Below, piece after piece: positions 1 to 64,000 of a stretch of 64,000 bases of DNA. The translations under genes were made by a program, and so were the position numbers. The notes under the pieces are model-generated. The model worked only from the letters and a program-made list of their open reading frames with translations. It made no database searches and had not been told where the DNA came from. Positions within the stretch are counted from its first letter, which is position 1; each line of letters starts with the position of its first letter. Source of the stretch: Methanolobus sp. ZRKC5. Lineage in GTDB: Archaea; Halobacteriota; Methanosarcinia; Methanosarcinales; Methanosarcinaceae. Location of the stretch: positions 1,240,001-1,304,000 of the forward strand of contig NZ_CP151792.1 in NCBI RefSeq assembly GCF_038446525.1. Reading direction: 5' to 3'.

Positions 1-145
1 CATTTCTTGCAAAGGAATCATCATAATCTTCAACCACGAGATAATCAGCTGATTGCGAAGAAGTTTTTTCATTGACTCCCATACAACCAGAGATCAGAGT
101 AGCCACAAGTAAAAAAATAATTACTGAGAAGTATTTGATTTTCAT
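1..145 (-). CDS. Lipoprotein, N-terminal part only
   Basis: The first 48 codons of a reverse-strand gene that runs off the left edge. The start ATG is at 145. The product opens with a short basic end, a hydrophobic stretch (FSVIIFLLVATLIS) and a lipobox ending in Gly-Cys at residue 21, followed by a polar Ser/Gln/Asp-rich linker. This is a typical archaeal lipoprotein signal peptide, so the mature protein is probably anchored outside the cell membrane. Nothing of the functional domain is inside the window, so no function can be given. Confidence 0.7.
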   Translation of the reverse strand, partial: MKIKYFSVIIFLLVATLISGCMGVNEKTSSQSADYLVVEDYDDSFARN

Positions 146-211
146 TTAATCATACCCATTTTAAGCATGATTAAATGAAGGACTGGGAAGTATTAAAAAA
201 TTGCTTAAGGT

Positions 212-1000
212 TCAAACTGATTCGAAGTTAACCTTTTCGTTACCCTTCTCTTTTGTCCGTACATATATATTGTCAAGGAACTCGTGGGTAAGGTCAGCAA
301 GTTCAAGCATTTCATCCCTGCTCAATGGTTTTATGTCCCTGAGAGATTCAAGCATGGCATTTTCAGCAAATCCCTGCTGGAGGACATAAACAACATCCTT
401 TCTGCCTGTTAATTCACTAATGGACCTTGCAATATTGCAGACATCATCAGAACTTCCCATGAAATCCCTGATTATGGTCGTCCTTAACTCAAGTTCAACA
501 TTGTTCCCCAGAACCAGATTAATGGATTCTGTCACTTTTTCCATTACAAGCTGTGGGTCAATGTGAATATCAGTATAGTCCTTGCAGCCAATTGCCTTTG
601 CATAATCCTCGGCATTATCCAGAGGAGCTTTTACATCGATAAAGAATTTGTCCACAAGGCCTTCTTCCATCAATTCGGCCATTACGTGAGGATAATAGCC
701 GTTGGTATGAATACCGACGAGCAAACCTATTTTCTTTGCAAAACCTGCAAGGTGCTTCACAGCATCCTTCTGCATCAGGGGTTCGCCCCCTGAGAAAACC
801 ACGTTACTTACAAATGGTCTGGACTTCTTTATTTCTGCTTCAAGTACTGACGTATCCACTACGTTGCTTTCAAAAAGAAGTGAATGGTTCTGGCAATATG
901 GACACCTGTAAGGACATCCACGTAAAAAAAAGACGATTGACACTTTTCCGTGCCAATCTACCGTTGAGATGGGAACCGAGCTTCCATAGTTTACTTTCAT
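212..1000 (-). CDS. nrdG: Anaerobic ribonucleotide reductase activating enzyme (radical SAM)
   Basis: Radical SAM activase that generates the glycyl radical on NrdD. The product is 262 residues. The cluster-binding motif is Cys29-x3-Cys33-x2-Cys36 (CPYRCPYC), followed by the SAM-binding FSGGEPL motif near residue 70. It belongs to the pyruvate formate-lyase activase/NrdG-type group with a full TIM-barrel half, longer than the 155-residue E. coli NrdG. It lies 7 bases downstream of nrdD on the same strand, so the pair is co-transcribed. No strong ribosome binding site precedes the ATG, suggesting translational coupling to nrdD. The assignment to NrdD rests partly on position. Confidence 0.88.
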   Translation of the reverse strand: MKVNYGSSVPISTVDWHGKVSIVFFLRGCPYRCPYCQNHSLLFESNVVDTSVLEAEIKKSRPFVSNVVFSGGEPLMQKDAVKHLAGFAKKIGLLVGIHTNGYYPHVMAELMEEGLVDKFFIDVKAPLDNAEDYAKAIGCKDYTDIHIDPQLVMEKVTESINLVLGNNVELELRTTIIRDFMGSSDDVCNIARSISELTGRKDVVYVLQQGFAENAMLESLRDIKPLSRDEMLELADLTHEFLDNIYVRTKEKGNEKVNFESV

Positions 1001-1007
1001 GGGCTTA

Positions 1008-3407
1008 TCAGATCATGTCTGAAGAGCTATAGCGCATCCTGTCTGCAAGCTCTTGCTTCTTTGCATTATTCCATCCACCAACGGCCTGGACATACCCGGT
1101 TACCCTTGACATCTGCTCGACATTAGATGAACCACAGTTCTCACAGACCTCCTTCAAGCCGGACATCATATGGAAATCATTAAGGCACACAGTCATATCC
1201 TTGGTGAAAGCAAAGTAACCCACCTGAGTGTTCTTTGCAATGTTCATTGCAAATTCTTTAAGTCCCTTTGCATCCGGTGCACCTTCCCCCATCCATATAT
1301 GGCAGATGTTTCCACCGTCAACAATCGGGAAGAACACATGCTCGATATTTATCCTGTCAATCAAAGAAACATCCGCACCTGGTGGCACATGAGTACCGTT
1401 GGTGTAATAGACGGGCAGATCATGGGTCTTTTTGAGATTTGCAAGAGCAGCTTCACTGTCACCCTTTACAACTTCCACGACACAATCCCTGTATTCTTCA
1501 TGCAGCATGTCTGATACCGCAAATCTCTGGCCCGTGGTTTCAGCAGGAGTACGGGCAAGGGCAATCTCCATACCATGTTTCTGGCTGAGCTCGTTGGCAT
1601 ACATTTCCATCTCGGTCATCACTCTGATGGCAAACTTGAATGCATTTCTGGATTCATGCATCTGAGAACCAGTATGGTACTGAACCATTTCATTGATACC
1701 GATAACACCCATCGTACAGACAAGTGCGTCAATATCGACTGCAATGCAGCCCTTCTCACCTGTAACAGGATCCTTTGGTCTCTGGGTGGCAAATGGCATC
1801 CTGTTGTTCTCGATGATATTCTCCATCCAGCTGCGCTTTGTCTTAAAGAGAGTTATACACTGATCCATGAGGTTCTTCAGGTCACCGAACAGAGCAGAAT
1901 CATCTCCATTTGCCCTGTATGCCGCCCTTGGGCAGTTGAGGGATACGACCTGCCAGGAACCCATAGAGAAATGCTTTCCATCCTTGAATATGAGCTTGTC
2001 ATCAAAACTGTCATCTGCATCAGCATTTGCTGAGAACTGATATGCACAGCACTGATAACAGGAAATTCCCTCACCTGCACCCCTATATTCAGGTAGCTGA
2101 TTATCGAAATATGGAGTACCGAACTTTGCTGCAAGTTCAAAGGTCATATCATAGAGTTGCTCGTAACCAAGCAGATCAGGATGTGCCTTGTTAAAGAACT
2201 CATCTTCTTCCATGAAGTCTGGCTCTATGGATATTTCAGGCTTAGGGAAATTGAAAGGTTTGCCCCAATTATCACCCTCTAACATCACATCCATAAGTGC
2301 CTGGAAAGAGAGACGTACCTCACGCTCAAACTCGCTATAGGTGCGCTTTTGGGTACCGTTTGTACCATCATGCACACGCCCCTTGTAGACAACTGGCTTA
2401 TCCTTCCAGAGTTTTGGTACACCCGGAGACAGCTGAACGGAGGAGAACACGACCTGCCCACCACGAGCTACCATCATCTGAGTCATCTCATACACGAACA
2501 TTTGCATGAGCTGCTTTACATCATTATAATTCTTGCCTTCAAGGTATGGAGCAAGGAATGTAAGGAAATTGTAGAATCCCTGGCCACCTGCGAAGTTAGT
2601 CTGTGCGCTCCCAAGAGCCTTCACTGCATGAAGTATAGCTACCTCTGCCTTCATAGCAGGACCGGCTACACTTGCCTTTGCACCTGAACCATCAGGCATG
2701 AGGCCATAATAGAAGAAATACCTGAGGTCCCAGTCCTGGCAGAAAGCACGGGTTCCGAGATACTCAAGATCATGAATATGAATATCGCCATTAAGATGCA
2801 TGTCAGCGATCTTCGTTGGCAGAAGAAGCAGATACTGTTCTTTGGATATCTTGTCTGCCTTCTTCTTATGGGAAGTCTCGGCATTTTCCTGCAGATTTGC
2901 GTTGTCGTTTGCTTCAAAACCACTTCCAAGATCGATCTCGCATGCATCATATACCGGAGTACCTATCCTAGTAGAAACATTTCTCCACTCAACATGCCCT
3001 CTCTGGAGAAGCTCCATGTTAACGATCTCCCTTATAAGTGGACCTGAAAGGAATTTAAGGTCAAGGGATCTGACACGGCGCTCTACTTCTTTTGAAATGT
3101 CGTAAGCTTCATCCTTTTCGATTCCAGGTTTGCCGTGGAACCTTTCAGCAAGTTTTGTTTCCTTCAGTAACTGATTGACAATGACATTGCGGTCCCAATC
3201 AACCATGTGTCCTGCTGTGGTTCGCACTTTTGGCATTATAGAGATATCATGGCCATCGAGCGTCTTCTGTATAGCATGCTGTTTTGTTAATGATGTCATA
3301 CTGATATCTATCCTCTCATCTTCCTCTGCGCGAACCTGTTTGCCAGTTCCCAAGTCTGACCTGTCAAGTTCTATTTTTCCTTTTGTATTAGTAGCACATA
3401 CGTCCAT
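1008..3407 (-). CDS. nrdD: Anaerobic (class III) ribonucleoside-triphosphate reductase
   Basis: Glycyl-radical enzyme that reduces ribonucleotides for DNA synthesis without oxygen; about 799 residues. An ATP-cone domain lies at roughly residues 35-130, the catalytic barrel follows with active-site cysteines in ISCYQCCAYQFS, and the radical glycine lies in RVTGY near residue 771. The reading frame could open at a GTG at 3416, but that GTG is part of the ribosome binding site GAGGTG (3414-3419); ATG at 3407 has a 6-base spacing and is preferred (3410 is possible). The C-terminal metal site is unusual: CENC is present but the preceding CxxC pair is reduced to a single Cys (CLND). nrdH lies upstream and nrdG downstream. 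A thioredoxin-like NrdH serves as electron donor for the characterised Methanosarcina class III enzyme. Confidence 0.93.
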   Translation of the reverse strand: MDVCATNTKGKIELDRSDLGTGKQVRAEEDERIDISMTSLTKQHAIQKTLDGHDISIMPKVRTTAGHMVDWDRNVIVNQLLKETKLAERFHGKPGIEKDEAYDISKEVERRVRSLDLKFLSGPLIREIVNMELLQRGHVEWRNVSTRIGTPVYDACEIDLGSGFEANDNANLQENAETSHKKKADKISKEQYLLLLPTKIADMHLNGDIHIHDLEYLGTRAFCQDWDLRYFFYYGLMPDGSGAKASVAGPAMKAEVAILHAVKALGSAQTNFAGGQGFYNFLTFLAPYLEGKNYNDVKQLMQMFVYEMTQMMVARGGQVVFSSVQLSPGVPKLWKDKPVVYKGRVHDGTNGTQKRTYSEFEREVRLSFQALMDVMLEGDNWGKPFNFPKPEISIEPDFMEEDEFFNKAHPDLLGYEQLYDMTFELAAKFGTPYFDNQLPEYRGAGEGISCYQCCAYQFSANADADDSFDDKLIFKDGKHFSMGSWQVVSLNCPRAAYRANGDDSALFGDLKNLMDQCITLFKTKRSWMENIIENNRMPFATQRPKDPVTGEKGCIAVDIDALVCTMGVIGINEMVQYHTGSQMHESRNAFKFAIRVMTEMEMYANELSQKHGMEIALARTPAETTGQRFAVSDMLHEEYRDCVVEVVKGDSEAALANLKKTHDLPVYYTNGTHVPPGADVSLIDRINIEHVFFPIVDGGNICHIWMGEGAPDAKGLKEFAMNIAKNTQVGYFAFTKDMTVCLNDFHMMSGLKEVCENCGSSNVEQMSRVTGYVQAVGGWNNAKKQELADRMRYSSSDMI

Positions 3408-3432
3408 CATTCCCACCTCAATTTGATTGCAT

Positions 3433-3684
3433 TTAGATTATACTACCCAATACTTCCAGGTTCACGTCAGGGCCATTGAACAATTCCTTATGTGTTAAAA
3501 ATTCATCGCCGATCTGAAGTACCGGGGCAGTCATGGTAAAAACACCATTGAATTTAAGTTCGGTCAAAGCTTCAGGAGTAGACATATCTGCAGTTGTGAA
3601 AGCAACTTCCTTTGACTTAAGTACCTTCTTTAATTGCTCGCATTTCGGGCAAGTCTTTGTTGTATATATAACCACTTCAACCAT
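3433..3684 (-). CDS. nrdH: Glutaredoxin/thioredoxin-like electron donor NrdH
   Basis: Small redox protein of 83 residues with the active-site pair Cys12-Pro-Lys-Cys15 near the N-terminus and a thioredoxin-like fold pattern (VEVVIYTTKTCPKC, later APVLQIGDE with the cis-proline). In Methanosarcina barkeri the equivalent protein in the same operon passes electrons to class III ribonucleotide reductase. An ATG six codons further upstream (3702) is in frame, but AAGGGA lies between the two ATGs and would serve the downstream one at 3684, so I take the shorter form. It is the first gene of nrdH-nrdD-nrdG, 25 bases before nrdD. Confidence 0.87.
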   Translation of the reverse strand: MVEVVIYTTKTCPKCEQLKKVLKSKEVAFTTADMSTPEALTELKFNGVFTMTAPVLQIGDEFLTHKELFNGPDVNLEVLGSII

Positions 3685-3702
3685 TTTCTCGTGTCCCTTC
3701 AT

Positions 3703-4101
3703 TGTATATAATTAATTTATTATATTATTGTCATTCTGGAGAGAAACAACAATGCCATTTGAAAAAACACAATCAAAAGGCATTGTCATAATAATTACCT
3801 TGTTCACCAGAGGGTAAATTATACAAATGACATATAGCTTAATAATGGTTTTTCAAACTGCGTTTGAATATACAAGAAACAATATTAATACCATATATGA
3901 AACATGTTTGATAACATATATGACACAGTATTGGTGTTATATGTATTTTATAATAATAAATATACGCAGACCAAGATTTGCCCCCAACAAAAAAAAAGCA
4001 AGCAAAAAGAAAGACACATAAAGAGAACTGCAATAACATTGCCAAAAGATGTATATCATTAACCCTATTATAGCACATAATCCGATCAAGGGGTGTAAAA
4101 G
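3703..4101. other. AT-rich gap between nrd operon and radB
   Basis: Very AT-rich spacer between two divergent transcription units. It holds the nrd inverted repeat at 3749-3786 and probably both promoters. Two overlapping open frames on opposite strands (3827-4021 and 3839-4078) have no ribosome binding site and low-complexity translations and are not counted as genes. An A-rich run with AAGC repeats lies near 3990-4015. I see no RNA gene. Confidence 0.5.
3749..3786 (-). promoter_or_regulatory. Inverted repeat upstream of the nrd operon
   Basis: Two 13-base arms, ACAATGCCATTTG (3749-3761) and CAAAAGGCATTGT (3774-3786), match as an inverted repeat at 12 of 13 positions around a 12-base AT-rich centre. 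It lies about 65-100 bases upstream of the nrdH start. An AT-rich TATA-like stretch (about 3712-3727) lies between it and the gene. The position fits an operator or activator site for nrdHDG. The binding protein is unknown, and it could instead be a transcribed hairpin. Confidence 0.4.
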
Positions 4102-4770
4102 ATAACTAAACAACTAAGCTCCGGCTGCAAGCCAATCGATGAACTTCTAGGAGGAGGATTTGAGGCAGGAGTCGTGACACAGATATATGGAGAAGCCGGA
4201 AGTGGCAAGACTAATTTGTGCCTACAACTTGCAGTTGAATGTGTCAAAGCTGGAAAAAAAGTCATCTATATAGATACTGAAGCTATTTCCCCTGACAGAT
4301 TCAAACAAATTGCCGGAGAGAATGCAAAGGAGATAGCACAGCAGATAATCATCTTTGAACCTCATAATTTTGAAGAACAGTATGCTGCTGTCAAAGAAAT
4401 AGAGAAACTCATCTTGGAAAATATCGGCCTTATAATAATAGATTCTGCAACTGCTTTTTACAGATTAGAGCTTGATCAGGAAGAATCAAGCATAAGGACC
4501 AGAAGGGAATTGGCAAACCAGATAGGTTTTGTACACGGTATCGCACGCAAACACAGGGTTGTAGCTGTTATGACCAACCAGGTCTACAGCGATATTACCA
4601 CTGGCAGAGTAAGACCAATCGGCGGTAGTGGCATAGAGCACATATCAAAGACCATCGTCCAGCTTGAAAAAACAGGAGATGGCACAAGACGTGCAAAACT
4701 CTGGAAACACCGTTCACTTCCGGAAGGCAGGACCTGCAAGTTCACCATTACCGGTGAAGGTGTAAGATAA
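4102..4770 (+). CDS. radB: DNA repair and recombination protein RadB, ATA start
   Basis: RecA-family ATPase paralogue of RadA, involved in recombinational repair; 222 residues. Walker A is GEAGSGKT (residues 30-37), Walker B LIIID ends at about residue 114, and the conserved N-terminal block SSGCKPIDELLGGGFEAG is intact. That block lies upstream of the first usual start codon in the frame (GTG at 4174), so translation must begin earlier. The frame is open back to a TAA at 4096-4098, and the only plausible initiator in between is ATA at 4102, six bases after a GGGGTG ribosome binding site (4090-4095). Starting at the GTG would remove the residues just before Walker A. It ends 8 bases from convergent trmI. 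Confidence 0.88.
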   Translation: MTKQLSSGCKPIDELLGGGFEAGVVTQIYGEAGSGKTNLCLQLAVECVKAGKKVIYIDTEAISPDRFKQIAGENAKEIAQQIIIFEPHNFEEQYAAVKEIEKLILENIGLIIIDSATAFYRLELDQEESSIRTRRELANQIGFVHGIARKHRVVAVMTNQVYSDITTGRVRPIGGSGIEHISKTIVQLEKTGDGTRRAKLWKHRSLPEGRTCKFTITGEGVR

Positions 4771-4778
4771 AAAATAAT

Positions 4779-5531
4779 TCAGGCTCTTGCTATTGTGATA
4801 AAGCCTGTATGTCCTACTTTTGAGGTGGATGGCCTGGTACCTCTTGATGAGAATGATATCTCACGCTCCGTACATTCTATCGTTGTCACATCACAGAAAT
4901 GTGCGGCCTCAATTGCATCACGTATCTCTTTTGTCTGTTCAAAGAACGGAGAATAAGTAGCAAGGAATCCCCCAGGATACAGTATGCTCTCCACATAAGG
5001 TATGACATCTTTTGAATTCTGAGTATCAAGGGTTATTAAATCGAATTTCTCATCAATGTTCTTTATTTCATCAACAATGTCACCACAGCGAAGTTCTACA
5101 TTATCAAGACCTGCATTTTCTACATTTTTACGGGCAACCTCTACGAAATCTTCCCTGACTTCATATGTTACGACGCGTTTTGCAATGGAACCAAGATACA
5201 TTGTCATTATACCCGATCCAGTCCCTGCATCCAGTACAGCGTCATTCTTATTGAGTCCGGTATAGGCGATTATCATGCCTATGTCCTTGGGCATCATTGG
5301 AGCACCGGTCCTTTTTGCGTGACGGAAGAAATCCGGCATTTTAGGACGCTGTATAGTAAACTCCTGACCTTTATGCGACACCACTGTGTCACCAGGAGCC
5401 TTGTCCATGAGAGAGGAAAGTTCTATAATACCAAAATTCGTGTGCAGTTGATCATCGGAAACCTTTGCGATAAACTCTTTGACCTTATCCCTGTGGGAAG
5501 TCTTTAGCAAAACCAATTCACCAGTTAACAT
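4779..5531 (-). CDS. trmI: tRNA (adenine-57/58-N1) methyltransferase TrmI
   Basis: SAM-dependent enzyme that forms 1-methyladenosine at position 57/58 of tRNA in archaea. The product is 250 residues. An N-terminal small beta domain (residues 1-60) precedes the Rossmann methyltransferase with motif I DAGTGSG at 101-107 and the acidic YEVRED after strand 2. The RPKMPDFF and AKRTGAPMMPKDIGMII segments are typical of the TrmI family. The start ATG overlaps the stop of the upstream HD-domain gene by one base (TAATG), which indicates translational coupling. Confidence 0.9.
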   Translation of the reverse strand: MLTGELVLLKTSHRDKVKEFIAKVSDDQLHTNFGIIELSSLMDKAPGDTVVSHKGQEFTIQRPKMPDFFRHAKRTGAPMMPKDIGMIIAYTGLNKNDAVLDAGTGSGIMTMYLGSIAKRVVTYEVREDFVEVARKNVENAGLDNVELRCGDIVDEIKNIDEKFDLITLDTQNSKDVIPYVESILYPGGFLATYSPFFEQTKEIRDAIEAAHFCDVTTIECTEREISFSSRGTRPSTSKVGHTGFITIARA

Positions 5532-7375
5532 TATTTTACACCTGTAGGACGTTTTTTTGAGACATACCTGTTGGAAGGAATCGTAACAATATCCCTCTTA
5601 ATAGAATGCCTGCCCATTGAAAGATGAGACATCATTTCCTCGAATTCCGGGCGGTAGGCATCTGCAAGAGTCCCTGCATATTCAACCCCTTCCCATGTAA
5701 GCACATATTCATAACTCTGCCGGAACCGGCCATCTTTTTCATAGTAGCGAAGATCCTCATCAACGATACCCATAGCAACGAGTACCTGTATATCCTCAAA
5801 GACCTTCTCACAGTAGGGGAAACCGTACCGTTCATGGAATGAATAATCGAAAAGGTTCTTCAATTTAGGGAAGCCACTTAGTTCACGGATGGTACGATAA
5901 AGCCAGGTAATATGCCGAAGACGCGGGATTGAAATATAACCCGGTTTCTCTTCTGTGAAGAGACTGTGCACTGCATAGAACAACAGGATTATGCCTTCTA
6001 TTGGAAGATACTGATCTTCACGAGTGAAATTAAGCAGCCGGGGTGAAAGGTCATCGACCACCTTGCGTAACTCTGAGAGAACAGCATTTGAATCTTTATC
6101 CGTTACCACGTCCGGGTGAGAGAAAGCAGTAAGTGATAACTGTCGTGATATTGCCCGGACCAGACCATTGGCGAGTGCAGATTCGTCGTAGAAGAAACCA
6201 TCTTCTTCATCCATTGCAATGCGCATACTTTTTGGGACACCTGAAGCCACCGTAAGGTCCACAAGTACATCTCCAAATTCCTGAGTAAGTCTCGCCTCAA
6301 GCCTTTTTGTAGCCACCCCATGACGAGCAATAGTGGAGAGTGCCATCCTTGTTGATGGCCTGATAATTTTCTGACTTAGTCGGGCTACCGGCACATATAA
6401 CCTGCCATCACGCAGGTCATCCAGTAACTTACATGATTTTTCAGATGCACTTGATCGGATAAAATTGAGCAGCTCGTTGTCATTATATTCAGTGAAGAAA
6501 CGAACGACCTCATCCTTTGCAATATCCACCCCTGATGCATCCTTGAAATGTTCGAGTGCATCCTCAAGCGCATAGAGTATCATCACCCTGGCAGCCTGAG
6601 TCTTCGGGTTGTGTATGATCGCAGTATAATGATGAGCCCTGGATATCAGCAAAGATTCAGCAGCCGTCAGAGCCATATCGCTTCCATAGCTTGAGCCGTC
6701 AGAGCTTCCCAGCACGACATTTTCATCCTTGATGATGAGACTGCCGATTATCTGGTCAACATCTATGAGCCCGAAGGAAACACCCGTGTGATACGAGTCA
6801 CGCAGGAGAAAATCAATCCTGTCGGCATCCACATCACCTGCGATTATTTGAGCAAGATACGGTTTTGAAATGGACTGAGCATCCCCGGTAGCTATCTTTG
6901 AGATCTCATCAAAGAATTGGAACGGGTCTGTACCAAATTCTGATTCCACATACTGTGCGATATAATTATCCTGCGGGAGCAATCTGGAAATAATGTCCTT
7001 CGAGAATGCCTCATGTTTGATGAATTTCTTACCCTCGATAACTGGTTGCAATAGAGGATTACGTTTGAGCACATTCTCAACTGCATGGGAGAATGCAGAG
7101 TGACCCACATCATGCAGGAGTCCGGCAAGACGTATCTTGCGTATGTCCTCGTCCTCAAGTGACAGGGACTGACCTATTACGGATGCCATGTGCATGGTTC
7201 CGATGCTGTGCTCAAAACGCGTGTGGTTGGCACCAGGATAAACATGATCAACTAACCCAAGTTGCTGTATATGACGCAGGCGCTGCACGTGCTTTGTGCT
7301 CAGGAGCATCTGTTCGAACTCATCAAGTATGATGGTCTTGTGAACAGGATCATGGATTATCAGGGGTTTTTGCAT
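5531..7375 (-). CDS. HD-domain phosphohydrolase (SAMHD1/dGTPase-like)
   Basis: Metal-dependent phosphohydrolase of 614 residues. The HD signature is intact: His56 in TRFEHSIGTMH, His88-Asp89 in LLHDVGHSAFSHA, and a later Asp in DVDADRIDFLLRDS. This set groups it with SAMHD1-like and dGTPase-like triphosphohydrolases, so a nucleotide substrate is likely, but the actual substrate is not known. The C-terminal 250 residues are helical and specific to this group. It is the first gene of a two-gene unit with trmI, and is divergent from the broken endonuclease gene to its right. Confidence 0.8.
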   Translation of the reverse strand: MQKPLIIHDPVHKTIILDEFEQMLLSTKHVQRLRHIQQLGLVDHVYPGANHTRFEHSIGTMHMASVIGQSLSLEDEDIRKIRLAGLLHDVGHSAFSHAVENVLKRNPLLQPVIEGKKFIKHEAFSKDIISRLLPQDNYIAQYVESEFGTDPFQFFDEISKIATGDAQSISKPYLAQIIAGDVDADRIDFLLRDSYHTGVSFGLIDVDQIIGSLIIKDENVVLGSSDGSSYGSDMALTAAESLLISRAHHYTAIIHNPKTQAARVMILYALEDALEHFKDASGVDIAKDEVVRFFTEYNDNELLNFIRSSASEKSCKLLDDLRDGRLYVPVARLSQKIIRPSTRMALSTIARHGVATKRLEARLTQEFGDVLVDLTVASGVPKSMRIAMDEEDGFFYDESALANGLVRAISRQLSLTAFSHPDVVTDKDSNAVLSELRKVVDDLSPRLLNFTREDQYLPIEGIILLFYAVHSLFTEEKPGYISIPRLRHITWLYRTIRELSGFPKLKNLFDYSFHERYGFPYCEKVFEDIQVLVAMGIVDEDLRYYEKDGRFRQSYEYVLTWEGVEYAGTLADAYRPEFEEMMSHLSMGRHSIKRDIVTIPSNRYVSKKRPTGVK

Positions 7376-7438
7376 TGGAAAATAATAAGGACTATTGGAA
7401 TAAATAAAGTTTGAACAATAACAGTAATATTGTTATAC

Positions 7439-8400
7439 ATGAAAGAGAAAACATATCATTATCCACCGGAATTACTAAAGACCTTGATTGATGTGATTCC
7501 AAAACTTTGCAAATCAAAACCAGATTTGCTCTTGTTTTTTAAAGGAGCAGGAGTTCCAAAACAAATCACAAACCCTTCGAAGATTTATTGCAAACTAATA
7601 GAAACGATTTCAATAAATATCATGTTTCACGCGAAATCCTATCTGCGGTTAATGAACAAGGAGATAGATTGCTTGCGGCAAGAAGGGAAATAATAAAACG
7701 GGTAACAGAATTTGAAGATTTCAGCGTTTGTTGGGATAATGATCGAGCAGCTGCGAGAGGATTAGTTGCACAAGTACGCGACATGGTAAATGTTAAAGAT
7801 AGCTTTACAAAAATGAAAATTGAAAAGGATGAAGAAAAACGTAGGCGTTTGGAGCAACAAAAAAAGTTAGGTGCCGAAAAACAAAACAAAGCAATTAAAC
7901 TCCAAAGTGTTAAAACTGAACTTTTTTCACTATTTGGACAACAAAATGCTCAAAAACGTGGTAAATCTCTTGAAAAAGTCTTAAACGATTTATTTGCATG
8001 TTACAACATTTCGGTTCGTGAGACATTTACTATAAAAGGCAAATGTGCCGAAGGGATTATTGAACAAATTGATGGACTTATTGAACTTGAAGGACACCTC
8101 TATTTAGTTGAAATGAAATGGTGGAATACACCCATCGGCACGGCAGACATATCCCAACACTTAGTACGCTTGTTTAATAGAGGGGGGCATGCAAGAAGAT
8201 TTTTCATATCCTATTCCGAATTTACAGAACCGGCAATATCTAATTGCAGAGACGCGCTAAGTGCAGGAGCCATAATAGCACTATCTACTCTTAAAGAGAT
8301 AGTTGCTTTATTGGAAGAAGAAGGCGATTTAAAAATTTGGCTTAAAAGAAAAGTAAACGCCGCAATAGTTGATAGAGAACCATATTTTATTGCTGAGTGA
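7439..8400 (+). pseudogene. Mrr-like restriction endonuclease, frameshifted
   Basis: Two overlapping frames together make one protein of about 320 residues. Codons from ATG 7439 give YHYPPELLKTLIDVIPKL ... LLLFFKGAGVP, and the frame 7543-8400 continues with NKYHVSREIL and FEDFSVCWDNDRAAARGLV. The crossover from the first to the second frame (one base lost or two gained) falls around 7555-7580, since the second frame has a stop at 7540 and the first frame stops at 7693. The C-terminal half is a PD-(D/E)XK nuclease domain: Asp in EQIDGLIEL and Glu-x-Lys in LVEMKWW. Mrr-type enzymes act on DNA, often modified DNA. No methylase lies nearby. Either an inactivated defence gene or a sequencing error; the rest of the frame is undamaged. 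Confidence 0.72.
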
Positions 8401-8473
8401 TATATACCGAACATAAAGTTAAAGTATCCTTTACATTTTTATCCCAGTTCATACCTATAAAAGAGCAGATAAC

Positions 8474-9493
8474 ATGAGAACCATAGACTGGAATAACGAA
8501 AATAATTCTATTGTAATGATAGACCAGACACTTCTCCCACTGGAGTACAAGGTCATTGAATGCAAAACGCTTGCTTCGCTCTGTGAGGGTATCAAATCCC
8601 TGCGTGTAAGAGGAGCTCCTGCGTTGGGAGCTGCCGGTGCATATGGTATTGCACTTGCCGCAACCCTCAGCAGTTCCAGCAACATGGAAGCCCTCATAAG
8701 GGATCTGGAAATAGCTGCAAAGACAATAAAAGCAACCCGACCCACGGCAGTAAACCTTGCATGGGGCATTGACAGGACCATGAGTGCCATCTCGGATGCA
8801 TACGACCGCAATGGTATCAAAGACGTAGTGCTGTCCGAAGCAAAGAATATTGCTGATGAAGATGTGGCAACTAATAAGAAACTGGGAAAATACGGAGCAA
8901 AACTACTGGAAGATGGCGATACCGTCATGACTCACTGCAATGCAGGAAAAATGGCGTGTGTCGACTGGGGAACAGCACTTGGAGTTATCCGCTCTGCTGT
9001 TGAGGCAGGTAAAGAGATAAAGGTCATTGCCTGTGAAACACGACCACTGAATCAGGGCGGCAGGATCACTACCTGGGAACTCATGCAGGACAATATAGAT
9101 GTGACACTCATTACTGATTCCATGTCAGGATATGTTATGAGTAAGGGAATGGTCGACAAGGTGATCGTGGGTGCTGACAGGATAACCGGAGATGCAGTCT
9201 TCAATAAGATAGGAACCTATACACACTCAGTACTTGCAAGGGAACATGAGATACCGTTCTTTGTTGCGGCACCAATATCTACATTTGACCCGAATAACTG
9301 GGAAGACACTGTTACTATTGAGGAGAGAGATGCAAATGAACTACGCTTCTTTAAGGATGTGCAGATAGCACCCGCAGATGTAAAAGTGTATAATCCCGCA
9401 TTTGATGCAACACCAATGGAGAATGTCACTGCCGTCATCACAGAAAAGGGAGTATTCTATCCACCATTTTTGCTGGATGAACTCCTTGCATGA
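8474..9493 (+). CDS. mtnA: S-methyl-5-thioribose-1-phosphate isomerase
   Basis: Aldose-ketose isomerase of the eIF2B-alpha-like family, 339 residues. It converts methylthioribose 1-phosphate to methylthioribulose 1-phosphate in methionine salvage. Seen are RVRGAPALGAAGAYG near residue 50, MTHCNAGKMACVDWGTALG (catalytic Cys region) near 155, ETRPLNQGGRITTWEL near 190, and VGADRITGDAVFNKIGTY (catalytic Asp) near 235. The related ribose-1,5-bisphosphate isomerase differs in these blocks, so MtnA is preferred, although archaeal members can act on related sugar phosphates. It stands alone between the broken endonuclease and the Sec61 beta gene. Confidence 0.88.
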   Translation: MRTIDWNNENNSIVMIDQTLLPLEYKVIECKTLASLCEGIKSLRVRGAPALGAAGAYGIALAATLSSSSNMEALIRDLEIAAKTIKATRPTAVNLAWGIDRTMSAISDAYDRNGIKDVVLSEAKNIADEDVATNKKLGKYGAKLLEDGDTVMTHCNAGKMACVDWGTALGVIRSAVEAGKEIKVIACETRPLNQGGRITTWELMQDNIDVTLITDSMSGYVMSKGMVDKVIVGADRITGDAVFNKIGTYTHSVLAREHEIPFFVAAPISTFDPNNWEDTVTIEERDANELRFFKDVQIAPADVKVYNPAFDATPMENVTAVITEKGVFYPPFLLDELLA

Positions 9494-9590
9494 AGGCACA
9501 GTTTTTTAAACCATTAATTACATGGAAGGGACAAATAAATTAATAATAACTAATAATACCTAGTTATCAATCAATAAATACGGAGATACA

Positions 9591-9773
9591 ATGACAAAGA
9601 AGAAATCCAGTTCTGGCGGCGGCTTGATGTCATCTGCCGGTCTTATGCGCTATTATGAAGCCGACAAAAGAGCAATACACGTAGACCCAAAAACCGTGAT
9701 TACGATTGGCATAGTTATCGGAATTATTATCCTTATACTTGATGCAAACTTCGGAATGTGGCCAATAGCATAA
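9591..9773 (+). CDS. Preprotein translocase Sec61 beta subunit
   Basis: Small subunit of the archaeal SecYE-beta protein-conducting channel, 60 residues. The shape is diagnostic: a Ser/Gly/Lys-rich cytosolic N-terminus, the conserved GLMRYYEAD segment, a Val-Asp-Pro turn and one C-terminal transmembrane helix (about residues 37-53). AATAC-GGAGAT-ACA precedes the ATG, giving a good ribosome binding site. Monocistronic, convergent with srp19, which also belongs to the protein targeting machinery. Confidence 0.93.
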   Translation: MTKKKSSSGGGLMSSAGLMRYYEADKRAIHVDPKTVITIGIVIGIIILILDANFGMWPIA

Positions 9774-9817
9774 GCCATATCCCAATCATTCTTTTTTTGA
9801 AATAAAATAGTAAACTA

Positions 9818-10102
9818 TCAGGAACGCATTTCCTTGATAGCGGAGCATATCCTTCTGGACAGATGAGTCTTTGGTGCAGTATTATCTATAAGCACCCTAC
9901 CACTAGTTTCCCACCAGCTGCGAGGATAAGCCTTGTCTGCCTCCACCTCAGGATTGAGTCCCAGCTTTTGTGCCGCCTGATTTATTTCATTGATAGTTGG
10001 GGACTCCACCGAAGTCTTTCTGGAGACAATGCGGCCGTCACGCCTTGATTTAGTCTTATCGATGTACGCAGGCCATATGACCAGTTTACCCCTGTCTTTC
10101 AT
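9818..10102 (-). CDS. srp19: Signal recognition particle 19 kDa protein
   Basis: RNA-binding SRP19, which binds the 7S RNA and promotes SRP54 binding in archaea; 94 residues. The opening KDRGKLVIWPAYID, the conserved RRDGRIVSR block, the central PTINEINQAAQKLGL helix and YPRSWWETSGRVLI are all typical. A longer open frame reaches back to 10174, but the extra 24 residues do not fit the family. Start candidates are ATG at 10102 or two codons upstream at 10108 (ATG-TTG-ATG). No clear ribosome binding site is visible, so the mRNA may be leaderless. Confidence 0.9.
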   Translation of the reverse strand: MKDRGKLVIWPAYIDKTKSRRDGRIVSRKTSVESPTINEINQAAQKLGLNPEVEADKAYPRSWWETSGRVLIDNTAPKTHLSRRICSAIKEMRS

Positions 10103-10108
10103 CAACAT

Positions 10109-10389
10109 GAGTCTAACAATACAACTCATTGAATTTAAATTTGCCCTGAAAATGAAACTTGCACAAACCCTCATTTAAATGAGAAAAATAAACTGGACAT
10201 ACATTACAATGTAATGCACTAGTTATTTGAAGTCGAACACATGGAAGGATTATTTCGTGCTTTTGAAAAGAGCAAATGAATTGATGAAGCAAAAGGTTGC
10301 ATATGAGGAGACTGTGAAATTTATAAAGAAAATGAGCTTAAAAATATGTACTATTGTCTTGAAACCAATGAGGAATAATCTTAAAATAT
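10109..10389. other. Spacer between srp19 and the IS1-family element
   Basis: About 280 bases without a convincing gene, forming the left flank of the insertion. From 10241 one frame reads MEGLFRAFEKSK and goes on to a TAA at 10376-10378 with two in-frame TGA codons. It may be the remnant of a small gene or chance. No ribosome binding site, RNA fold or repeat stands out. Confidence 0.4.
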
Positions 10390-10397
10390 AAATTTTT
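10390..10397 (+). repeat. Target site duplication, left copy
   Basis: AAATTTTT directly precedes the left inverted repeat and recurs directly after the right one (11138-11145). Eight bases is a usual duplication length for IS1-family elements, so this supports both the boundaries and a fairly recent insertion. Confidence 0.85.
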
Positions 10398-10416
10398 GGC
10401 TTTGGTAATTAAACAT
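10398..10416 (+). repeat. Left terminal inverted repeat of the IS1-family element
   Basis: GGCTTTGGTAATTAAACAT; differs from the right repeat at two of 19 positions. Transposase binding and cleavage site. Confidence 0.88.
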
Positions 10417-10447
10417 CGTTATATAATATGATGGCCTCTTTTTATAT

Positions 10448-11130
10448 ATGAATTGTCCAAAGTGTAAGAGTTCCAGTCATAAGAAGAACGGTAGGATTGA
10501 TGGTCGACAACGCTACAAATGCCATGATTGTGGATACAACTATTCAGTAGATATAAAATCCACCGCTAGCCCCGTATCTGTTAAGCGACAGGCTTTACAA
10601 CTCTATCTGGAGGGGTTGGGATTTCGTTCAATTGGACGTTTTTTGGGCGTTAGTCATGTTTCTGTTCAAAAATGGATTCGAAAATTTGGTAGTGAATTAG
10701 AGGATCTAAAAAGTGAAAATGAGATTTCTGTTGTGGAATTGGACGAGATGCATACTTATATTGGGAATAAAAAAACTACTGCTGGATATGGATTGCTGTT
10801 GATAGATATGGGAAGAAATTCATCGATTGCTCTTTTGGCAGCAGAGGAACAAAAACAGGACAAAAACTCTGGAAAAAGTTAAAGACAAAAGAGGTTGGGG
10901 AAGTAATGACGGATTATTGGAGGGCATATGCCAAGTTAGTCCCCAGAAACATCCATACTCGATCAAAAGCAGAAACATATACTGTTGAAGGATACAACAG
11001 CATATTTAGGCATTTCCTGGCAAGACTAAGGAGAAAGTCAAAGTGTTATACTAAAAGTCTTGAAATGCTAAAAATCTCCGTTTTGCTCTTGATGAAATAT
11101 AGGAATAAAGAACTAGCTATGTTTAATTAA
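10448..11130 (+). CDS. IS1-family transposase, read with a -1 frame change
   Basis: Joined product of about 227 residues (10448-10774 continued in the -1 frame to 11130). The N-terminal part has a zinc ribbon (CPKCKSS ... RYKCHDCGYNY) and a helix-turn-helix (FRSIGRFLGVSHVSVQKWIRKFG). The catalytic part starts with VVELDEMHTYIG; after the shift it reads YCWIWIAVDRYGKKF, then VMTDYWRAYAKLV and ETYTVEGYNSIFRHFLARLRR, giving the IS1-type DDE set. The shift site is A7C at 10769-10776: the zero frame reads AAT-AAA-AAA-ACT and stops at 10882, while slipping back one base gives AAC-TAC-TGC. The classical IS1 uses A6C in the same way. Most archaeal relatives have one uninterrupted frame, so this could also be a mutation. 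Confidence 0.88.
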
Positions 11131-11137
11131 CAATGCC
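11119..11137 (-). repeat. Right terminal inverted repeat of the IS1-family element
   Basis: ATGTTTAATTAACAATGCC on the + strand; overlaps the last codons of the transposase gene, whose stop lies inside it. Confidence 0.88.
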
Positions 11138-11145
11138 AAATTTTT
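11138..11145 (+). repeat. Target site duplication, right copy
   Basis: AAATTTTT, identical to 10390-10397. Confidence 0.85.
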
Positions 11146-11341
11146 AACTCACTATGTACAAAGCTGCGATGACTAATTTATTCACTATTTTTTTAAGATC
11201 ATAGGACCGCATCTTGCAGATCTTTAGTATAATACATTGCTACTTCAAACTTTAATATCATTTTTCTCAGGAGCCTGCAAATCGACAGATTGTTGGTGAC
11301 AATGGATAAGACTTAAGTATACAGAATACTGCCTTGTACCA

Positions 11342-11617
11342 ATGATAGACACACCCCGGGAAATAAAAGTTGAAACTGAAGTTGAAGACTTTATCCGTAA
11401 TTCTAAAAAGGACTACCGCCTGTGCACTACCTGCGGCGGGCCTGCTATAGTCTCTGCAGACATGAGTGTGCCCAAAGATTCAGACATAAAGCTAAAAATG
11501 GGAGACAACACTTTGCATGTATCCAAAGTACAGGCAAGGTATATCAGGCAGATTGAGATGAGAATGTTACTTGGGTATTTAAACTACTGTAAAAGAAATG
11601 GGCTTGAAGAGTGCTAA
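11342..11617 (+). CDS. Small conserved protein with a CxxC motif, unknown function
   Basis: 91 residues. A CTTCGG segment near residue 28 (one CxxC pair) suggests half of a metal site or a redox pair; further cysteines lie at the C-terminus (YCKRNGLEEC). The middle alternates charged and hydrophobic residues (DIKLKMGDNTLHVSKVQARYI), as in a small beta sheet. No signal peptide or membrane segment. I do not recognise the family with confidence. It overlaps the end of the convergent gene at 11614 by four bases. Confidence 0.6.
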   Translation: MIDTPREIKVETEVEDFIRNSKKDYRLCTTCGGPAIVSADMSVPKDSDIKLKMGDNTLHVSKVQARYIRQIEMRMLLGYLNYCKRNGLEEC

Positions 11618-12081
11618 TACTCTTCATCCAGTGATTCATTTATATTTCTCAGTACCTCGGCAACGAGTAACTGAACCTCTGTGGCATGCTCTTCAGGAAC
11701 CTCGCTTCCTTCTGTGTCCATGAGTTTTTTTATATCCGCTACCATCTGGTGGATCATCGATAGCATTTCTTCCTGTGTTATAAGGCCTGCATAATATGCA
11801 TAAAAGAACGTAGTACCGCTGCGCTGAATTTTTTTCTTGAAAGATGCCCTAGCATTTGAAACTTCCTGTCTTGAATAAGACTCATCCATGAACGGAACAA
11901 GCTCCGGCAGGTTCTCGCCTATCCATGTCATTTCCGACTGATTGGAGAGATTCTTAAAATCAGCACACATCCTGGAGATGACCCATTCCCTTGCCGTAAG
12001 ATGTGTTGTCTCTTTCAAAAACCGGGTTACATCGGAATAACTTTTGTTATTCATCTTTTTGAATTTGCGGTATTTGTTCAT
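11614..12081 (-). CDS. Conserved helical protein, unknown function
   Basis: 155 residues, soluble and mostly helical, rich in Met, Glu and Lys. The N-terminus is basic (NKYRKFKKMNNKS). The segment TAREWVISRMCADFKNL followed by EMTWIGENLPELVPFM, and a Glu-rich C-terminus ending LDEEY, suggest a regulatory or scaffold protein; I cannot name the family. An in-frame ATG two codons upstream (12087) abuts the GGTGA ribosome binding site, so ATG at 12081 with a 7-base spacing is better. The gene ends in TAG, one of the few amber stops here. Confidence 0.6.
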   Translation of the reverse strand: MNKYRKFKKMNNKSYSDVTRFLKETTHLTAREWVISRMCADFKNLSNQSEMTWIGENLPELVPFMDESYSRQEVSNARASFKKKIQRSGTTFFYAYYAGLITQEEMLSMIHQMVADIKKLMDTEGSEVPEEHATEVQLLVAEVLRNINESLDEEY

Positions 12082-12188
12082 GGTCATTCACCAATTATCA
12101 GACTGACACACATTTGGTATTGCAGCCATTGTATTACACAATAGTATTCCAACATATTTAAGAATAACTTGCACAGTTCAGAAATAGA

Positions 12189-12599
12189 ATGAAAATACTC
12201 ATCCCTACAGATGGTTCAATTTATTCTTCAAATGCAGCCAAAGTTGCAGGAAAGATAGCTCTAAAACATGACTATGAGCTAATTATCCTCCATGTCGTCC
12301 CGGATAAGGGATTCTCAAGAAAGACATGGCAAAAAAAAGGTGCGGATCAGGTTATTTCCACAATCGTAGACATTCTTTTGGAAACAGGATGCGACAGGGA
12401 AAAAATAAAAACCATCATAGAAGATGGTAGCGCTCCTGAAAAAATAGTAGAGGTTGCTGAAGATATGCGTGTTGATCGCATAGTCATTGGCACACAGGGC
12501 AAGAATGGCCTGAAAAAACTAGTCGGATCTGTCACCGAAAAAGTACTGCAGATATCTGACGTACTGGTACTGGTGGTGCCACCTAACTATACCATTTAA
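12189..12599 (+). CDS. Universal stress protein (UspA family)
   Basis: 136-residue single-domain Usp. The start MKILIPTDGSIYSS and the ATP-binding signature IGTQGKNGLKKLVGSVTEKV (G-x2-G-x9-G-S/T pattern) near residue 105 are both present, so it should bind ATP. These proteins are small nucleotide-binding dimers linked to stress survival; the exact role of this copy cannot be read from sequence. It stands alone, divergent from the gene on its left. Confidence 0.88.
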   Translation: MKILIPTDGSIYSSNAAKVAGKIALKHDYELIILHVVPDKGFSRKTWQKKGADQVISTIVDILLETGCDREKIKTIIEDGSAPEKIVEVAEDMRVDRIVIGTQGKNGLKKLVGSVTEKVLQISDVLVLVVPPNYTI

Positions 12600-12652
12600 G
12601 ATTTGAAGCCAGAAATGGATAATAAAAAATAAAGCTGGACATCAAATTGCTA

Positions 12653-13465
12653 TTACAGAATACCAAACGCCTTTTTTATTGTTTCTTTTCCTGAACGGAC
12701 ATCCTCAATTGAGAAAACTTCCATATTGTAGATGCCTTTGTAATTCTTCAGCTCTTTCAAGGCAGTATAATCAATAGTACCTGCACCAGGAGCCAGATGC
12801 TCATCCCCGTCATACTCACCAGTCCAGACCCCGCTATTGTCATGAACATGCACGTGAACCACATGTGGAGCAAGGGTCTTTGCAAATTCATGAAGCTTTG
12901 CAGAGTCACCACCACAGGTGAGGTTAGCATGACCTATATCGAAGGTTGCACCAAGATTATCAGAATTAACTTCACTCACAGCTCGAACAAGTCCTTCGAC
13001 ATTGCAACACATGTTACCAGTTGAAGTGCCTTCTTTGTTCTCAAGCCCTAGCATAACTCCGCATTCCCCTGCATAAGCAGCAAGGATTTTCAGGTTAGAT
13101 ACCATTTTTTTGAAACTGGCTTCATAATCACTGCCAAATCTACCAGGATGCAGTACAATAGCCTTTGATCCAAGTCTTGAAGCAAGTTCGATAGATTCCC
13201 GGATTAGACGAAACTCCCTGTCACCCATACTAGCTGTGTCAACTACTACATCTTTAGGATAAGTTGGAACATCTGCAAAATAAGGAGCATGCAGTGACGT
13301 TTGAAGATCAAATACCGAAAGCTCATCAAGTATTGACTCAATGAGACCTTTCTGCAATATGGAATCCTTATACACACCGAGTTTTGGCATGTATAGTTCT
13401 ACTGACTGTAATTCTGAAGCAATTTCGGAAAAGCTACCTGCAAAGGATGAAGCGCCTAATATCAT
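12653..13465 (-). CDS. TIM-barrel sugar phosphate isomerase/epimerase-like protein
   Basis: 270 residues of the AP endonuclease family 2/xylose isomerase-like superfamily. Likely metal ligands are in LQTSLHAPY, AIVLHPGRFG, MLGLENKEGT, TFDIGHANLT and VVHVHVHDNSG, which occur in the barrel order expected of the fold. The substrate is unknown: the family includes sugar isomerases, inosose dehydratases and endonuclease IV. It is divergent from the U32-like gene with about 90 bases between them. Confidence 0.75.
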   Translation of the reverse strand: MILGASSFAGSFSEIASELQSVELYMPKLGVYKDSILQKGLIESILDELSVFDLQTSLHAPYFADVPTYPKDVVVDTASMGDREFRLIRESIELASRLGSKAIVLHPGRFGSDYEASFKKMVSNLKILAAYAGECGVMLGLENKEGTSTGNMCCNVEGLVRAVSEVNSDNLGATFDIGHANLTCGGDSAKLHEFAKTLAPHVVHVHVHDNSGVWTGEYDGDEHLAPGAGTIDYTALKELKNYKGIYNMEVFSIEDVRSGKETIKKAFGIL

Positions 13466-13554
13466 GGCTAACAGGTTAGACTAGCCAATGATAAGATTTT
13501 TGCTTTGTTTCCAGAACCAAAATACTTATCTAAATTAAAGAGTACCACCAAACG

Positions 13555-14586
13555 ATGAAACTTTATGCGCCCCATGTGGGCCACCTTGAGGGACTTGAGG
13601 AATTGCTTACCGGTTCCAATGATATATATGGAATTTATATGGCCGGTACTCCCGATTATGTGGGAACCGGCAGAACTAACCTCAGTGCACCGGGACTTGA
13701 GGAGATAGCCGAGCAAACCGAATATGCCCATGATAAAGGCGTCAAAATGGAAATCGTCCTTAACAGTTCATGTATGGGCGGACAGCACCTCACCCCTGAA
13801 GGATACAACAGGATCAACTGGTATTTTAAGCAGCTAAATAATCTGGAGATAGATTCCATAACTGTTGCTGAGCCTTATTTTGTGGAAATGCTTGCAAAGG
13901 ATTATGATATGGAAGTTGTAGTATCAGTCCTTTCATTTGTGGATTCTCCGCAGAAGGCGGAGTTCTATGAAAACCTCGGAGCAGACACTATAGTAATAGA
14001 TCCGGTAGTCAACCGGGATTTTGATAAACTTGAAGCGATCCGGGATGCGGTTTCCACCGATCTGAAATTACTTGTGAACGAAGGATGTCTTTACCAATGT
14101 CCTTTCAGGTATGCACACTTCAATTTTTTCTCCCACGCAAATGGACCGGGACCAAAACTGAATGTACTTGATGACTACTATTATTACAAGTGCCTTTCAA
14201 TCAGGATAAGTGACCCACAACAACTTATCAAGTCCCCGTGGATAAGACCTGAAGACCTCAAGGAATACAGGCATATAACGGACATATTTAAGATCGGTGG
14301 AAGAACGCATTTCCCAAACTGGATACTTAACAATGTCCAGGCCTATGCAAATGAATCATATGACGGTAACCTCATGGACCTGCTGGATTGTCCCAAGGAC
14401 CTGAAAGACCTGTTCTATATACCCAATAAAGAACTTGATGGTGCAATATCCCAGTGGAAACAATGTACTAAGGTCTGCAATAAATGCGGGTACTGTAAAA
14501 AACTGGCAGAAAAGATTATCAAGGTATATTCCACTGAAGGCTGCGAAAATATACTCAAGCCCCTGAAAGAAAATGGAGGGCAATAA
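13555..14586 (+). CDS. U32-family (UbiU/RlhA-like) protein with cysteine cluster
   Basis: 343 residues with a TIM-barrel-like U32 domain. The second half holds cysteines in NEGCLYQCPFRYAHFNF, YYKCLSIR and, near the C-terminus, CTKVCNKCGYCKKL. Several U32 relatives (UbiU, UbiV, TrhP, RlhA) bind a 4Fe-4S cluster through such cysteines and act in hydroxylation of RNA or quinones rather than as proteases. Here a cluster is likely and peptidase activity doubtful. The stop overlaps the ATG of the next gene by one base (TAATG), so they form an operon. The C-terminal CxxxCxxCxxC looks like an extra site. Confidence 0.72.
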   Translation: MKLYAPHVGHLEGLEELLTGSNDIYGIYMAGTPDYVGTGRTNLSAPGLEEIAEQTEYAHDKGVKMEIVLNSSCMGGQHLTPEGYNRINWYFKQLNNLEIDSITVAEPYFVEMLAKDYDMEVVVSVLSFVDSPQKAEFYENLGADTIVIDPVVNRDFDKLEAIRDAVSTDLKLLVNEGCLYQCPFRYAHFNFFSHANGPGPKLNVLDDYYYYKCLSIRISDPQQLIKSPWIRPEDLKEYRHITDIFKIGGRTHFPNWILNNVQAYANESYDGNLMDLLDCPKDLKDLFYIPNKELDGAISQWKQCTKVCNKCGYCKKLAEKIIKVYSTEGCENILKPLKENGGQ

Positions 14587-14972
14587 TGACAATTACAGAA
14601 ACATTAGCAAATAACCGCGGTGATCTTGAGACAAAACTGAGAAACCTGCTGGCAAAACCGGTTTTTATCATAGAAATGGATGTTTTTGCCCTCCCTTGTG
14701 GATGCAAAGGAACTACCATAAACACCAGAGGTTTGCAATACGATGACCTTGAGATATTTGAGGGACACATCAACGAATATTTGAAAACGACATCAGAGAG
14801 TCTGGAGATAGAACCGTCTTTCCTTTTTGCAAGAGTTGTGCCAGGTACATCTGAAATAGCCTCACTCAACAGTCGTGTACTTTGCAATAGATGTTACATG
14901 GATTTTGCCCGAGGTACTGGCAAAAGACCAAGACCTGACATATATATACTTAGCTTTACACGCCGGGATTAA
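14586..14972 (+). CDS. Small protein with paired cysteines, unknown function
   Basis: 128 residues. Two cysteine pairs, LPCGCKG near residue 38 and VLCNRCYMDF near residue 99, could form one zinc or iron-sulfur site; both lie in otherwise mixed alpha/beta sequence. No membrane segment. Translationally coupled to the U32-like gene, so it may be its partner or work on the same substrate. I do not recognise the family. Confidence 0.62.
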   Translation: MTITETLANNRGDLETKLRNLLAKPVFIIEMDVFALPCGCKGTTINTRGLQYDDLEIFEGHINEYLKTTSESLEIEPSFLFARVVPGTSEIASLNSRVLCNRCYMDFARGTGKRPRPDIYILSFTRRD

Positions 14973-15095
14973 AAAATAGCTCACTCATATAAACCAAAAT
15001 ATATATTTATACCGTTGGCTGCTCTTCAATTTTTTTTATTATATACTCATAAAAGACCTCTTTTTTAATCGAATCTATACGAAAGCTTTAAGAAG

Positions 15096-15106
15096 TATTT
15101 AATATA
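15096..15106 (+). promoter_or_regulatory. Possible TATA box of the mtr operon
   Basis: TATTTAATATA in a 250-base AT-rich spacer before mtrE. Initiation about 25 bases downstream would leave a leader near 90-100 bases. A second AT-rich stretch (15140-15165) is an alternative. Weak evidence: archaeal TATA boxes are hard to tell from background at this base composition. Confidence 0.3.
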
Positions 15107-15222
15107 ATGCAATCCACCTTACGTTAGTTTACGCCATAGCAATTATAATAGAATCTTTAAAAAACAATTATTGTAATTTTGGCACGATTTACTTAATACA
15201 AATATAAAAGGAGGAAATGTGA

Positions 15223-16137
15223 ATGGAACCGCTCACAGGTATGGGCGTACTCGCACTTATGGGAGCAGCTGCAACTATTGCAGGTGCCTCTGAGGATCTT
15301 GAATCAGATGTTGGGTCACAAAGTAACCCGAACTCACAAGTGCAGTTAGCACCCCAGATGATGTATCCACACAGGATCTATAGTAAAGCTGTTTCTGGTG
15401 AACCACCTTCAAACGCACTTATGTGTGCAATTGGTGGAACAACAGCATCCGTTTTGATTAGTACTGGTGCATCTGCAATACTGGCATTGGTCATCGGAGC
15501 AATTGTCGCTGCAGCAATACATGGTACTTATTCAGTGACAGCATATTTCGGCAGATCAGCAAGTCAGAAACGTTTTAAACAACCAGTTTATCTTGATTTG
15601 ATTAGAAGTCACACACCCGTAATCATGGGATATTCCTTTATCACAACATTCTGTATACTTGTGGTATCATATCTTATGGTAGCCGTACTGGCACACCCCT
15701 TTTCACTGCCACTTCTGGCATTCATTTGGGGAATCACTGTAGGTGCAATCGGTTCATCAACCGGTGACGTACACTACGGTGCAGAACGTGAATTCCAGAA
15801 CGTCGAATACGGCTCAGGTCTTAACGCTGCAAACTCAGGTAACATCGTGAGGAAAGCAGAATCAGGTCTGAGAAATGGTATCGACAATTCATGGTTCTGT
15901 GCAAAATTCGGTGGACCTGTCACAGGTCTCGCTTTTGGTATGACCGTGTTTCTCAGTGGTTGGGTCACAGCTCTTTTCGACCCGTCAAAGGGAGATGCTA
16001 TTGGCTGGGTTTCAGTCATAGCAGGTGTGATTATTGTACTTATCCTGATATTATGGAACAGGAACATTGAAGTTGCTGCACGCACTGCCTATGGAACATA
16101 CAAAGAAGATGAAGTAGATGCAGAGGTGGCAGCATGA
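15223..16137 (+). CDS. mtrE: Tetrahydromethanopterin S-methyltransferase subunit E
   Basis: Integral membrane subunit of the Mtr complex, which transfers the methyl group from methyl-tetrahydromethanopterin (or sarcinapterin) to coenzyme M and pumps sodium. 304 residues with about six hydrophobic helices and a long polar loop (SSTGDVHYGAEREFQN ...). A strong GGAGG (15211-15215) precedes the ATG. First gene of mtrEDCBAFGH; the last codons overlap mtrD by four bases. MtrC, D and E are thought to form the sodium-translocating core. Confidence 0.97.
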   Translation: MEPLTGMGVLALMGAAATIAGASEDLESDVGSQSNPNSQVQLAPQMMYPHRIYSKAVSGEPPSNALMCAIGGTTASVLISTGASAILALVIGAIVAAAIHGTYSVTAYFGRSASQKRFKQPVYLDLIRSHTPVIMGYSFITTFCILVVSYLMVAVLAHPFSLPLLAFIWGITVGAIGSSTGDVHYGAEREFQNVEYGSGLNAANSGNIVRKAESGLRNGIDNSWFCAKFGGPVTGLAFGMTVFLSGWVTALFDPSKGDAIGWVSVIAGVIIVLILILWNRNIEVAARTAYGTYKEDEVDAEVAA

Positions 16138-16853
16138 TCGATATAGCAGGCATTTTGATGAGTAACATACTCTACGTAGCTCTCATCACACTTGGTGGAG
16201 CACTTATTTCATGGAGTGTTCACTTCGTACCTGTCGGTGGTGCTCCGGCAGCTATGGCACAGGCAACAGGTATCGGTACAGGTACTGTCCAGCTTGCAGC
16301 TGGTGCAGGTCTTACAGGTCTTGTAACAGCAGGCGCCATGATGCAGGTAACAAATAATATGCCACTCATTCTCGCATCCGGCGCAGTCGGTGCAATGATA
16401 ATGATGTCCGTAACAATGATCGTAGGAGCATGGGTATACACATACGGTGTTGGTTGCCCGCCTGCATCAGCAAAGGTCAAGTACGACCCAATTACAAAGG
16501 ACAGGCAGGACCTCTATGTATCACAGGGTACTGAGGGACACGGACTTCCAACAGTATCATTTGTAAGTGGTGTAATTGGCGGCGCACTCGGTGGAATTGG
16601 CGGCTCAGCTATATACTACTCCCTTATGAGCATTGAGAACGGACTCCCCCTTGTAGACCTTGTAGGTATGGCCAGTGTTTTCGCAGTAGGTATCTTCTTC
16701 GTTAACGCAGTAATACCATCCTATAACATTGGAGGAACCATCGAAGGTTTCCACGACCCTAAGTTCAAGAGATTCCCAAAGGCAGTAATCTCATCATTAA
16801 TAGCAACATTCGTGTGTGCAATTCTCGCTGTATTGTCCATAGGAGGTCTGTAA
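16134..16853 (+). CDS. mtrD: Tetrahydromethanopterin S-methyltransferase subunit D
   Basis: Membrane subunit of Mtr, 239 residues, about six transmembrane helices with many Gly/Ala pairs (LAAGAGLTGLVTAGAMMQV). A conserved polar loop follows VYTYGVGCPP. Its ATG overlaps the mtrE stop (ATGA) and its stop is directly followed by mtrC, so expression is coupled. Part of the sodium channel core with MtrC and MtrE. Confidence 0.97.
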   Translation: MIDIAGILMSNILYVALITLGGALISWSVHFVPVGGAPAAMAQATGIGTGTVQLAAGAGLTGLVTAGAMMQVTNNMPLILASGAVGAMIMMSVTMIVGAWVYTYGVGCPPASAKVKYDPITKDRQDLYVSQGTEGHGLPTVSFVSGVIGGALGGIGGSAIYYSLMSIENGLPLVDLVGMASVFAVGIFFVNAVIPSYNIGGTIEGFHDPKFKRFPKAVISSLIATFVCAILAVLSIGGL

Positions 16854-17663
16854 ATGTCAGCAGGTGGAAGTGGAGCAGCCGCAGAGGCAATCCCACAGAA
16901 TAAAATTATAGCCTTTGGCGTTGTAGGCGGAATTATCGGAATATATGCAGCATATTTCCTTGTGGGCATGGTTGGACAGTATATGTCCTTCATAGGTGCA
17001 CTTGGCGCAATGTGCGGTATGATATGGGGCGCTGCAGCAGTCAGAAGAGTAGCAAGCTACGGACTTGGTACTGGTGTACCATCAATCGGTGTTCTTGCAC
17101 TTGGTATGGGCATACTTGCAGCAACATTCGGACTTTCAGTCGGAGGCGTTGCAGGACCGGTAATCGCACTTATAACAGCAGCACTTTTTGGTCTACTTAT
17201 AGGTGTTCTTGCAAACAAGATACTCAATATGGGCATCCCCATCATGGAAATATCCATGACAGAAATCGCAACAGCTGGTACGATCACCATCATTGGTCTT
17301 ACTATCGCAATGACCGGAACATTTGACTTTGCAGTAGTACTTAAGCAAGTCATCAGTACCGGATACATTGCTGTTATCTTCATAGCAGGAGGACTTGCTA
17401 TACTTCACCCATTCAATGCAAACCTGGGACCTGACGAGAAACAGGACAGGACACTCATAGTTGCATTGGAAAAAGGTGCACTGGTAATGGTAGTTGCAGG
17501 AATAGTTGCAAGCATAAACGAAGGAGCATCCGGCTCACTTACTATCCTTATAGGACTCGCACTATGGTACATAGGGTTCAGCGGTTTCTATGAGCGCGTA
17601 AAGAGAGATGCATACGTAGTAGTTGGCACTGGCCAGTTGCCAACAAAGGAGGAATTAGAATGA
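16854..17663 (+). CDS. mtrC: Tetrahydromethanopterin S-methyltransferase subunit C
   Basis: Membrane subunit of Mtr, 269 residues with seven or eight hydrophobic helices. The N-terminus ([18 protein letters not shown]) is cytosolic and polar; the C-terminus [20 protein letters not shown] is conserved. No gap to mtrD, and four bases of overlap with mtrB. Confidence 0.96.
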
Positions 17664-17974
17664 GCATGGTACACGTAGCCCCTGAGGCACATCTTGTACT
17701 GGATCCACTTACATCCCTTCTTGCAGCAGAAAGAGAGGATATAATTGCTTATTCAATGGATCCGATCATGGCACAGCTTGATGAACTTGACAAAATAGCT
17801 GATGACCTCATCAACTCCCTGTCACCAAGCAAAGAATTAATGAACTCATTCCCAGGACGTGAACAAACCTCATACCATGCAGGTTTCTACGGCAACACCT
17901 TCTACGGTGTAATAGTAGGTCTGGGAGTCGCAGGACTTATGCTTCTGGTCATGGGCGCATTAGGAGTGATGTGA
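17660..17974 (+). CDS. mtrB: Tetrahydromethanopterin S-methyltransferase subunit B
   Basis: Small subunit of 104 residues: a soluble N-terminal part with an amphipathic helix ([18 protein letters not shown]) and one C-terminal transmembrane helix (about residues 83-102, [20 protein letters not shown]). It is a peripheral stalk-type subunit of the Mtr complex. Overlaps mtrC by four bases and sits one base before mtrA. Confidence 0.95.
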
Positions 17975-17975
17975 A

Positions 17976-18704
17976 ATGGTAGATAAAAGAGAACCTGCAG
18001 TCGGATGGCCAATACTTAAAGGCGAGTACGATGTCGGCGACGTTAAGAACTGTGTTGCAGTCGCAACATGTGGTTCACACCTTGCAGCAGGTCCACAGTT
18101 AGATGCAGGTGCATGTCTGACAGGCCCATGTAAGACCGAAAACCTTGGTCTTGAAAAAGTAGTTACACACGTAATATCAAACCCTAACATCAGATTCCTC
18201 ATTGTAACCGGATCTGAAGTAAAAGGTCACATTACAGGTGAAGCAATTATCAAGATCCATGAAAATGGTGTTAAAGACAACAGGATCGTCGGTGCAAGTG
18301 GTGCAATTCCTTATGTAGAGAACCTATCGGATGAAGCAATAGAGAGATTCCAACAGCAGGTTGAATGTATCGATCTCATCGGTACTGAGGACATGGATGC
18401 CATTGTTGCAAAAATCAAGGAATGTGCAGCAAAGGACCCTGGAGCTTTCGATGCAGATCCAATGGTACTTGAAATGGGAGATGGAGCAGGTGACGAAGGC
18501 GAGGAAACTGGCGGACTTAAGCCAATGGCAGCTGAAATTGCAACCGTCAGAAGCAGGATACTGGGCATCAATAAGGAAATGATGGCAATCGGTAACCTCA
18601 ACAAGTTCCACTCTGGTGTACACGCTGGTAAGGTAGAAGGCGCAATGATAGGCCTTTCAATCACATTAGCACTCCTTGGAATGCTGCTGTTCGGAGGTAA
18701 CTGA
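17976..18704 (+). CDS. mtrA: Tetrahydromethanopterin S-methyltransferase subunit A (corrinoid protein)
   Basis: Carries the cobamide that takes the methyl group from MtrH and passes it to coenzyme M. 242 residues. The Rossmann-like corrinoid domain holds the conserved His85 in [11 protein letters not shown], which corresponds to the lower cobalt ligand known in the Methanothermobacter protein. [14 protein letters not shown] and [12 protein letters not shown] are family blocks. A Gly/Glu-rich linker (around residue 170) and one C-terminal membrane helix (about 219-239) tether it to the complex. Confidence 0.97.
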
Positions 18705-18705
18705 T

Positions 18706-18936
18706 ATGGCAGAAGAACAAGAATATGGAAAAGGCGTACCAATGGTCATAAACCCACAGATGGGACCCATTGAAGCCGTAGTTGAGGATATCCGTTACAG
18801 AGCCCAGCTCATTGCAAGAAACCAGAAACTCGATTCAGGAGTATCTGCAACAGGTGTATCTGGTTTTATAGCAGGATTCGTATTTGCGCTGGTAATGGTA
18901 GTAATAATACCTATGTTCGTCTGGAAGGTGATTTAA
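18706..18936 (+). CDS. mtrF: Tetrahydromethanopterin S-methyltransferase subunit F
   Basis: 76 residues beginning [14 protein letters not shown]. The frame extends ten codons upstream into mtrA, but the ATG at 18706, one base after the mtrA stop, gives the proper family start. The N-terminal half resembles the C-terminal part of MtrA ([21 protein letters not shown]) and is followed by one membrane helix. The exact role in the Mtr complex is not established. Confidence 0.94.
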
Positions 18937-18937
18937 A

Positions 18938-19171
18938 ATGGCTGACAGTAGCGACAGGGTACCAAGCGTAGTTACAAATCCGGAAGACTTCAACGCAGTA
19001 CTTGAGAAACTCAACCTGATAGATGAGAAGGTCGAGTTTGTTAACAGTGAAGTAGCACAACGTATCGGAAAGAAAGTAGGAAGAGACATAGGAATATTAT
19101 ACGGAGCTGTTGTTGGAATAATCATATTCCTGCTTTATGTTCTGTTCCTTGCACCTATGCTCGGTATTTAA
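18938..19171 (+). CDS. mtrG: Tetrahydromethanopterin S-methyltransferase subunit G
   Basis: 77 residues: a polar helical N-terminus (NAVLEKLNLIDEKVEFVNSE) and one C-terminal membrane helix (about residues 50-73). Small single-span subunit of Mtr, one base after the mtrF stop codon. Confidence 0.94.
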   Translation: MADSSDRVPSVVTNPEDFNAVLEKLNLIDEKVEFVNSEVAQRIGKKVGRDIGILYGAVVGIIIFLLYVLFLAPMLGI

Positions 19172-19189
19172 AATAAAGAGGTTGTTCAT

Positions 19190-20146
19190 ATGTTCAAATT
19201 TGACAAGAAACAAGAGGTATTCGAGGTCGGCGGAGTTAATTTCGGTGGCCAGCCAGGCCAATACCCAACAGTACTTATAGGAACGATGTTCTACAACAGG
19301 CACAAGATTGTGACTGATGAAGACAAGGGTGTCTTCGATGTAGAGGCTGCAAACAAATTATGGCAGTCAATGGTTGACATGGGACAGATCACTGGTAACC
19401 CAATCGTAAACCAGATTGTAGGAGAAACACCGGAAGCAATCAAAAAATATATCGACTGGTTCATTGAAGTCGATGAAAAGACACCATTCCTTATTGACTC
19501 ATCTGCAGGCGATGTACGTGCAGCTGCAGCAGCCTATGTGACAGAAATAGGTGTAGCTGACAGGGCAATCTACAACTCAATCAACGCCAGTGTCCATGCT
19601 GACGAGATCGAGGCAATCCGAGACAGCGACATCAATGCATCCATTGTCCTTGCATTCAATGCAACCGACCCAAGCGTAAAAGGAAAACTTGAGATCCTTG
19701 AGAGCGGCGGTACAGGTCAGGAAAAGGGTATGCTTGAGATAGCAAAGGAATGTGGAATCACAAAGCCATTGATCGATGTAGCAGCAACACCACTGGGCGC
19801 AGGTTCCGGTGCATCCATGAGAGCAGTAATTGCTGTTAAGGGTCACCTTGGACTCCCTGTTGGTGGTGGATACCATAATATGGCATCTGCATGGGACTGG
19901 ATGAAGACTTACAAAAAGCAGTTCGAGACAAAAGAAGAGAGGCAGGCAATCTACATGCCAGCTGATATCGGAACAAACCTTGTACCACAGATACTCGGTT
20001 CAAACTTCCAACTCTTCGGACCTATTGAGAACACTTCAAAAGTATTCCCTGCAACAGCAATGGTTGACATTATGCTTGCAGAGACTGCAAAGGAACTCGG
20101 CCTTGAGATCATGGACGAGAACCACCCAATCAACAAGCTGGTTTAA
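19190..20146 (+). CDS. mtrH: Tetrahydromethanopterin S-methyltransferase subunit H
   Basis: Soluble methyltransferase subunit, 318 residues, with the TIM barrel of the pterin-dependent methyltransferase family. It moves the methyl group from methyl-tetrahydromethanopterin to the cobamide of MtrA. Blocks seen: FEVGGVNFGGQPGQYPTVL at the start, FLIDSSAGDVRAAAAAY (Asp/Ser near the pterin site) and PLGAGSGASMRAVIAVKGHL. AGAGGTT precedes the ATG. Last gene of the operon; its stop lies inside the terminator stem. Confidence 0.97.
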   Translation: MFKFDKKQEVFEVGGVNFGGQPGQYPTVLIGTMFYNRHKIVTDEDKGVFDVEAANKLWQSMVDMGQITGNPIVNQIVGETPEAIKKYIDWFIEVDEKTPFLIDSSAGDVRAAAAAYVTEIGVADRAIYNSINASVHADEIEAIRDSDINASIVLAFNATDPSVKGKLEILESGGTGQEKGMLEIAKECGITKPLIDVAATPLGAGSGASMRAVIAVKGHLGLPVGGGYHNMASAWDWMKTYKKQFETKEERQAIYMPADIGTNLVPQILGSNFQLFGPIENTSKVFPATAMVDIMLAETAKELGLEIMDENHPINKLV

Positions 20147-20168
20147 AACCAGCTTTCTTTTTTTATTT
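20135..20168 (+). terminator. Strong intrinsic terminator of the mtr operon
   Basis: AAGCTGGTTT (20135-20144) pairs with AAACCAGCTT (20146-20155) in a nearly loop-less palindrome, followed by TCTTTTTTTTATTTATT. The mtrH stop codon is within the stem. Confidence 0.85.
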
Positions 20169-20376
20169 ATTAACAATTTAGCAAGGAACCGCAGGTATTA
20201 TTTAAAATCCCGCACCCTGTTTACCAACGTACATTTACAATTCACATACACACATACAATTATAGGCTGGACTGTATGACCTTCCAAATGTGGAGGAACT
20301 AAAACAGGAACTACCTATAATAAGCATAACATTTCCAAGAGCAAAATAATTAAAGCAACAAATACTATCATCTAGA

Positions 20377-20946
20377 ATGACCGAGGCAATGCTGATATGG
20401 GACAATCCTTTGTTGTTTGAGAAACTGTTCAAAGAGCATGGCATAAAGTGCCAGAGAATTGTATCTGAATCAATTGGCACACCTTTTACCCCGGCATGCA
20501 AATGTGTGGTTATTCCAACCGGTTTTGCGAATAAGGAATACACGAAGATCTTGCCTGGAATTGAAAGGAACGTTAAAAACTTCGAGAAATTTGTAAGCAG
20601 AGGCGGCAACCTCGTAATATTCAGCCCCATGGTACCTCATTACAAATACAACTGGCTTCCAATGGAACTCGAATACGTACAGCAACAACAGCAAGTAACC
20701 CCCGTCTGCAAAACAAAAGACCATGAAGCACAGTGTCTTGTCGAAGACACCTGCACTGAAGTAGAATTTGATGGATATTTCTCAAAAACAGATGCGGAAG
20801 TAGTGTTCAGTGATGAAACAGGAAACCCACTTATGGTTGTAAAGGAATTGGGAGATGGCAAAATAATTGCCACGACCATTCACGAGTTTCCATCAGGAAA
20901 GTTCCTTAAATGGATCAATGAAACTGCAAAAATGAGCAAATTGTAA
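20377..20946 (+). CDS. Uncharacterised soluble protein, possibly GATase-1/ThuA-like fold
   Basis: 189 residues. The pattern of strands and helices (AMLIWDNPLLFEKLFKEHGI, CVVIPTGFAN, FVSRGGNLVIFSPM, ELGDGKIIATTIHEFPSG) resembles the beta/alpha layout of class-I glutamine amidotransferase-like domains, but the nucleophile Cys elbow is not evident, so enzyme activity is doubtful. A short Gln run (YVQQQQQV) interrupts the middle. It lies between mtrH and a convergent methanogen protein; function unknown. Confidence 0.6.
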   Translation: MTEAMLIWDNPLLFEKLFKEHGIKCQRIVSESIGTPFTPACKCVVIPTGFANKEYTKILPGIERNVKNFEKFVSRGGNLVIFSPMVPHYKYNWLPMELEYVQQQQQVTPVCKTKDHEAQCLVEDTCTEVEFDGYFSKTDAEVVFSDETGNPLMVVKELGDGKIIATTIHEFPSGKFLKWINETAKMSKL

Positions 20947-21225
20947 CTATTCTTTAAAATCCTTCTCAAGCTGCTCTGCAATATCTGCGGCATCAGGCAC
21001 CCTGAGTACAAAGAGTCCAAAACATGGCTTGATGAACTGGAAGAACACCTCGTCTCCTTTTACTCCAACCGGAACATTATCCCCCATAAGAGCCACACCA
21101 CGCAACCGATAACCACCGGCAACGTGATACACCTTATCAGACTTTTCCTGGATGAGTTTATCGCACTGAGCCGGAGTAGCTCCCTTTAACAGGATTTCAA
21201 ATGGAATGTCATTGATACAAGCCAT
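20947..21225 (-). CDS. Small methanogen-conserved protein (possibly DUF1894)
   Basis: 92 residues, beta-rich (KVYHVAGGYRLRGVALMGDNVPVG) with a C-terminal acidic helix. I associate it with small methanogen-only families such as DUF1894, but the exact family is not certain. AGGTG precedes the ATG. It ends in a TAG directly abutting the TAA end of the gene at 20377, and lies just downstream of purM on the same strand (16 bases), so the two may share a transcript. Confidence 0.65.
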   Translation of the reverse strand: MACINDIPFEILLKGATPAQCDKLIQEKSDKVYHVAGGYRLRGVALMGDNVPVGVKGDEVFFQFIKPCFGLFVLRVPDAADIAEQLEKDFKE

Positions 21226-21241
21226 GGTAACACCTTATAGA

Positions 21242-22246
21242 TTATTCAACAATAACAAGTTCACCAGTCTTTATACTTTTTTCCACGATACGACCTACTA
21301 TTTTTCCACCAGTCATACTGGCAGCTTTTTCAGCCTGATCAAGCGGAAGTATGATCACAAATCCCATTCCCATATTGAATGTCCTGTACATTTCAAGATC
21401 ATCAACATTGCCTTCTTCCTGAAGGAACTTGAAGATAGGAGTTGGCTCTATCGGATCAGTGAAATCAAAACCAAGATCTGTCACACGTTTAAGTTTCAAT
21501 AGACCGCTGCCCGTTATATGCGCAAGACCATGTACTTCGCATTCCTTAATGACATCAAGGACTTCCATGTAGATACGGGTAGGAATCAGAAGCTCATCAC
21601 CTACTGTAGTTGATGCATCGTAAGGGAACTCATCTTGATATGAATAGGAAGATTCGTCAACTATCTTTCTGGCAAGGGTGTAGCCATTACTGTGAACACC
21701 ATCACTTGGAATGCCAACAATTGCATCCCCAAGTTGGACCTTTTCCCCTGTAATGATCTTATCTTTTTTGACCATTCCCAGACAGGTACCTGCAAGATCA
21801 AAACCTTTCACTATATCTGGAAGAGTAGCCGTTTCACCACCAACTATTGACATGCGTGAGATCTCAGCACCCCGCCTCAGACCTTCACCGATCTGAGCTG
21901 CAAAGTCCTCATCATGTTTTTCAAGGGCAAGATAATCAACAAATGATAGAGGTTCGGCACCTATGGCAAGCAGATCATTGACATTCATTGCAATACAATC
22001 AATTCCCACAGTATTCCACCGCTGCATCTCATTTGCTATCAATACTTTGGAACCCACACCATCTGTAGCAAGAGCGAGAGCATACTCACCAAAGTCTATA
22101 AGGCCTGCATAATGGCCGATACCGGTCAACGGAGCACCCAGACCCTCACGCTTGTAAGTCATACCCTTTGTGAGTGCCTTGATAGTCTCTTCTTCCTTTT
22201 CGATGTCAACCCCGGAATCAGCATACGTTAGGTGTTTATCGTTCAT
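21242..22246 (-). CDS. purM: Phosphoribosylformylglycinamidine cyclo-ligase
   Basis: AIR synthetase, fifth step of purine synthesis, ATP-dependent ring closure to aminoimidazole ribotide; 334 residues. Family blocks: LTYADSGVDIEKEEE at the start, ALATDGVGSKVLIA, NDLLAIGAEPLSFVDYLA, SIVGGETATLPD and PSDGVHSNGYTLAR. The frame extends 20 codons further upstream inside the aspartokinase gene; ATG at 22246 matches the family start and overlaps the aspartokinase end by 11 bases. Confidence 0.95.
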   Translation of the reverse strand: MNDKHLTYADSGVDIEKEEETIKALTKGMTYKREGLGAPLTGIGHYAGLIDFGEYALALATDGVGSKVLIANEMQRWNTVGIDCIAMNVNDLLAIGAEPLSFVDYLALEKHDEDFAAQIGEGLRRGAEISRMSIVGGETATLPDIVKGFDLAGTCLGMVKKDKIITGEKVQLGDAIVGIPSDGVHSNGYTLARKIVDESSYSYQDEFPYDASTTVGDELLIPTRIYMEVLDVIKECEVHGLAHITGSGLLKLKRVTDLGFDFTDPIEPTPIFKFLQEEGNVDDLEMYRTFNMGMGFVIILPLDQAEKAASMTGGKIVGRIVEKSIKTGELVIVE

Positions 22247-23654
22247 TTGAAATCCCTGCATTATTATCAAGTTCAAATTCTTTGTGTAAGGTCCGCACAG
22301 CATCAAGCGATTCCCTTGAACTTATTACAAAGGAAATATTGTGCTGTGATGAGCCCTGACTAATCATAATAATATTTATACCGAATTTTCCAAGAGAGTT
22401 GAATACTTTTCCTGCAACTCCCGGAATGCCATCCATTCCTGCACCAACAACAGCAACTACACAGACATCACGATCATAGGCAACATCGCCCACCACATTG
22501 GTCGTGAATTCTGACCTTATTGTTGCTACTGCCGTCTCAAGATGATCCTCATTGACCACCAGCGACATGTTAGCTTCAGAAGAACCCTGGCTAATCATAA
22601 TAATATTGACACCTGCATTTGCAAGTGTGGAAAATACCCTTGCTGCCGTACCGATTGTACCCACCATTCCGGCTCCACATATATTAATAAGGGCAACCTT
22701 ATTGATGAGAGTTACTGCCTTGACAACATCCTGTGCCTGATGCTGTTCTGCAACGATCAAAGTACCCGGAAAATCCGGCTCAAAGGTATTCTTCACACGT
22801 ACAGGTATCTTGTGTCTGATAGCAGGCTCAATGGTCCTCGGATGAAGAACCTTGGCACCGAAATAAGAAAGTTCCATAGCCTCGATATATGATATCTGAG
22901 GTATTGGGCTTGCCTCCGGCACTATTTTAGGATCAGTGGTCAGTATTCCATGAACCTCTTTCCAAAGCCATATTTCATCAGCATTAATAGAAGCACCTAT
23001 AATGGATGCGGAGAAATCAGAACCTCCACGCCCAAGGGTGGTAATTATATCCTGTTTATTCTGGGCAATGAAACCGGTAACCACCGGAATGTGATCCTTG
23101 AGTAAAAGACAGAGCCTCTCATGTACCTGAGAATAACTGTCTTCAAGTGGTTTTGCATCACCATAATTGGAATCTGTGACAATACCTGCCTCCCCACCTG
23201 TGAATGCTTTTGATAGAGTGCCAAGTGAGCGAATAGAACCGCTTACAATAGGAACTGCAAGACGCTCGCCATATGAAGAAATATAATCTATTGAACGTTT
23301 GGTCAGTTCACCAAGATAGCATATACCGATCAAAGCTTTTTCAAGCTCATCGACCCTGCTATCTATTACCTCTACACATTCTGACCTTATCTTATCATTA
23401 TCAATAGCAACGTTAATTGCATCATAATGCTTTTTGGACAGATCGGTAATGAATTCCTTGACCTGGGTCACTTTGCCATTTATAGCTACTTCTTTTGCAG
23501 TGTTCAGCAATCCGTCTGTAACACCACCAAGTGCAGAGGTCACTGCCACAAGTTCATTGCCATCCGTATGGTATTGCCTTAAAAGCTCTGCCACATGCCG
23601 GATCTTTTCACCGTTTTCCACGGAAGTCCCGCCGAACTTCATTACGATTCTCAT
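22236..23654 (-). CDS. lysC: Aspartate kinase
   Basis: Phosphorylates aspartate, the first step toward lysine, threonine and methionine. 472 residues. N-terminal kinase domain with KFGGTSVENGEKI (residues 5-17) and the LGRGGSDFSASIIG substrate block; two ACT domains follow (about 320-390 and 395-460), each with the IIMISQGSSxxN loop, so feedback inhibition by an end product is likely. It overlaps purM by 11 bases, suggesting a shared transcript although the pathways differ. Confidence 0.94.
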   Translation of the reverse strand: MRIVMKFGGTSVENGEKIRHVAELLRQYHTDGNELVAVTSALGGVTDGLLNTAKEVAINGKVTQVKEFITDLSKKHYDAINVAIDNDKIRSECVEVIDSRVDELEKALIGICYLGELTKRSIDYISSYGERLAVPIVSGSIRSLGTLSKAFTGGEAGIVTDSNYGDAKPLEDSYSQVHERLCLLLKDHIPVVTGFIAQNKQDIITTLGRGGSDFSASIIGASINADEIWLWKEVHGILTTDPKIVPEASPIPQISYIEAMELSYFGAKVLHPRTIEPAIRHKIPVRVKNTFEPDFPGTLIVAEQHQAQDVVKAVTLINKVALINICGAGMVGTIGTAARVFSTLANAGVNIIMISQGSSEANMSLVVNEDHLETAVATIRSEFTTNVVGDVAYDRDVCVVAVVGAGMDGIPGVAGKVFNSLGKFGINIIMISQGSSQHNISFVISSRESLDAVRTLHKEFELDNNAGISNER

Positions 23655-23763
23655 GATACAACCACGTTTAATTTGTCAGCTAATTTCGTCTATAAACAGT
23701 GCAGACTAATATAAAGATTATGAGTAAAGCAAACATGGTTCCAAGGCAGATAAAATAAAAAAA

Positions 23764-24993
23764 TTACCTGAATTTCTTAAAGAACATTAAAAACACAACA
23801 AAAACTCCTGCTGTCACAATTAGAGATACCATATTCGAAACATTAGATGTGGAAGGCAACGATGGTAAGGAGAAATTAGCGGACTTGTCAGAAGCAGTTC
23901 CATTCCCAAAGCCTTCTGTAGCTGAATTTGCCATTTCGATAATTGATTCTGTAATATTTTCCTTTATGTTGACAGACACCGAAAATTCCTCAGAATAATA
24001 TGAAATGTCATCATCTTCACCAATTGTCATAAGTGTTGCTTTATGCACTCCTGCATCCAGTTCTTCAGTCACCGTTCTATAAATTCCCGGATTTACGTAT
24101 CTTCTGGAATCCACAAGTTCGCCATCAACCATAATTCGGACCTCTGGAAAAGAATCATCGACATAGTAACTGACAATAGCAACACGTCCGGCCTTTAATC
24201 CGCCATCAACCGGAGACTCGACATTTATGTCAATCCCATCCGAATACTTATCGTCACCATCAGCACCAGATATTGAGTTCTGCTGCAATGAAACATGTTT
24301 GAGGAAAACAGTAATTGAATCATCAGTTTCAAAAAAAGCCTTCACATTTGCAAGGAAAATCGTCCGTGGTTGTTTGTCGGAATAAGCTGTGTAATAGAAA
24401 TAATCCCCTTCTTCAACTTCATCCTCTTTCACCAGTTTCCCGCTAAGCCTGAGCTCCAGGGAGACTTCACCATCATCCACACCAGTAGCCGTAAGGGTAT
24501 AAAAGCCTGCCAATTCAAGCTCTGAATCATCTTTTAAAGTATAACTCTTGTCCAGAATTAGATAATCATCAACGTCTTCCACGGGATCAATATATTGTTC
24601 AATGTAAATGGTAGAATAGATCTCATCATCTGACTTTTTCACAGAACCTTCCGGAGTTATCCTGAGGATTAAGTAATCTACTTCTGTTTCTTCGTCATCA
24701 TCTTCATCTTCAACTATTGAACGGACATACTCAAACGGATTATCTTCTTTAGCAAAGTTTTCATCCAGCTTGACCTCTTCCCCATTAAGGTACAATTCTA
24801 CCAGGATGGCACCACTTTTGCTGTTCATATCCACAACTTTAAATGAGTAACCTTGCTCCAGGAAAATCTCATCCTGTACACTTACGGCAGGTTCCGAATA
24901 ATGTATCATCGCTTCTGTCCTGATACCTGAAACAGGGGAAATGCACAGGATAAGCATACAAATGAAGATAATTACAAAATGTATATATTTCAT
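23764..24993 (-). CDS. Secreted membrane-anchored protein, S-layer-like
   Basis: 409 residues. A signal peptide (residues 1-23, hydrophobic HFVIIFICMLILCISPVSG) and one C-terminal membrane helix (LIVTAGVFVVFLMFF) followed by Lys-Lys-Phe-Arg put the body outside the cell. The body is acidic and beta-rich with two related halves, each starting with a LxxGYxFKVVD/LILDKSYTLK type strand pair; repeats like these occur in Methanosarcina S-layer-related surface proteins. A Ser/Asn-rich stretch before the helix is a probable glycosylated spacer. GAGGTT precedes the start. Likely a cell envelope protein; no enzyme motif seen. Confidence 0.68.
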   Translation of the reverse strand: MKYIHFVIIFICMLILCISPVSGIRTEAMIHYSEPAVSVQDEIFLEQGYSFKVVDMNSKSGAILVELYLNGEEVKLDENFAKEDNPFEYVRSIVEDEDDDEETEVDYLILRITPEGSVKKSDDEIYSTIYIEQYIDPVEDVDDYLILDKSYTLKDDSELELAGFYTLTATGVDDGEVSLELRLSGKLVKEDEVEEGDYFYYTAYSDKQPRTIFLANVKAFFETDDSITVFLKHVSLQQNSISGADGDDKYSDGIDINVESPVDGGLKAGRVAIVSYYVDDSFPEVRIMVDGELVDSRRYVNPGIYRTVTEELDAGVHKATLMTIGEDDDISYYSEEFSVSVNIKENITESIIEMANSATEGFGNGTASDKSANFSLPSLPSTSNVSNMVSLIVTAGVFVVFLMFFKKFR

Positions 24994-25104
24994 CGAAACC
25001 TCACATAATTAAACTGGATAAAAATGACATAATGGTATGTTACTTAGCTGACATATATTAATGCCTTATAGCTTTTATTTATTTCTATTAATATAGGTGA
25101 AAAT

Positions 25105-26301
25105 ATGAAATATGTAGTACTTATCGGAGATGGCATGGCAGATGAGCCCCTGGAGGAACTTGGAGGAATGACAGTTCTTCAGAAAGCCAACACAAGCAAT
25201 ATGGATTATATTACCATGTATGGCAGAGCAGGACTGGCACAAACAGTCCCTGAAGGATTGCCGCCTGGAAGTGACGTGGCGAATATGTCAATTGTGGGCT
25301 ATGATCCTAAGAAGTACTATTCGGGAAGGGCACCTCTTGAAGCTGCAAGTATGGGAGTGGATCTCGAAAAGAACGATGTTGCTTTTCGCTGTAACCTTAT
25401 AACTATTAAGGATGATCTCATTGTCGATTACAGTTCAGGACATATCACTAATGAGGAAGCTAAGGAACTCATTGAGAGCATAGATTCTGAACTTGGTAGC
25501 GATAAACTCAGTTTCCACCCGGGCATCAGCTACAGGCACCTTATGGTAGCAAAGGAAGGACTTGGAGCTAATACAGAATGCGTACCACCACATGATGTTA
25601 TCGATGAGAACAGGCATGAACACATGCCAAAGGGAGAAGACAGCGAGATCATCTCAGATCTTATAGAAAGCTCCATGAAAATACTGGAAACACAACCAGT
25701 AAATGAAAAGAGAATTGCCGAAGGCAAGAATCCTGGGAACTCCATATGGCTTTGGGGACAGGGATTTGCACCTGCATTCACTCATTTCAACGAGCTTTAC
25801 GGACTCAAAGGTGCTATAATCTCAGCTGTCGACCTTGTAAAAGGAATAGGAATCTACGCAGGACTTGATGTCATTGAGGTCCCAGGAGCAACCGGTTACC
25901 TTGATACAAATTATATTGGCAAGGGTGAGTATGCCATAGAAGCCCTCAAAGACCATGATTTCGTGTTCGTACACGTGGAAGCACCAGACGAAGCAGGCCA
26001 CATGGGAGATATGAATGCGAAGATACAGGCAATCGAGGATTTCGATGAGAAGGTCGTAGGCACCGTTCTCAAGGCTGCCATGGAAATGGAAGAGGACATA
26101 ACCATTATGGTATTGCCGGACCATCCCACACCAATTGCATTAAGGACCCACACATCAGTGCCAATCCCCGTAGCTATATACTGCACCTCAGAAGAAGCGC
26201 CGGACAGTGCAGATGCCTTTGACGAGGATTCTGTTCAGAAAGGCTCACTCGGAACAGTATATGCACCTGACCTGGTGGGAATGTTAATCAATATGAAGTG
26301 A
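25105..26301 (+). CDS. apgM: Cofactor-independent phosphoglycerate mutase, archaeal type
   Basis: Interconverts 3- and 2-phosphoglycerate in glycolysis/gluconeogenesis; alkaline phosphatase superfamily. 398 residues. Metal ligand Asp in LIGDGMAD near the start, catalytic Ser62 in [16 protein letters not shown], and C-terminal ligands in [14 protein letters not shown] and [14 protein letters not shown] stands before the ATG. A minority of this family is annotated as homoserine kinase, and an aspartokinase lies 1.5 kb away, but the residues do not separate the two. Confidence 0.9.
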
Positions 26302-26341
26302 GCGGGACAATTACAAACCACACCGCTTGATGTCTTTTTCA

Positions 26342-26368
26342 TGAGCCACTCCATGGCTCACCTTTTAG
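26342..26368 (+). terminator. Hairpin after apgM
   Basis: TGAGCCA (26342-26348) and TGGCTCA (26354-26360) form a perfect 7-base stem with a 5-base loop, followed by CCTTTTAG. Its place 40 bases after the apgM stop suggests a transcript end. Confidence 0.5.
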
Positions 26369-26448
26369 ATGTAGAACTACGAGCATAATCATTTTTAGTG
26401 AGACTTACAATAAATGAAGCAGATAGTCCTCACCATAAATAGATGAAT

Positions 26449-26482
26449 AAGCCCCCATAAGAATATGGGGCTTTCACTTTTT
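26449..26482 (+). terminator. GC-rich hairpin with T-rich tail
   Basis: AAGCCCCCATA pairs with TATGGGGCTT with one bulged base and a short AGAA loop, followed by TCACTTTTTAA. A strong intrinsic terminator shape about 150 bases after apgM; it may back up the first hairpin or end an unseen short transcript. Confidence 0.6.
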
Positions 26483-26786
26483 AATAACCCTGAATTTTGC
26501 GGCATCAGTTAGAAATATCATCATCCTTTGCTCAGTCGGGGTAACTGTCATCATCGCCGCAGAAAATACAATGCACATATAGTATATTATTCTTCTTGAA
26601 AGGTCTTTGAACAGACATACAAAAAAGAGAGAATATGATACAAAGTCATGTCTGAAACTCTTTAATATTGAGCAAATGAAAAGCGATTTCTTTATATAGC
26701 AGAGGATTAAACCTTTTAAAAGGTTGGTCATTCAGCATATTTGTACTCTGGAAAAAACAAGTAAAATATACTTTACTTTTTTCCAC

Positions 26787-26824
26787 AAAGCCAGATGCCA
26801 ATAGATAGCTTTGGCTTTTTCAAG
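26787..26824 (+). terminator. Hairpin with T-tail just upstream of the regulator gene
   Basis: AAAGCCA (26787-26793) pairs with TGGCTTT (26812-26818) around an 18-base loop, followed by more T. It lies 40 bases before the FilR1-type gene, between a TATA-like stretch (about 26764) and the start codon, so it could act in the leader as an attenuator or end upstream transcription. Confidence 0.35.
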
Positions 26825-26861
26825 TCAGGAAGAAATATGACTAGCATGAAGGAGTAAGGGC

Positions 26862-27647
26862 ATGAGACGGGCATTAATTGAAACGATTAGCAGATCGGAA
26901 AAACGTAAAGATGTACTAATGCTGCTGCAGAACGGACCTGTGGAGATGCAAATTATCCTGAAGACCCTTAACGAAAGCAGGCCTGCTTTACTTCCCCAAA
27001 TGAAAATACTTGAAGAAGGGCAGCTTGTGGTCAAAGAAAAAGATGCTTATACGCTCTCAAAGTTTGGAAAATTAATCGTCAATGATCTGCAACCACTTCT
27101 TAGTACTCTGGACATTCTCGAAGGTAAACTGGATTACTGGACAAAACACAACACCGATTGTATACCCAATGACCTTTTCAACAGATTGCGTGAACTGGAA
27201 AGTTGCGAACTTGTCGAGCCGGAATTGTGCGAGGCACTTGAACTTAGCAGAAAAGCGATTTACATGTGCATGAAATCAAAAAGTATTGATACTGTCACTT
27301 CATTCTATCATTCGGAATACCCATCATTGTTCATGAAATATGCAGAAAATGGAACAAACTTCAGGTGCATCTTTACAAATGAAGTCCTGTCCAGATTCAC
27401 ATTAGAAAATAAACAGCAATTACATGAACTAATACAATACCCAAATATGAAATTCTACATATACCCGGATAATCTAAACTTATCAGCCCTTATGGTAACA
27501 CCTGATTTTATGCTGTTACGCCTGCTAACCGTAAGTGGCATCTATGATCCAAGATACATAATGGCATACAAGCAGAGTGCTGTTAATTGGAGTGAAGAGT
27601 TTTTTCAGCACTTAATAAGCAAATCCACTGTACTTGAAACACTCTGA
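26862..27647 (+). CDS. Winged-helix regulator with FilR1 (DUF1724) domain
   Basis: 261 residues in the two-part layout of methanogen regulators: an N-terminal ArsR-like winged helix (residues 1-85, KRKDVLMLLQNGPVEMQIIL ... MKILEEGQLVVKEKDAYTLS) and a C-terminal FilR1/DUF1724 domain. Members of this family include the Methanosarcina Msr proteins, which control methyltransferase genes for methanol use, and FilR in Methanothrix. The target of this copy cannot be deduced from its neighbours. GGAG 7 bases before the ATG supports the start. Confidence 0.82.
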   Translation: MRRALIETISRSEKRKDVLMLLQNGPVEMQIILKTLNESRPALLPQMKILEEGQLVVKEKDAYTLSKFGKLIVNDLQPLLSTLDILEGKLDYWTKHNTDCIPNDLFNRLRELESCELVEPELCEALELSRKAIYMCMKSKSIDTVTSFYHSEYPSLFMKYAENGTNFRCIFTNEVLSRFTLENKQQLHELIQYPNMKFYIYPDNLNLSALMVTPDFMLLRLLTVSGIYDPRYIMAYKQSAVNWSEEFFQHLISKSTVLETL

Positions 27648-27691
27648 TTTCCATACGATTACTTTTTTTCATTGAAGGGAAAAACGGAGGC

Positions 27692-27780
27692 GAGGCAAAC
27701 ACGTTAAAAACGAATCAATGCAAGCTTCAATTATCTGGTTGGTTGGTTGGTTTAGACGAATGAAACCCTATGTTTGCCTC
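27692..27780 (+). ncRNA. Possible structured RNA with GGTT repeat, before cofE
   Basis: GAGGCAAACA (27692-27701) and TGTTTGCCTC (27771-27780) are perfect 10-base complements enclosing 69 bases. Inside are two small hairpins, CGTT-aaa-AACG and GGTTT-agacgaatg-AAACC, and four tandem GGTT units (27737-27752) that could form a two-layer G-quadruplex. A T-run at 27663-27669 ends the upstream gene. It lies 137 bases before cofE with AT-rich promoter-like sequence between them, so it could be an independent small RNA, part of the cofE leader, or a small mobile remnant. No known family is recognised. Confidence 0.35.
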
Positions 27781-27917
27781 AATAAACCCACTCTCAAATA
27801 TTATATTGGAGTTCAGCATACTTAAGATAAACTTGTCTTAATTTAATATGTGAGCATAAATTAGCATAGCAACATTTTTTTAAATTAAATAGAATCCTAC
27901 TATCCGGAGAGTCCTAA

Positions 27918-28676
27918 TTGAAAATGCATGCATTTACTGTGGAAAACATCCCTATGATCAAAAGAGGGGATGACATTGCATCGATCATCTGCGAAAGAAC
28001 AAGTATTGAAGACAATGATGTCATAATTATAGCATCCACCATTGTTGCAAAAGCTGAAGGCAGGCAATTCAGACTAGAAAATATCACTGCAGGAGAAGCG
28101 GCAAAAGGAATAGCAAACAAACATGACATTGATCCAAGATTTGTGCAGGCAGTCCTTGACCGCAGTCATGAGATACTGGTGGATTATCCAATATTTCTCG
28201 TAGAAACAGACAACGGACATGTTTGTATCAAAGCAGGAATAGATGAATCAAATGTAGAAAATGGCTATATGCTCGACCTTCCCCAAAATTCAGACCAGAG
28301 TGCGAAAGATATCGGCGAAGGTATTGAAAGCAAGGCAGAAAAAAAAGTAAGCGTTATAATTACTGACACCAACGGTAGGGCATTCAAGATAGGCCAGACA
28401 GGTATTGCAGTTGGAGTGTACAAAATACATCCGATAAAAAACTGGAAAGGGCAAAAGGATCTCTTTGGAAACACACTGGAAGTGACCGAGGAAGCCATAG
28501 CTGATGAGATTGCAGGTGCTGCCAATCTGCTGATGGGTGAAGGTGACGGAGGATACCCCGTAGTAATCCTGAGAGGACTGGAACTCAGGTCTGAAGATGG
28601 GTCAATAAAAGAAATGTATCGAAGTGACCGTGAAGATATAATCAAAAAAGGACTTCGCTGTTTAAGCAAAGTCTGA
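27918..28676 (+). CDS. cofE: Coenzyme F420-0:L-glutamate ligase
   Basis: GTP-dependent enzyme adding glutamates to F420-0 in the synthesis of the hydride carrier F420; 252 residues. Family blocks: [13 protein letters not shown] near the N-terminus, [37 protein letters not shown] (metal and GTP site) and [15 protein letters not shown] near the end. TTG at 27918 is preferred because GGAGAG (27906-27911) has a 6-base spacing to it; the ATG two codons on is the alternative. The last 15 bases overlap the convergent dCMP deaminase gene. Confidence 0.93.
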
Positions 28677-29123
28677 TATCGGCATGTTAACTACTTCAAC
28701 ACCTGCCTGTGAGAAGAATTCAAGAGAATCGGTATCTGGATAAGGGTGAATGTAGATGACTCGTTTGATATTGGAATTGATGATCATCTTGGTACACAAT
28801 ATGCATGGCTGGTGAGTGCAGTAAAGTGTCGCACCATCAGTACTCACTCCATGTAGTGCAGCCTGAATGATAGCATTCTGTTCAGCATGAACGGCCCTGC
28901 ATTTCTCATGACGTGTACCTGAAGCAATGTTATTTTGCTGCCTGATGCAACCTATGTCAAGGCAATGTTCCATGTTCCGTGGAGCACCGTTGTAGCCTGT
29001 GGAAACTATACGCTTATCCCTTGCAATTACAGCGCCAACCTTGTTTCTAAGACATGTAGAACGTTTAGCCACAACCGTGGCTATCTCAAGGAAATACTCG
29101 TCTATACTTGGCCTGTCATTCAT
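28662..29123 (-). CDS. Deoxycytidylate (dCMP) deaminase
   Basis: Zinc enzyme making dUMP from dCMP for thymidylate synthesis; 153 residues. His79-Ala-Glu81 in [10 protein letters not shown] and Cys107/Cys110 in HQPCILC are the zinc and catalytic residues. The [10 protein letters not shown] insertion and extra Cys/His before the active site are typical of dCMP deaminases of the ComEB type. Convergent with cofE. Confidence 0.9.
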
Positions 29124-29234
29124 TGTTTAAGAGAAGCAGTAAGTGGTATATATAAGTTATAGTGTAAGAGTGTATTCATCAATTTTAAAAAATAAAAGTA
29201 TGGATTGAGAACTTATTATTCTGGAGCATAAAAC

Positions 29235-30137
29235 ATGGAAGTCGGTTTGACTGAACGTTTAGATTCTTTTGTTAGAAAGCACAACGATCGCCAGCTTGCA
29301 GCAATCCCGCTTACAATATTTGTAATCTCATTATTGATACTTGCATTCACATTTGCAAGTAGCGGCGCACCTGTAAAGCTTGGTATGGAATTTAAGGGCG
29401 GAACAATGGTCTCTGTGGCAACAGAGGAAAGTGTACAATCCATTGAACTAAAATACTCAGATTATCCCCTAACTGATATCAGACAGGCCGGAAACCGTTT
29501 GATAATGCAATTTGGACCAATGAGTAACGAACTACAACAGGAACTTGTCAGTGATGTGATAGATTCCTATGATAATGTCGAAATAAACCAGATCGGACCT
29601 GTATATGGAGAAGCCCTTCAGAAACAGGCTGTTAAAGCGGTTATTATATCATTTATCGGAATGGCGATTGTGGTCTTTTTGATATTCAGGACATTTATTC
29701 CGTCACTGGCAGTAGTATTGTCAGCATTATCCGACATTTTCATTGCAGCGGCGTTCATGAACATCGTTGGAATCGAATTGTCCCTGGGAACAGTTGCAGC
29801 CCTGCTCATGCTCATTGGTTATTCCGTTGACAGTGACATTTTGCTCACCACAAGAGTACTCAAAAGACGCGGAACCCCACAGGAAAACATTAGCAATGCA
29901 ATGCACACGGGTGTAACCATGACAACCACTACTTTAGCTGCCCTTGTAGTAATGTACCTGGTATCAACTTACTCATACTTACTAAGTTCATCACTTTCAC
30001 AGATCACTCTTCTTTCAGACATATCCATTGTCCTGATATTCGGACTGGCCGCAGATATGATGAACACCTGGATGCTTAACACATCAATACTCAGGTGGCA
30101 TGTGACAGGCGTAGGCACAAGGAGGCGTAAAGCATGA
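29235..30137 (+). CDS. secF: Protein-export membrane protein SecF
   Basis: Membrane component that with SecD aids protein export; 300 residues. One N-terminal membrane helix, the extracellular domain with GMEFKGGTMVSV, and five helices in the second half with the family motifs FLIFRTFIPSLAVVLSALSD and LLMLIGYSVDSDILLTTRV. GGAG precedes the start. secF precedes secD here, the usual archaeal order, with a four-base overlap (ATGA). Confidence 0.94.
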   Translation: MEVGLTERLDSFVRKHNDRQLAAIPLTIFVISLLILAFTFASSGAPVKLGMEFKGGTMVSVATEESVQSIELKYSDYPLTDIRQAGNRLIMQFGPMSNELQQELVSDVIDSYDNVEINQIGPVYGEALQKQAVKAVIISFIGMAIVVFLIFRTFIPSLAVVLSALSDIFIAAAFMNIVGIELSLGTVAALLMLIGYSVDSDILLTTRVLKRRGTPQENISNAMHTGVTMTTTTLAALVVMYLVSTYSYLLSSSLSQITLLSDISIVLIFGLAADMMNTWMLNTSILRWHVTGVGTRRRKA

Positions 30138-31825
30138 AAGACGATGAACAACAGAGTTTATTAAAGGACCTAAGAGTAATCGTCTTTATTCTGGCAATTA
30201 TCGGGTCTGTAATCTTCATACACCCATGGTATTCTTCAGATGAAGGTTTCACAAGCAATCTCAACTATGGACTTGACCTGGAAGGTGGCTCCTGGCTTCA
30301 GTTAAAACTTCAGGGAGCTGTTGCAGAACTTGATGCTGATAATGGTCTTTTAGTTAAGGAAATAGTCAATATCAATCTTGGAGAAGAAGTGGAGATACGA
30401 TCGGTTGATGAAGGAACTGATGAAACTACGATAACTTTTACTTCAGATTCAATACTCACAAATAATCAGATGGATCAGCTTGCAGTGGGCCAAACCACCA
30501 TCTCCCGAACCAACAATGTGACAGAGGTCATACTTCACTCTTCAAAAGTGACACTGATAAAAACATATCTTGCAGACTCACTCAAAGCAGAAGTCCTGCC
30601 TACACTTGTTTCTGACACTGTCGAATATGAGATAAGAACTGCCATTTCACAGGAAGATCTTCAGGAACTCATGGCAGCTGTCGGCGGCTCAATTGTAACT
30701 GACATAAATGGAGATGCACTTTACAAAGAAGGCGTCACAACAGAAACAAGGGACATGACCAAGGAAATACTGAGTGACAAGCTCAATTCCCTTGGACTTA
30801 AGGACATACCAGTAAAAACAGTGGGTGATGATTACATACTCATTGACTTTGCAGGAATTGACCTTGCAACTGCCAAGAATATCGCTGAAAAACCGGGTAA
30901 ATTCGAGATAAGAATTCTGACCCAGGGCAACGAATCAAAGCACGTCCTTTATGGAGATGAAATAGCAGCTGTCAGTATTGTGGGATTCCACGAGGATGAA
31001 GGACAGTGGTACGTACCATTCACACTAACGGATACAGGTGCCCTTGCACTTCAGGAAGTTGCGACCGAAACCGGTGCGACTACAGATCCGATGTCGCATA
31101 ATCTGGTAATGTATCTGGATGATAATGAAGTTTACAGCGCACCATTAAGTTATTCAGCTGCATCCAGACTTGAAGAAGTGCCAATATACGCATGGCAGGC
31201 ATCTACCGGACCTGATGAAGATAGTAAAACAAGAGCCGAGGAATTGCAGATTCATCTGCGTGCAGGTGCATTACCTGTTAATGTAGAACTCATGGGTTCA
31301 GGACATGTGGATGCAGCACTTGGTCAACAGTTCAAGGGACAGGCTATTGTTGCAGGTCTCCTGGCACTGTTAGCTGTTGCCTTTGTGGTTTTCAGAAAAT
31401 ACAACAAACCAGCCATACTTATACCAATGGTAGGTACTTCCATCAGTGAACTTATAATGATACTTGGATTTGCAGCCGCAATTGGATGGCAGCTTGACCT
31501 GGCAAGCATTGCAGGTATCATCGCAGCCATAGGAACAGGTATCGACCACCTTGTCATCATCACAGATGAAGTATTATACGAAGGAAAGCTTCCACCAAGA
31601 AAGGTTTACCTCTCAAGGATCACAAAAGCATTCGGAATAATATTTGCAGCTGCAGCAACGACCATTATCGCAATGTCACCCCTGGTTATCATGGGCTTCG
31701 GTGCCCTTAAGGGATTTGCAATAACAACTATAGTAGGTGTCATGATAGGCATCCTTATTGCAAGACCAGTATATGGCAAAGTGATACATGAAGTTCTTCA
31801 GGCAAACTCAACAGACGTTGAATAA
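30134..31825 (+). CDS. secD: Protein-export membrane protein SecD
   Basis: 563 residues. One N-terminal membrane helix, LNYGLDLEGGSWLQL, a large extracellular domain, and a C-terminal block of five helices (from about residue 405) with IIAAIGTGIDHLVIITDEV. With SecF it forms the archaeal SecDF complex, which has no SecA to work with. Overlaps secF and is followed 17 bases later by the RFC gene. Confidence 0.94.
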   Translation: MKDDEQQSLLKDLRVIVFILAIIGSVIFIHPWYSSDEGFTSNLNYGLDLEGGSWLQLKLQGAVAELDADNGLLVKEIVNINLGEEVEIRSVDEGTDETTITFTSDSILTNNQMDQLAVGQTTISRTNNVTEVILHSSKVTLIKTYLADSLKAEVLPTLVSDTVEYEIRTAISQEDLQELMAAVGGSIVTDINGDALYKEGVTTETRDMTKEILSDKLNSLGLKDIPVKTVGDDYILIDFAGIDLATAKNIAEKPGKFEIRILTQGNESKHVLYGDEIAAVSIVGFHEDEGQWYVPFTLTDTGALALQEVATETGATTDPMSHNLVMYLDDNEVYSAPLSYSAASRLEEVPIYAWQASTGPDEDSKTRAEELQIHLRAGALPVNVELMGSGHVDAALGQQFKGQAIVAGLLALLAVAFVVFRKYNKPAILIPMVGTSISELIMILGFAAAIGWQLDLASIAGIIAAIGTGIDHLVIITDEVLYEGKLPPRKVYLSRITKAFGIIFAAAATTIIAMSPLVIMGFGALKGFAITTIVGVMIGILIARPVYGKVIHEVLQANSTDVE

Positions 31826-31842
31826 AAGGAAAAGGTGATAAT

Positions 31843-32871
31843 TTGAAGGATCTGTGGACTGTAAAATATCGGCCTGAAAGCCTTGATGAAATAGTCGGCA
31901 ATGAACAATCATTAGACATGGTCAGGAAGTTGGCCATGTCCAATAACCTTCCACATTTTGTATTCCACGGACCTGAAAACTCAGGCAAGTCAAGCACAGC
32001 TTTTGCGCTTGCCCACCAATTATATGGAGAAGGTTATGAACGTAACCTGGCATACTTCAACGCATCTGATTTTTTTGAACAGGGAAAAAGTTACCTTGTA
32101 CGCGACAAGAGATTCATACGCATAATAGGGACTGATGATCCAAAGAAGATCAATAAAAGCGTGATAAATATCTTCAAGGACATCATCAATGAATATGCAG
32201 GTATGCCACCTGTAGATTCGGATTTTAAGATAATATTCATTGATAATGCCGAATCACTCAATTCTGATTCACAGCACGCCTTGAGAAGGATAATGGAAAA
32301 GTATACAGCTTCGTCTCGCTTTATACTTTCAACAACCCAACCTTCTAAGCTGATAAGCCCTCTTAGGTCAAGGGGTTTGCAACTATTCTTCACACATGTT
32401 TCAGATGATAAACTTGCAAATTTCATTAGCACAATCGTTGATGCCGAGGGGCTTCAGATCAATAGTGACGGTATTGATGCACTGGTATATCATGCAAGAG
32501 GCAATATTGCAAGGGCATTGAACACACTCCAGATAGCATCCGTACAATCTGCAGATGAGAGTATTGGACCTCAACAAATATACGATTCAACACTGGGAGA
32601 GCAATCAGAGAACATAGCAAGTCTCTTTGAATCAATAACTTCAAAGAACATTCTTGAAGCTAGGAAATACATTGATGCCCTCATACTCGAAGAAGGATTG
32701 TCCGGGCAGGAAATACTACTCCAGCTGCACAAGGTCACAGTGAATTCTAACGAAGCGGATGACATCATTGCCAAATGGGTCACAAAAATAGCAGACACTG
32801 ATTTTTACCTGACAGAAAGTGCAAACGACAGAATACAGCTGGAAGCACTGGTTGCAGGATTCTGTCAATGA
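31843..32871 (+). CDS. Replication factor C small subunit, RFC2-like
   Basis: Clamp loader subunit that helps load PCNA on DNA; 342 residues. RFC boxes: KYRPESLDEIVGNEQ, Walker A GPENSGKS (43-50), and the arginine-finger region LRSRGLQLFF (177) where the usual SRC reads SRG. Walker B reads IIFIDNAES, lacking the DE(A/V)D form. These departures mark it as the divergent second small subunit of the three-subunit RFC of Methanosarcina-type archaea. TTG start five bases after GGTG. Likely in one transcript with secFD and elp3. Confidence 0.85.
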   Translation: MKDLWTVKYRPESLDEIVGNEQSLDMVRKLAMSNNLPHFVFHGPENSGKSSTAFALAHQLYGEGYERNLAYFNASDFFEQGKSYLVRDKRFIRIIGTDDPKKINKSVINIFKDIINEYAGMPPVDSDFKIIFIDNAESLNSDSQHALRRIMEKYTASSRFILSTTQPSKLISPLRSRGLQLFFTHVSDDKLANFISTIVDAEGLQINSDGIDALVYHARGNIARALNTLQIASVQSADESIGPQQIYDSTLGEQSENIASLFESITSKNILEARKYIDALILEEGLSGQEILLQLHKVTVNSNEADDIIAKWVTKIADTDFYLTESANDRIQLEALVAGFCQ

Positions 32872-32904
32872 TTCGAATATAATCTCAATATTTTCACGGT
32901 TAAA

Positions 32905-34551
32905 ATGACTGAAAATGACTTTGAAACAGCCTGCAGAAGCATGTTGGATATGGTACTTAATGGCCAGATAACTAACGATAAGCAACTAAGTGAAACTAAG
33001 AAAAAGATTGCAAAACAGTTTCGTCTTTCAACCCTTCCTAAAAATGCAGACATTATTATGTCAGGCAATGATGAAGAGCAGGAAAAGGTTCGAGCCATAC
33101 TTCAGCGTAAGCCCGTACGTACAATATCAGGAGTTGCAGTGATTGCTGCAATGACATCACCTGCCCCGTGCCCACATGGAATATGTGTTCCATGTCCCGG
33201 GGGACCTGACTCGGAATTTAATTCACCACAAAGTTACATGGGAAGGGAGCCCTCCACCATGAGGGCAATACAACTTGAATATGATCCTTACAGGATAGTG
33301 ACAAATAGACTGACCCAATTGAAGCACATTGGACATGAAGTTAAAAAAGCCGAACTTATAATTATGGGAGGCACTTTTTCTGCAAGGTCGATCGATTACC
33401 AGGAATGGTACACAAAACGCTGTCTTGAAGCTATGAATGATTTCTACGGGGACTCCTGGAGGCAGCGGGCAAACCCAATTGGAAAGACAGTTCCATATTT
33501 TACAATAGAAGATGTTCAGAAGGCAAACGAGACATCAGAAGTAAGGAATACGGGCATTACCTTTGAAACACGCCCCGATTGGGCAAAAAAAATCCACATT
33601 GATAAGATGCTCGAACTTGGAGCAACTAAAATCGAAATTGGTGTTCAAAGCACTTACGATTTTGTTCTGGAGAGAATGAAACGAGGTCACAGTGTCGCAG
33701 ACAGTATCGAAGCAAACAGAATTATGAGGGACAGTGCCCTGAAAGTAGGATTCCATATGATGCCGGGGTTGCCTGGAACGGACATGGAAATGGACACAAG
33801 GAATTTTAAAAGATTATTTGAAAATCCAGGATTTAAGCCTGATTATCTGAAAATATATCCCACCCTTGTTACCGAAGGAACAGAGTTACACCGAATGTGG
33901 AAACAGGGTAAGTACAAAGCCATGGGAGATGAAGACGCAACAATGCTCCTGTCCAATATCAAGTCCTTTATCCCTAAATGGGTCAGGTTACAGCGCATAC
34001 AGAGGGATATACCTGCACCCCAGATACTTGCAGGAGTCAAAAAAAGTAATATCCGCCAACTTGCACATAAACATCTGGAACAGCATGGTGGAAAATGTCA
34101 CTGCATAAGATGCCGTGAAGTAGGGCACAACATGCTAAAAGGAAATGAGCCTGATATAGATAACATACAACTAACCGTGGAATCATATGAGTGCTGTGGA
34201 GGAAAAGAATATTTTATTGCCTTTGAAGACCTTAAAAAAGATATATTGATAGGTTTCCTTAGATTAAGGCTTCCTGACAACCCTCACCGTAAAGAGCTAG
34301 AAAATGCTGCTCTTGTAAGAGAACTCCATATATTCGGATCATCCGTGGCTGTGGGAAAGAATGCTGGAAATAATGATTGGCAGCACAGAGGATATGGCAG
34401 AGAACTCATTTCAAAGGCAGAAGAAATTGCATTGGATTTTGGATATGCGAAGATTGCAATAATAAGCGGTATTGGTGTGCGTCAGTACTACCAAAAAGCA
34501 GGTTATGAACTGGAAAATGTTTATATGACAAAGAATCTGAACATAAACTAA
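32905..34551 (+). CDS. elp3: tRNA uridine-34 carboxymethyl-modifying enzyme Elp3
   Basis: 548 residues. Radical SAM domain with Cys89-x4-Cys94-x2-Cys97 (CPHGICVPC), followed by KIEIGVQSTYDFVLERMKRG and FHMMPGLPGTD, a zinc region with CHCIRCREVG, and a C-terminal GNAT acetyltransferase (HRGYGRELISKAEEIALDFG). Archaeal Elp3 works without the other Elongator subunits, making carboxymethyl-uridine at the tRNA wobble position from acetyl-CoA. It lies 33 bases after the RFC gene. Confidence 0.93.
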   Translation: MTENDFETACRSMLDMVLNGQITNDKQLSETKKKIAKQFRLSTLPKNADIIMSGNDEEQEKVRAILQRKPVRTISGVAVIAAMTSPAPCPHGICVPCPGGPDSEFNSPQSYMGREPSTMRAIQLEYDPYRIVTNRLTQLKHIGHEVKKAELIIMGGTFSARSIDYQEWYTKRCLEAMNDFYGDSWRQRANPIGKTVPYFTIEDVQKANETSEVRNTGITFETRPDWAKKIHIDKMLELGATKIEIGVQSTYDFVLERMKRGHSVADSIEANRIMRDSALKVGFHMMPGLPGTDMEMDTRNFKRLFENPGFKPDYLKIYPTLVTEGTELHRMWKQGKYKAMGDEDATMLLSNIKSFIPKWVRLQRIQRDIPAPQILAGVKKSNIRQLAHKHLEQHGGKCHCIRCREVGHNMLKGNEPDIDNIQLTVESYECCGGKEYFIAFEDLKKDILIGFLRLRLPDNPHRKELENAALVRELHIFGSSVAVGKNAGNNDWQHRGYGRELISKAEEIALDFGYAKIAIISGIGVRQYYQKAGYELENVYMTKNLNIN

Positions 34552-34653
34552 ACCAGAAAGGATTATTAGTAAAGAGAACTGATGTGGAGTCAGTATAATA
34601 TATAAATAAGTAATAATAATGTGTATTCTGATTAAAACGTAGGGGACTAAATA

Positions 34654-35022
34654 TTGGACTCGGAATTGCTTGAACAGGTTGTCAATAACTTAAAAGAAAT
34701 AAATTCCAAACTTGATCGACTCATTTTACAGGCTGAGTTCAAAGAAGATCAGGTCGGTGAGAAAAGCAAAATAATAGCAGATTCTCTTGATGTAATAACG
34801 CTACTTTCCCTACCAGATCACTTAAGGACTACTGCAACGACTTTATTTGAAATTGGTCCGGCAACAGCAGACGAGATTGCAAACGTGACAAATAAGGAAA
34901 GAGCTGTCGAAAGTAATTATCTCAACCAACTTGTCAGAATGAATCACGTCAAAAAATATAGAGACGGAAGGAAGGTTTATTTCCGCATAAATGAAAGCTT
35001 GAGGAAAAAATGTATAGAATGA
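34654..35022 (+). CDS. Winged-helix DNA-binding protein
   Basis: 122 residues: an N-terminal coiled coil (LLEQVVNNLKEINSKLDRLIL) and an ArsR-like winged helix (residues 50-118: LSLPDHLRTTATTLFEIGPATADEIA ... YLNQLVRMNHVKKYRDGRKVYFRIN). TTG start with AGGGGA seven bases upstream. Directly before a ParA-like ATPase gene (71 bases); it may regulate it or act with it. Confidence 0.75.
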   Translation: MDSELLEQVVNNLKEINSKLDRLILQAEFKEDQVGEKSKIIADSLDVITLLSLPDHLRTTATTLFEIGPATADEIANVTNKERAVESNYLNQLVRMNHVKKYRDGRKVYFRINESLRKKCIE

Positions 35023-35093
35023 CATTAATTCTTTGGATGAATTTCAATATTGATTCAAAGTATTAAAATTAATCAATAATTAATGAAGGAAAC

Positions 35094-35840
35094 ATGACTC
35101 TTACATTAGCAATACACTCCTCCAAAGGTGGAACAGGAAAAACAAGCATCGCAGTAAATCTGGCAGTAGCTTTCGCATTAGAAGGAAAAAATACATGCTT
35201 GATCGATCTGGACCTTAGAGGACCATCCCTTTGTTCTATGTTCGAACCAGGAACTCATTTCTGGATCAACGATTTCTTATCAGGAAAATGTAGCCTGAAA
35301 GACACCATGAACGACTTTCAAAAAGACATCGAAACTGATGGCCACATGTACGTGAGTTTTTCTAATCCTGATATAAAAGAGATAAGGGACCTTGTGAGCA
35401 AGGATCGAAACTGGCAAGCAGGAGCCCTTAAAGCACTTATGAATGGGAAAAAAGAACTTGCTTATCAAAATATGGACATCATTATATTTGATACCAGTCC
35501 AGGTGTAGAATATGAGTCCATAAATGCTGTTGCCGCATCGGATATGGTAATTATTGTGCACAATGATACAACTGCATGTTTCAATTGCACTGAGCAATTA
35601 ATAAAAGGTGTTTACACTCTTCTTGACAAAAAATGTGCAATCGTAGATAACATGCACCACGGTAATTGTCTTGATATAATAGAGAAGAAAAGATACGGTG
35701 CACCTGTTATTGCAACTATACCCTGTATGTGCGAAATTGCGACCCGCGGCAGAAATGAGATACTTGTTAACTCAGACCCTGAACACTTGTTCTCTAAAAG
35801 TATTACAGCAATCAAAGATAAAATAGTAGAAATGCAATAA
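35094..35840 (+). CDS. ParA/MinD-like P-loop ATPase
   Basis: 248 residues with the deviant Walker A SSKGGTGKTSIAVN (residues 9-22) and Walker B-like IIIFDTSPGVEYES. The family moves or positions cellular cargo on the nucleoid or membrane. No C-terminal amphipathic MinD helix is obvious. The C-terminal half has several Cys (TACFNCTE, IPCMCEIATRG), which is uncommon in MinD. AAGGAA precedes the ATG. No ParB-like gene nearby; the winged-helix protein upstream could take that part. Confidence 0.8.
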   Translation: MTLTLAIHSSKGGTGKTSIAVNLAVAFALEGKNTCLIDLDLRGPSLCSMFEPGTHFWINDFLSGKCSLKDTMNDFQKDIETDGHMYVSFSNPDIKEIRDLVSKDRNWQAGALKALMNGKKELAYQNMDIIIFDTSPGVEYESINAVAASDMVIIVHNDTTACFNCTEQLIKGVYTLLDKKCAIVDNMHHGNCLDIIEKKRYGAPVIATIPCMCEIATRGRNEILVNSDPEHLFSKSITAIKDKIVEMQ

Positions 35841-35866
35841 GAACTCATTGTTCCTAAGTGTCTTTT

Positions 35867-36673
35867 TTATTTTTCTTTTATAATGTTCAACACATCATTT
35901 TGAAGATATTCGTCCAAATCCTGGGTTTTCTTATCCTCAATATCTTTTTCGACATCATCTGATGAGAGTATTATGTCTTTGAATACAACAACCAGTACAT
36001 AAACCAGAAATGCAGGGAAAAATGCGAGTATTGTCCGTTCCACAGGATAAAGAAAGATCACTGACTTATACATATTTACAGGTAGATCATATAATAGATA
36101 ACAGGTAATACTTCCTGCCATGTGATCAGACAGAACACCCATTAATGAAGCCAAAAATAGAGATAAGAATATGTATGCTTTAGAAGTAACGGTTTTCACC
36201 AAAATTGATTTTTCGAAATATACGAAGATGCCAAGTATCAGCAAATGATACCATGGATAAAAATAGGCTTCCCTTCCCACATCAAGCATGTACCATGCAA
36301 CAATAAGTACAAAAAATATACTTTTTGCAGCCTTATGTTCCCTGTTGACAACAAGACCCGAAACTATTGAACTAAGTGCAATGAATAGAATCGAAAGTAC
36401 CGAAAACGTATTCATAGAGAGATACTTACCACTTGTTAGTTCATACAAAAGAAAACCAGTTGTTGACACGATGGAACCCCAGAAAGGACCAAAGAGCATA
36501 CCATTCAGTGCTCCAAAGGAAACAACGGAGCTTATTTTTGTGCCTTCCATGCCTGCTACATTCATGAAATCTGGCATATATATTGAAAAATATGTCAAGA
36601 TTATACCAAATATAATGTAAATTATTTTTACATCATTTTTTACTCGCAATTTCGGCAACAATTTTGGAAGCAC
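35867..36673 (-). CDS. Polytopic membrane protein, resembles ECF transporter S component
   Basis: 268 residues with about six to seven membrane helices. The stretches SFGALNGMLFGPFWGSIVSTTG and GVLSDHMAGSITCYLL with the polar C-terminal tail resemble substrate-binding S components of ECF transporters, but no ATPase or T component lies near. GTG start at 36673 with AGGAT just before it. Substrate unknown. Confidence 0.6.
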   Translation of the reverse strand: MLPKLLPKLRVKNDVKIIYIIFGIILTYFSIYMPDFMNVAGMEGTKISSVVSFGALNGMLFGPFWGSIVSTTGFLLYELTSGKYLSMNTFSVLSILFIALSSIVSGLVVNREHKAAKSIFFVLIVAWYMLDVGREAYFYPWYHLLILGIFVYFEKSILVKTVTSKAYIFLSLFLASLMGVLSDHMAGSITCYLLYDLPVNMYKSVIFLYPVERTILAFFPAFLVYVLVVVFKDIILSSDDVEKDIEDKKTQDLDEYLQNDVLNIIKEK

Positions 36674-37247
36674 GTATCCTAAATTGGATATTGAATTATA
36701 TAAACGTTTATGCTTGAATATAATAAATTACTTTAAAATCAGTAAGCTTCCCTGATTTTAAAAAAGATAGAGACGATAATGATGCAATTGTTGTATATAC
36801 ATGAATTTTGAGCCATATACATTAATTCAAGCCAGATGAATCAAGGTATCAGATAGATACACCAAAAATGGTGTGTCGACATTAAACCAAATATTTTCAG
36901 TGGGCAACTCAAAATAAATAATATTAACCGTAAAATATAAAATGATTTTTTTAAATGATTAATAAAAAAGTAGTGCACCGTGTTTAAAAAACAAATAAAC
37001 AAACAATCATAATAAATTGATTATGAGTCAATAGGTAGCGTTTAGTTAGCAAATAAACTGACAACAAACTTGATAAATAAAATAACTAATTACACGATTG
37101 AACTAATTTATACCATGCATATAATGTTATATTGACAACCTTTAAATAAAGCTTTGTATATACACTAATTTTTAGAAAGAAAAAATCTAAACTCCCATTC
37201 ATAAAATTTGATGAAAAACCTAAATATAAGAGAAAGGAAGGTAAAAC
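36674..37247. other. 574-base AT-rich spacer with hairpins
   Basis: Divergent promoter region between a membrane protein and a DUF1699 gene. Visible structure: TAAAATCAG/CTGATTTTA inverted repeat at 36734-36760, an ACACCA-aaaa-TGGTGT hairpin at 36859-36874, and a TATA-like TTTAAATAAA near 37141. No protein gene with a ribosome binding site is visible; a 24-codon frame at 37211-37285 overlaps the DUF1699 start. The long spacer may encode a leader or a small RNA. Confidence 0.4.
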
Positions 37248-37643
37248 ATGAAAATAAGAGTAGTAAGTTCAAAAGAAGAGATTAACACACTTGGCGCGAA
37301 TGAAGAAATCATCCACCTCGCATTCAGACCTTCAAACACAGACATATTTTCCCTTATTATGAAGTGCCCTAATGTAAAAGCACTCCACATACCCAGCTCA
37401 TACAAGAGGACGATCTCAAACTCAGCAAAGATGTACCTTGAGATGCAGGGAATCGAACTCCTTGAAGGAGATGTATGGGGCCACAGGAAAGATATCAACG
37501 AGTACTCCGAAGTTTCACAGACTGTCTATGACCGCATTGCACAGTACAAGCAGGACGGACTTTCCGATGAGGACGTAGAAGACAAGATGATAAGAGAAAC
37601 AAGATTAAGCCCTGATTTTGTCAAATTCCTTGTCAAACAATAA
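37248..37643 (+). CDS. DUF1699 family protein
   Basis: 131 residues of a methanogen-restricted family of unknown function. Seen: MKIRVVSSKEEINTL opening, HLAFRPSNTDIFSLI and IPSSYKRTISNSAKMYLEM (alternating strands and helices), and GDVWGHRKDINEY. Acidic helices at the end. A strong GGAAGG ribosome binding site and a long AT-rich upstream region suggest high and regulated expression. Followed by a terminator-like hairpin. Confidence 0.75.
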   Translation: MKIRVVSSKEEINTLGANEEIIHLAFRPSNTDIFSLIMKCPNVKALHIPSSYKRTISNSAKMYLEMQGIELLEGDVWGHRKDINEYSEVSQTVYDRIAQYKQDGLSDEDVEDKMIRETRLSPDFVKFLVKQ

Positions 37644-37655
37644 AAACAGTATGCA

Positions 37656-37688
37656 TCCGGCTAAAAGCCGGAAACCCTTTCTATTTTC
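37656..37688 (+). terminator. Hairpin between convergent genes
   Basis: TCCGGC (37656-37661) pairs with GCCGGA (37667-37672) around TAAAA, followed by a T-rich tail. Serves the DUF1699 gene and perhaps also the reverse-strand gene on its right. Confidence 0.5.
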
Positions 37689-37693
37689 ATTAT

Positions 37694-38113
37694 TTATTCA
37701 CCATAGACCTGCACGTGAACTTTTCTTGAGCGTGGACGATTATCAAGATCCACAAGTATTATTTGCTGCCATGTGCCTAGCAGAATATTCCCATTGATAA
37801 GAGGGAACGACTCACTTTGGCCTATAAAGGATGCCCTGATATGAGAATGGCCGTTGCCGTCATGCCAGCGCTCATTGTGAAAATAAGTAATACCTTCCGG
37901 AGCCAGTCTTTCAAGTGCTTCTTTAAAATCACGGACCAGACCAGGTTCGAATTCAATAGTCGTTATTGCAGCAGTTGAGCCTGGTACATATACAAGCACA
38001 ATCCCATTACTAAAACCAGATGATGCGGCCAGCTCAGAAACATAAGGAGTAATATCCAGAACATCCGCGTTTCCGGATGTATCCAGATTGAACTCAGCAC
38101 TGAACACTGACAT
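37694..38113 (-). CDS. YjbQ family protein (UPF0047)
   Basis: 139 residues of the ubiquitous YjbQ fold, which has weak thiamine phosphate synthase-like activity in bacteria; the true role is unknown. Conserved block: FHNERWHDGNGHSHIRASFIG with the His/Glu set, and LLGTWQQIILVDLDNRPRSRKV. A TTG further upstream (38131) opens the frame, but GAGGT overlaps it, so ATG at 38113 is chosen. Just downstream of a small membrane protein gene. Confidence 0.87.
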   Translation of the reverse strand: MSVFSAEFNLDTSGNADVLDITPYVSELAASSGFSNGIVLVYVPGSTAAITTIEFEPGLVRDFKEALERLAPEGITYFHNERWHDGNGHSHIRASFIGQSESFPLINGNILLGTWQQIILVDLDNRPRSRKVHVQVYGE

Positions 38114-38127
38114 TGGACTAAATAACC

Positions 38128-38310
38128 TCAATTCATTTCATTCAACTTTAAACCGACCACTGACATAGCAACTATGAATATCACAAGTGAGAAAACAAAC
38201 CCGTATTCCTGAGGAAATAGATTCCTCATCTGATGTGCTGCGGCAAAAAGTATCAGCAACAATACTACAGAACCTATTGAAGATATAATTTCCAGATTTT
38301 TCTTATTCAT
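38128..38310 (-). CDS. Small two-helix membrane protein
   Basis: 60 residues from ATG 38310: MNKKNLEIISSIGSVV, two hydrophobic helices (about 9-24 and 36-53), and a polar end. The frame could start further up (38406) but the added part is unlike coding sequence. Function unknown; probably co-transcribed with the YjbQ gene. Confidence 0.55.
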   Translation of the reverse strand: MNKKNLEIISSIGSVVLLLILFAAAHQMRNLFPQEYGFVFSLVIFIVAMSVVGLKLNEMN

Positions 38311-38421
38311 CACTGCTAATTGAGTTAACAGGTACATCAATCTAACGAGTTGCATAATATAACCAAGGCAATATTTAATATAAGCTTGAAAAGAATATAA
38401 TTTCAAAAACGTGATAATACA

Positions 38422-38919
38422 ATGACAGAATTTGAAAGAGTACTTGTCCAGTCATTCAACGCATTCTTCGAAGAGAAAAAAATGAAGGGAATCTCATATC
38501 GGCTTAAACAGCACAGGTTCACCTCACAGTTCCTGGATGTACTTGTTGATTCACTTGACCCGGATTATTATATGGGAATAGAATGCAAGAGCATTTCTGT
38601 GGATAAAGGTGCAAAGGCACTTTATTTCACACAACATTTCACAACTGATAAGAATGGTGCCCACCAGATAGAAAGAATATCCGACTTTTTATTACGATCA
38701 GGGAGAACCGGATTTCTTGCAGTTGAATTGAAAATGGGCGTTGGACGTGCAAGAGAAGCATATATGATACCATGGACAGAGCTTTGCAAGAAATATAACG
38801 AAGAAGGCATTCCAAAGGTAACCGTGGAAGAGATACAGAGTTACCCGAGAATAGAAAGAGCGAGTAACAAATACCTGATCGATCCGAAAGGATGGAAAAA
38901 ATCCAGAGTGATAGAATAA
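38422..38919 (+). CDS. PD-(D/E)XK nuclease, Holliday junction resolvase-like
   Basis: 165 residues. Asp39 in FLDVLVDS and Glu54-Cys-Lys56 in GIECKSISV give the PD-(D/E)XK active site; the flanking N-terminal helix and SYRLKQHRFTSQ strand fit an Hjc-like arrangement, and HQIERISDFLLRSGRTGFLAVE follows the catalytic strands. It may resolve branched DNA or act as a repair nuclease. It is 13 bases upstream of a RecJ-like gene, so the two form a nuclease operon. Confidence 0.7.
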   Translation: MTEFERVLVQSFNAFFEEKKMKGISYRLKQHRFTSQFLDVLVDSLDPDYYMGIECKSISVDKGAKALYFTQHFTTDKNGAHQIERISDFLLRSGRTGFLAVELKMGVGRAREAYMIPWTELCKKYNEEGIPKVTVEEIQSYPRIERASNKYLIDPKGWKKSRVIE

Positions 38920-38932
38920 GAGGATAATAAAC

Positions 38933-40315
38933 ATGTCTGAAACTATGACCATGATGGCAGAGCATGCCCGGGAATGCGCTGAAGAGATCAAAAAATACGA
39001 GGAGATACAGCTGGTATCCCACATCGATGCAGATGGAATAACATCAGCAGCCATTATTTCAAAAGCCCTGGAAAGAGCAGGTATCGGCTCTGAGATGATG
39101 TTTGTCAAACAGCTTGATGAAACAATCGTAGAAAAACTTGCGGATATGAACCCAGAACTTACGATATTCACAGACCTTGGAAGCGGGCAACTGGAGCATA
39201 TCAATAATTACGGAGTACATGCTATTGTTTCAGACCATCACCGACCACAGGGAGAGACTAAATTTCACCTGAACCCTCACCTTTACGGAGCAAACGGTTC
39301 TTACGAGATAAGTGGTTCAGGAACAACATTTATACTTGCATCCCAACTTGGTGATAACCGTGACCTTGCGGACCTTGCGATAGTGGGATGTGTTGGCGAC
39401 ATGCAAAATCGCAAGCATGGAAAACTTGTGAGCCTTAACAGGATGATACTTGAAGCAAATCCTGAAGTAATAATTCCTAAAAAGGATATCTCACTTTTTG
39501 GAAAACAGACACGACCAGTGTACAAAATGATACAGTATTCATCCGATCCATTTATTCCCGGGCTCACCGGTAATGAGGATGCATGCATTGACTTTCTTGC
39601 CAGGGTAGGCCTTCAGTTCTCAAATGATGAGAAATGGAGAAGATGGATAGACCTTTTGGAAGAAGAAAAAATGAAAGTTACATCATCCCTTATGCAATAC
39701 TCCATGCAACACGGCATGTCATCCTACAATATCGGCAGGCTGGTATCAGAGGGCTACATACTCCTTTCCGAGCAGGAAGGTACTGAAATGAGAGACGCAT
39801 CAGAATATTCTACACTCCTTAATGCCACAGGAAGATACATGAAAGCGGAAGTTGGAATGCAGGTATGTATGGGCAACCGGGACGAAGCCTACAGAGAAGC
39901 ACAGGACCTATTGCAAACCCATCGCAAGAACCTTGTAGACGGACTGAACTTCGTTAGGGACAAAGGAATAACCGAACTCTCACACCTTCAGTATTTCGAT
40001 GCAGGAAGCGTGATTCCTGAAACAATAGTAGGCATTGTTGCAGGAATGAGCCACTTCTCCACAGGCAACCGTAAACTACCCATTATAGCATTTGCAGACA
40101 AGGATGACGGCTATAAAGTATCCGCAAGAGGAACACAGGAACTTATCAATAAAGGTCTCAATCTCGCAGATGCTTTGAGTATTGTGTGTAAGGAACTTGG
40201 AGGAGCAGGCGGTGGCCATGATATTGCAGCAGGGGCTACGGTGCCATTTGGTAAAAAAGAAGAGTTCATTCAGAAACTCAATTCAACTATCGCTGCACAG
40301 TTAGTGAAAACGTAA
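38933..40315 (+). CDS. RecJ-like DHH-family exonuclease
   Basis: 460 residues. DHH motifs: SHIDADGITS (His30, Asp32, Asp34), FTDLGSGQ near 80, VSDHHRPQ near 100, and DHHA1 domain motif GGGHDIAAGATVPFG at the C-terminus. Archaeal proteins of this kind act as single-strand exonucleases, some linked to the GINS replisome. AGAGGAT precedes the ATG. Paired with the PD-(D/E)XK gene. Confidence 0.88.
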   Translation: MSETMTMMAEHARECAEEIKKYEEIQLVSHIDADGITSAAIISKALERAGIGSEMMFVKQLDETIVEKLADMNPELTIFTDLGSGQLEHINNYGVHAIVSDHHRPQGETKFHLNPHLYGANGSYEISGSGTTFILASQLGDNRDLADLAIVGCVGDMQNRKHGKLVSLNRMILEANPEVIIPKKDISLFGKQTRPVYKMIQYSSDPFIPGLTGNEDACIDFLARVGLQFSNDEKWRRWIDLLEEEKMKVTSSLMQYSMQHGMSSYNIGRLVSEGYILLSEQEGTEMRDASEYSTLLNATGRYMKAEVGMQVCMGNRDEAYREAQDLLQTHRKNLVDGLNFVRDKGITELSHLQYFDAGSVIPETIVGIVAGMSHFSTGNRKLPIIAFADKDDGYKVSARGTQELINKGLNLADALSIVCKELGGAGGGHDIAAGATVPFGKKEEFIQKLNSTIAAQLVKT

Positions 40316-40321
40316 ACCACA

Positions 40322-41083
40322 TCAAACAACATCGTTGATATGGGACAGTTTATTGATATCAATAAGTGTTGACATTGCATTGGTCCTTATTGGAATACCG
40401 TGTTCCTGAACTATTGCCATGGGGTTAGTACCACCAATAACAACAATACCGAGATGGTCACGTTCTACAGGCACATCCAGTATTCTTGTATTTGGTTCAC
40501 CCACTTCAAGAATACCATTTATTCCGGCATCAACCATGTCAGAAAGAGTACTGTCTATAGCATCCCTGGTTACCATAGGAGCTTCGCGCAGATTAGCAAG
40601 AATCTTACCTGAACCTGTTTTGAGCATACCCATGACAGAGGTAAGTTCCTGTGACATCAGAACCTCAAGAGGATCTATTGTAGTACTCTGATATGTCAGG
40701 ACATTTGTGAAACGCATGGGATCACCATCACGAATTTCAACCAGACCGCCAAAACGTGGTTTTATCATCACACCAGCCTTTAAAAGGAGCCCATCAATAG
40801 TGATACTGCACACAGTTGCAAAGCCAACCTCACCTTCACCGATCTTGTGGTCACCAATTGAATCCCCCTCATGAAGAATCTTTAGCAGTGGACTTACCGA
40901 GAGCCCGCTGTTGATGGCCATAGTGAATATCTTAAGAACATCATCAAAATCCTGTTTATTTATAATAGAAAGGTTCACAATCACGTCGCCTTCCATTGTT
41001 TTAGGATCGAACGTCGTCCTGAACATCAAATCCTCTATTTTCGATGACGTGAATTGAATCTGGTTATTCCTTTGCAAAGACAT
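40322..41083 (-). CDS. nrpRII: NrpRII-like nitrogen regulator without DNA-binding domain
   Basis: 253 residues made of one NrpR (DUF128) domain, including [51 protein letters not shown] and [21 protein letters not shown]. No winged helix is present at the N-terminus. In Methanosarcina mazei such a protein (NrpRII) pairs with NrpRI, which binds DNA, to control nitrogen genes in response to 2-oxoglutarate. The partner is not in this window. Confidence 0.8.
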
Positions 41084-41143
41084 ACCTCTAACCGTTTAGT
41101 AGTTGCCAACCATTTATAGTTTCTCATAGTAAAAAGATACTAT

Positions 41144-41875
41144 TCAAAGAGATGTTATCTTCCCGAATATTTCCATATGATCCTGCGGATGAACAAGGAA
41201 ATCGAGTTTACCTATATCATTCACGATATCATACATATCCTCACCACAGAAAAGACCAGCTTCGGGATAATCCATTGGTTTTATGAATCGTATATCCGGC
41301 ACTTCCCTGTAATCCGGATTCTTTTCAAACCCACCGGTCAGAAGATAGTATGCCCCACCGAAGAGTTTCTTAATAGGCTCATAAAGAGATGCAAAATCAC
41401 GGCATACCCAGTTAGCCATTTTAAGTGTATCATCTGAATTATTGATAGTTATATGGCCATAACCCGGCGGAACAAGAGCAAGATCTCCTGCCTTTGCCTC
41501 ACAGACAATCACATCTACGATCTCGTCACCCTCTGCTTTCTGAAGAAGATAGGTAGCCTCACCCTCCAGTACCTGATAGAGTTCAGCATATGACACATTC
41601 TGCCCCGGAACCGGAGGATGATAATGACCGGCAGTCTTGACGTATTCATCACTCAACATTGCAGGAGGAATTATAGTAATGTCATACCTGAGGCCATTTT
41701 CTTCTATTTTTGCGTGGTCGGACTCATTCTTTGAGAGATCACGATACATGTAATAAAGTTCAATGTTATCCTGTAAGCGCAGCCATGCCTGATCATGCAC
41801 GACCTCATCCATATCATGAAGCATCCTGATATCAGGATGATGAACGTTCCCATAAAAATCCAACTCGTTACCCAT
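41144..41875 (-). CDS. pgi: Glucose-6-phosphate isomerase, archaeal cupin type
   Basis: Metal-dependent isomerase of glucose and fructose 6-phosphate; 243 residues. Cupin metal ligands: GHYHPP (two His), YAELYQVLEG (Glu) and PGYGHITINN (His). A C-terminal extension after residue 200 is common in this family. GTGATTAA precedes the ATG. Stand-alone unit between NrpRII and uvrC. Confidence 0.92.
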   Translation of the reverse strand: MGNELDFYGNVHHPDIRMLHDMDEVVHDQAWLRLQDNIELYYMYRDLSKNESDHAKIEENGLRYDITIIPPAMLSDEYVKTAGHYHPPVPGQNVSYAELYQVLEGEATYLLQKAEGDEIVDVIVCEAKAGDLALVPPGYGHITINNSDDTLKMANWVCRDFASLYEPIKKLFGGAYYLLTGGFEKNPDYREVPDIRFIKPMDYPEAGLFCGEDMYDIVNDIGKLDFLVHPQDHMEIFGKITSL

Positions 41876-41968
41876 TTAATCACACTTTACCATTTTTACC
41901 AAAAAGCAAATCCACTAAGCTATATTTGACCCACACTATTTATTTTTGCCGCAACAGTATTAATTAGA

Positions 41969-43768
41969 TTACTTACTTTCCAAATGCTCAAGTATCTTTT
42001 TTGCGAGTTGCTCACTTATACCATCCAGACCAGACAGATCCCCCACTGAAGCAGACCTTATCTTATCAATGGAATCGAAGTTCTCAAGCAAAATACGCTT
42101 TCTGGAAGGCCCTACACCAGGAATAGAATCCAGTTCCGAATGTGTAAGACTGGCAGACCGCCTTCTTCGGTGGGAACTTACTGCAAACCTGTGCGCTTCA
42201 TCACGAATATGCATCAGTATTTTTAATGCAGATGACGTGTGTGGGAGAATTATAACCTCATCGGGGCCTTTTTTGGTGGTGATTATATGCTCGAATCTCT
42301 TTGCAAGGCCAATCAATGGTATATTAAGACCAAGAGCATCAGTAGAGGATTTGGCTGCACTCACCTGGCCCGGACCTCCGTCTATGAGAATAAGGTCAGG
42401 CATTGGTTCATTATTTTTGATCAAACGTGAGTATCTCCTGTGCACGACCTCAGCCATCATGGCAAAGTCGTCTATACCCTTCACTGTTTTGATATTGTGC
42501 TGCCTGTACTTGTTGTTAGCAGGTATGCCATTTTCAAAATAGACCATGGAACCAACTGCATTAGTACCTGATATATTGGAAATATCAAAGCCTTCTATGT
42601 GCAGGGGCATGGAGTCCAGGGACAAGACCTTTTGCAATTCCTCAAGTGCTGCAATGGCTGATTCTGACGGTGCAGGCTTTAGTTGTGCCATCCTCATTGA
42701 CATCTGAGCATTCCTTTCAGCCATCTCAATGAGTTTTTTCTTTTCACCCCGTTGTGGCACATGCACCCTTACATCCCGACCGGAACGCTGGCAAAGCCAC
42801 CTTACTATGAGCTCTTTTTCAGGAAAATCATACTGTACAAGTATTTCCGGAGGAATTGGAGAGTCCTGGTAATACTGTTTCACAAACTGAGCCATGGATT
42901 CTTCAATATTTTCCGATACATCAGCACCAAGAAGTGTGAAGTCCGCCTTGCCGACCATACTACCATGGCGCACATAGAAAACCTGTATGTATATCGTTTT
43001 CTCGTCAGATACTGCAGCCAGTACATCACGGTCATCAGTACCGGATGTTGCGATCTGCTGTTCTGAGAGATATTTTACAGATTCGATCTGATCCCGCACC
43101 TCGGCAGCAGATTCATAATCCTGCTCCTTAGCCAGTAATCTCATCTTTGCTTCCAGTTCCTTTAAAATTCCCGATGTTTCACCCTTCAGAAAACGAACAG
43201 CCTCCATCACCCTTTTGCGATATTCTTCCTTATCGAGTCTTTCCCTACATGGAGCCATGCAGCGTTTGATATGGTAATTGAGACATGGACGGGATTTGCC
43301 CGGCTCTATTTTCTTCCTGCACCGGCGAAGCATGAAAATCCGGGAGATTAGGTCAAGTGTTGTTCGGATAGCCTTTGCATTGGTGTAAGGTCCGAAATAA
43401 AGAGCTCCATCCATCAACCTCCTGCGGGTGAGGAATATGCGCGGGAACGTAGAATTAACAGTCACCTTGACGTAAGGATAGCGTTTATCGTCCTTCAACC
43501 GTATATTATAACGAGGTCTATACTTTTTGATAAGATTTGCCTCAAGCACAAGAGCATCGATCTCAGAATCCGTAACAATATAGTCTATATCATCGATATG
43601 CCTGACCAGTGTCACTGTTTTGGGAGAGAGATTCCTCTTAGACTGGAAATACTGGCGTACCCTCTTATCCAGGGACTTGGCCTTGCCAACGTATATGATA
43701 TCACCGGAGTCATCTTTCATTAGATAGACGCCGGGCAATGCGGGAAGTGTTTTTAAATCGAAATCCAT
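41969..43768 (-). CDS. uvrC: Excinuclease ABC subunit C
   Basis: Dual-incision nuclease of nucleotide excision repair; 599 residues. GIY-YIG domain at residues 8-85 (LPGVYLMKDDSGDIIYVGKA), cysteine region CRKKIEPGKSRPCLNYHI, UvrB-binding UVR motif near residue 200, RNase H-like C-terminal nuclease (FDISNISGTNAVGSMVYFEN, LILIDGGPGQVSAA), and helix-hairpin-helix (LDSIPGVGPSRKRILLE). Two bases of overlap-free spacing to the exonuclease gene upstream. Bacterial-type repair gene, common in Methanosarcinales. Confidence 0.96.
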   Translation of the reverse strand: MDFDLKTLPALPGVYLMKDDSGDIIYVGKAKSLDKRVRQYFQSKRNLSPKTVTLVRHIDDIDYIVTDSEIDALVLEANLIKKYRPRYNIRLKDDKRYPYVKVTVNSTFPRIFLTRRRLMDGALYFGPYTNAKAIRTTLDLISRIFMLRRCRKKIEPGKSRPCLNYHIKRCMAPCRERLDKEEYRKRVMEAVRFLKGETSGILKELEAKMRLLAKEQDYESAAEVRDQIESVKYLSEQQIATSGTDDRDVLAAVSDEKTIYIQVFYVRHGSMVGKADFTLLGADVSENIEESMAQFVKQYYQDSPIPPEILVQYDFPEKELIVRWLCQRSGRDVRVHVPQRGEKKKLIEMAERNAQMSMRMAQLKPAPSESAIAALEELQKVLSLDSMPLHIEGFDISNISGTNAVGSMVYFENGIPANNKYRQHNIKTVKGIDDFAMMAEVVHRRYSRLIKNNEPMPDLILIDGGPGQVSAAKSSTDALGLNIPLIGLAKRFEHIITTKKGPDEVIILPHTSSALKILMHIRDEAHRFAVSSHRRRRSASLTHSELDSIPGVGPSRKRILLENFDSIDKIRSASVGDLSGLDGISEQLAKKILEHLESK

Positions 43769-43769
43769 A

Positions 43770-44525
43770 TCAAATGCATTCTGAGAATTTGTTGTCTATA
43801 AAACGTGGAAGGGTCATATCAATTATAGTTTTGAGATTCACAATATCCTCGCGATTATATTTCAGCAGCAGGTCAAGTGCATCCTCATCCCCGCGCTCAT
43901 ACTGGTGCCAGAGGCGTACAGCGTCAAAGCCACTTATACCAACAGTTTCTTCAGCTCTTGAAATACCAAGTTCGCATTCTATTTTTTTCAGGCCGCCTGA
44001 AAGAGAGATGCGGCGCAGTGGATACATAAGATCTGCATGTAACTGGTTGAATTCAATTTGAGGAAACTCGCGTTTGATGAAAGGAAGATCGAACCTTGCT
44101 CCGTTGAAGGTCACAAGGAATTCATATTTAGAAAAAACATCTACGACCTCATTCAGGTCTATGCCTTTTACATAGGTCTTAGCCTCTTTTCCGTCATATA
44201 TCCCTACAACCGTGATGTATGAGCTGCCAGGGGAAAGACCGGTGGTCTCTATATCAACATAAGCAACCTTTCCTGAAAATTCCCTGAATGCACGCCAATG
44301 TTCTGCTTTTGGAAGCGATCTTGCAAAGAATTCAAAATCCCTTGACTCCAGCCTTTCAGCAGATTCTTTGATGCCAGTCATGATCATCTCTTTTTTAGAA
44401 GGAGATATCAGAAGCTCATCCCTTTTATCCATGAAGTCATCCCAGGTCCTAACCCCACCGGACCATATCCTTTTTTCCACAGTTGTACCAATCCGTGGCA
44501 TATGAATGTATGTACTTGTAAGCAT
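43770..44525 (-). CDS. YprB-like RNase H-fold exonuclease
   Basis: 251 residues. DEDD-type exonuclease pattern: Asp91-Ile-Glu93 in AYVDIETTGLS, Asp in TFNGARFDLPF, and Asp in LKYNREDIVNLKT. An N-terminal 85-residue helical part precedes it. AGGGAA before the ATG. It sits one base from uvrC in the same direction, so it likely shares a role in DNA repair. Confidence 0.82.
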   Translation of the reverse strand: MLTSTYIHMPRIGTTVEKRIWSGGVRTWDDFMDKRDELLISPSKKEMIMTGIKESAERLESRDFEFFARSLPKAEHWRAFREFSGKVAYVDIETTGLSPGSSYITVVGIYDGKEAKTYVKGIDLNEVVDVFSKYEFLVTFNGARFDLPFIKREFPQIEFNQLHADLMYPLRRISLSGGLKKIECELGISRAEETVGISGFDAVRLWHQYERGDEDALDLLLKYNREDIVNLKTIIDMTLPRFIDNKFSECI

Positions 44526-44683
44526 GATAATTTCCCTTTTTCAGTTATGATAGATGATATTGATAACTATGATGTTCTACCTGCAAGTGCTAAATAAAAT
44601 AAGGTTTGATATATATATGTTGGATTCAATCCCTACACTTATAATATAGTAATTTTTTAATTAATTGTAATCAGGAGAGAAAG

Positions 44684-45607
44684 ATGAGCAAAGTTGCAGT
44701 TATCGGATCAGGCAATGTAGGTGCCACCACAGTTCAGAGACTTGCGGAACTTAATATTGCAGATATCGTGATGCTCGACATCGTTGAAGGAATGCCGCAG
44801 GGAAAAGCACTGGACATACTCCAGGCTGCCCCGCTTATTGGTTACGATGTCGATGTGATCGGAACCAATGATTATGCAGACATCAGTGATTCAGATGTTG
44901 TAGTAGTTACCGCAGGAATTGCACGCAAACCCGGGATGGAGAGGGATGATCTGCTTGCAACAAATATCAAGATCACGCAGCAGGTATGCGAAAATATAGA
45001 AAAGTATGCACCTGATGCTATTATCATAACAGTGACTAATCCTCTTGATATTATCACCTACGCTGCCCTGAGATGCACACAATCTGACAGGAACAGAGTG
45101 TTTGGAATGAGTGGACTGCTTGATTCAAGCCGTTTTGCATCGTTCATTGCAAAGGAGATGAACTGTTCCGTAAGAGACGTAAATGCAATGGTACTGGGCG
45201 GGCATGGTGACTCGATGGTCCCGCTTCCCGAATATTCAACAGTATCCGGCATACCACTGAGCGCACTTATGGACGAACAAACTATTGAGAAAATCGTGAA
45301 CAGAACAATCAATGCAGGTGCGGAGATCGTTGAATATATGAAAAATGGCAGTGCCTTTTATGCACCATCTGCAGCAATTGCATCCATGGTGGAAGCTATA
45401 CTCAACGACACAAAAAAAATAGTACCTGTTTCAGCATTCCTAAATGGAGAATACGGGCAGCATGATATATGCCTGGGAGTACCTGTTAAGCTTGGAAAAG
45501 AAGGCGTTGAGGAAATCATTGAACTGGAACTTAGCAGCCAGGAAATGGCAGCTCTGGAAAGATCTGCTAATGCAGTCAAAGAAGGAATTGCAAAGATACG
45601 TCCCTAA
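44684..45607 (+). CDS. mdh: Malate dehydrogenase (LDH-like type)
   Basis: NAD(P)-dependent malate/oxaloacetate interconversion; 307 residues. GSGNVG (8-13) for nucleotide binding, substrate loop ARKPGMERDDLL with Arg discriminating malate from lactate, VTNPLDIITY, and catalytic His in GGHGDSMVP. A strong AGGAGAG precedes the ATG. Monocistronic. Confidence 0.93.
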   Translation: MSKVAVIGSGNVGATTVQRLAELNIADIVMLDIVEGMPQGKALDILQAAPLIGYDVDVIGTNDYADISDSDVVVVTAGIARKPGMERDDLLATNIKITQQVCENIEKYAPDAIIITVTNPLDIITYAALRCTQSDRNRVFGMSGLLDSSRFASFIAKEMNCSVRDVNAMVLGGHGDSMVPLPEYSTVSGIPLSALMDEQTIEKIVNRTINAGAEIVEYMKNGSAFYAPSAAIASMVEAILNDTKKIVPVSAFLNGEYGQHDICLGVPVKLGKEGVEEIIELELSSQEMAALERSANAVKEGIAKIRP

Positions 45608-45697
45608 GTAGCGTTAAAATTGTGCAATTAAGTACTAAATCATCGACTTACATACAAATATTCATATATAAGTAAAATGAAAGAGGAACAGGATATC

Positions 45698-45967
45698 ATG
45701 CGTGCAGACATAACTTCACTTTTCGGTTTAAACGTTTATACTGATACAGGCACATACATAGGGAAAGTAGCTGACCTTGTGTTAGATGTTGACGAGAGAA
45801 TTGTCAGAGGATTGGCCATTTCAGACATCAACAGAGATGTTTTTGATGTCACCTCTAAAGGGATAATAATTCCTTACAGGTGGGTCATCACTTCAGGAGA
45901 CATAGTGCTTATCAGGAATGTTGTGAACAAGTTCAAGAAGCCAAAAAAAGAGATAGAAGAAGACTGA
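45698..45967 (+). CDS. PRC-barrel domain protein
   Basis: 89 residues from ATG 45698: a single PRC-barrel (MRADITSLFGLNVYTDTGTY, GKVADLVLDVDE, IIIPYRWVITSGDIVLI) and a Lys/Glu tail. In archaea small PRC-barrel proteins such as CdpA/CdpB act in cell division as FtsZ anchors or linkers. An ATG seven codons upstream (45677) is in frame, but GAGG and AGGAT between the two favour the shorter product. Four bases before thg1. Confidence 0.82.
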   Translation: MRADITSLFGLNVYTDTGTYIGKVADLVLDVDERIVRGLAISDINRDVFDVTSKGIIIPYRWVITSGDIVLIRNVVNKFKKPKKEIEED

Positions 45968-45970
45968 CCT

Positions 45971-46711
45971 ATGAAAAGGCGAGAGATCTATTCAGATCTG
46001 CGTTGTGTACCGCCTGTAATTGTGCGCATTGATGGAAGGAATTTCAAGAATGCGCTATCACGCATGGGATTTGAAAAACCCTATGATAAAAGGTTCACAT
46101 CTGCTATTGTCGATTCGATAGAATCGTTTTTTAAAAAGAGCGGATTGAGCCCTGTTTTTGCATATACTTTTTCGGACGAGATAAGTTTCCTGTTCAGGGA
46201 TAATGCTTTTGAAAACAGGATTGAGAAGATTGATTCCGTAGTACCCTCATTCATCAGCAGTGCTTTTACAATGGCTCTCAAACCAGAAGAGCCAATCTCT
46301 TTTGATTCAAGGGTAATTCCCCTTCATGAGGAAGATATTCACGAGTACCTTGTATGGAGACAGGATGAAGCATGGCGTAATTGCATCAACTCATATGCAT
46401 ACTATACCCTCCTGTCCGAAGGTATGGATGAGAAAGAAGCTGCTATGCACCTTAAAAGGAAAAAGTCCTCAGATATGCATGAGATCCTTTTTGAAAGAGG
46501 GATCAATATATCAAAAGTCCCTGCCTGGCAAAGGCGTGGAATAATGATACTCCGAAAAGAAATAGAAATTAAAGGTTTCAACCCTCACCTCAATGTGAGA
46601 ACAACAAGTACCCGGACAAAAATTTTCAGCGACCGTGAGATCCCGTTGTTCAGCTCAGAAGAGGGAGAAGCATTTCTCAAAAATATCCTTGCGCCACAAG
46701 TAAGCGAATAA
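45971..46711 (+). CDS. thg1: tRNA-His guanylyltransferase (Thg1-like)
   Basis: Adds guanosine to the 5' end of tRNA-His, or repairs 5' ends of tRNAs by 3'-to-5' polymerisation; 246 residues. Metal-binding Asp21 in VRIDGRNF and Asp69-Glu70 in YTFSDEISF mark the palm-like active site; IHEYLVWRQDEAWRNCINSYAYYTL and KVPAWQRRGIMI are family blocks. No in-frame amber codon, unlike the pyrrolysine-containing gene of M. acetivorans. Next to tyrS, in a tRNA-related pair. Confidence 0.93.
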   Translation: MKRREIYSDLRCVPPVIVRIDGRNFKNALSRMGFEKPYDKRFTSAIVDSIESFFKKSGLSPVFAYTFSDEISFLFRDNAFENRIEKIDSVVPSFISSAFTMALKPEEPISFDSRVIPLHEEDIHEYLVWRQDEAWRNCINSYAYYTLLSEGMDEKEAAMHLKRKKSSDMHEILFERGINISKVPAWQRRGIMILRKEIEIKGFNPHLNVRTTSTRTKIFSDREIPLFSSEEGEAFLKNILAPQVSE

Positions 46712-46773
46712 TGCAAGAAAAAGCATTTAAAGAGGGATGTGTTTATACAAACCACGATTTTTAAGGTGAACCT

Positions 46774-47724
46774 ATGGATAAACTTGAGCTTATAAAAAGA
46801 AATGTGCAGGAAATAGTAACAGAGGATGAACTGAAAAACCTTCTGGAAACAAAAGAACACCCTACAGCCTATGTAGGATATGAGCCAAGTGGTAAGATCC
46901 ATATGGGACATGTACTTACGGTCAACAAGCTCCTCGATCTCCAGAACGCAGGGTTTAAGATAACAATCCTTCTTGCGGATGTACACGCCTACCTCAATAA
47001 AAAAGGAACACTTGAAGAGGTACGGGAAGTTGCAGATTATAATAAAAGATGCTTCATTGCCCTTGGACTTGATGAAGAGAACACGAATTTCGTATATGGC
47101 TCAGATTACCAGCTCGGTCAGGAGTACATCCTTAACGTACTCAAACTGACACGTATCACAACCCTGAACAGGGCAACAAGGAGCATGGATGAAGTAGGAA
47201 GGAAAATGGAAGACCCATCGGTTTCCCAGATGGTATATCCTATCATGCAGGCAATTGACATTGCAATGCTTGGTGTTGACGTCGCTGTTGGTGGAATTGA
47301 CCAGAGGAAGATACACATGCTTGGAAGGGAAGGACTTCCATCCCTTGGATTCAAGGCACCCCTTTGCATCCACACACCAATACTTCTGGGACTTGACGGT
47401 GAAAAGATGTCCTCTTCAAATAACAACTTCATATCTGTTGATGACACAGAGGCTGACATAAAGAAGAAGATGAAGAAGGCGTTCTGTCCTGCTGAAGAAG
47501 TTAACGACAACCCTGTGATGGAACTGTTCAAATACCACATATGCCCCAGATATGAAGAAATTGTTTTTGAGAGACCTGAGAAATTCGGTGGTAACCTTGT
47601 TTGTAAGAGCTACGAAGAACTTGAGAAAGTGTTCGCTTCAGGAGAACTTCACCCCATGGACCTGAAGAACGGGGCTGCAAAGTACATGAACCTGATACTT
47701 GATGTTGTCAGAAGTGTGCTCTAG
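46774..47724 (+). CDS. tyrS: Tyrosyl-tRNA synthetase
   Basis: Class I aminoacyl-tRNA synthetase for tyrosine, archaeal type, 316 residues. HIGH-like GKIHMGH (40-46), YGSDYQLG and QMVYPIMQAIDIAMLGVDVAVGGIDQRK around the tyrosine site, and KMSSS near 212. GGTGA precedes the ATG. It ends in TAG, with a second in-frame stop (TAA) 18 bases on. Confidence 0.96.
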   Translation: MDKLELIKRNVQEIVTEDELKNLLETKEHPTAYVGYEPSGKIHMGHVLTVNKLLDLQNAGFKITILLADVHAYLNKKGTLEEVREVADYNKRCFIALGLDEENTNFVYGSDYQLGQEYILNVLKLTRITTLNRATRSMDEVGRKMEDPSVSQMVYPIMQAIDIAMLGVDVAVGGIDQRKIHMLGREGLPSLGFKAPLCIHTPILLGLDGEKMSSSNNNFISVDDTEADIKKKMKKAFCPAEEVNDNPVMELFKYHICPRYEEIVFERPEKFGGNLVCKSYEELEKVFASGELHPMDLKNGAAKYMNLILDVVRSVL

Positions 47725-47805
47725 AACAAGACGGTATCTCCCTAAATAACAATTTATATATGAGGTCCGCAAGAATATATCATTAAAAACATGAAGGGGA
47801 TTTGG

Positions 47806-48939
47806 ATGAAATATACATTTCAAGATTCTACAGAATTACCTTTACAAAGAGATTTTATTCAGGACCTTAACAATTTCATAGAAATGGCAAAGAAGGTCCT
47901 TCCACTTGAGAATTCGGCTATTGAGCTTAGCGAGGAAGAAACAGGAGAGATATCCTCCCTTGAAGCAAGGATAGAGGAAATTGAAAGCTTCAGCAAGGAT
48001 ATACAGCAATATGTAGACGACCGTGCAAAAGGTGCAGAAGACAAGGAAATACTTGAATGTCGCAATGCGGTCATAGATGCCTGTATTGAAACCAGCAACC
48101 ACGGACTTAAGGAGCTTACCCAAAAACTGGAGCTGATCAAGCGCCAGTCTGAAAGTGGAATCTACAAGATAGAAATGGATCTGCTGAACAACCTGAATCC
48201 TCTTTTTGAATCAGGTATCTATGGAGCAAATAAGACATATTATGTCTCCACAAAAGAAGGTACCCTAAAAGGAATACTAAAAGCATCCTTTTCCGGTGTG
48301 GAATACGCAAGTGACCTAACCTATGCCCATGAGACACTCAGTGTCAGAGAGGTTTACGGAGAATTATCCCTGCCAACATGGACAAAGGCCGGCATATTCT
48401 CAAAAGAGAACAAGGTCAAAATGATAGATGTCTCCGAGCATATCATCACATCCATGAATTATGACGGTAACAAGCATATTGATGTAAGCTTTGAGAACAA
48501 GAAAGGTGACCATAAATTCAAGGTCGTTTCTGACAATGACACATATCAGATATATCACGGGGAACTCGATATAACTTCTGATGAAACACTGCTCAGATCA
48601 CTGCGAGTGGACAATGTTTCCGGCTTTGTTGAGGATGTCAGAAAGTATATGGAAATGTTCATAAAACACCAGAAACTCACACACATAATGCTTGATGGAA
48701 AGGATGCCGTACGCAATAATGAAGTGTTTGACTGCCTCAAGCTCATTGCGGAACAATATGGAGATATTGTCAGAGAGTCACTTGATAAAGGTTATGTAAA
48801 GAACGAGATAACCATCAAGATAGAAGCAACCGATGGTACCCGTACTGAAAAATACATCACCAAAGAAGAGGCTTTTGACCAGCTCGCTGAACTTGGAAGC
48901 GAAGGCCTTGAACTGGCAAGTATACTCGGTGTTGACTGA
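47806..48939 (+). CDS. Conserved protein with coiled-coil N-terminus, unknown function
   Basis: 377 residues. An N-terminal helical part (to about 130) predicted to form a coiled coil (EEETGEISSLEARIEEIESF), then a beta-rich centre with IYGANKTYYVSTKEG and a mixed C-terminus (YVKNEITIKIEATDGTRTEKY). ATG at 47806 is chosen because AAGGGGA sits five bases before it; an ATG five codons upstream (47791) has none. No family recognised. It is followed by its own terminator. Confidence 0.65.
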   Translation: MKYTFQDSTELPLQRDFIQDLNNFIEMAKKVLPLENSAIELSEEETGEISSLEARIEEIESFSKDIQQYVDDRAKGAEDKEILECRNAVIDACIETSNHGLKELTQKLELIKRQSESGIYKIEMDLLNNLNPLFESGIYGANKTYYVSTKEGTLKGILKASFSGVEYASDLTYAHETLSVREVYGELSLPTWTKAGIFSKENKVKMIDVSEHIITSMNYDGNKHIDVSFENKKGDHKFKVVSDNDTYQIYHGELDITSDETLLRSLRVDNVSGFVEDVRKYMEMFIKHQKLTHIMLDGKDAVRNNEVFDCLKLIAEQYGDIVRESLDKGYVKNEITIKIEATDGTRTEKYITKEEAFDQLAELGSEGLELASILGVD

Positions 48940-48940
48940 A

Positions 48941-48967
48941 TGCAGTTAATACTGCAATCTTTTTTTT
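48941..48967 (+). terminator. Intrinsic terminator before the ComF-like gene
   Basis: TGCAGT-TAAT-ACTGCA hairpin followed by ATCTTTTTTTT, one base after the upstream gene's stop codon. Confidence 0.8.
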
Positions 48968-49004
48968 AGTTCACATTCACAGTTAACTAAATTCGAGGGA
49001 TATT

Positions 49005-50288
49005 TTGGAACGCTCTGTTGCTGATATAAGAGAAAAGCTGGAGAAAAAGGAAGCTGTTGTCATGACAGCACAGGAAGTCTCCGAACTTGTGGACAAAGAA
49101 GAGAACGTTGGCATGATGGATGTCGATGTTGTCACAACTGCAACAAGGGCGATAATGAGCGGAACATATGCAGTTCTTTCATTTCCTGTAAATTCCCCCC
49201 TTAGTTTCAAGAGAGCCTCGAAGGTGCTTCTCAATGGAGTTCCGGCACATGTAGGACCCTGTCCCAACGAAAGTCTTGGAGTGCTTGACCTGATAGTATT
49301 TGGTACAGCTCACTCAACCCAGAAGCACAGTTACGGTGCAGGCCACCTGTTCAGAGAGATGGTTGAAGGAAAGGATATAGAAGTATCCGTAATCACAGAC
49401 GAGAATGTATCCTTTAAAAGTGAGATCAAACTAAAAGATATGCCTTATGCAAAGCTATATTCTACCCGCCATTCCTTCAAGAATTATGCAGCTTTTGTAA
49501 ATTGCTCAACAAACCCTGTCAATACGATCTTCCATGCCACGCAATTCAGTCCTGACATGAACGGTGCAACGCTTTCCGGATGCGGTGAGATCAACCCAAT
49601 CCAGAACGACCCTAAGATGGAAACTATTGGCATAGGAACGCGCATGCTTATGAACGGAGCTGAAGGTTTCGTTATTGGAGAAGGAACACGCAGCAGCCCT
49701 GAAAAACCAAATCTTGCAGGAGTTGCAGACATGCATGATATGGATCCGGCACTCATGGGAGGGTTTAAGACATCTGCCGGACCGGAGTGTATCGCATCAT
49801 GGGCCATAGCAATACCGGTTACAAGCCAGTCTGTGCTTGATGCTGTACTCAAAACAGACCATGACATTCCAATGGTCGTAAATGACGTTGATAAAAGAGT
49901 GATGATAGGCAGTAGCACATACGCCGATGCCTGGAAGAATACAGACCCTACAGTCAGCTTCAATTCTGATGCATGCCTCAATTGCGAAGTATGCAAACCT
50001 GTAAGAGATTGTCCAATGGAGGCAATATACCGTAAAGACGACAGAATGATACTTGAAAGGCATCTGTGCTTCAATTGCGGACTCTGCTCAACTCTCTGTC
50101 CGGGAGGAGTGTTCACCGCAAACTTAGGAACCCTTCACTTTGAAAAAGAAACTGAGCAGCTAAATATCCCAATCGTCCTAAGACAATCTGACCGTAAAAG
50201 ATCAGAGGAACTTGCGGAGAAATTGAAAGATAGAGTAATAAATGGGAACTTCAAGCTCAACGAGATGGTTGAGAAGATTTATCCATAA
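49005..50288 (+). CDS. comF: COG1900/DUF39 sulfur-insertion protein with ferredoxin domain, ComF-like
   Basis: 427 residues. The DUF39 (HcyBio) domain covers about residues 1-310 with conserved Cys86, Cys167 and Cys193 (LSGCGEINPIQ), and two [4Fe-4S] motifs follow: Cys324, 327, 330, 336 and Cys355, 358, 361, 365. COG1900 proteins form homocysteine from aspartate semialdehyde and sulfide, and one was shown in Methanocaldococcus to turn sulfoacetaldehyde into coenzyme M. Position next to comDE and cysteate synthase favours the coenzyme M role. TTG start after GAGGGA. The first cluster motif is unusual (CX2CX2CX5C). The 3' end overlaps comE by 32 bases. Confidence 0.75.
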   Translation: MERSVADIREKLEKKEAVVMTAQEVSELVDKEENVGMMDVDVVTTATRAIMSGTYAVLSFPVNSPLSFKRASKVLLNGVPAHVGPCPNESLGVLDLIVFGTAHSTQKHSYGAGHLFREMVEGKDIEVSVITDENVSFKSEIKLKDMPYAKLYSTRHSFKNYAAFVNCSTNPVNTIFHATQFSPDMNGATLSGCGEINPIQNDPKMETIGIGTRMLMNGAEGFVIGEGTRSSPEKPNLAGVADMHDMDPALMGGFKTSAGPECIASWAIAIPVTSQSVLDAVLKTDHDIPMVVNDVDKRVMIGSSTYADAWKNTDPTVSFNSDACLNCEVCKPVRDCPMEAIYRKDDRMILERHLCFNCGLCSTLCPGGVFTANLGTLHFEKETEQLNIPIVLRQSDRKRSEELAEKLKDRVINGNFKLNEMVEKIYP

Positions 50289-50820
50289 ACCTTTTCAGTA
50301 TAGCTTCGGGAGCCATCCCAATCACCGGAGCATCAGTATTTCCCGGTTCTGCTTTTACTACAATTATCCCGTTATCCATGGATTTTAAGGTTTCTTTCAA
50401 ACTCTCTGGAGTATCAACCACATATACCTTTTTATTTCCTGCACCCTTTGCAACCTCTGCAAGGTCTGTGTTCTTTAATGTGGCTGTAGGTTGGTTTCCA
50501 GTTGAACCATAGGCACGGTTATCAACAATGACAAGAAGATAATTCTCCGGTTCCTGTGAAGCTATTGTGGCAAGGGTTCCCATATTCATCAATATTGAAC
50601 CATCTCCATCTATTGTAATGACCTTCTTATCAGGCCTCGATAATGCGAGACCAAGACCTATTGAGGACGCAAGTCCCATGGAACCAAGCATGTAGAAATT
50701 ATTAGGCATATCACATGCATGATGCAATTCTTTGCAGGGAATACCAATGTTACCTATAAGCAATGCATCTGTTTCCTGTGCCTTTGCAGCAATCTCATTG
50801 ATGGCATCTATGCGCTTCAT
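50257..50820 (-). CDS. comE: Sulfopyruvate decarboxylase beta subunit
   Basis: Thiamine diphosphate-binding half of the enzyme that decarboxylates sulfopyruvate to sulfoacetaldehyde in coenzyme M synthesis; 187 residues. TPP motif DGDGSILMNMGTLATIA followed by VIVDNRAYGS. The start overlaps comD by one base (TAATG). The last 32 bases overlap the opposite comF gene. Confidence 0.93.
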   Translation of the reverse strand: MKRIDAINEIAAKAQETDALLIGNIGIPCKELHHACDMPNNFYMLGSMGLASSIGLGLALSRPDKKVITIDGDGSILMNMGTLATIASQEPENYLLVIVDNRAYGSTGNQPTATLKNTDLAEVAKGAGNKKVYVVDTPESLKETLKSMDNGIIVVKAEPGNTDAPVIGMAPEAILKRFMDKSSQPSR

Positions 50821-51344
50821 TATTGCTTTCTCCAGAATGGTATGGGTAAAAGTACAGCAACGGGTTTTTTCTGCTCAGAAGCTGCGTTCCAGGCCTTTAC
50901 AATGATATCTGCCGGGTCGACACCTTTCTGCGGAAGAAAATATGGAATCTCCATTGTGTCCAGCAACTTCGAAGTAAGCTCACCCATTGGAACCTGTGCA
51001 ACTATTGGTTCGCCTTCCACACCCCTGTGACTAATTATCATTAAAAGTGGGATGCCATAAAGCATATTTAGTGAAGCAAGCGCATTGATCGAATTTCCAA
51101 GGCCTGAATTCTGCATGAGCATTGCAGGTTTCTTGCCTCCCATATAGGCACCTGCACATATACCCACGCCCTCTTCCTCACGAGTCACTGGTAGATGGAG
51201 GATATCAGGTGATTCATCTACCATTGGGATAAGCTCCTTAAGATTGGCACATGGTACACTGACAATAAAATCAATCCCTGCGTCATTTATGCCTTTGAAT
51301 ATGGATTCAGAAGGAGTCATGTCACCTGACAAAGTGGATATCAT
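50820..51344 (-). CDS. comD: Sulfopyruvate decarboxylase alpha subunit
   Basis: Pyrimidine-binding half of sulfopyruvate decarboxylase, 174 residues. Catalytic Glu in VTREEEGVGICAGAY, and MQNSGLGNSINALASL. GGTGATAAC precedes the ATG. The two halves are separate genes here, as in most methanogens with the cysteate route. Coupled to comE. Confidence 0.93.
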   Translation of the reverse strand: MISTLSGDMTPSESIFKGINDAGIDFIVSVPCANLKELIPMVDESPDILHLPVTREEEGVGICAGAYMGGKKPAMLMQNSGLGNSINALASLNMLYGIPLLMIISHRGVEGEPIVAQVPMGELTSKLLDTMEIPYFLPQKGVDPADIIVKAWNAASEQKKPVAVLLPIPFWRKQ

Positions 51345-51348
51345 GTTA

Positions 51349-51984
51349 TCACCATACCTTAAGGTCTATTGCCTCGATGCGAACGCTCCTGCCTTCCACA
51401 CCCACTACCATGCCGGAGTGGACTTTCTGCATCATGCAGTATTCAGGAACGAACTTCACGGTCTGAGCTACTTTTGGAATCTTACCCTTTGCAACCTTGC
51501 CATCAAAGGCAAGTATCATACATAGACCAATATCCTTGAACTTAAACTCGTCATTTCCGAGCCTGTGAAGTGGCCCTACCATATGAACTGTGTATATTGC
51601 ACCGGGAGTCTTATCGATGACCTTTGCAAAGTGAGTAACCGGACAGCCAAGAGGCCTGTATCGAAGTATGTCACCGACTTCCACTTCTATAGAAGTATCA
51701 AAGGGATGGATGTCTTCCCTGCATGAGCATTCATCTTTAAGGGGGGCCAGTGTGAAATCCGCCTCCAGACCATCAATGATACCAATTATCTTTTCATCTT
51801 CGGGAATATCTTCACCCAGAAGACGGAGTATCTTTTTCACATTGTCCTGGAAATTATCACGTGAAAGGAAAGGACACTTTTGCAGGTCTTCAGCATTTTT
51901 GATCTCTGCTACAAAATCCCTGCACTGGCGATGGCCACAACTACCACAATTGTAACCCGGAAGTAGTTTTTCGATCTCATCCAT
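51349..51984 (-). CDS. Fe-S protein of the coenzyme M operon, unknown role
   Basis: 211 residues. The N-terminus has Cys13, Cys16, Cys21 and Cys37 (CGSCGHRQC ... CPF), a 4Fe-4S site of the kind found in RnfB and CODH-related proteins. The rest is beta-rich with further Cys (DECSCRED, LGCPVTHFAK, EYCMMQK), and no membrane part. AGGGGA precedes the ATG. It lies four bases before comD and two after the GTPase gene. Likely an electron carrier or cluster scaffold for the pathway; not described to my knowledge as part of coenzyme M synthesis. Confidence 0.7.
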   Translation of the reverse strand: MDEIEKLLPGYNCGSCGHRQCRDFVAEIKNAEDLQKCPFLSRDNFQDNVKKILRLLGEDIPEDEKIIGIIDGLEADFTLAPLKDECSCREDIHPFDTSIEVEVGDILRYRPLGCPVTHFAKVIDKTPGAIYTVHMVGPLHRLGNDEFKFKDIGLCMILAFDGKVAKGKIPKVAQTVKFVPEYCMMQKVHSGMVVGVEGRSVRIEAIDLKVW

Positions 51985-51986
51985 AA

Positions 51987-52685
51987 TTATTCCCCTTTGT
52001 ATTCCATAAAGCCGTCAAGATTTCTCAGGACACCCATATGATGTTTCCTTGCAACACGGGTTTCGCCAGTACACAGAGAACATATTGCAAGTGGTGGATT
52101 ATAGCGTAAAACCATATTATCACAAACATCAGGACCGGAGCGTATTAGTTCTGCAAACTCGAATGAGCCTTTACCGGTAAGTCCGTTGGCTTCCACGATC
52201 TTGCATCCGGGATTCACCTCAAGCACACGTTCCCTGAAAACCTCACGCTCTGCCTGAGATACAAGGTCGCCTTTTGTTGTGACAACAACATCAGCAGTTG
52301 TTAGAAGGGGACCAACTTTCAATGGAGTGTTCGGACCGGTTGTGACATCAATGACACATACTGCAAGGCACTCATCAGGGTATGGAGCACAGCGCAGGCA
52401 TAGTCCGGCAGTTTCACTCAACAGGACATCGGCACCTTCATCTTCTGCCCATTTGAGCATTTCATCGGTGTTGTAAATGGTAAAGTGATCAGGACACATG
52501 TCCTTGGCAAGGCCCACATGAACCGGAATATCCAGTTTCTTGAAACGCTGGTCATCATCTGTCCAGAGACAGTCTACTTTGACAACAGCAGGCCTTTTTT
52601 CATGCTTCATGAGGGCTTTGATGGCGTGGAGCAGAACAGAGGTCTTTCCCGAGCCAGGAGTCCCTGCAATTACAACCAGTTTCAT
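51987..52685 (-). CDS. HypB/UreG-like P-loop GTPase with cysteine metal sites
   Basis: 232 residues. Walker A GTPGSGKT (8-15), switch-like VKVDCLWTDDDQRF, TKGD for guanine recognition (137-140). It has extra cysteine pairs: Cys96/Cys99 (GLCLRC), Cys106/Cys110, and CSLC (202-205) followed by His215-His216. The SIMIBI GTPases of this kind (HypB, UreG, CobW) load metals or activate enzymes. It overlaps the ABC ATPase gene by four bases (ATGA). Metal or cofactor delivery is inferred; the target is unknown. Confidence 0.75.
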   Translation of the reverse strand: MKLVVIAGTPGSGKTSVLLHAIKALMKHEKRPAVVKVDCLWTDDDQRFKKLDIPVHVGLAKDMCPDHFTIYNTDEMLKWAEDEGADVLLSETAGLCLRCAPYPDECLAVCVIDVTTGPNTPLKVGPLLTTADVVVTTKGDLVSQAEREVFRERVLEVNPGCKIVEANGLTGKGSFEFAELIRSGPDVCDNMVLRYNPPLAICSLCTGETRVARKHHMGVLRNLDGFMEYKGE

Positions 52686-53446
52686 GCGGCACTCTCAACA
52701 ATATCCCCGCGCCTGATAGTTTCCCTGAGGGACATGAGCCAGTTATCAACATCTGTGATCCTGTCACAAACATCCTGCTCCTGCGGGCTTGTGGTTATGA
52801 TGTCCACCATGCCACCGTTTCTGATAACGATCCTGCGGGATGACATCAGGGCAAGCACGGGATCATGCGTGACAACGACAACGATCTTACCCTCTCCTGC
52901 AAGTAACTGGAGAGCTTCCTGTTTTTTAATACCGGCATTCTCCACTTCATCGATAAGCACCACAGGGGAATCACTGATCACTGCGATATCTGCGGTCATG
53001 AGTGAACGTGACTGGCCACCACTAAGAGCTGTCAGATGGTGATGTGGAGCAATTGGTTCACCTGTAAGTGTGTTTGCAAGCTCGATAACCCTTGAAACAA
53101 GGTTTGTATCCTTGCCTCTGCTACGTGCGTGCATCTGCAGGAATTCTTCAACTGTCATGTCAGCTAGGAAATGCATATTCTGTGAAAGCTGGGCAACGAG
53201 TTTCTTGCGCGGGTCCACACGTATATTTGCATACGGTTTTTCACCGTTTATAAGAAGTGTTCTGCCGGTTGGAGTGTCTCCCTGGGCCAGTTGTTCTATG
53301 TCATCGATCAGTGTGCTCTTTCCGGAGCCTGTGGGACCTACGATGCCCACTATCTCACCACGGGATATATCAACTGATCTTATGGGCTCGTCAACACCGT
53401 CCTTGTCAACACCGCCTAGTATAGTAAGAGTGATTATTTCAGTCAT
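52682..53446 (-). CDS. Stand-alone ABC-type ATPase, no membrane partner
   Basis: 254 residues. Walker A GPTGSGKST (37-45), Q-loop QLSQNMHFL, signature LSGGQ (141-145), Walker B VVLIDEVEN (162-170), and H-loop His in VVTHDPV. It has no membrane domain and no permease gene lies near, so it is likely a soluble ATPase, like those in Fe-S assembly (SufC) or coenzyme M reductase activation (AtwA). GGTGT precedes the ATG. Two bases from cysteate synthase. Confidence 0.78.
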   Translation of the reverse strand: MTEIITLTILGGVDKDGVDEPIRSVDISRGEIVGIVGPTGSGKSTLIDDIEQLAQGDTPTGRTLLINGEKPYANIRVDPRKKLVAQLSQNMHFLADMTVEEFLQMHARSRGKDTNLVSRVIELANTLTGEPIAPHHHLTALSGGQSRSLMTADIAVISDSPVVLIDEVENAGIKKQEALQLLAGEGKIVVVVTHDPVLALMSSRRIVIRNGGMVDIITTSPQEQDVCDRITDVDNWLMSLRETIRRGDIVESAA

Positions 53447-53448
53447 AA

Positions 53449-54699
53449 TTATACACCAAATTTTTCTGCTACCGTTTTTATTACTTTATTCTCTGCTTCT
53501 TCATCTTTTGCCGATACCGCAAGGGAAACATGCAGTTGTTTTAATTCATGATCCTGCATCAAACATTTTTGTCCGCCACCTGTGATATTGAGAACTATTT
53601 TTTCGCCGGACTTTACATTACCAGCTTTTACAGCCTGAATCAGCGTGGCAACTGCAACTGCAGCAGCCGGATTTATGTCTATGCCCTCTGAATTCTCAAA
53701 GAGTTCCTGGGCATCGGATGCTTCCTTGTTGCTTACAGCATAGATACTGCCGTTAGTTGCTTCAAGAGCATCTTTTACGCCACCTTTAACGGCGAAAGGC
53801 GGTTTCCTGTTAAAGAGAACATCATCATACATCCCATCAGGACACGCAGCATCAACTGCATCAGTATCATGCCAGAGAGAATAAAGCGGAGCGCATGGGA
53901 GACTTTGACCCAGATGAAGTTTTGGCAGAGTGTTTCCAAACCTTCCATCTTCAAGTAATCTCATGGATGCTTCCCAGGCGGAGATACCGCCGGTACCACT
54001 CCCCACTGCCTGGAAATAATGAGCAGGTAGTTCATTGGAAGTCAGGACCGCATCCAGCATAACAGTGCCCATGCCATCGCGTCTGGCAATATTTTTGGCA
54101 CCGCCCTCGTTCACAAAACCTTCTCTGGATGCTATCTTGCCTGCAAGGGCTATGGCATCGAAATAGTCCCCTTCCACAGTTACAAGGCAGACTGAATGAT
54201 TATCGTCATGTAATGTCCACAATCTGTGAACACTTTCCTTTGGGACCACAAGGAGAAGTGGCTGTCCGGTTATACTGCATACATGGGCAAATGCCCTGGC
54301 TGTGTTACCTGCGGATGCCACAACCATTATTCTTTTATCTTCCTGTTCTCTGAGTCTCTGCATGGTCGGGAATGACTCGAGATCCTTGAAGGTACATGTC
54401 ATCAGATATGCATTCTTCTGCGGCCAGTAACCGTTAAAAGCAATCCACAGGTCATCAAGACCGATGGCCAAAGCAAGGTTCTCACTTTTGTAAGTGATCG
54501 TTCTTCCAGAACCATCTTCTATAATACCAGTGACAGGCAACCAGTTGTAGTATTTCCATATACCTGGCATATCTGTTGGAATCAACTGTTTTGATGCATA
54601 ATAAGCACGAAGGAGAGACTCATCATCCTTTTTACAGTTTAGTGAATAAGAATCATGAACTTCGCCACATTGAAGGCATTTCACACTGTACTTGTCCAT
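53449..54699 (-). CDS. Cysteate synthase
   Basis: PLP enzyme, threonine synthase-derived, that makes L-cysteate from O-phosphoserine and sulfite, the first step of coenzyme M synthesis in Methanosarcinales; 416 residues. Zinc-like N-terminus (KCLQCG, later NCKKD), Schiff-base Lys105 in TCTFKDLESF, and SAGNTARAFAHV for phosphate binding. First gene of the transcript cysteate synthase-ABC-GTPase-FeS-comD-comE. Confidence 0.93.
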   Translation of the reverse strand: MDKYSVKCLQCGEVHDSYSLNCKKDDESLLRAYYASKQLIPTDMPGIWKYYNWLPVTGIIEDGSGRTITYKSENLALAIGLDDLWIAFNGYWPQKNAYLMTCTFKDLESFPTMQRLREQEDKRIMVVASAGNTARAFAHVCSITGQPLLLVVPKESVHRLWTLHDDNHSVCLVTVEGDYFDAIALAGKIASREGFVNEGGAKNIARRDGMGTVMLDAVLTSNELPAHYFQAVGSGTGGISAWEASMRLLEDGRFGNTLPKLHLGQSLPCAPLYSLWHDTDAVDAACPDGMYDDVLFNRKPPFAVKGGVKDALEATNGSIYAVSNKEASDAQELFENSEGIDINPAAAVAVATLIQAVKAGNVKSGEKIVLNITGGGQKCLMQDHELKQLHVSLAVSAKDEEAENKVIKTVAEKFGV

Positions 54700-54833
54700 A
54701 TAGCAAATGTGGCAAAAACCATTATAAAAGTTACCCTTTTAAGAGAATAACAATCCTAATTGGGATAAAATATATGCTATTAACATACAAAAAGGAAATA
54801 AAAAGAGATTTCTTAACAAAAATATTGGAAAAC

Positions 54834-55556
54834 TCAGTCTTTGTTTTCCAGTATTTCATGATATATTTCTTTGCCTGCAAAATTCCCCATCATGTAAAAA
54901 TTACGAACCTCAGGTCCAAGCCCGTCTATTATATGGTCAATAGAGTTAAAACTCTGAGACAATTTGTCAGCCTGGCCTTCAGTAATAGAATCGCCTTTTT
55001 CAGCTTCAAAATAATCCTTGAGGATTCCATCAATTACACCCTTGAAATGCCAGTCCTGTGGATTTGAGGGTGTTATAGCAATAGATGTTTTATACAATTT
55101 CAGTACATCCCCATGCCTTTCAAGACCTGTCAATGCTATGAGCTTACCTGAAAGTGATTCAAGGGATGTGGGACTGATTTCCAGCAGACCTTCATATATA
55201 GTAAGAGCCTTCTCAAATTCCGTCAACTTGTTCAAAAGCATGCCACGGTGATTTTTCACCTGAGCATCATCAGGGAATTTGATCTCAGCTTCATCAAGAT
55301 AAGAAAGTGCTTCTTCATTTTCGTCCACCATCTCCAGAACCATAGAAGTCTGCACCAGCCGATCCTTTTCACCCTCTATCTGCATGATGAAAGCTTCTGC
55401 AAAACCAATACCACGTTCGGTTTGCTCCATCCCATGATAAGTAGCGACTATCTGGAGAAGGTGTTCCATACTGGGAGTCTCACGGAAAAGTTCCTTCAGA
55501 CTGCCCATGTTGTTTGCCAGCATTTCTTTCATATCAGCTTCAGCATTTTCTTCCAT
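54834..55556 (-). CDS. TPR-repeat protein
   Basis: 240 residues, all-helical with degenerate tetratricopeptide repeats (for instance ALSYLDEAEIKFPDDAQVKN and ALTIYEGLLEISPTSLE). Acidic N-terminus. No signal peptide or membrane helix, so cytosolic. A scaffold for protein contacts; partner unknown. One of three TPR genes within 8 kb. Confidence 0.78.
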   Translation of the reverse strand: MEENAEADMKEMLANNMGSLKELFRETPSMEHLLQIVATYHGMEQTERGIGFAEAFIMQIEGEKDRLVQTSMVLEMVDENEEALSYLDEAEIKFPDDAQVKNHRGMLLNKLTEFEKALTIYEGLLEISPTSLESLSGKLIALTGLERHGDVLKLYKTSIAITPSNPQDWHFKGVIDGILKDYFEAEKGDSITEGQADKLSQSFNSIDHIIDGLGPEVRNFYMMGNFAGKEIYHEILENKD

Positions 55557-55588
55557 GCTAAGTATATTGAGAGATTGGTTTTAAAACC

Positions 55589-56245
55589 TTACGAATCCTG
55601 GCCTTCAAGAATATTATAGAGATAGTTCTGCAGTATTGTGTGGTCCTCCAATATTAGGTCTGCCTCAGATAACTTCTCAGGAGATACATACGTTGGCACA
55701 CCTACACAGTAAAGACCTGCCTTTTTTGCAGATTCAACGCCCATGGGTGCATTCTCTATTACAATGCACTCGTCCTTTGCAATACCAAGCATCTCAACAG
55801 CTTTAAGGTAAGGTTCAGGATACGGCTTTCCATAGTGTACATCCTCACCAGAGACCACAACATCAAAGACGCCCGGAAAGAACTGGTCCATGAAAGATTC
55901 AACTGTAGCCCGCTCAGAACCTGTGACAACCGCCAGCCTGAAATTATTCTTTAGGGCACTGAGACAATCTGCCATACCATCAAATGCTTTCACATCGGCA
56001 ATGCTATTAAAAATCTCAATTTTCCTTTGAAGAACATTTTCATACATCTCCGGCTCAAAATCCCTGCCAGCTTTTTGGAAGAGCCACTGCAGACCAAGCC
56101 TGTGATTGGCACCTTCGATCTCATATATATCTGCAGGCGTGACATTGACACCAACCTCACTTGAAACCTGTATCCACGCCTGTGCATGGTACATCATGGA
56201 ATCGACAAGTACACCGTCCATGTCAAAAATAAGGGAACGTAGCAT
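55589..56245 (-). CDS. HAD-superfamily phosphatase, beta-phosphoglucomutase-like
   Basis: 218 residues. Nucleophile Asp8-x-Asp10 in FDMDGVLVDS, VTGSERATVESF, GKPYPEPYLKA and VIENAPMGVESAKKAG are HAD motifs I-IV. The cap domain is helical as in beta-phosphoglucomutase and phosphoglycolate phosphatase. Substrate unknown. Between two TPR genes. Confidence 0.85.
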   Translation of the reverse strand: MLRSLIFDMDGVLVDSMMYHAQAWIQVSSEVGVNVTPADIYEIEGANHRLGLQWLFQKAGRDFEPEMYENVLQRKIEIFNSIADVKAFDGMADCLSALKNNFRLAVVTGSERATVESFMDQFFPGVFDVVVSGEDVHYGKPYPEPYLKAVEMLGIAKDECIVIENAPMGVESAKKAGLYCVGVPTYVSPEKLSEADLILEDHTILQNYLYNILEGQDS

Positions 56246-56300
56246 GGGACGTAATTGCCCCCATACACGATAAATCTTATGTGATAAACAGAGTCACACT

Positions 56301-59300
56301 TCATGCAGTTGCACTGTTGTACCACCTATGAGGCAGTTCATAATCCAGTGTATCACTATAAGCAGATGGCAGGAAGAATTTAGTACCTCTGTCATCAAGG
56401 GAAGCTACAAAACCCGGATCAATTGCATCCAGCTCCTCTTTTGCTGCATCGGCAGTAACGGATTTACCGATACGATACAGTGCAAACTGTTTATTGTAAA
56501 GAGCAGATGTGGAATTTGGATCGATGGCCAGCACCTTATCATAGCATTCCACTGCAGCATCGGCATCCCCGAGGATATTATGAATGAAACCTTTGTTATA
56601 CCAACCAGTAGTGCATGACGGATCAATTTCCAGTGCCTTCTCATAATAATAGATTGAACCTGTGTGACTGCTCCTCAGGTACGACAGCATACCCAGATGA
56701 TACCAGGCAGATGCACTGTTCGGATCAGAACTTGCTGCCATTTCAAATGTTGACGAGGCACTTGCCAGGTTGCCCATAAGATAGTAAGTAAAACCTTTGC
56801 TGTTCAGAGCCCGGGGATTACCAGGTTCCAATTCAAGGATCCTGTCGTAAGTTTCAATTGCTCCCTCATATTTTCCAAGCTTTTCATAGACTGATGCCTG
56901 CCCAAACATTGCAATAGAATCTGCAGGAGTAACAGAAAGCATCCTTTCATAGAAACCCAATGCAATTTCGTACCTTCCAAGTTCTACTGCGGAGCTGCTT
57001 TGGAATTTAAGCACAGTGGCATTTGTCGGATCATATTTCAGAACATTGTTGAAAGCATCTATCGACCTGTCATAAGTTCCAAGCTGGTATGCAGCATAAC
57101 CTGCCCTGTACCATACATCCGTGTTCTGGGTATCCTTTTGCAGTATGGTTTCATAAGACTGGAGAGACTCGTTATACATACCGAGATCATCGTAGGATGA
57201 AGCCTTAAAGTAAAGAGCATCATAATTTGCAGGCTCTTTCTCCAGTACCTTCTCAAAGGATTCAACTGCCAGTTGATTATCTCCGTTATTATAGTGTGAA
57301 AGACCCTTCTTGTACCAGGCCTGTAAATTACCGGGTTCAAGTAATACTGCATTTTCATAACAGACAAACGCATCAGCGTAATTGCCAATCTGGTCATAGG
57401 ATGCCGCCATACTTGCCCATGCCTCTGCAGACTCCGGGTTAAGAAGTATGGCTTTTGTATAAGAATCAATTGCTTTGTCCGTCATCAGCATATTTTCAAA
57501 GGTAGAACCCCTTGAAACCCACACTTTGTCGTAACTGATGACATCTCCAAGTATTTCTGCGTTATCCAGACTGTTGGTATTGCCATTTGAAAACGAATCA
57601 GAAGTATACCAGATCAATACGTCCGAACTGAAAATATCTTCATCCATTACCCCAAAGAACGTGGAAGTCTTCGGATAGTGTGAAAATGAGCTGTTAATGT
57701 CCCCAAGTAGATCCTGATTCACACTCAACTGGAATCTGGCCACTGAATGAGTCGGATCCAATTGAAGCACCTGTTCATAAGATACCACAGCTTTTTCGTA
57801 TCTGCGGAGTTCATGCAGAGCATTGCCTTTTCTGAGCCATGCATCAACAGAGTCAGGATGTAACTCAAGTACTTTGTCGTAAACTTCAACAGAATCATCA
57901 TATTTACCGAGATTATCAAGATCAAGGCCCCTATTGTAAAGAGCTGCTGTGAAGTTTGGCTCCAGTTTTACAGCTCTGGAATATGCTTTTTGGGCCGCGT
58001 TGTATTCACCAAGTCGATCGTAGTCAAGGGCAAGGTCATAGTGAACCCTTGCACATGAATTGTCGATCTTCAAACCTTTTTCGTATGCATCAATGGCTTC
58101 ATCGTATAGCTCAAGACTATCATACGCATTGGCTTTTTTATACCAGATAATTGGGAAATCAGGCTCAATATAGCCTGCATTATTAAGTGCCACGATGGCG
58201 CTTTCATAGTCAGCCATCTTATAGAAAGCAAGACCTTTGTTAAACCACAGCAAAGCAGAATCGGACTTGAATTCAGGAGTACTTCCGTAACAATCTAAAA
58301 CTCCCACAGGAACACCGAATAGAGCAGCTCCCGAACCAAAAGACTCTACTGTTGTACTGTCGGGTCCAAGTTTCAATGCCTTATCATAAGCTTCTATGGC
58401 CTCTGAATACTTTCCCATGATATCAAGGACAGCACCTTTGTGAGTCCATACCTCAGCATTTTCAGGTTCATAAATGAGAAACTGGTCATAGGCTTTCAGG
58501 GCAGATTCAAAATTTCCAAGCTGCTCATAGGCTTTTCCCATTTTGTACCATGCATCAACTGCATATGGATCCACCGTGAGAAGTGCATCATATTGCTTCA
58601 CTGCAATTTCAAGTTGCCCCATATTCTCAAGGTCCAGAGCCTTATTATAATGTGCATTGATATTGTCAGGTTCGAATTCTAAAGCCCGATCATAAGATGT
58701 TATAGCATTCTGAAAATCACCCAGGCCATCATAGGCAAGACCTTTTCCATACCAGTAAGCAGTATTGTCAGGCTCGATCCCAAGCGCTTCATTATAAACA
58801 CTTATGGATTCATTGTATTTGCCAAGCTCATATAAACTGCCTGCACGCCTTGCAAGCTCGATTGAATGTGAATTTGCAAAATCCAGGATTTGATCATAAT
58901 AGTAGAGGGATTCATTGTGCCTTCCAAGAGCCTCAAGTGCCAGTGCTTTTTGGTACCATATACTTGGAATTCTGAGGTCATAATCTACATAATTTATTTC
59001 TGATTTCAGGGGAACTTCCTCAAAGGAAAAAAGACCGACATCAAAAATAGTTTCGTAATCAGAAACACTTTCATTTGATAGCAATTGAAGGGATCTGTTA
59101 TAATAGATAAGAGCCCCTTCATAGTCTTCCTGTCCTGACAGTGAAAGAGCTTTTTTGAAAAGAGCAACTGGGGAATCAGGGTAACTGGAAAGTATCCGGT
59201 CATACGCCTTTGATGCTTCGGTGTAATCCCCCATCAGAAAAAGTGTCGAACCCTTATTGTCTAGTGCCTGAATGTTATCAGGGTCTGCTTCAAGTGCTTT

Positions 59301-59462
59301 GTCATAATAGATAAGAGCTTCATCATATGTACCGTTCTTAGTCAGGGAAATTCCAATAGCGTTCAAGCCACTGGCTTCCGGTCCCAAGCTGTCAGCTAAA
59401 GGACATAAATAAAATACTGCCAGAAGGATCATTACATAAAGAGCAGGGTTTTTAAAGAGCAT
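56301..59462 (-). CDS. Large secreted TPR-repeat protein
   Basis: 1053 residues. Signal peptide (residues 1-25, LYVMILLAVFYLCPLADS), then about two dozen 34-residue tetratricopeptide repeats with the W-x-x-K-G/A-x-x-L consensus (for example YDEALIYYDKALEADPDNIQ). Two short interruptions (around 380-400 and 610-640) carry no repeat. No C-terminal anchor is seen. AGGTAATGTC precedes the start. Probably an extracellular scaffold, perhaps for the envelope. Confidence 0.85.
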   Translation of the reverse strand: MLFKNPALYVMILLAVFYLCPLADSLGPEASGLNAIGISLTKNGTYDEALIYYDKALEADPDNIQALDNKGSTLFLMGDYTEASKAYDRILSSYPDSPVALFKKALSLSGQEDYEGALIYYNRSLQLLSNESVSDYETIFDVGLFSFEEVPLKSEINYVDYDLRIPSIWYQKALALEALGRHNESLYYYDQILDFANSHSIELARRAGSLYELGKYNESISVYNEALGIEPDNTAYWYGKGLAYDGLGDFQNAITSYDRALEFEPDNINAHYNKALDLENMGQLEIAVKQYDALLTVDPYAVDAWYKMGKAYEQLGNFESALKAYDQFLIYEPENAEVWTHKGAVLDIMGKYSEAIEAYDKALKLGPDSTTVESFGSGAALFGVPVGVLDCYGSTPEFKSDSALLWFNKGLAFYKMADYESAIVALNNAGYIEPDFPIIWYKKANAYDSLELYDEAIDAYEKGLKIDNSCARVHYDLALDYDRLGEYNAAQKAYSRAVKLEPNFTAALYNRGLDLDNLGKYDDSVEVYDKVLELHPDSVDAWLRKGNALHELRRYEKAVVSYEQVLQLDPTHSVARFQLSVNQDLLGDINSSFSHYPKTSTFFGVMDEDIFSSDVLIWYTSDSFSNGNTNSLDNAEILGDVISYDKVWVSRGSTFENMLMTDKAIDSYTKAILLNPESAEAWASMAASYDQIGNYADAFVCYENAVLLEPGNLQAWYKKGLSHYNNGDNQLAVESFEKVLEKEPANYDALYFKASSYDDLGMYNESLQSYETILQKDTQNTDVWYRAGYAAYQLGTYDRSIDAFNNVLKYDPTNATVLKFQSSSAVELGRYEIALGFYERMLSVTPADSIAMFGQASVYEKLGKYEGAIETYDRILELEPGNPRALNSKGFTYYLMGNLASASSTFEMAASSDPNSASAWYHLGMLSYLRSSHTGSIYYYEKALEIDPSCTTGWYNKGFIHNILGDADAAVECYDKVLAIDPNSTSALYNKQFALYRIGKSVTADAAKEELDAIDPGFVASLDDRGTKFFLPSAYSDTLDYELPHRWYNSATA

Positions 59463-59593
59463 GACATTACCTGAGAGGAATAATAAAGTGCTAACACTTA
59501 TGAGTATAATATAGCATTTTTAAGTATTTACATTTATCTAATTCAAAACGGATACTTATAAAACCTACTATATAGCTATTATGGAGAATTTAA

Positions 59594-60190
59594 TTGCCAA
59601 GTCATAGGACATTGAAAGAAAACGGCCATTCGCAGCAGGATTTCAAGAACTCGACCTTTATTGCTTACGCAGTTCCTGTAAAGGATGAATGTGAAGCGAA
59701 GGACTTCATCAATCTAATCAAAAATAAACATAGTGATGCGAATCACAACGTTTCTGCATACCTCATAAATTCAGACAACGTGCTTGCGATGAAGTATGAT
59801 GATGACGGGGAACCTGCCGGAAGTTCGGGAAAACCAGTATTCAAAGTTCTGGAGATGAAGGAGCTAAGCAATGTAGCTGTGGTCGTGAGCAGATATTTTG
59901 GCGGCGTTAAACTGGGTTTTGGAGGACTTGCCAGAGCATACAGGGAAACCGCAATCGAAGCCATAGAGAGTGCCGGAATTATAGAGGTCCATGAAACGAC
60001 AAGCATACACATAGATTCATATTATTCGGACATTGACACTATCACCAAGCTGATGCCTGAATATGGAACAATTAAGAAAACTGATTACTCTGATGTTGTG
60101 CAGTTTACATTGGAGGTTTATTCAGAGTTCAAAGATGAATTTATAGAAAAGGTTATCGATGTAACTAAGAACAGGGTTACTATTAAATAA
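59594..60190 (+). CDS. YigZ/IMPACT family protein
   Basis: 198 residues. Conserved block DDDGEPAGSSGKPVF near residue 75 followed by VVVSRYFGGVKLGFGGLARAYRE, and a C-terminal ferredoxin-like domain. YigZ and IMPACT are ribosome or translation-associated in other organisms; the role in archaea is unclear. TTG start with GGAG seven bases upstream. Confidence 0.88.
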   Translation: MPSHRTLKENGHSQQDFKNSTFIAYAVPVKDECEAKDFINLIKNKHSDANHNVSAYLINSDNVLAMKYDDDGEPAGSSGKPVFKVLEMKELSNVAVVVSRYFGGVKLGFGGLARAYRETAIEAIESAGIIEVHETTSIHIDSYYSDIDTITKLMPEYGTIKKTDYSDVVQFTLEVYSEFKDEFIEKVIDVTKNRVTIK

Positions 60191-60260
60191 GATACTTCCA
60201 CCTAAAAAGCAGAATCAATGTAATCATTCACTATTATTTTCCCGGCAGAAAATAAATAGA

Positions 60261-62768
60261 ATGAGCTATCTTGTTAACTATCATTATCAAAGAACCGAGA
60301 GCAATATGTCCAAAAGAGCAAGAGATATGGCATTCAGGCACTTCAACAAAGGAGTAAGCCTCATTGAGAAAGGACTGCATGAAGATGCGCTTGAAACCCT
60401 TGAACAGGCTGAAAAGCAGGCAAAGGAAGCAGAATCACCTCAGATACTGGTAGCAGTATTGCAGACATACGCAGACCTGTTGTTTTCACATGATAAAAAA
60501 GAAGCAGCAGTTGAAAGATACATTGCAGCTTCTGATATCCTTGAAAAAAATCCGGAATATATGGCTCCTGAACAAAGAGCAAGTATGTTCAGCAATATGG
60601 GAAATGCCCTTGAAAATATGGAAAAAAAAGAAGAAGCAAGGGATAAATACGAGACATCTGCACAAATCTACAGAGAACTAATTGAGAAAGAGCCTTCAAA
60701 CACATCACACATATCAAATGCAGTTTCAACACTCAACAATATGGGTGCACTCCTTGCGGAAATGAGAGAAAATGATGAAGCTTTAGAGAGATTTGAAGAA
60801 GCTTTCACGCTCTATGAGAAGACATCTGAGAACGAAAAAGAAGATGTTGAATATCAGCTCAAGAGAACCACAATACTTGGGAACCTGCTGAACATTCCTG
60901 TGGAAAGTACAAGCGGAATGGACGGAGAAAGATATGAGCAATTGCTGGAAATGTACCTTGAAGAAACACGTGAAAATAATGTTGAGTCTTCAAAAATGCT
61001 CACGGCTTTACAGAATTTTGCACGCATACTCGAAAACGAAGGAGAACATGATGCTGCATTTATGAAACTTCAGGAAACGCTGGAAATCGTTTCAAAGCAG
61101 TTTGACGAAGATCCAGATGATCCTGCTAACAGGAAGATGCTTACCAAGCTTCTTAGGGATATGAACAGGCTTCTGGAAAATGAAGAGCAATCGGATAAAT
61201 TGCTGGAAAAATACGGATCGATCCTGGAAATGTCCAGAAAATTACTGGCATCCATGCCATCAAATACATCTTACCAGTTAAATGTAGCTTTTTCTCTTGA
61301 CATTATTGGGAACCTGCTAAAAGAAACAGGCAGAGTTGAGGAAGCAATGCAAAGAATTGAAGAATCTGTTGACATTGCATTACAGGTCCTTAAAATTGAA
61401 TTCGAGGATAATTCAAGCCTGCAGGCAGGAGTGTCTATTATAGAAGACATGCTTGCACTTATAGAACTGACAGATGACATTGATACTAAATTGGGTTTTT
61501 ACGAAAAGCTGGAAACAAAGATTTTGACAGTGAGTCAGGAAAGTCTGGAGTTTGGACTGATCAATGCAGAAATTTGTTATGAAATTGCTAAGATATTTAC
61601 CGAAAAGGGTGCTTACACAGAAGCTCTTGATAATTTCAAAAAAGCTCTCATGACGTTCGAAACTGTCACACATGCAACAGGGGATGATTCCAAAATGAAT
61701 GAAGTTCTGGAAAACATAGCACAAACACAGTTAAGTCTTGGACAGATCGATGATGCTTTGAGCAGTTATATTCAGCTTATAAAGACGGGAAGCTCCGACA
61801 GAGGATATGCGGACAGAGTAGATGAGATACTACTTGAAAAGGAAAGGAAAGCGGACAACACAGGTAATGTAGAAGTCCTGAAAAAAGAGTATGACAACAT
61901 ACTGGATATCAGAACTGAATTACTTGGACTTGTATCCGATGAGCATGGAAAAAATGCAACCATGATCAAGGAACTACAGGGAAAGATAGCTGACATTATG
62001 GTTGCAATGGGACAAAACAGAGAAGCACTTCAGGTATATGAACAACTTCAGGAAATGGAAACCACAAACATATACCTGCCTAAAATACTCAAACTGCTTG
62101 AAAAGTTTAAAGTGTCAGCTGACACAAAGCAAGGGTCTGAGGAACTTGAAATGCTTGAATTCCTGCTTACAAAATATAACAAGCTGCTGGAAATGAATGG
62201 AAACGATGTTTCGATCCATGCCAACCGTGCATCTGTTATTGAGAACATCGCACATGTCCTTTCTGAAAAAGGAGAAACTGAAGAATCCGGGTACATGTGC
62301 AACTATGCCCTTGATGCATACAAAGTATTGGCTGAACTGGAACCGGAGAACATTTTCCCAATTGAAAGGGTTGCAGCCCTACATGCAAGAATAGCAGAGC
62401 TTGCAACAAGTCAGAATAACGTTGATGAGGCAAAAGCCAGATATGAGATGTCTCTTCAAACTTACAGGTCATTGATGGATGCGAATCCTTCAAACACAGC
62501 ACATCAGCTTGATTATGCAGGAGTTTTAGATGGAATTGGTTCCTTTTTCCTTAGCATGGAAATGCATACTGATGCAAAGAAAAGTTACGAAACTGCCCTG
62601 AAGACCTATGCAGAAATTATGGAGATAGAACCTGATAACCCGGCATACCGCTCTAATGTGACCATTACACTGCAAAATCTTGGATATACCCTGGAACTAA
62701 TGGGAAGAAAAGAAGATGCATTGTGGATGTATGAAACTGCCAGAAAGATAGATGAAGGTATTGAGTGA
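60261..62768 (+). CDS. Large cytosolic TPR-repeat protein
   Basis: 835 residues (820 if ATG at 60306 is used). Helical throughout with degenerate 40-50 residue TPR-like units (for instance FSNMGNALENMEKKEEARDKY and VSTLNNMGALLAEMRENDEALE), highly acidic with Glu/Lys. No signal peptide. The N-terminal 15 residues (MSYLVNYHYQRTESN) fit poorly, so the second ATG is a serious option. Partner unknown. Confidence 0.82.
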   Translation: MSYLVNYHYQRTESNMSKRARDMAFRHFNKGVSLIEKGLHEDALETLEQAEKQAKEAESPQILVAVLQTYADLLFSHDKKEAAVERYIAASDILEKNPEYMAPEQRASMFSNMGNALENMEKKEEARDKYETSAQIYRELIEKEPSNTSHISNAVSTLNNMGALLAEMRENDEALERFEEAFTLYEKTSENEKEDVEYQLKRTTILGNLLNIPVESTSGMDGERYEQLLEMYLEETRENNVESSKMLTALQNFARILENEGEHDAAFMKLQETLEIVSKQFDEDPDDPANRKMLTKLLRDMNRLLENEEQSDKLLEKYGSILEMSRKLLASMPSNTSYQLNVAFSLDIIGNLLKETGRVEEAMQRIEESVDIALQVLKIEFEDNSSLQAGVSIIEDMLALIELTDDIDTKLGFYEKLETKILTVSQESLEFGLINAEICYEIAKIFTEKGAYTEALDNFKKALMTFETVTHATGDDSKMNEVLENIAQTQLSLGQIDDALSSYIQLIKTGSSDRGYADRVDEILLEKERKADNTGNVEVLKKEYDNILDIRTELLGLVSDEHGKNATMIKELQGKIADIMVAMGQNREALQVYEQLQEMETTNIYLPKILKLLEKFKVSADTKQGSEELEMLEFLLTKYNKLLEMNGNDVSIHANRASVIENIAHVLSEKGETEESGYMCNYALDAYKVLAELEPENIFPIERVAALHARIAELATSQNNVDEAKARYEMSLQTYRSLMDANPSNTAHQLDYAGVLDGIGSFFLSMEMHTDAKKSYETALKTYAEIMEIEPDNPAYRSNVTITLQNLGYTLELMGRKEDALWMYETARKIDEGIE

Positions 62769-62787
62769 AGTGAAATGACAATAACCC

Positions 62788-62810
62788 GCATTCCATGAAA
62801 AACGGAATGC
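62788..62810 (+). terminator. Hairpin after the TPR gene
   Basis: GCATTCC (62788-62794) pairs with GGAATGC (62804-62810) around a 9-base loop, 20 bases after the stop codon. There is no strong T-tail, so termination is only likely. Confidence 0.4.
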
Positions 62811-62872
62811 AAACCCTTCACAACTAATACTCCTCGCCTTTAACTCATACTCCACGCCAAATGAATTGACGG

Positions 62873-62943
62873 AGGAAATGTGAACGTACGCAAACATTTT
62901 GTGGGAGATACTGAGGGGGAAGTACCTTAACGTTCACATTCCT
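62873..62943 (+). other. Long imperfect inverted repeat
   Basis: AGGAAATGTGAACGT (62873-62887) and AACGTTCACATTCCT (62929-62943) are complementary over 14 bases with one bulged A, enclosing about 41 bases. A transcript would fold into a long hairpin, perhaps a small RNA or leader element. Confidence 0.35.
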
Positions 62944-63175
62944 GTGTAATCCAATTCCGTTTTTGGCGGGTTTTAATAATGTCCATATCGTACCATTTGG
63001 GACATTCAGTCACATTCCATCTTAGTATGTGACAACAATACCAACTATCAAATCATAATATATAAATATATCTATACTATGGCATATAATGATTATCATA
63101 ATGATGATGTCTGTTCGTTATGAAAAAAGATAACATCAGAAAACTAGAAATCATATCGTATCACCCTTTACAAAG

Positions 63176-64000
63176 ATGGACATCAACAAAATAACTAATA
63201 TAGGTCGCCCTCTGAACCTCAATTATTTAACAAACAAATTGATAGCCATTATTGCACTGCTCACTTTTGCTGCTATTGTACTTGCCAGTGCAATTCACGG
63301 AGATACGAACCATGTAAGCCTGATAACAGGAATAAGGACAGGTTTACTAATATTTCTTCTATGGGCGATCTCAAGGGAACTTGACCCGGACAACAATTGG
63401 AGTGCTTTTGTAACTGTATTTCTGGCACTTGCAGTTATCATATTTTCAGAAATACCACCCTTACTTTCATTTGTTTGGCTCGTCATACTCCTAAGAACAA
63501 TTAATCATTCAACTGGCATGCCTGCGGGAATAATGGATTCTTTGTTAGTCGCTGTGGTTGGGATAATACTGGCATACCACACATCCTTCATTTACGGTAT
63601 TCTGACAGCTGCGGGACTTATACTAGACAGCAGACTGAAAGATCCGGCAAAACATCATCTTGCGGCAGGAATTATATTACTGGTAACTTCAATTGTTATT
63701 CTAATTGAAAAAAATGCAGTGGTATTTACATATCCATTGGAAAATATGTTGATTTTTGTATTTGGAACTGCACTGTTCCTGCCTGTAATCATGGGACCGA
63801 CTAAATTAGAAAGTGTCGGAGACAGAACTGGAAAAACTCTTGAAGCTGCAAGATTTAAATTGGCAAGGATAATGACAATCGTTCTCTTTTTTGCAATGGC
63901 CATCATGCCAGGTGAAATCAATGCTCAACTAGTTACATTCATGTTTTGTATATTTGCAGGAATTGGAATTTATCGCATAGTACTCAACACTTTGCCACAT
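63176..64000 (+). CDS. Multi-spanning membrane protein, partial at right edge
   Basis: 275 residues up to the window end, still open. At least seven hydrophobic helices (for example LIAIIALLTFAAIVLASAI, AFVTVFLALAVIIF and SIVILIEKNAVVF) joined by short loops. No motif of a known transporter stands out. Start ATG at 63176 with a weak ribosome binding site; the next upstream in-frame stop is at 63131. Function unknown. Confidence 0.68.
   Translation, partial: MDINKITNIGRPLNLNYLTNKLIAIIALLTFAAIVLASAIHGDTNHVSLITGIRTGLLIFLLWAISRELDPDNNWSAFVTVFLALAVIIFSEIPPLLSFVWLVILLRTINHSTGMPAGIMDSLLVAVVGIILAYHTSFIYGILTAAGLILDSRLKDPAKHHLAAGIILLVTSIVILIEKNAVVFTYPLENMLIFVFGTALFLPVIMGPTKLESVGDRTGKTLEAARFKLARIMTIVLFFAMAIMPGEINAQLVTFMFCIFAGIGIYRIVLNTLPH

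What the first reader, a model, noticed from the sequence alone, without database searches (positions are those of the whole stretch)
4090..4176. radB appears to start with an ATA codon
The conserved N-terminal block of RadB, including residues before Walker A, lies upstream of the first usual start (GTG at 4174). The frame has a stop at 4096-4098 and no ATG, GTG or TTG before 4174. ATA at 4102 sits six bases after GGGGTG, an ideal ribosome binding site. ATA initiation is rare.
Basis: partly seen in the sequence, partly recalled or inferred. Interest (0 to 1): 0.55.

Follow-up and report, generated by a model that had tools for sequence, protein, structure and literature searches.

The report
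Conserved AUA start codon of radB
In a family of methane-making archaea, and probably beyond it, the gene for the DNA-repair helper RadB begins with the codon AUA instead of AUG, and evolution has kept it that way, probably so that only a little of the protein is made.

Summary
radB (window 4102-4770) has an in-frame stop at 4096-4098, no ATG/GTG/TTG before 4174, and an ATA six bases after GGGGTG. The same codon sits at the same place in relatives: of 107 radB starts read in the window's family, 101 are ATA, 6 are ATC, none is ATG, GTG or TTG. A Shine-Dalgarno match lies upstream in 106 of 106 scored. In 20 of 106 genomes no canonical codon exists in frame before Walker A. The third base of the start codon changes once on the family tree, against 11-26 times in seven other near-invariant Ile codons; about 8 A-to-G changes were expected and none was seen. 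Elsewhere in the order, near-cognate codons are also common but often have a canonical alternative; the same-class outgroup f6 has ATG in 26 of 26. AUA behind GAGGTG is not enriched genome-wide. Best reading: a deliberately weak start codon, supported by a strong SD, holds RadB at a low level. That function is inferred; no N-terminal peptide was available.

The parts
4042..4059 (+). BRE/TATA-like promoter element CCAAAAGATGTATATCAT; start of transcription inferred about 4078-4082, i.e. a short leader of about 20-25 nt
   Evidence: conserved in the alignment of 5 close Methanolobus and, read by eye, at a similar distance in most family genomes, less clear in g10, G020, G086 and G090; transcription start inferred, not measured
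4090..4095 (+). Shine-Dalgarno sequence GGGGTG (family consensus GAGGTG)
   Evidence: SD match of 4 or more bases at 5-8 nt spacing in 106 of 106 family genomes scored
4096..4098 (+). in-frame TAA that rules out any upstream in-frame start
   Evidence: a stop lies within two codons upstream of ATA in 26 of 106 family genomes, TAA, TAG or TGA
4102..4104 (+). ATA start codon of radB
4105..4105 (+). purine at +4, A or G in 106 of 106 family genomes
4102..4770 (+). radB coding sequence, 222 aa plus stop
4174..4176 (+). GTG, first canonical start codon in frame (codon 25 counting ATA as 1); not the likely start
   Evidence: the position of the first canonical codon varies from 2 to 156 codons behind the start between genomes
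4189..4212 (+). Walker A, GEAGSGKT

Best explanation
radB is initiated at an AUA codon placed behind a strong Shine-Dalgarno sequence on a short leader. SD pairing positions the codon, and the ordinary initiator tRNA-Met (anticodon CAU) reads AUA with a third-position mismatch, so the protein probably starts with methionine. The weak codon limits how often the ribosome commits, which keeps RadB scarce relative to the recombinase RadA that it helps to load. Shown here: position, SD, absence of canonical alternatives in 20 genomes, conservation, purifying selection within the family. Inferred: use of initiator tRNA, Met at the N terminus, low yield, and dosage control as the reason.
For: Start codon: 101 ATA + 6 ATC of 107 family genomes. 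SD in 106 of 106 scored, GAGGTG or GAGGTGA in 95; the spacer changes by 1-2 nt while ATA stays in frame. No canonical codon in frame from the upstream stop through codon 29 in 20 of 106 genomes. Start-codon third base: 1 parsimony step against 11-26 in the 7 other Ile columns and a median of 24 in 28 four-fold columns; lowest of 84 degenerate columns, the next being a Glu column with 2. Expected A-to-G changes 8.2, observed 0. Outgroup family f6 has ATG in 26 of 26 read. Not a genome-wide habit: GAGGTG-N5-7-ATA 42 sites against 58 reversed controls, while ATG gives 109 against 38. Initiator-type tRNA anticodon arms in G000: two, both CAU. RadB is about 200 times scarcer than RadA in Pyrococcus furiosus, as stated in a passage of PMC5480776. 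Bacterial precedent: sigR GTC start with a conserved AGGAGGTG in Streptomyces, where a canonical codon overproduces SigR (PMC5472188, abstract and passages).
Against: No N-terminal peptide, ribosome profile or transcript end was available for any of these genes. In the family, 49 of 106 genomes have a canonical codon in frame upstream: 27 a GTG three codons upstream, inside the SD (the only one in 23), and 26 others, of which 18 have none nearer than 13-19 codons or more. The low RadB level is reported for an organism outside this order, whose radB I did not read. Some lineages of the order have ATG (7 of 10 f3, 2 of 4 f4, 4 of 27 f5), so a weak start is not required everywhere. Outside the family the assignments are by eye and less sure: by my reading, 15 of the 23 non-ATG f5 genomes have a GTG and 2 an ATG in frame close upstream, both f4 ATT genomes and the three f3 ATC genomes have a GTG, and 12 of 13 f2 genomes have an ATG in frame downstream, just before the conserved SG motif.
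Confidence: 0.8

Rival explanations
1. radB starts at a canonical codon: the in-frame GTG at 4174 (truncated protein), or in other species the GTG inside the SD or an upstream ATG/TTG.
For: GTG 4174 is the first standard codon, which gene finders would choose; 27 of 106 family genomes have an open GTG within the SD and 26 have other upstream canonical codons.
Against: In 26 of 106 genomes a stop lies within two codons upstream of ATA, and in 20 of 106 no canonical codon is in frame before Walker A. The first downstream canonical codon lies anywhere from 2 to 156 codons behind ATA. The stretch from ATA to 4174 is conserved as protein. Upstream ATG/TTG codons 15 or more codons away lie beside or upstream of the TATA element, so probably outside the transcript (inferred).
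Confidence: 0.04
2. AUA is the start, but the codon is kept for a regulatory switch rather than a fixed low level: output would rise when initiation fidelity falls, as with IF3 and infC or sigR in bacteria.
For: The architecture (strong SD plus weak codon, conserved across a clade) is that of sigR and, for the codon, infC (PMC5472188, passages); radB is a DNA-repair gene, a plausible target of stress control.
Against: The archaeal fidelity factor aIF1 has an ATG at its conserved N terminus in all 20 genomes read, so an infC-like self-controlled circuit is not seen. No second radB-like gene was found among strong-SD-AUA/AUC/AUU patterns in this genome.
Confidence: 0.15
3. The mRNA is edited (A to I), turning AUA into a codon read as AUG.
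For: Would explain why ATA is so strictly kept in most of the family.
Against: ATC in 6 family genomes and the ATT and ATC codons at the homologous place in other families cannot become AUG by A-to-I editing; no archaeal mRNA editing of this kind is known to me (recalled).
Confidence: 0.01
4. The ATA is conserved only as part of a DNA or RNA motif (operator, structure) and its role as codon is incidental.
For: A conserved promoter lies close by.
Against: Bases between SD and ATA vary, and the spacer changes from 5 to 7 nt while ATA stays in frame with RadB.
Confidence: 0.03

Closest known systems
Streptomyces sigR (GTC start, IF3-repressed)
   Same: Non-canonical start behind an extended SD (AGGAGGTG), conserved across a genus (GTC in 32 of 34, GTT in 2, per passages of PMC5472188); stoichiometry with a partner protein matters.
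   Different: Bacterial, controlled by IF3; codon GTC; one genus. Here archaeal, AUA/AUC, a whole family and perhaps much of an order.
Bacterial infC (ATT or ATC start, IF3 autocontrol)
   Same: ATH start codon that holds expression down (passages of PMC5472188).
   Different: infC encodes the factor that discriminates against its own start codon; RadB is a recombination mediator. The archaeal factor aIF1 has an ATG start in 20 of 20 genomes.
RadB of other archaea (2cvf; Haloferax volcanii RadB)
   Same: Same protein family.
   Different: By alignment the first residue of 2cvf corresponds to residue 4 of the window protein, so the window protein is slightly longer. The start codons of those two genes were not read; of 20 phylum-level genomes read, 14 have ATG.

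Membership tests
RadB (archaeal RadA paralogue) | match to the curated RadB model TIGR02237 over its cut-off | tested here: met
   253.2 bits against a cut-off of 172.4
RadB (archaeal RadA paralogue) | match to NF006861 (second RadB model) over its cut-off | tested here: not met
   238.8 bits against 278; the two best NCBIfam families are still the RadB models, and RadA models score far below their own cut-offs
RadB (archaeal RadA paralogue) | ATPase core without the RadA N-terminal domain | tested here: met
   222 aa; aligns to longer RadA/RAD51 chains only from residue about 76-123 of those chains
Genes with a selected non-canonical start codon (infC/sigR-like) | no usable canonical start | tested here: met
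   20 of 106 family genomes have none in frame before Walker A; the window genome is not one of them because of GTG 4174, but its upstream side is closed by TAA
Genes with a selected non-canonical start codon (infC/sigR-like) | strong SD at proper spacing | tested here: met
   match of 4 or more bases in 106 of 106, GAGGTG or GAGGTGA in 95
Genes with a selected non-canonical start codon (infC/sigR-like) | codon kept by selection across species | tested here: met
   1 step against 11-26 in Ile controls; 0 A-to-G seen, 8.2 expected
Genes with a selected non-canonical start codon (infC/sigR-like) | initiation at the codon shown by peptide, profile or mutation | not testable with these tools
   needs N-terminal proteomics or mutants
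infC-type autocontrol | fidelity factor has a non-canonical start itself | tested here: not met
   aIF1 (PF01253) has ATG at the conserved MSSEMC or MNSEMC in 20 of 20 genomes

The most novel reading that the evidence does not exclude
An archaeal family, and probably most of its order, has kept a deliberately inefficient start codon (AUA, drifting among AUA, AUC, AUU and perhaps CUG) on one recombination gene since a common ancestor: a selection-maintained non-canonical start codon in archaea and a translational dosage control of homologous recombination, possibly responsive to initiation fidelity.
Probability: 0.5. Interest if true: 0.8.

Novelty: new variant of a known kind. Interest (0 to 1): 0.68.

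Why it matters
Gene finders that allow ATG, GTG and TTG only would truncate or miss radB in this family (public annotation was not checked here). A start codon held at AUA over a whole family, and never allowed to become AUG, is direct evidence that initiation strength itself is under selection in archaea. It gives a simple test case: a one-base change in a genetically tractable methanogen should raise RadB and disturb the RadA to RadB balance. It also asks how archaeal initiation, without IF3 (recalled), accepts a near-cognate codon at one gene.

Tried and rejected
Upstream overlapping ORF: in the window an 18-codon ORF (from ATG 4049) ends in a TAA (4103-4105) overlapping ATA. I set this aside because its start lies on the conserved TATA element and the +4 purine alone makes ATA+R contain TAA or TAG. 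It is not excluded by experiment.

Other AUA/AUC/AUU genes in this genome: GAGGTG-N5-7-ATA gave 42 places (58 for the reversed control), GGAGGTG-N4-7-ATH 31 places (34 for the control). All 42 of the first set, in 41 loci, were read, and 30 of 31 of the second (one had no locus). One ATT hit (L278) looked open but lies antisense to a 240-aa ORF. None resembles radB. This covers exact strong SDs only; radB itself (GGGGTG) would not be found by these patterns, so weaker-SD cases are not excluded.

A special initiator tRNA: the pattern GGGCTNATAACCC found two arms, both CAT. Other tRNA architectures were not searched.

Literature: ten searches listed no paper on this start codon. In the main text of the Methanosarcina mazei Ribo-seq paper PMC11456600 'radB', 'ATA' and 'AUA' do not occur (find). 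In the archaeal initiation review PMC7531240 'AUA', 'AUU' and 'non-AUG' do not occur, and the passages name AUG, GUG and UUG. Passages of PMC5622118 report one AUG-to-AUU switch in 61,358 ancestral AUG starts; 'AUA' does not occur. Subscription papers, protein-database comments and supplements were not searchable.

G034, left out because of an insertion in its RadB, was read apart and is ATA. G161 (RadB split over two contigs) and G167 (no match) of f5 were not read.

Full report
What is there. In the window, radB reads GGGGTG TAA AAG ATA ACT AAA CAA CTA AGC ... from 4090. The frame is closed upstream by TAA at 4096-4098; the first ATG, GTG or TTG in frame is GTG at 4174. The protein read from ATA (4102) to the stop at 4768-4770 has 222 residues. 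It passes the curated RadB model TIGR02237 (253 bits, cut-off 172), although it stays below the cut-off of a second RadB model, NF006861 (239 against 278). It aligns to the solved RadB 2cvf from residue 5 on, so the stretch between ATA and the GTG is conserved protein and carries the approach to Walker A (4189-4212).

The same codon in relatives. The window lies in a closed 3.05 Mb genome. I searched all 111 held genomes of the family; 107 had radB, and the four without are 60-72% complete. I read the start in all 107: 101 have ATA and 6 have ATC, and none has ATG, GTG or TTG (for 106; for G034). The six ATC genomes form one genus, g10. Two genomes (G086, G090) have ATA ATA; I took the second. 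A sequencing error is excluded.

It is the start. (i) A Shine-Dalgarno match of at least 4 bases lies 5-8 nt upstream in 106 of 106 genomes scored, GAGGTG or GAGGTGA in 95. (ii) The spacer varies by 1-2 nt while ATA stays in frame with RadB. (iii) A stop lies within two codons upstream in 26 of 106 genomes, and all three stop codons occur, which speaks against readthrough. (iv) In 20 of 106 genomes there is no canonical codon in frame from the upstream stop through codon 29, so a RadB with Walker A cannot begin at one. (v) 57 of 106 have no canonical codon upstream in frame. Of the 49 that do, 23 have only a GTG inside the SD, four more have that GTG plus others, and in 18 the nearest canonical codon is 15 or more codons away. 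There it lies beside or upstream of the conserved BRE/TATA-like element (CCAAAAGATGTATAT in the window, 4042-4056), so it is probably not transcribed. The leader is inferred to be about 20-25 nt; no transcript end was measured.

It is kept by selection. On a tree of the family built from radB without the start codon, the third base of the start codon changes once (A to C in g10). The seven other near-invariant isoleucine columns change 11 to 26 times, 28 four-fold columns have a median of 24 steps, and the start column is the lowest of 84 degenerate columns, the next being a Glu column with 2. From four-fold columns, 8.2 A-to-G and 18.7 total changes away from A were expected along the branches where the start is ATA; 0 and 1 were seen. 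A-to-G would give ATG, the standard start codon, so the codon is held weak against the easiest improvement. These counts use parsimony on a gene tree and are approximate. The next base is a purine in 106 of 106, against 13 of 26 in the ATG-starting outgroup f6.

How far it reaches. In other families of the order I read 54 starts, assigned by eye from alignment and SD spacing: f5 (27 genomes) 17 ATA, 5 ATT, 1 ATC, 4 ATG; f4 (4) 2 ATT, 2 ATG; f3 (10) 3 ATC, 7 ATG; f2 (13) 10 CTG, 2 TTG and 1 that reads ACG (one script slip at G044 corrected). These are weaker than the family result. Of the 23 non-ATG f5 genomes, 15 have a GTG and 2 an ATG in frame close upstream, and 6 have neither. The f4 ATT and f3 ATC genomes have a GTG upstream. 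In f2, 12 of 13 have an ATG in frame downstream just before the conserved SG motif, and four have an ATG directly behind the CTG; G048 has neither. In the same class, family f6 has ATG in 26 of 26 read (of 35 with radB) and f7 in 1 of 1. Of 20 further phylum genomes fetched (of 144 with a match), 14 have ATG, 3 have ATC or ATT at the aligned place with an in-frame GTG as alternative (f18, f12), and 3 were not assigned. A reading that fits is that ATG was replaced by near-cognate codons at or near the base of the order, with some returns to ATG. I did not fit a model to this.

It looks peculiar to radB as far as I could test. In the window's genome GAGGTG-N5-7-ATG occurs 109 times against 38 for the reversed control, but GAGGTG-N5-7-ATA only 42 against 58, and GGAGGTG-N4-7-ATH 31 against 34. 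None of the hits read looks like a second radB. Weaker SDs were not scanned.

How it works. The two initiator-type tRNA genes found have the usual CAU anticodon, so the likely event is initiation by Met-tRNA on AUA with a third-position mismatch, supported by SD pairing and perhaps by the +4 purine. The result should be low output. RadB is reported in a passage of PMC5480776 to be about 200 times scarcer than RadA in Pyrococcus furiosus, and RadB is proposed there to promote RadA polymerisation on DNA. A weak start is a plain way to hold that ratio. In Streptomyces sigR, a GTC start with an extended SD is conserved, and replacing it with a canonical codon overproduces the protein (PMC5472188, abstract and passages). 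An infC-like loop, where the fidelity factor controls itself, is not seen: aIF1 has an ATG start in 20 of 20 genomes. Dosage control is therefore an inference, and regulation by initiation fidelity is a live but weaker alternative.

Novelty. Non-canonical starts that limit expression are known from bacteria (infC, sigR). A comparison of start codons in bacterial and archaeal genome groups saw one AUG-to-AUU change in 61,358, and 'AUA' does not occur in its text (PMC5622118, passages). In the archaeal review 'AUA' does not occur and the passages name AUG, GUG and UUG. My ten searches (listed in Tried and rejected) found no report of the radB case; protein-database notes could not be searched. 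I file it as a new variant of a known kind: archaeal, AUA, family-wide and possibly order-wide.

Noticed in passing
window 212-3702 (-): A glutaredoxin-like ORF (3433-3702), an 802-aa anaerobic ribonucleotide reductase-like ORF (1008-3416) and a 262-aa radical-SAM-like activase ORF (212-1000) lie divergently from radB; names by eye and recall.
   Followed up: no
window 3814-3866: Between radB and the divergent gene, a TATA-like element on the minus strand and a dyad CAAAC-N3-GTTTG (3854-3866; arms kept in 4 of 5 close Methanolobus) lie in a conserved block; possible operator.
   Followed up: partly
L126 (G034) 601-1560: RadB of this family member carries an insertion of about 100 residues, rich in Asn, after Walker A.
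   Followed up: no
L178-L183, L141-L146 and sisters (family f2): Aligned start of radB looks like CTG (10 of 13) or TTG (2), and ACG in one (G136, a fragmented assembly), but 12 of 13 also have an ATG in frame downstream.
   Followed up: partly
L302/L303 (G000:C1 about 1977424-1977636): Two initiator-type tRNA-Met(CAT) genes stand in tandem 200 bases apart.
   Followed up: no
G192:C124:5389-6039: radB frame with one internal TGA in a fragmented same-class genome.
   Followed up: no
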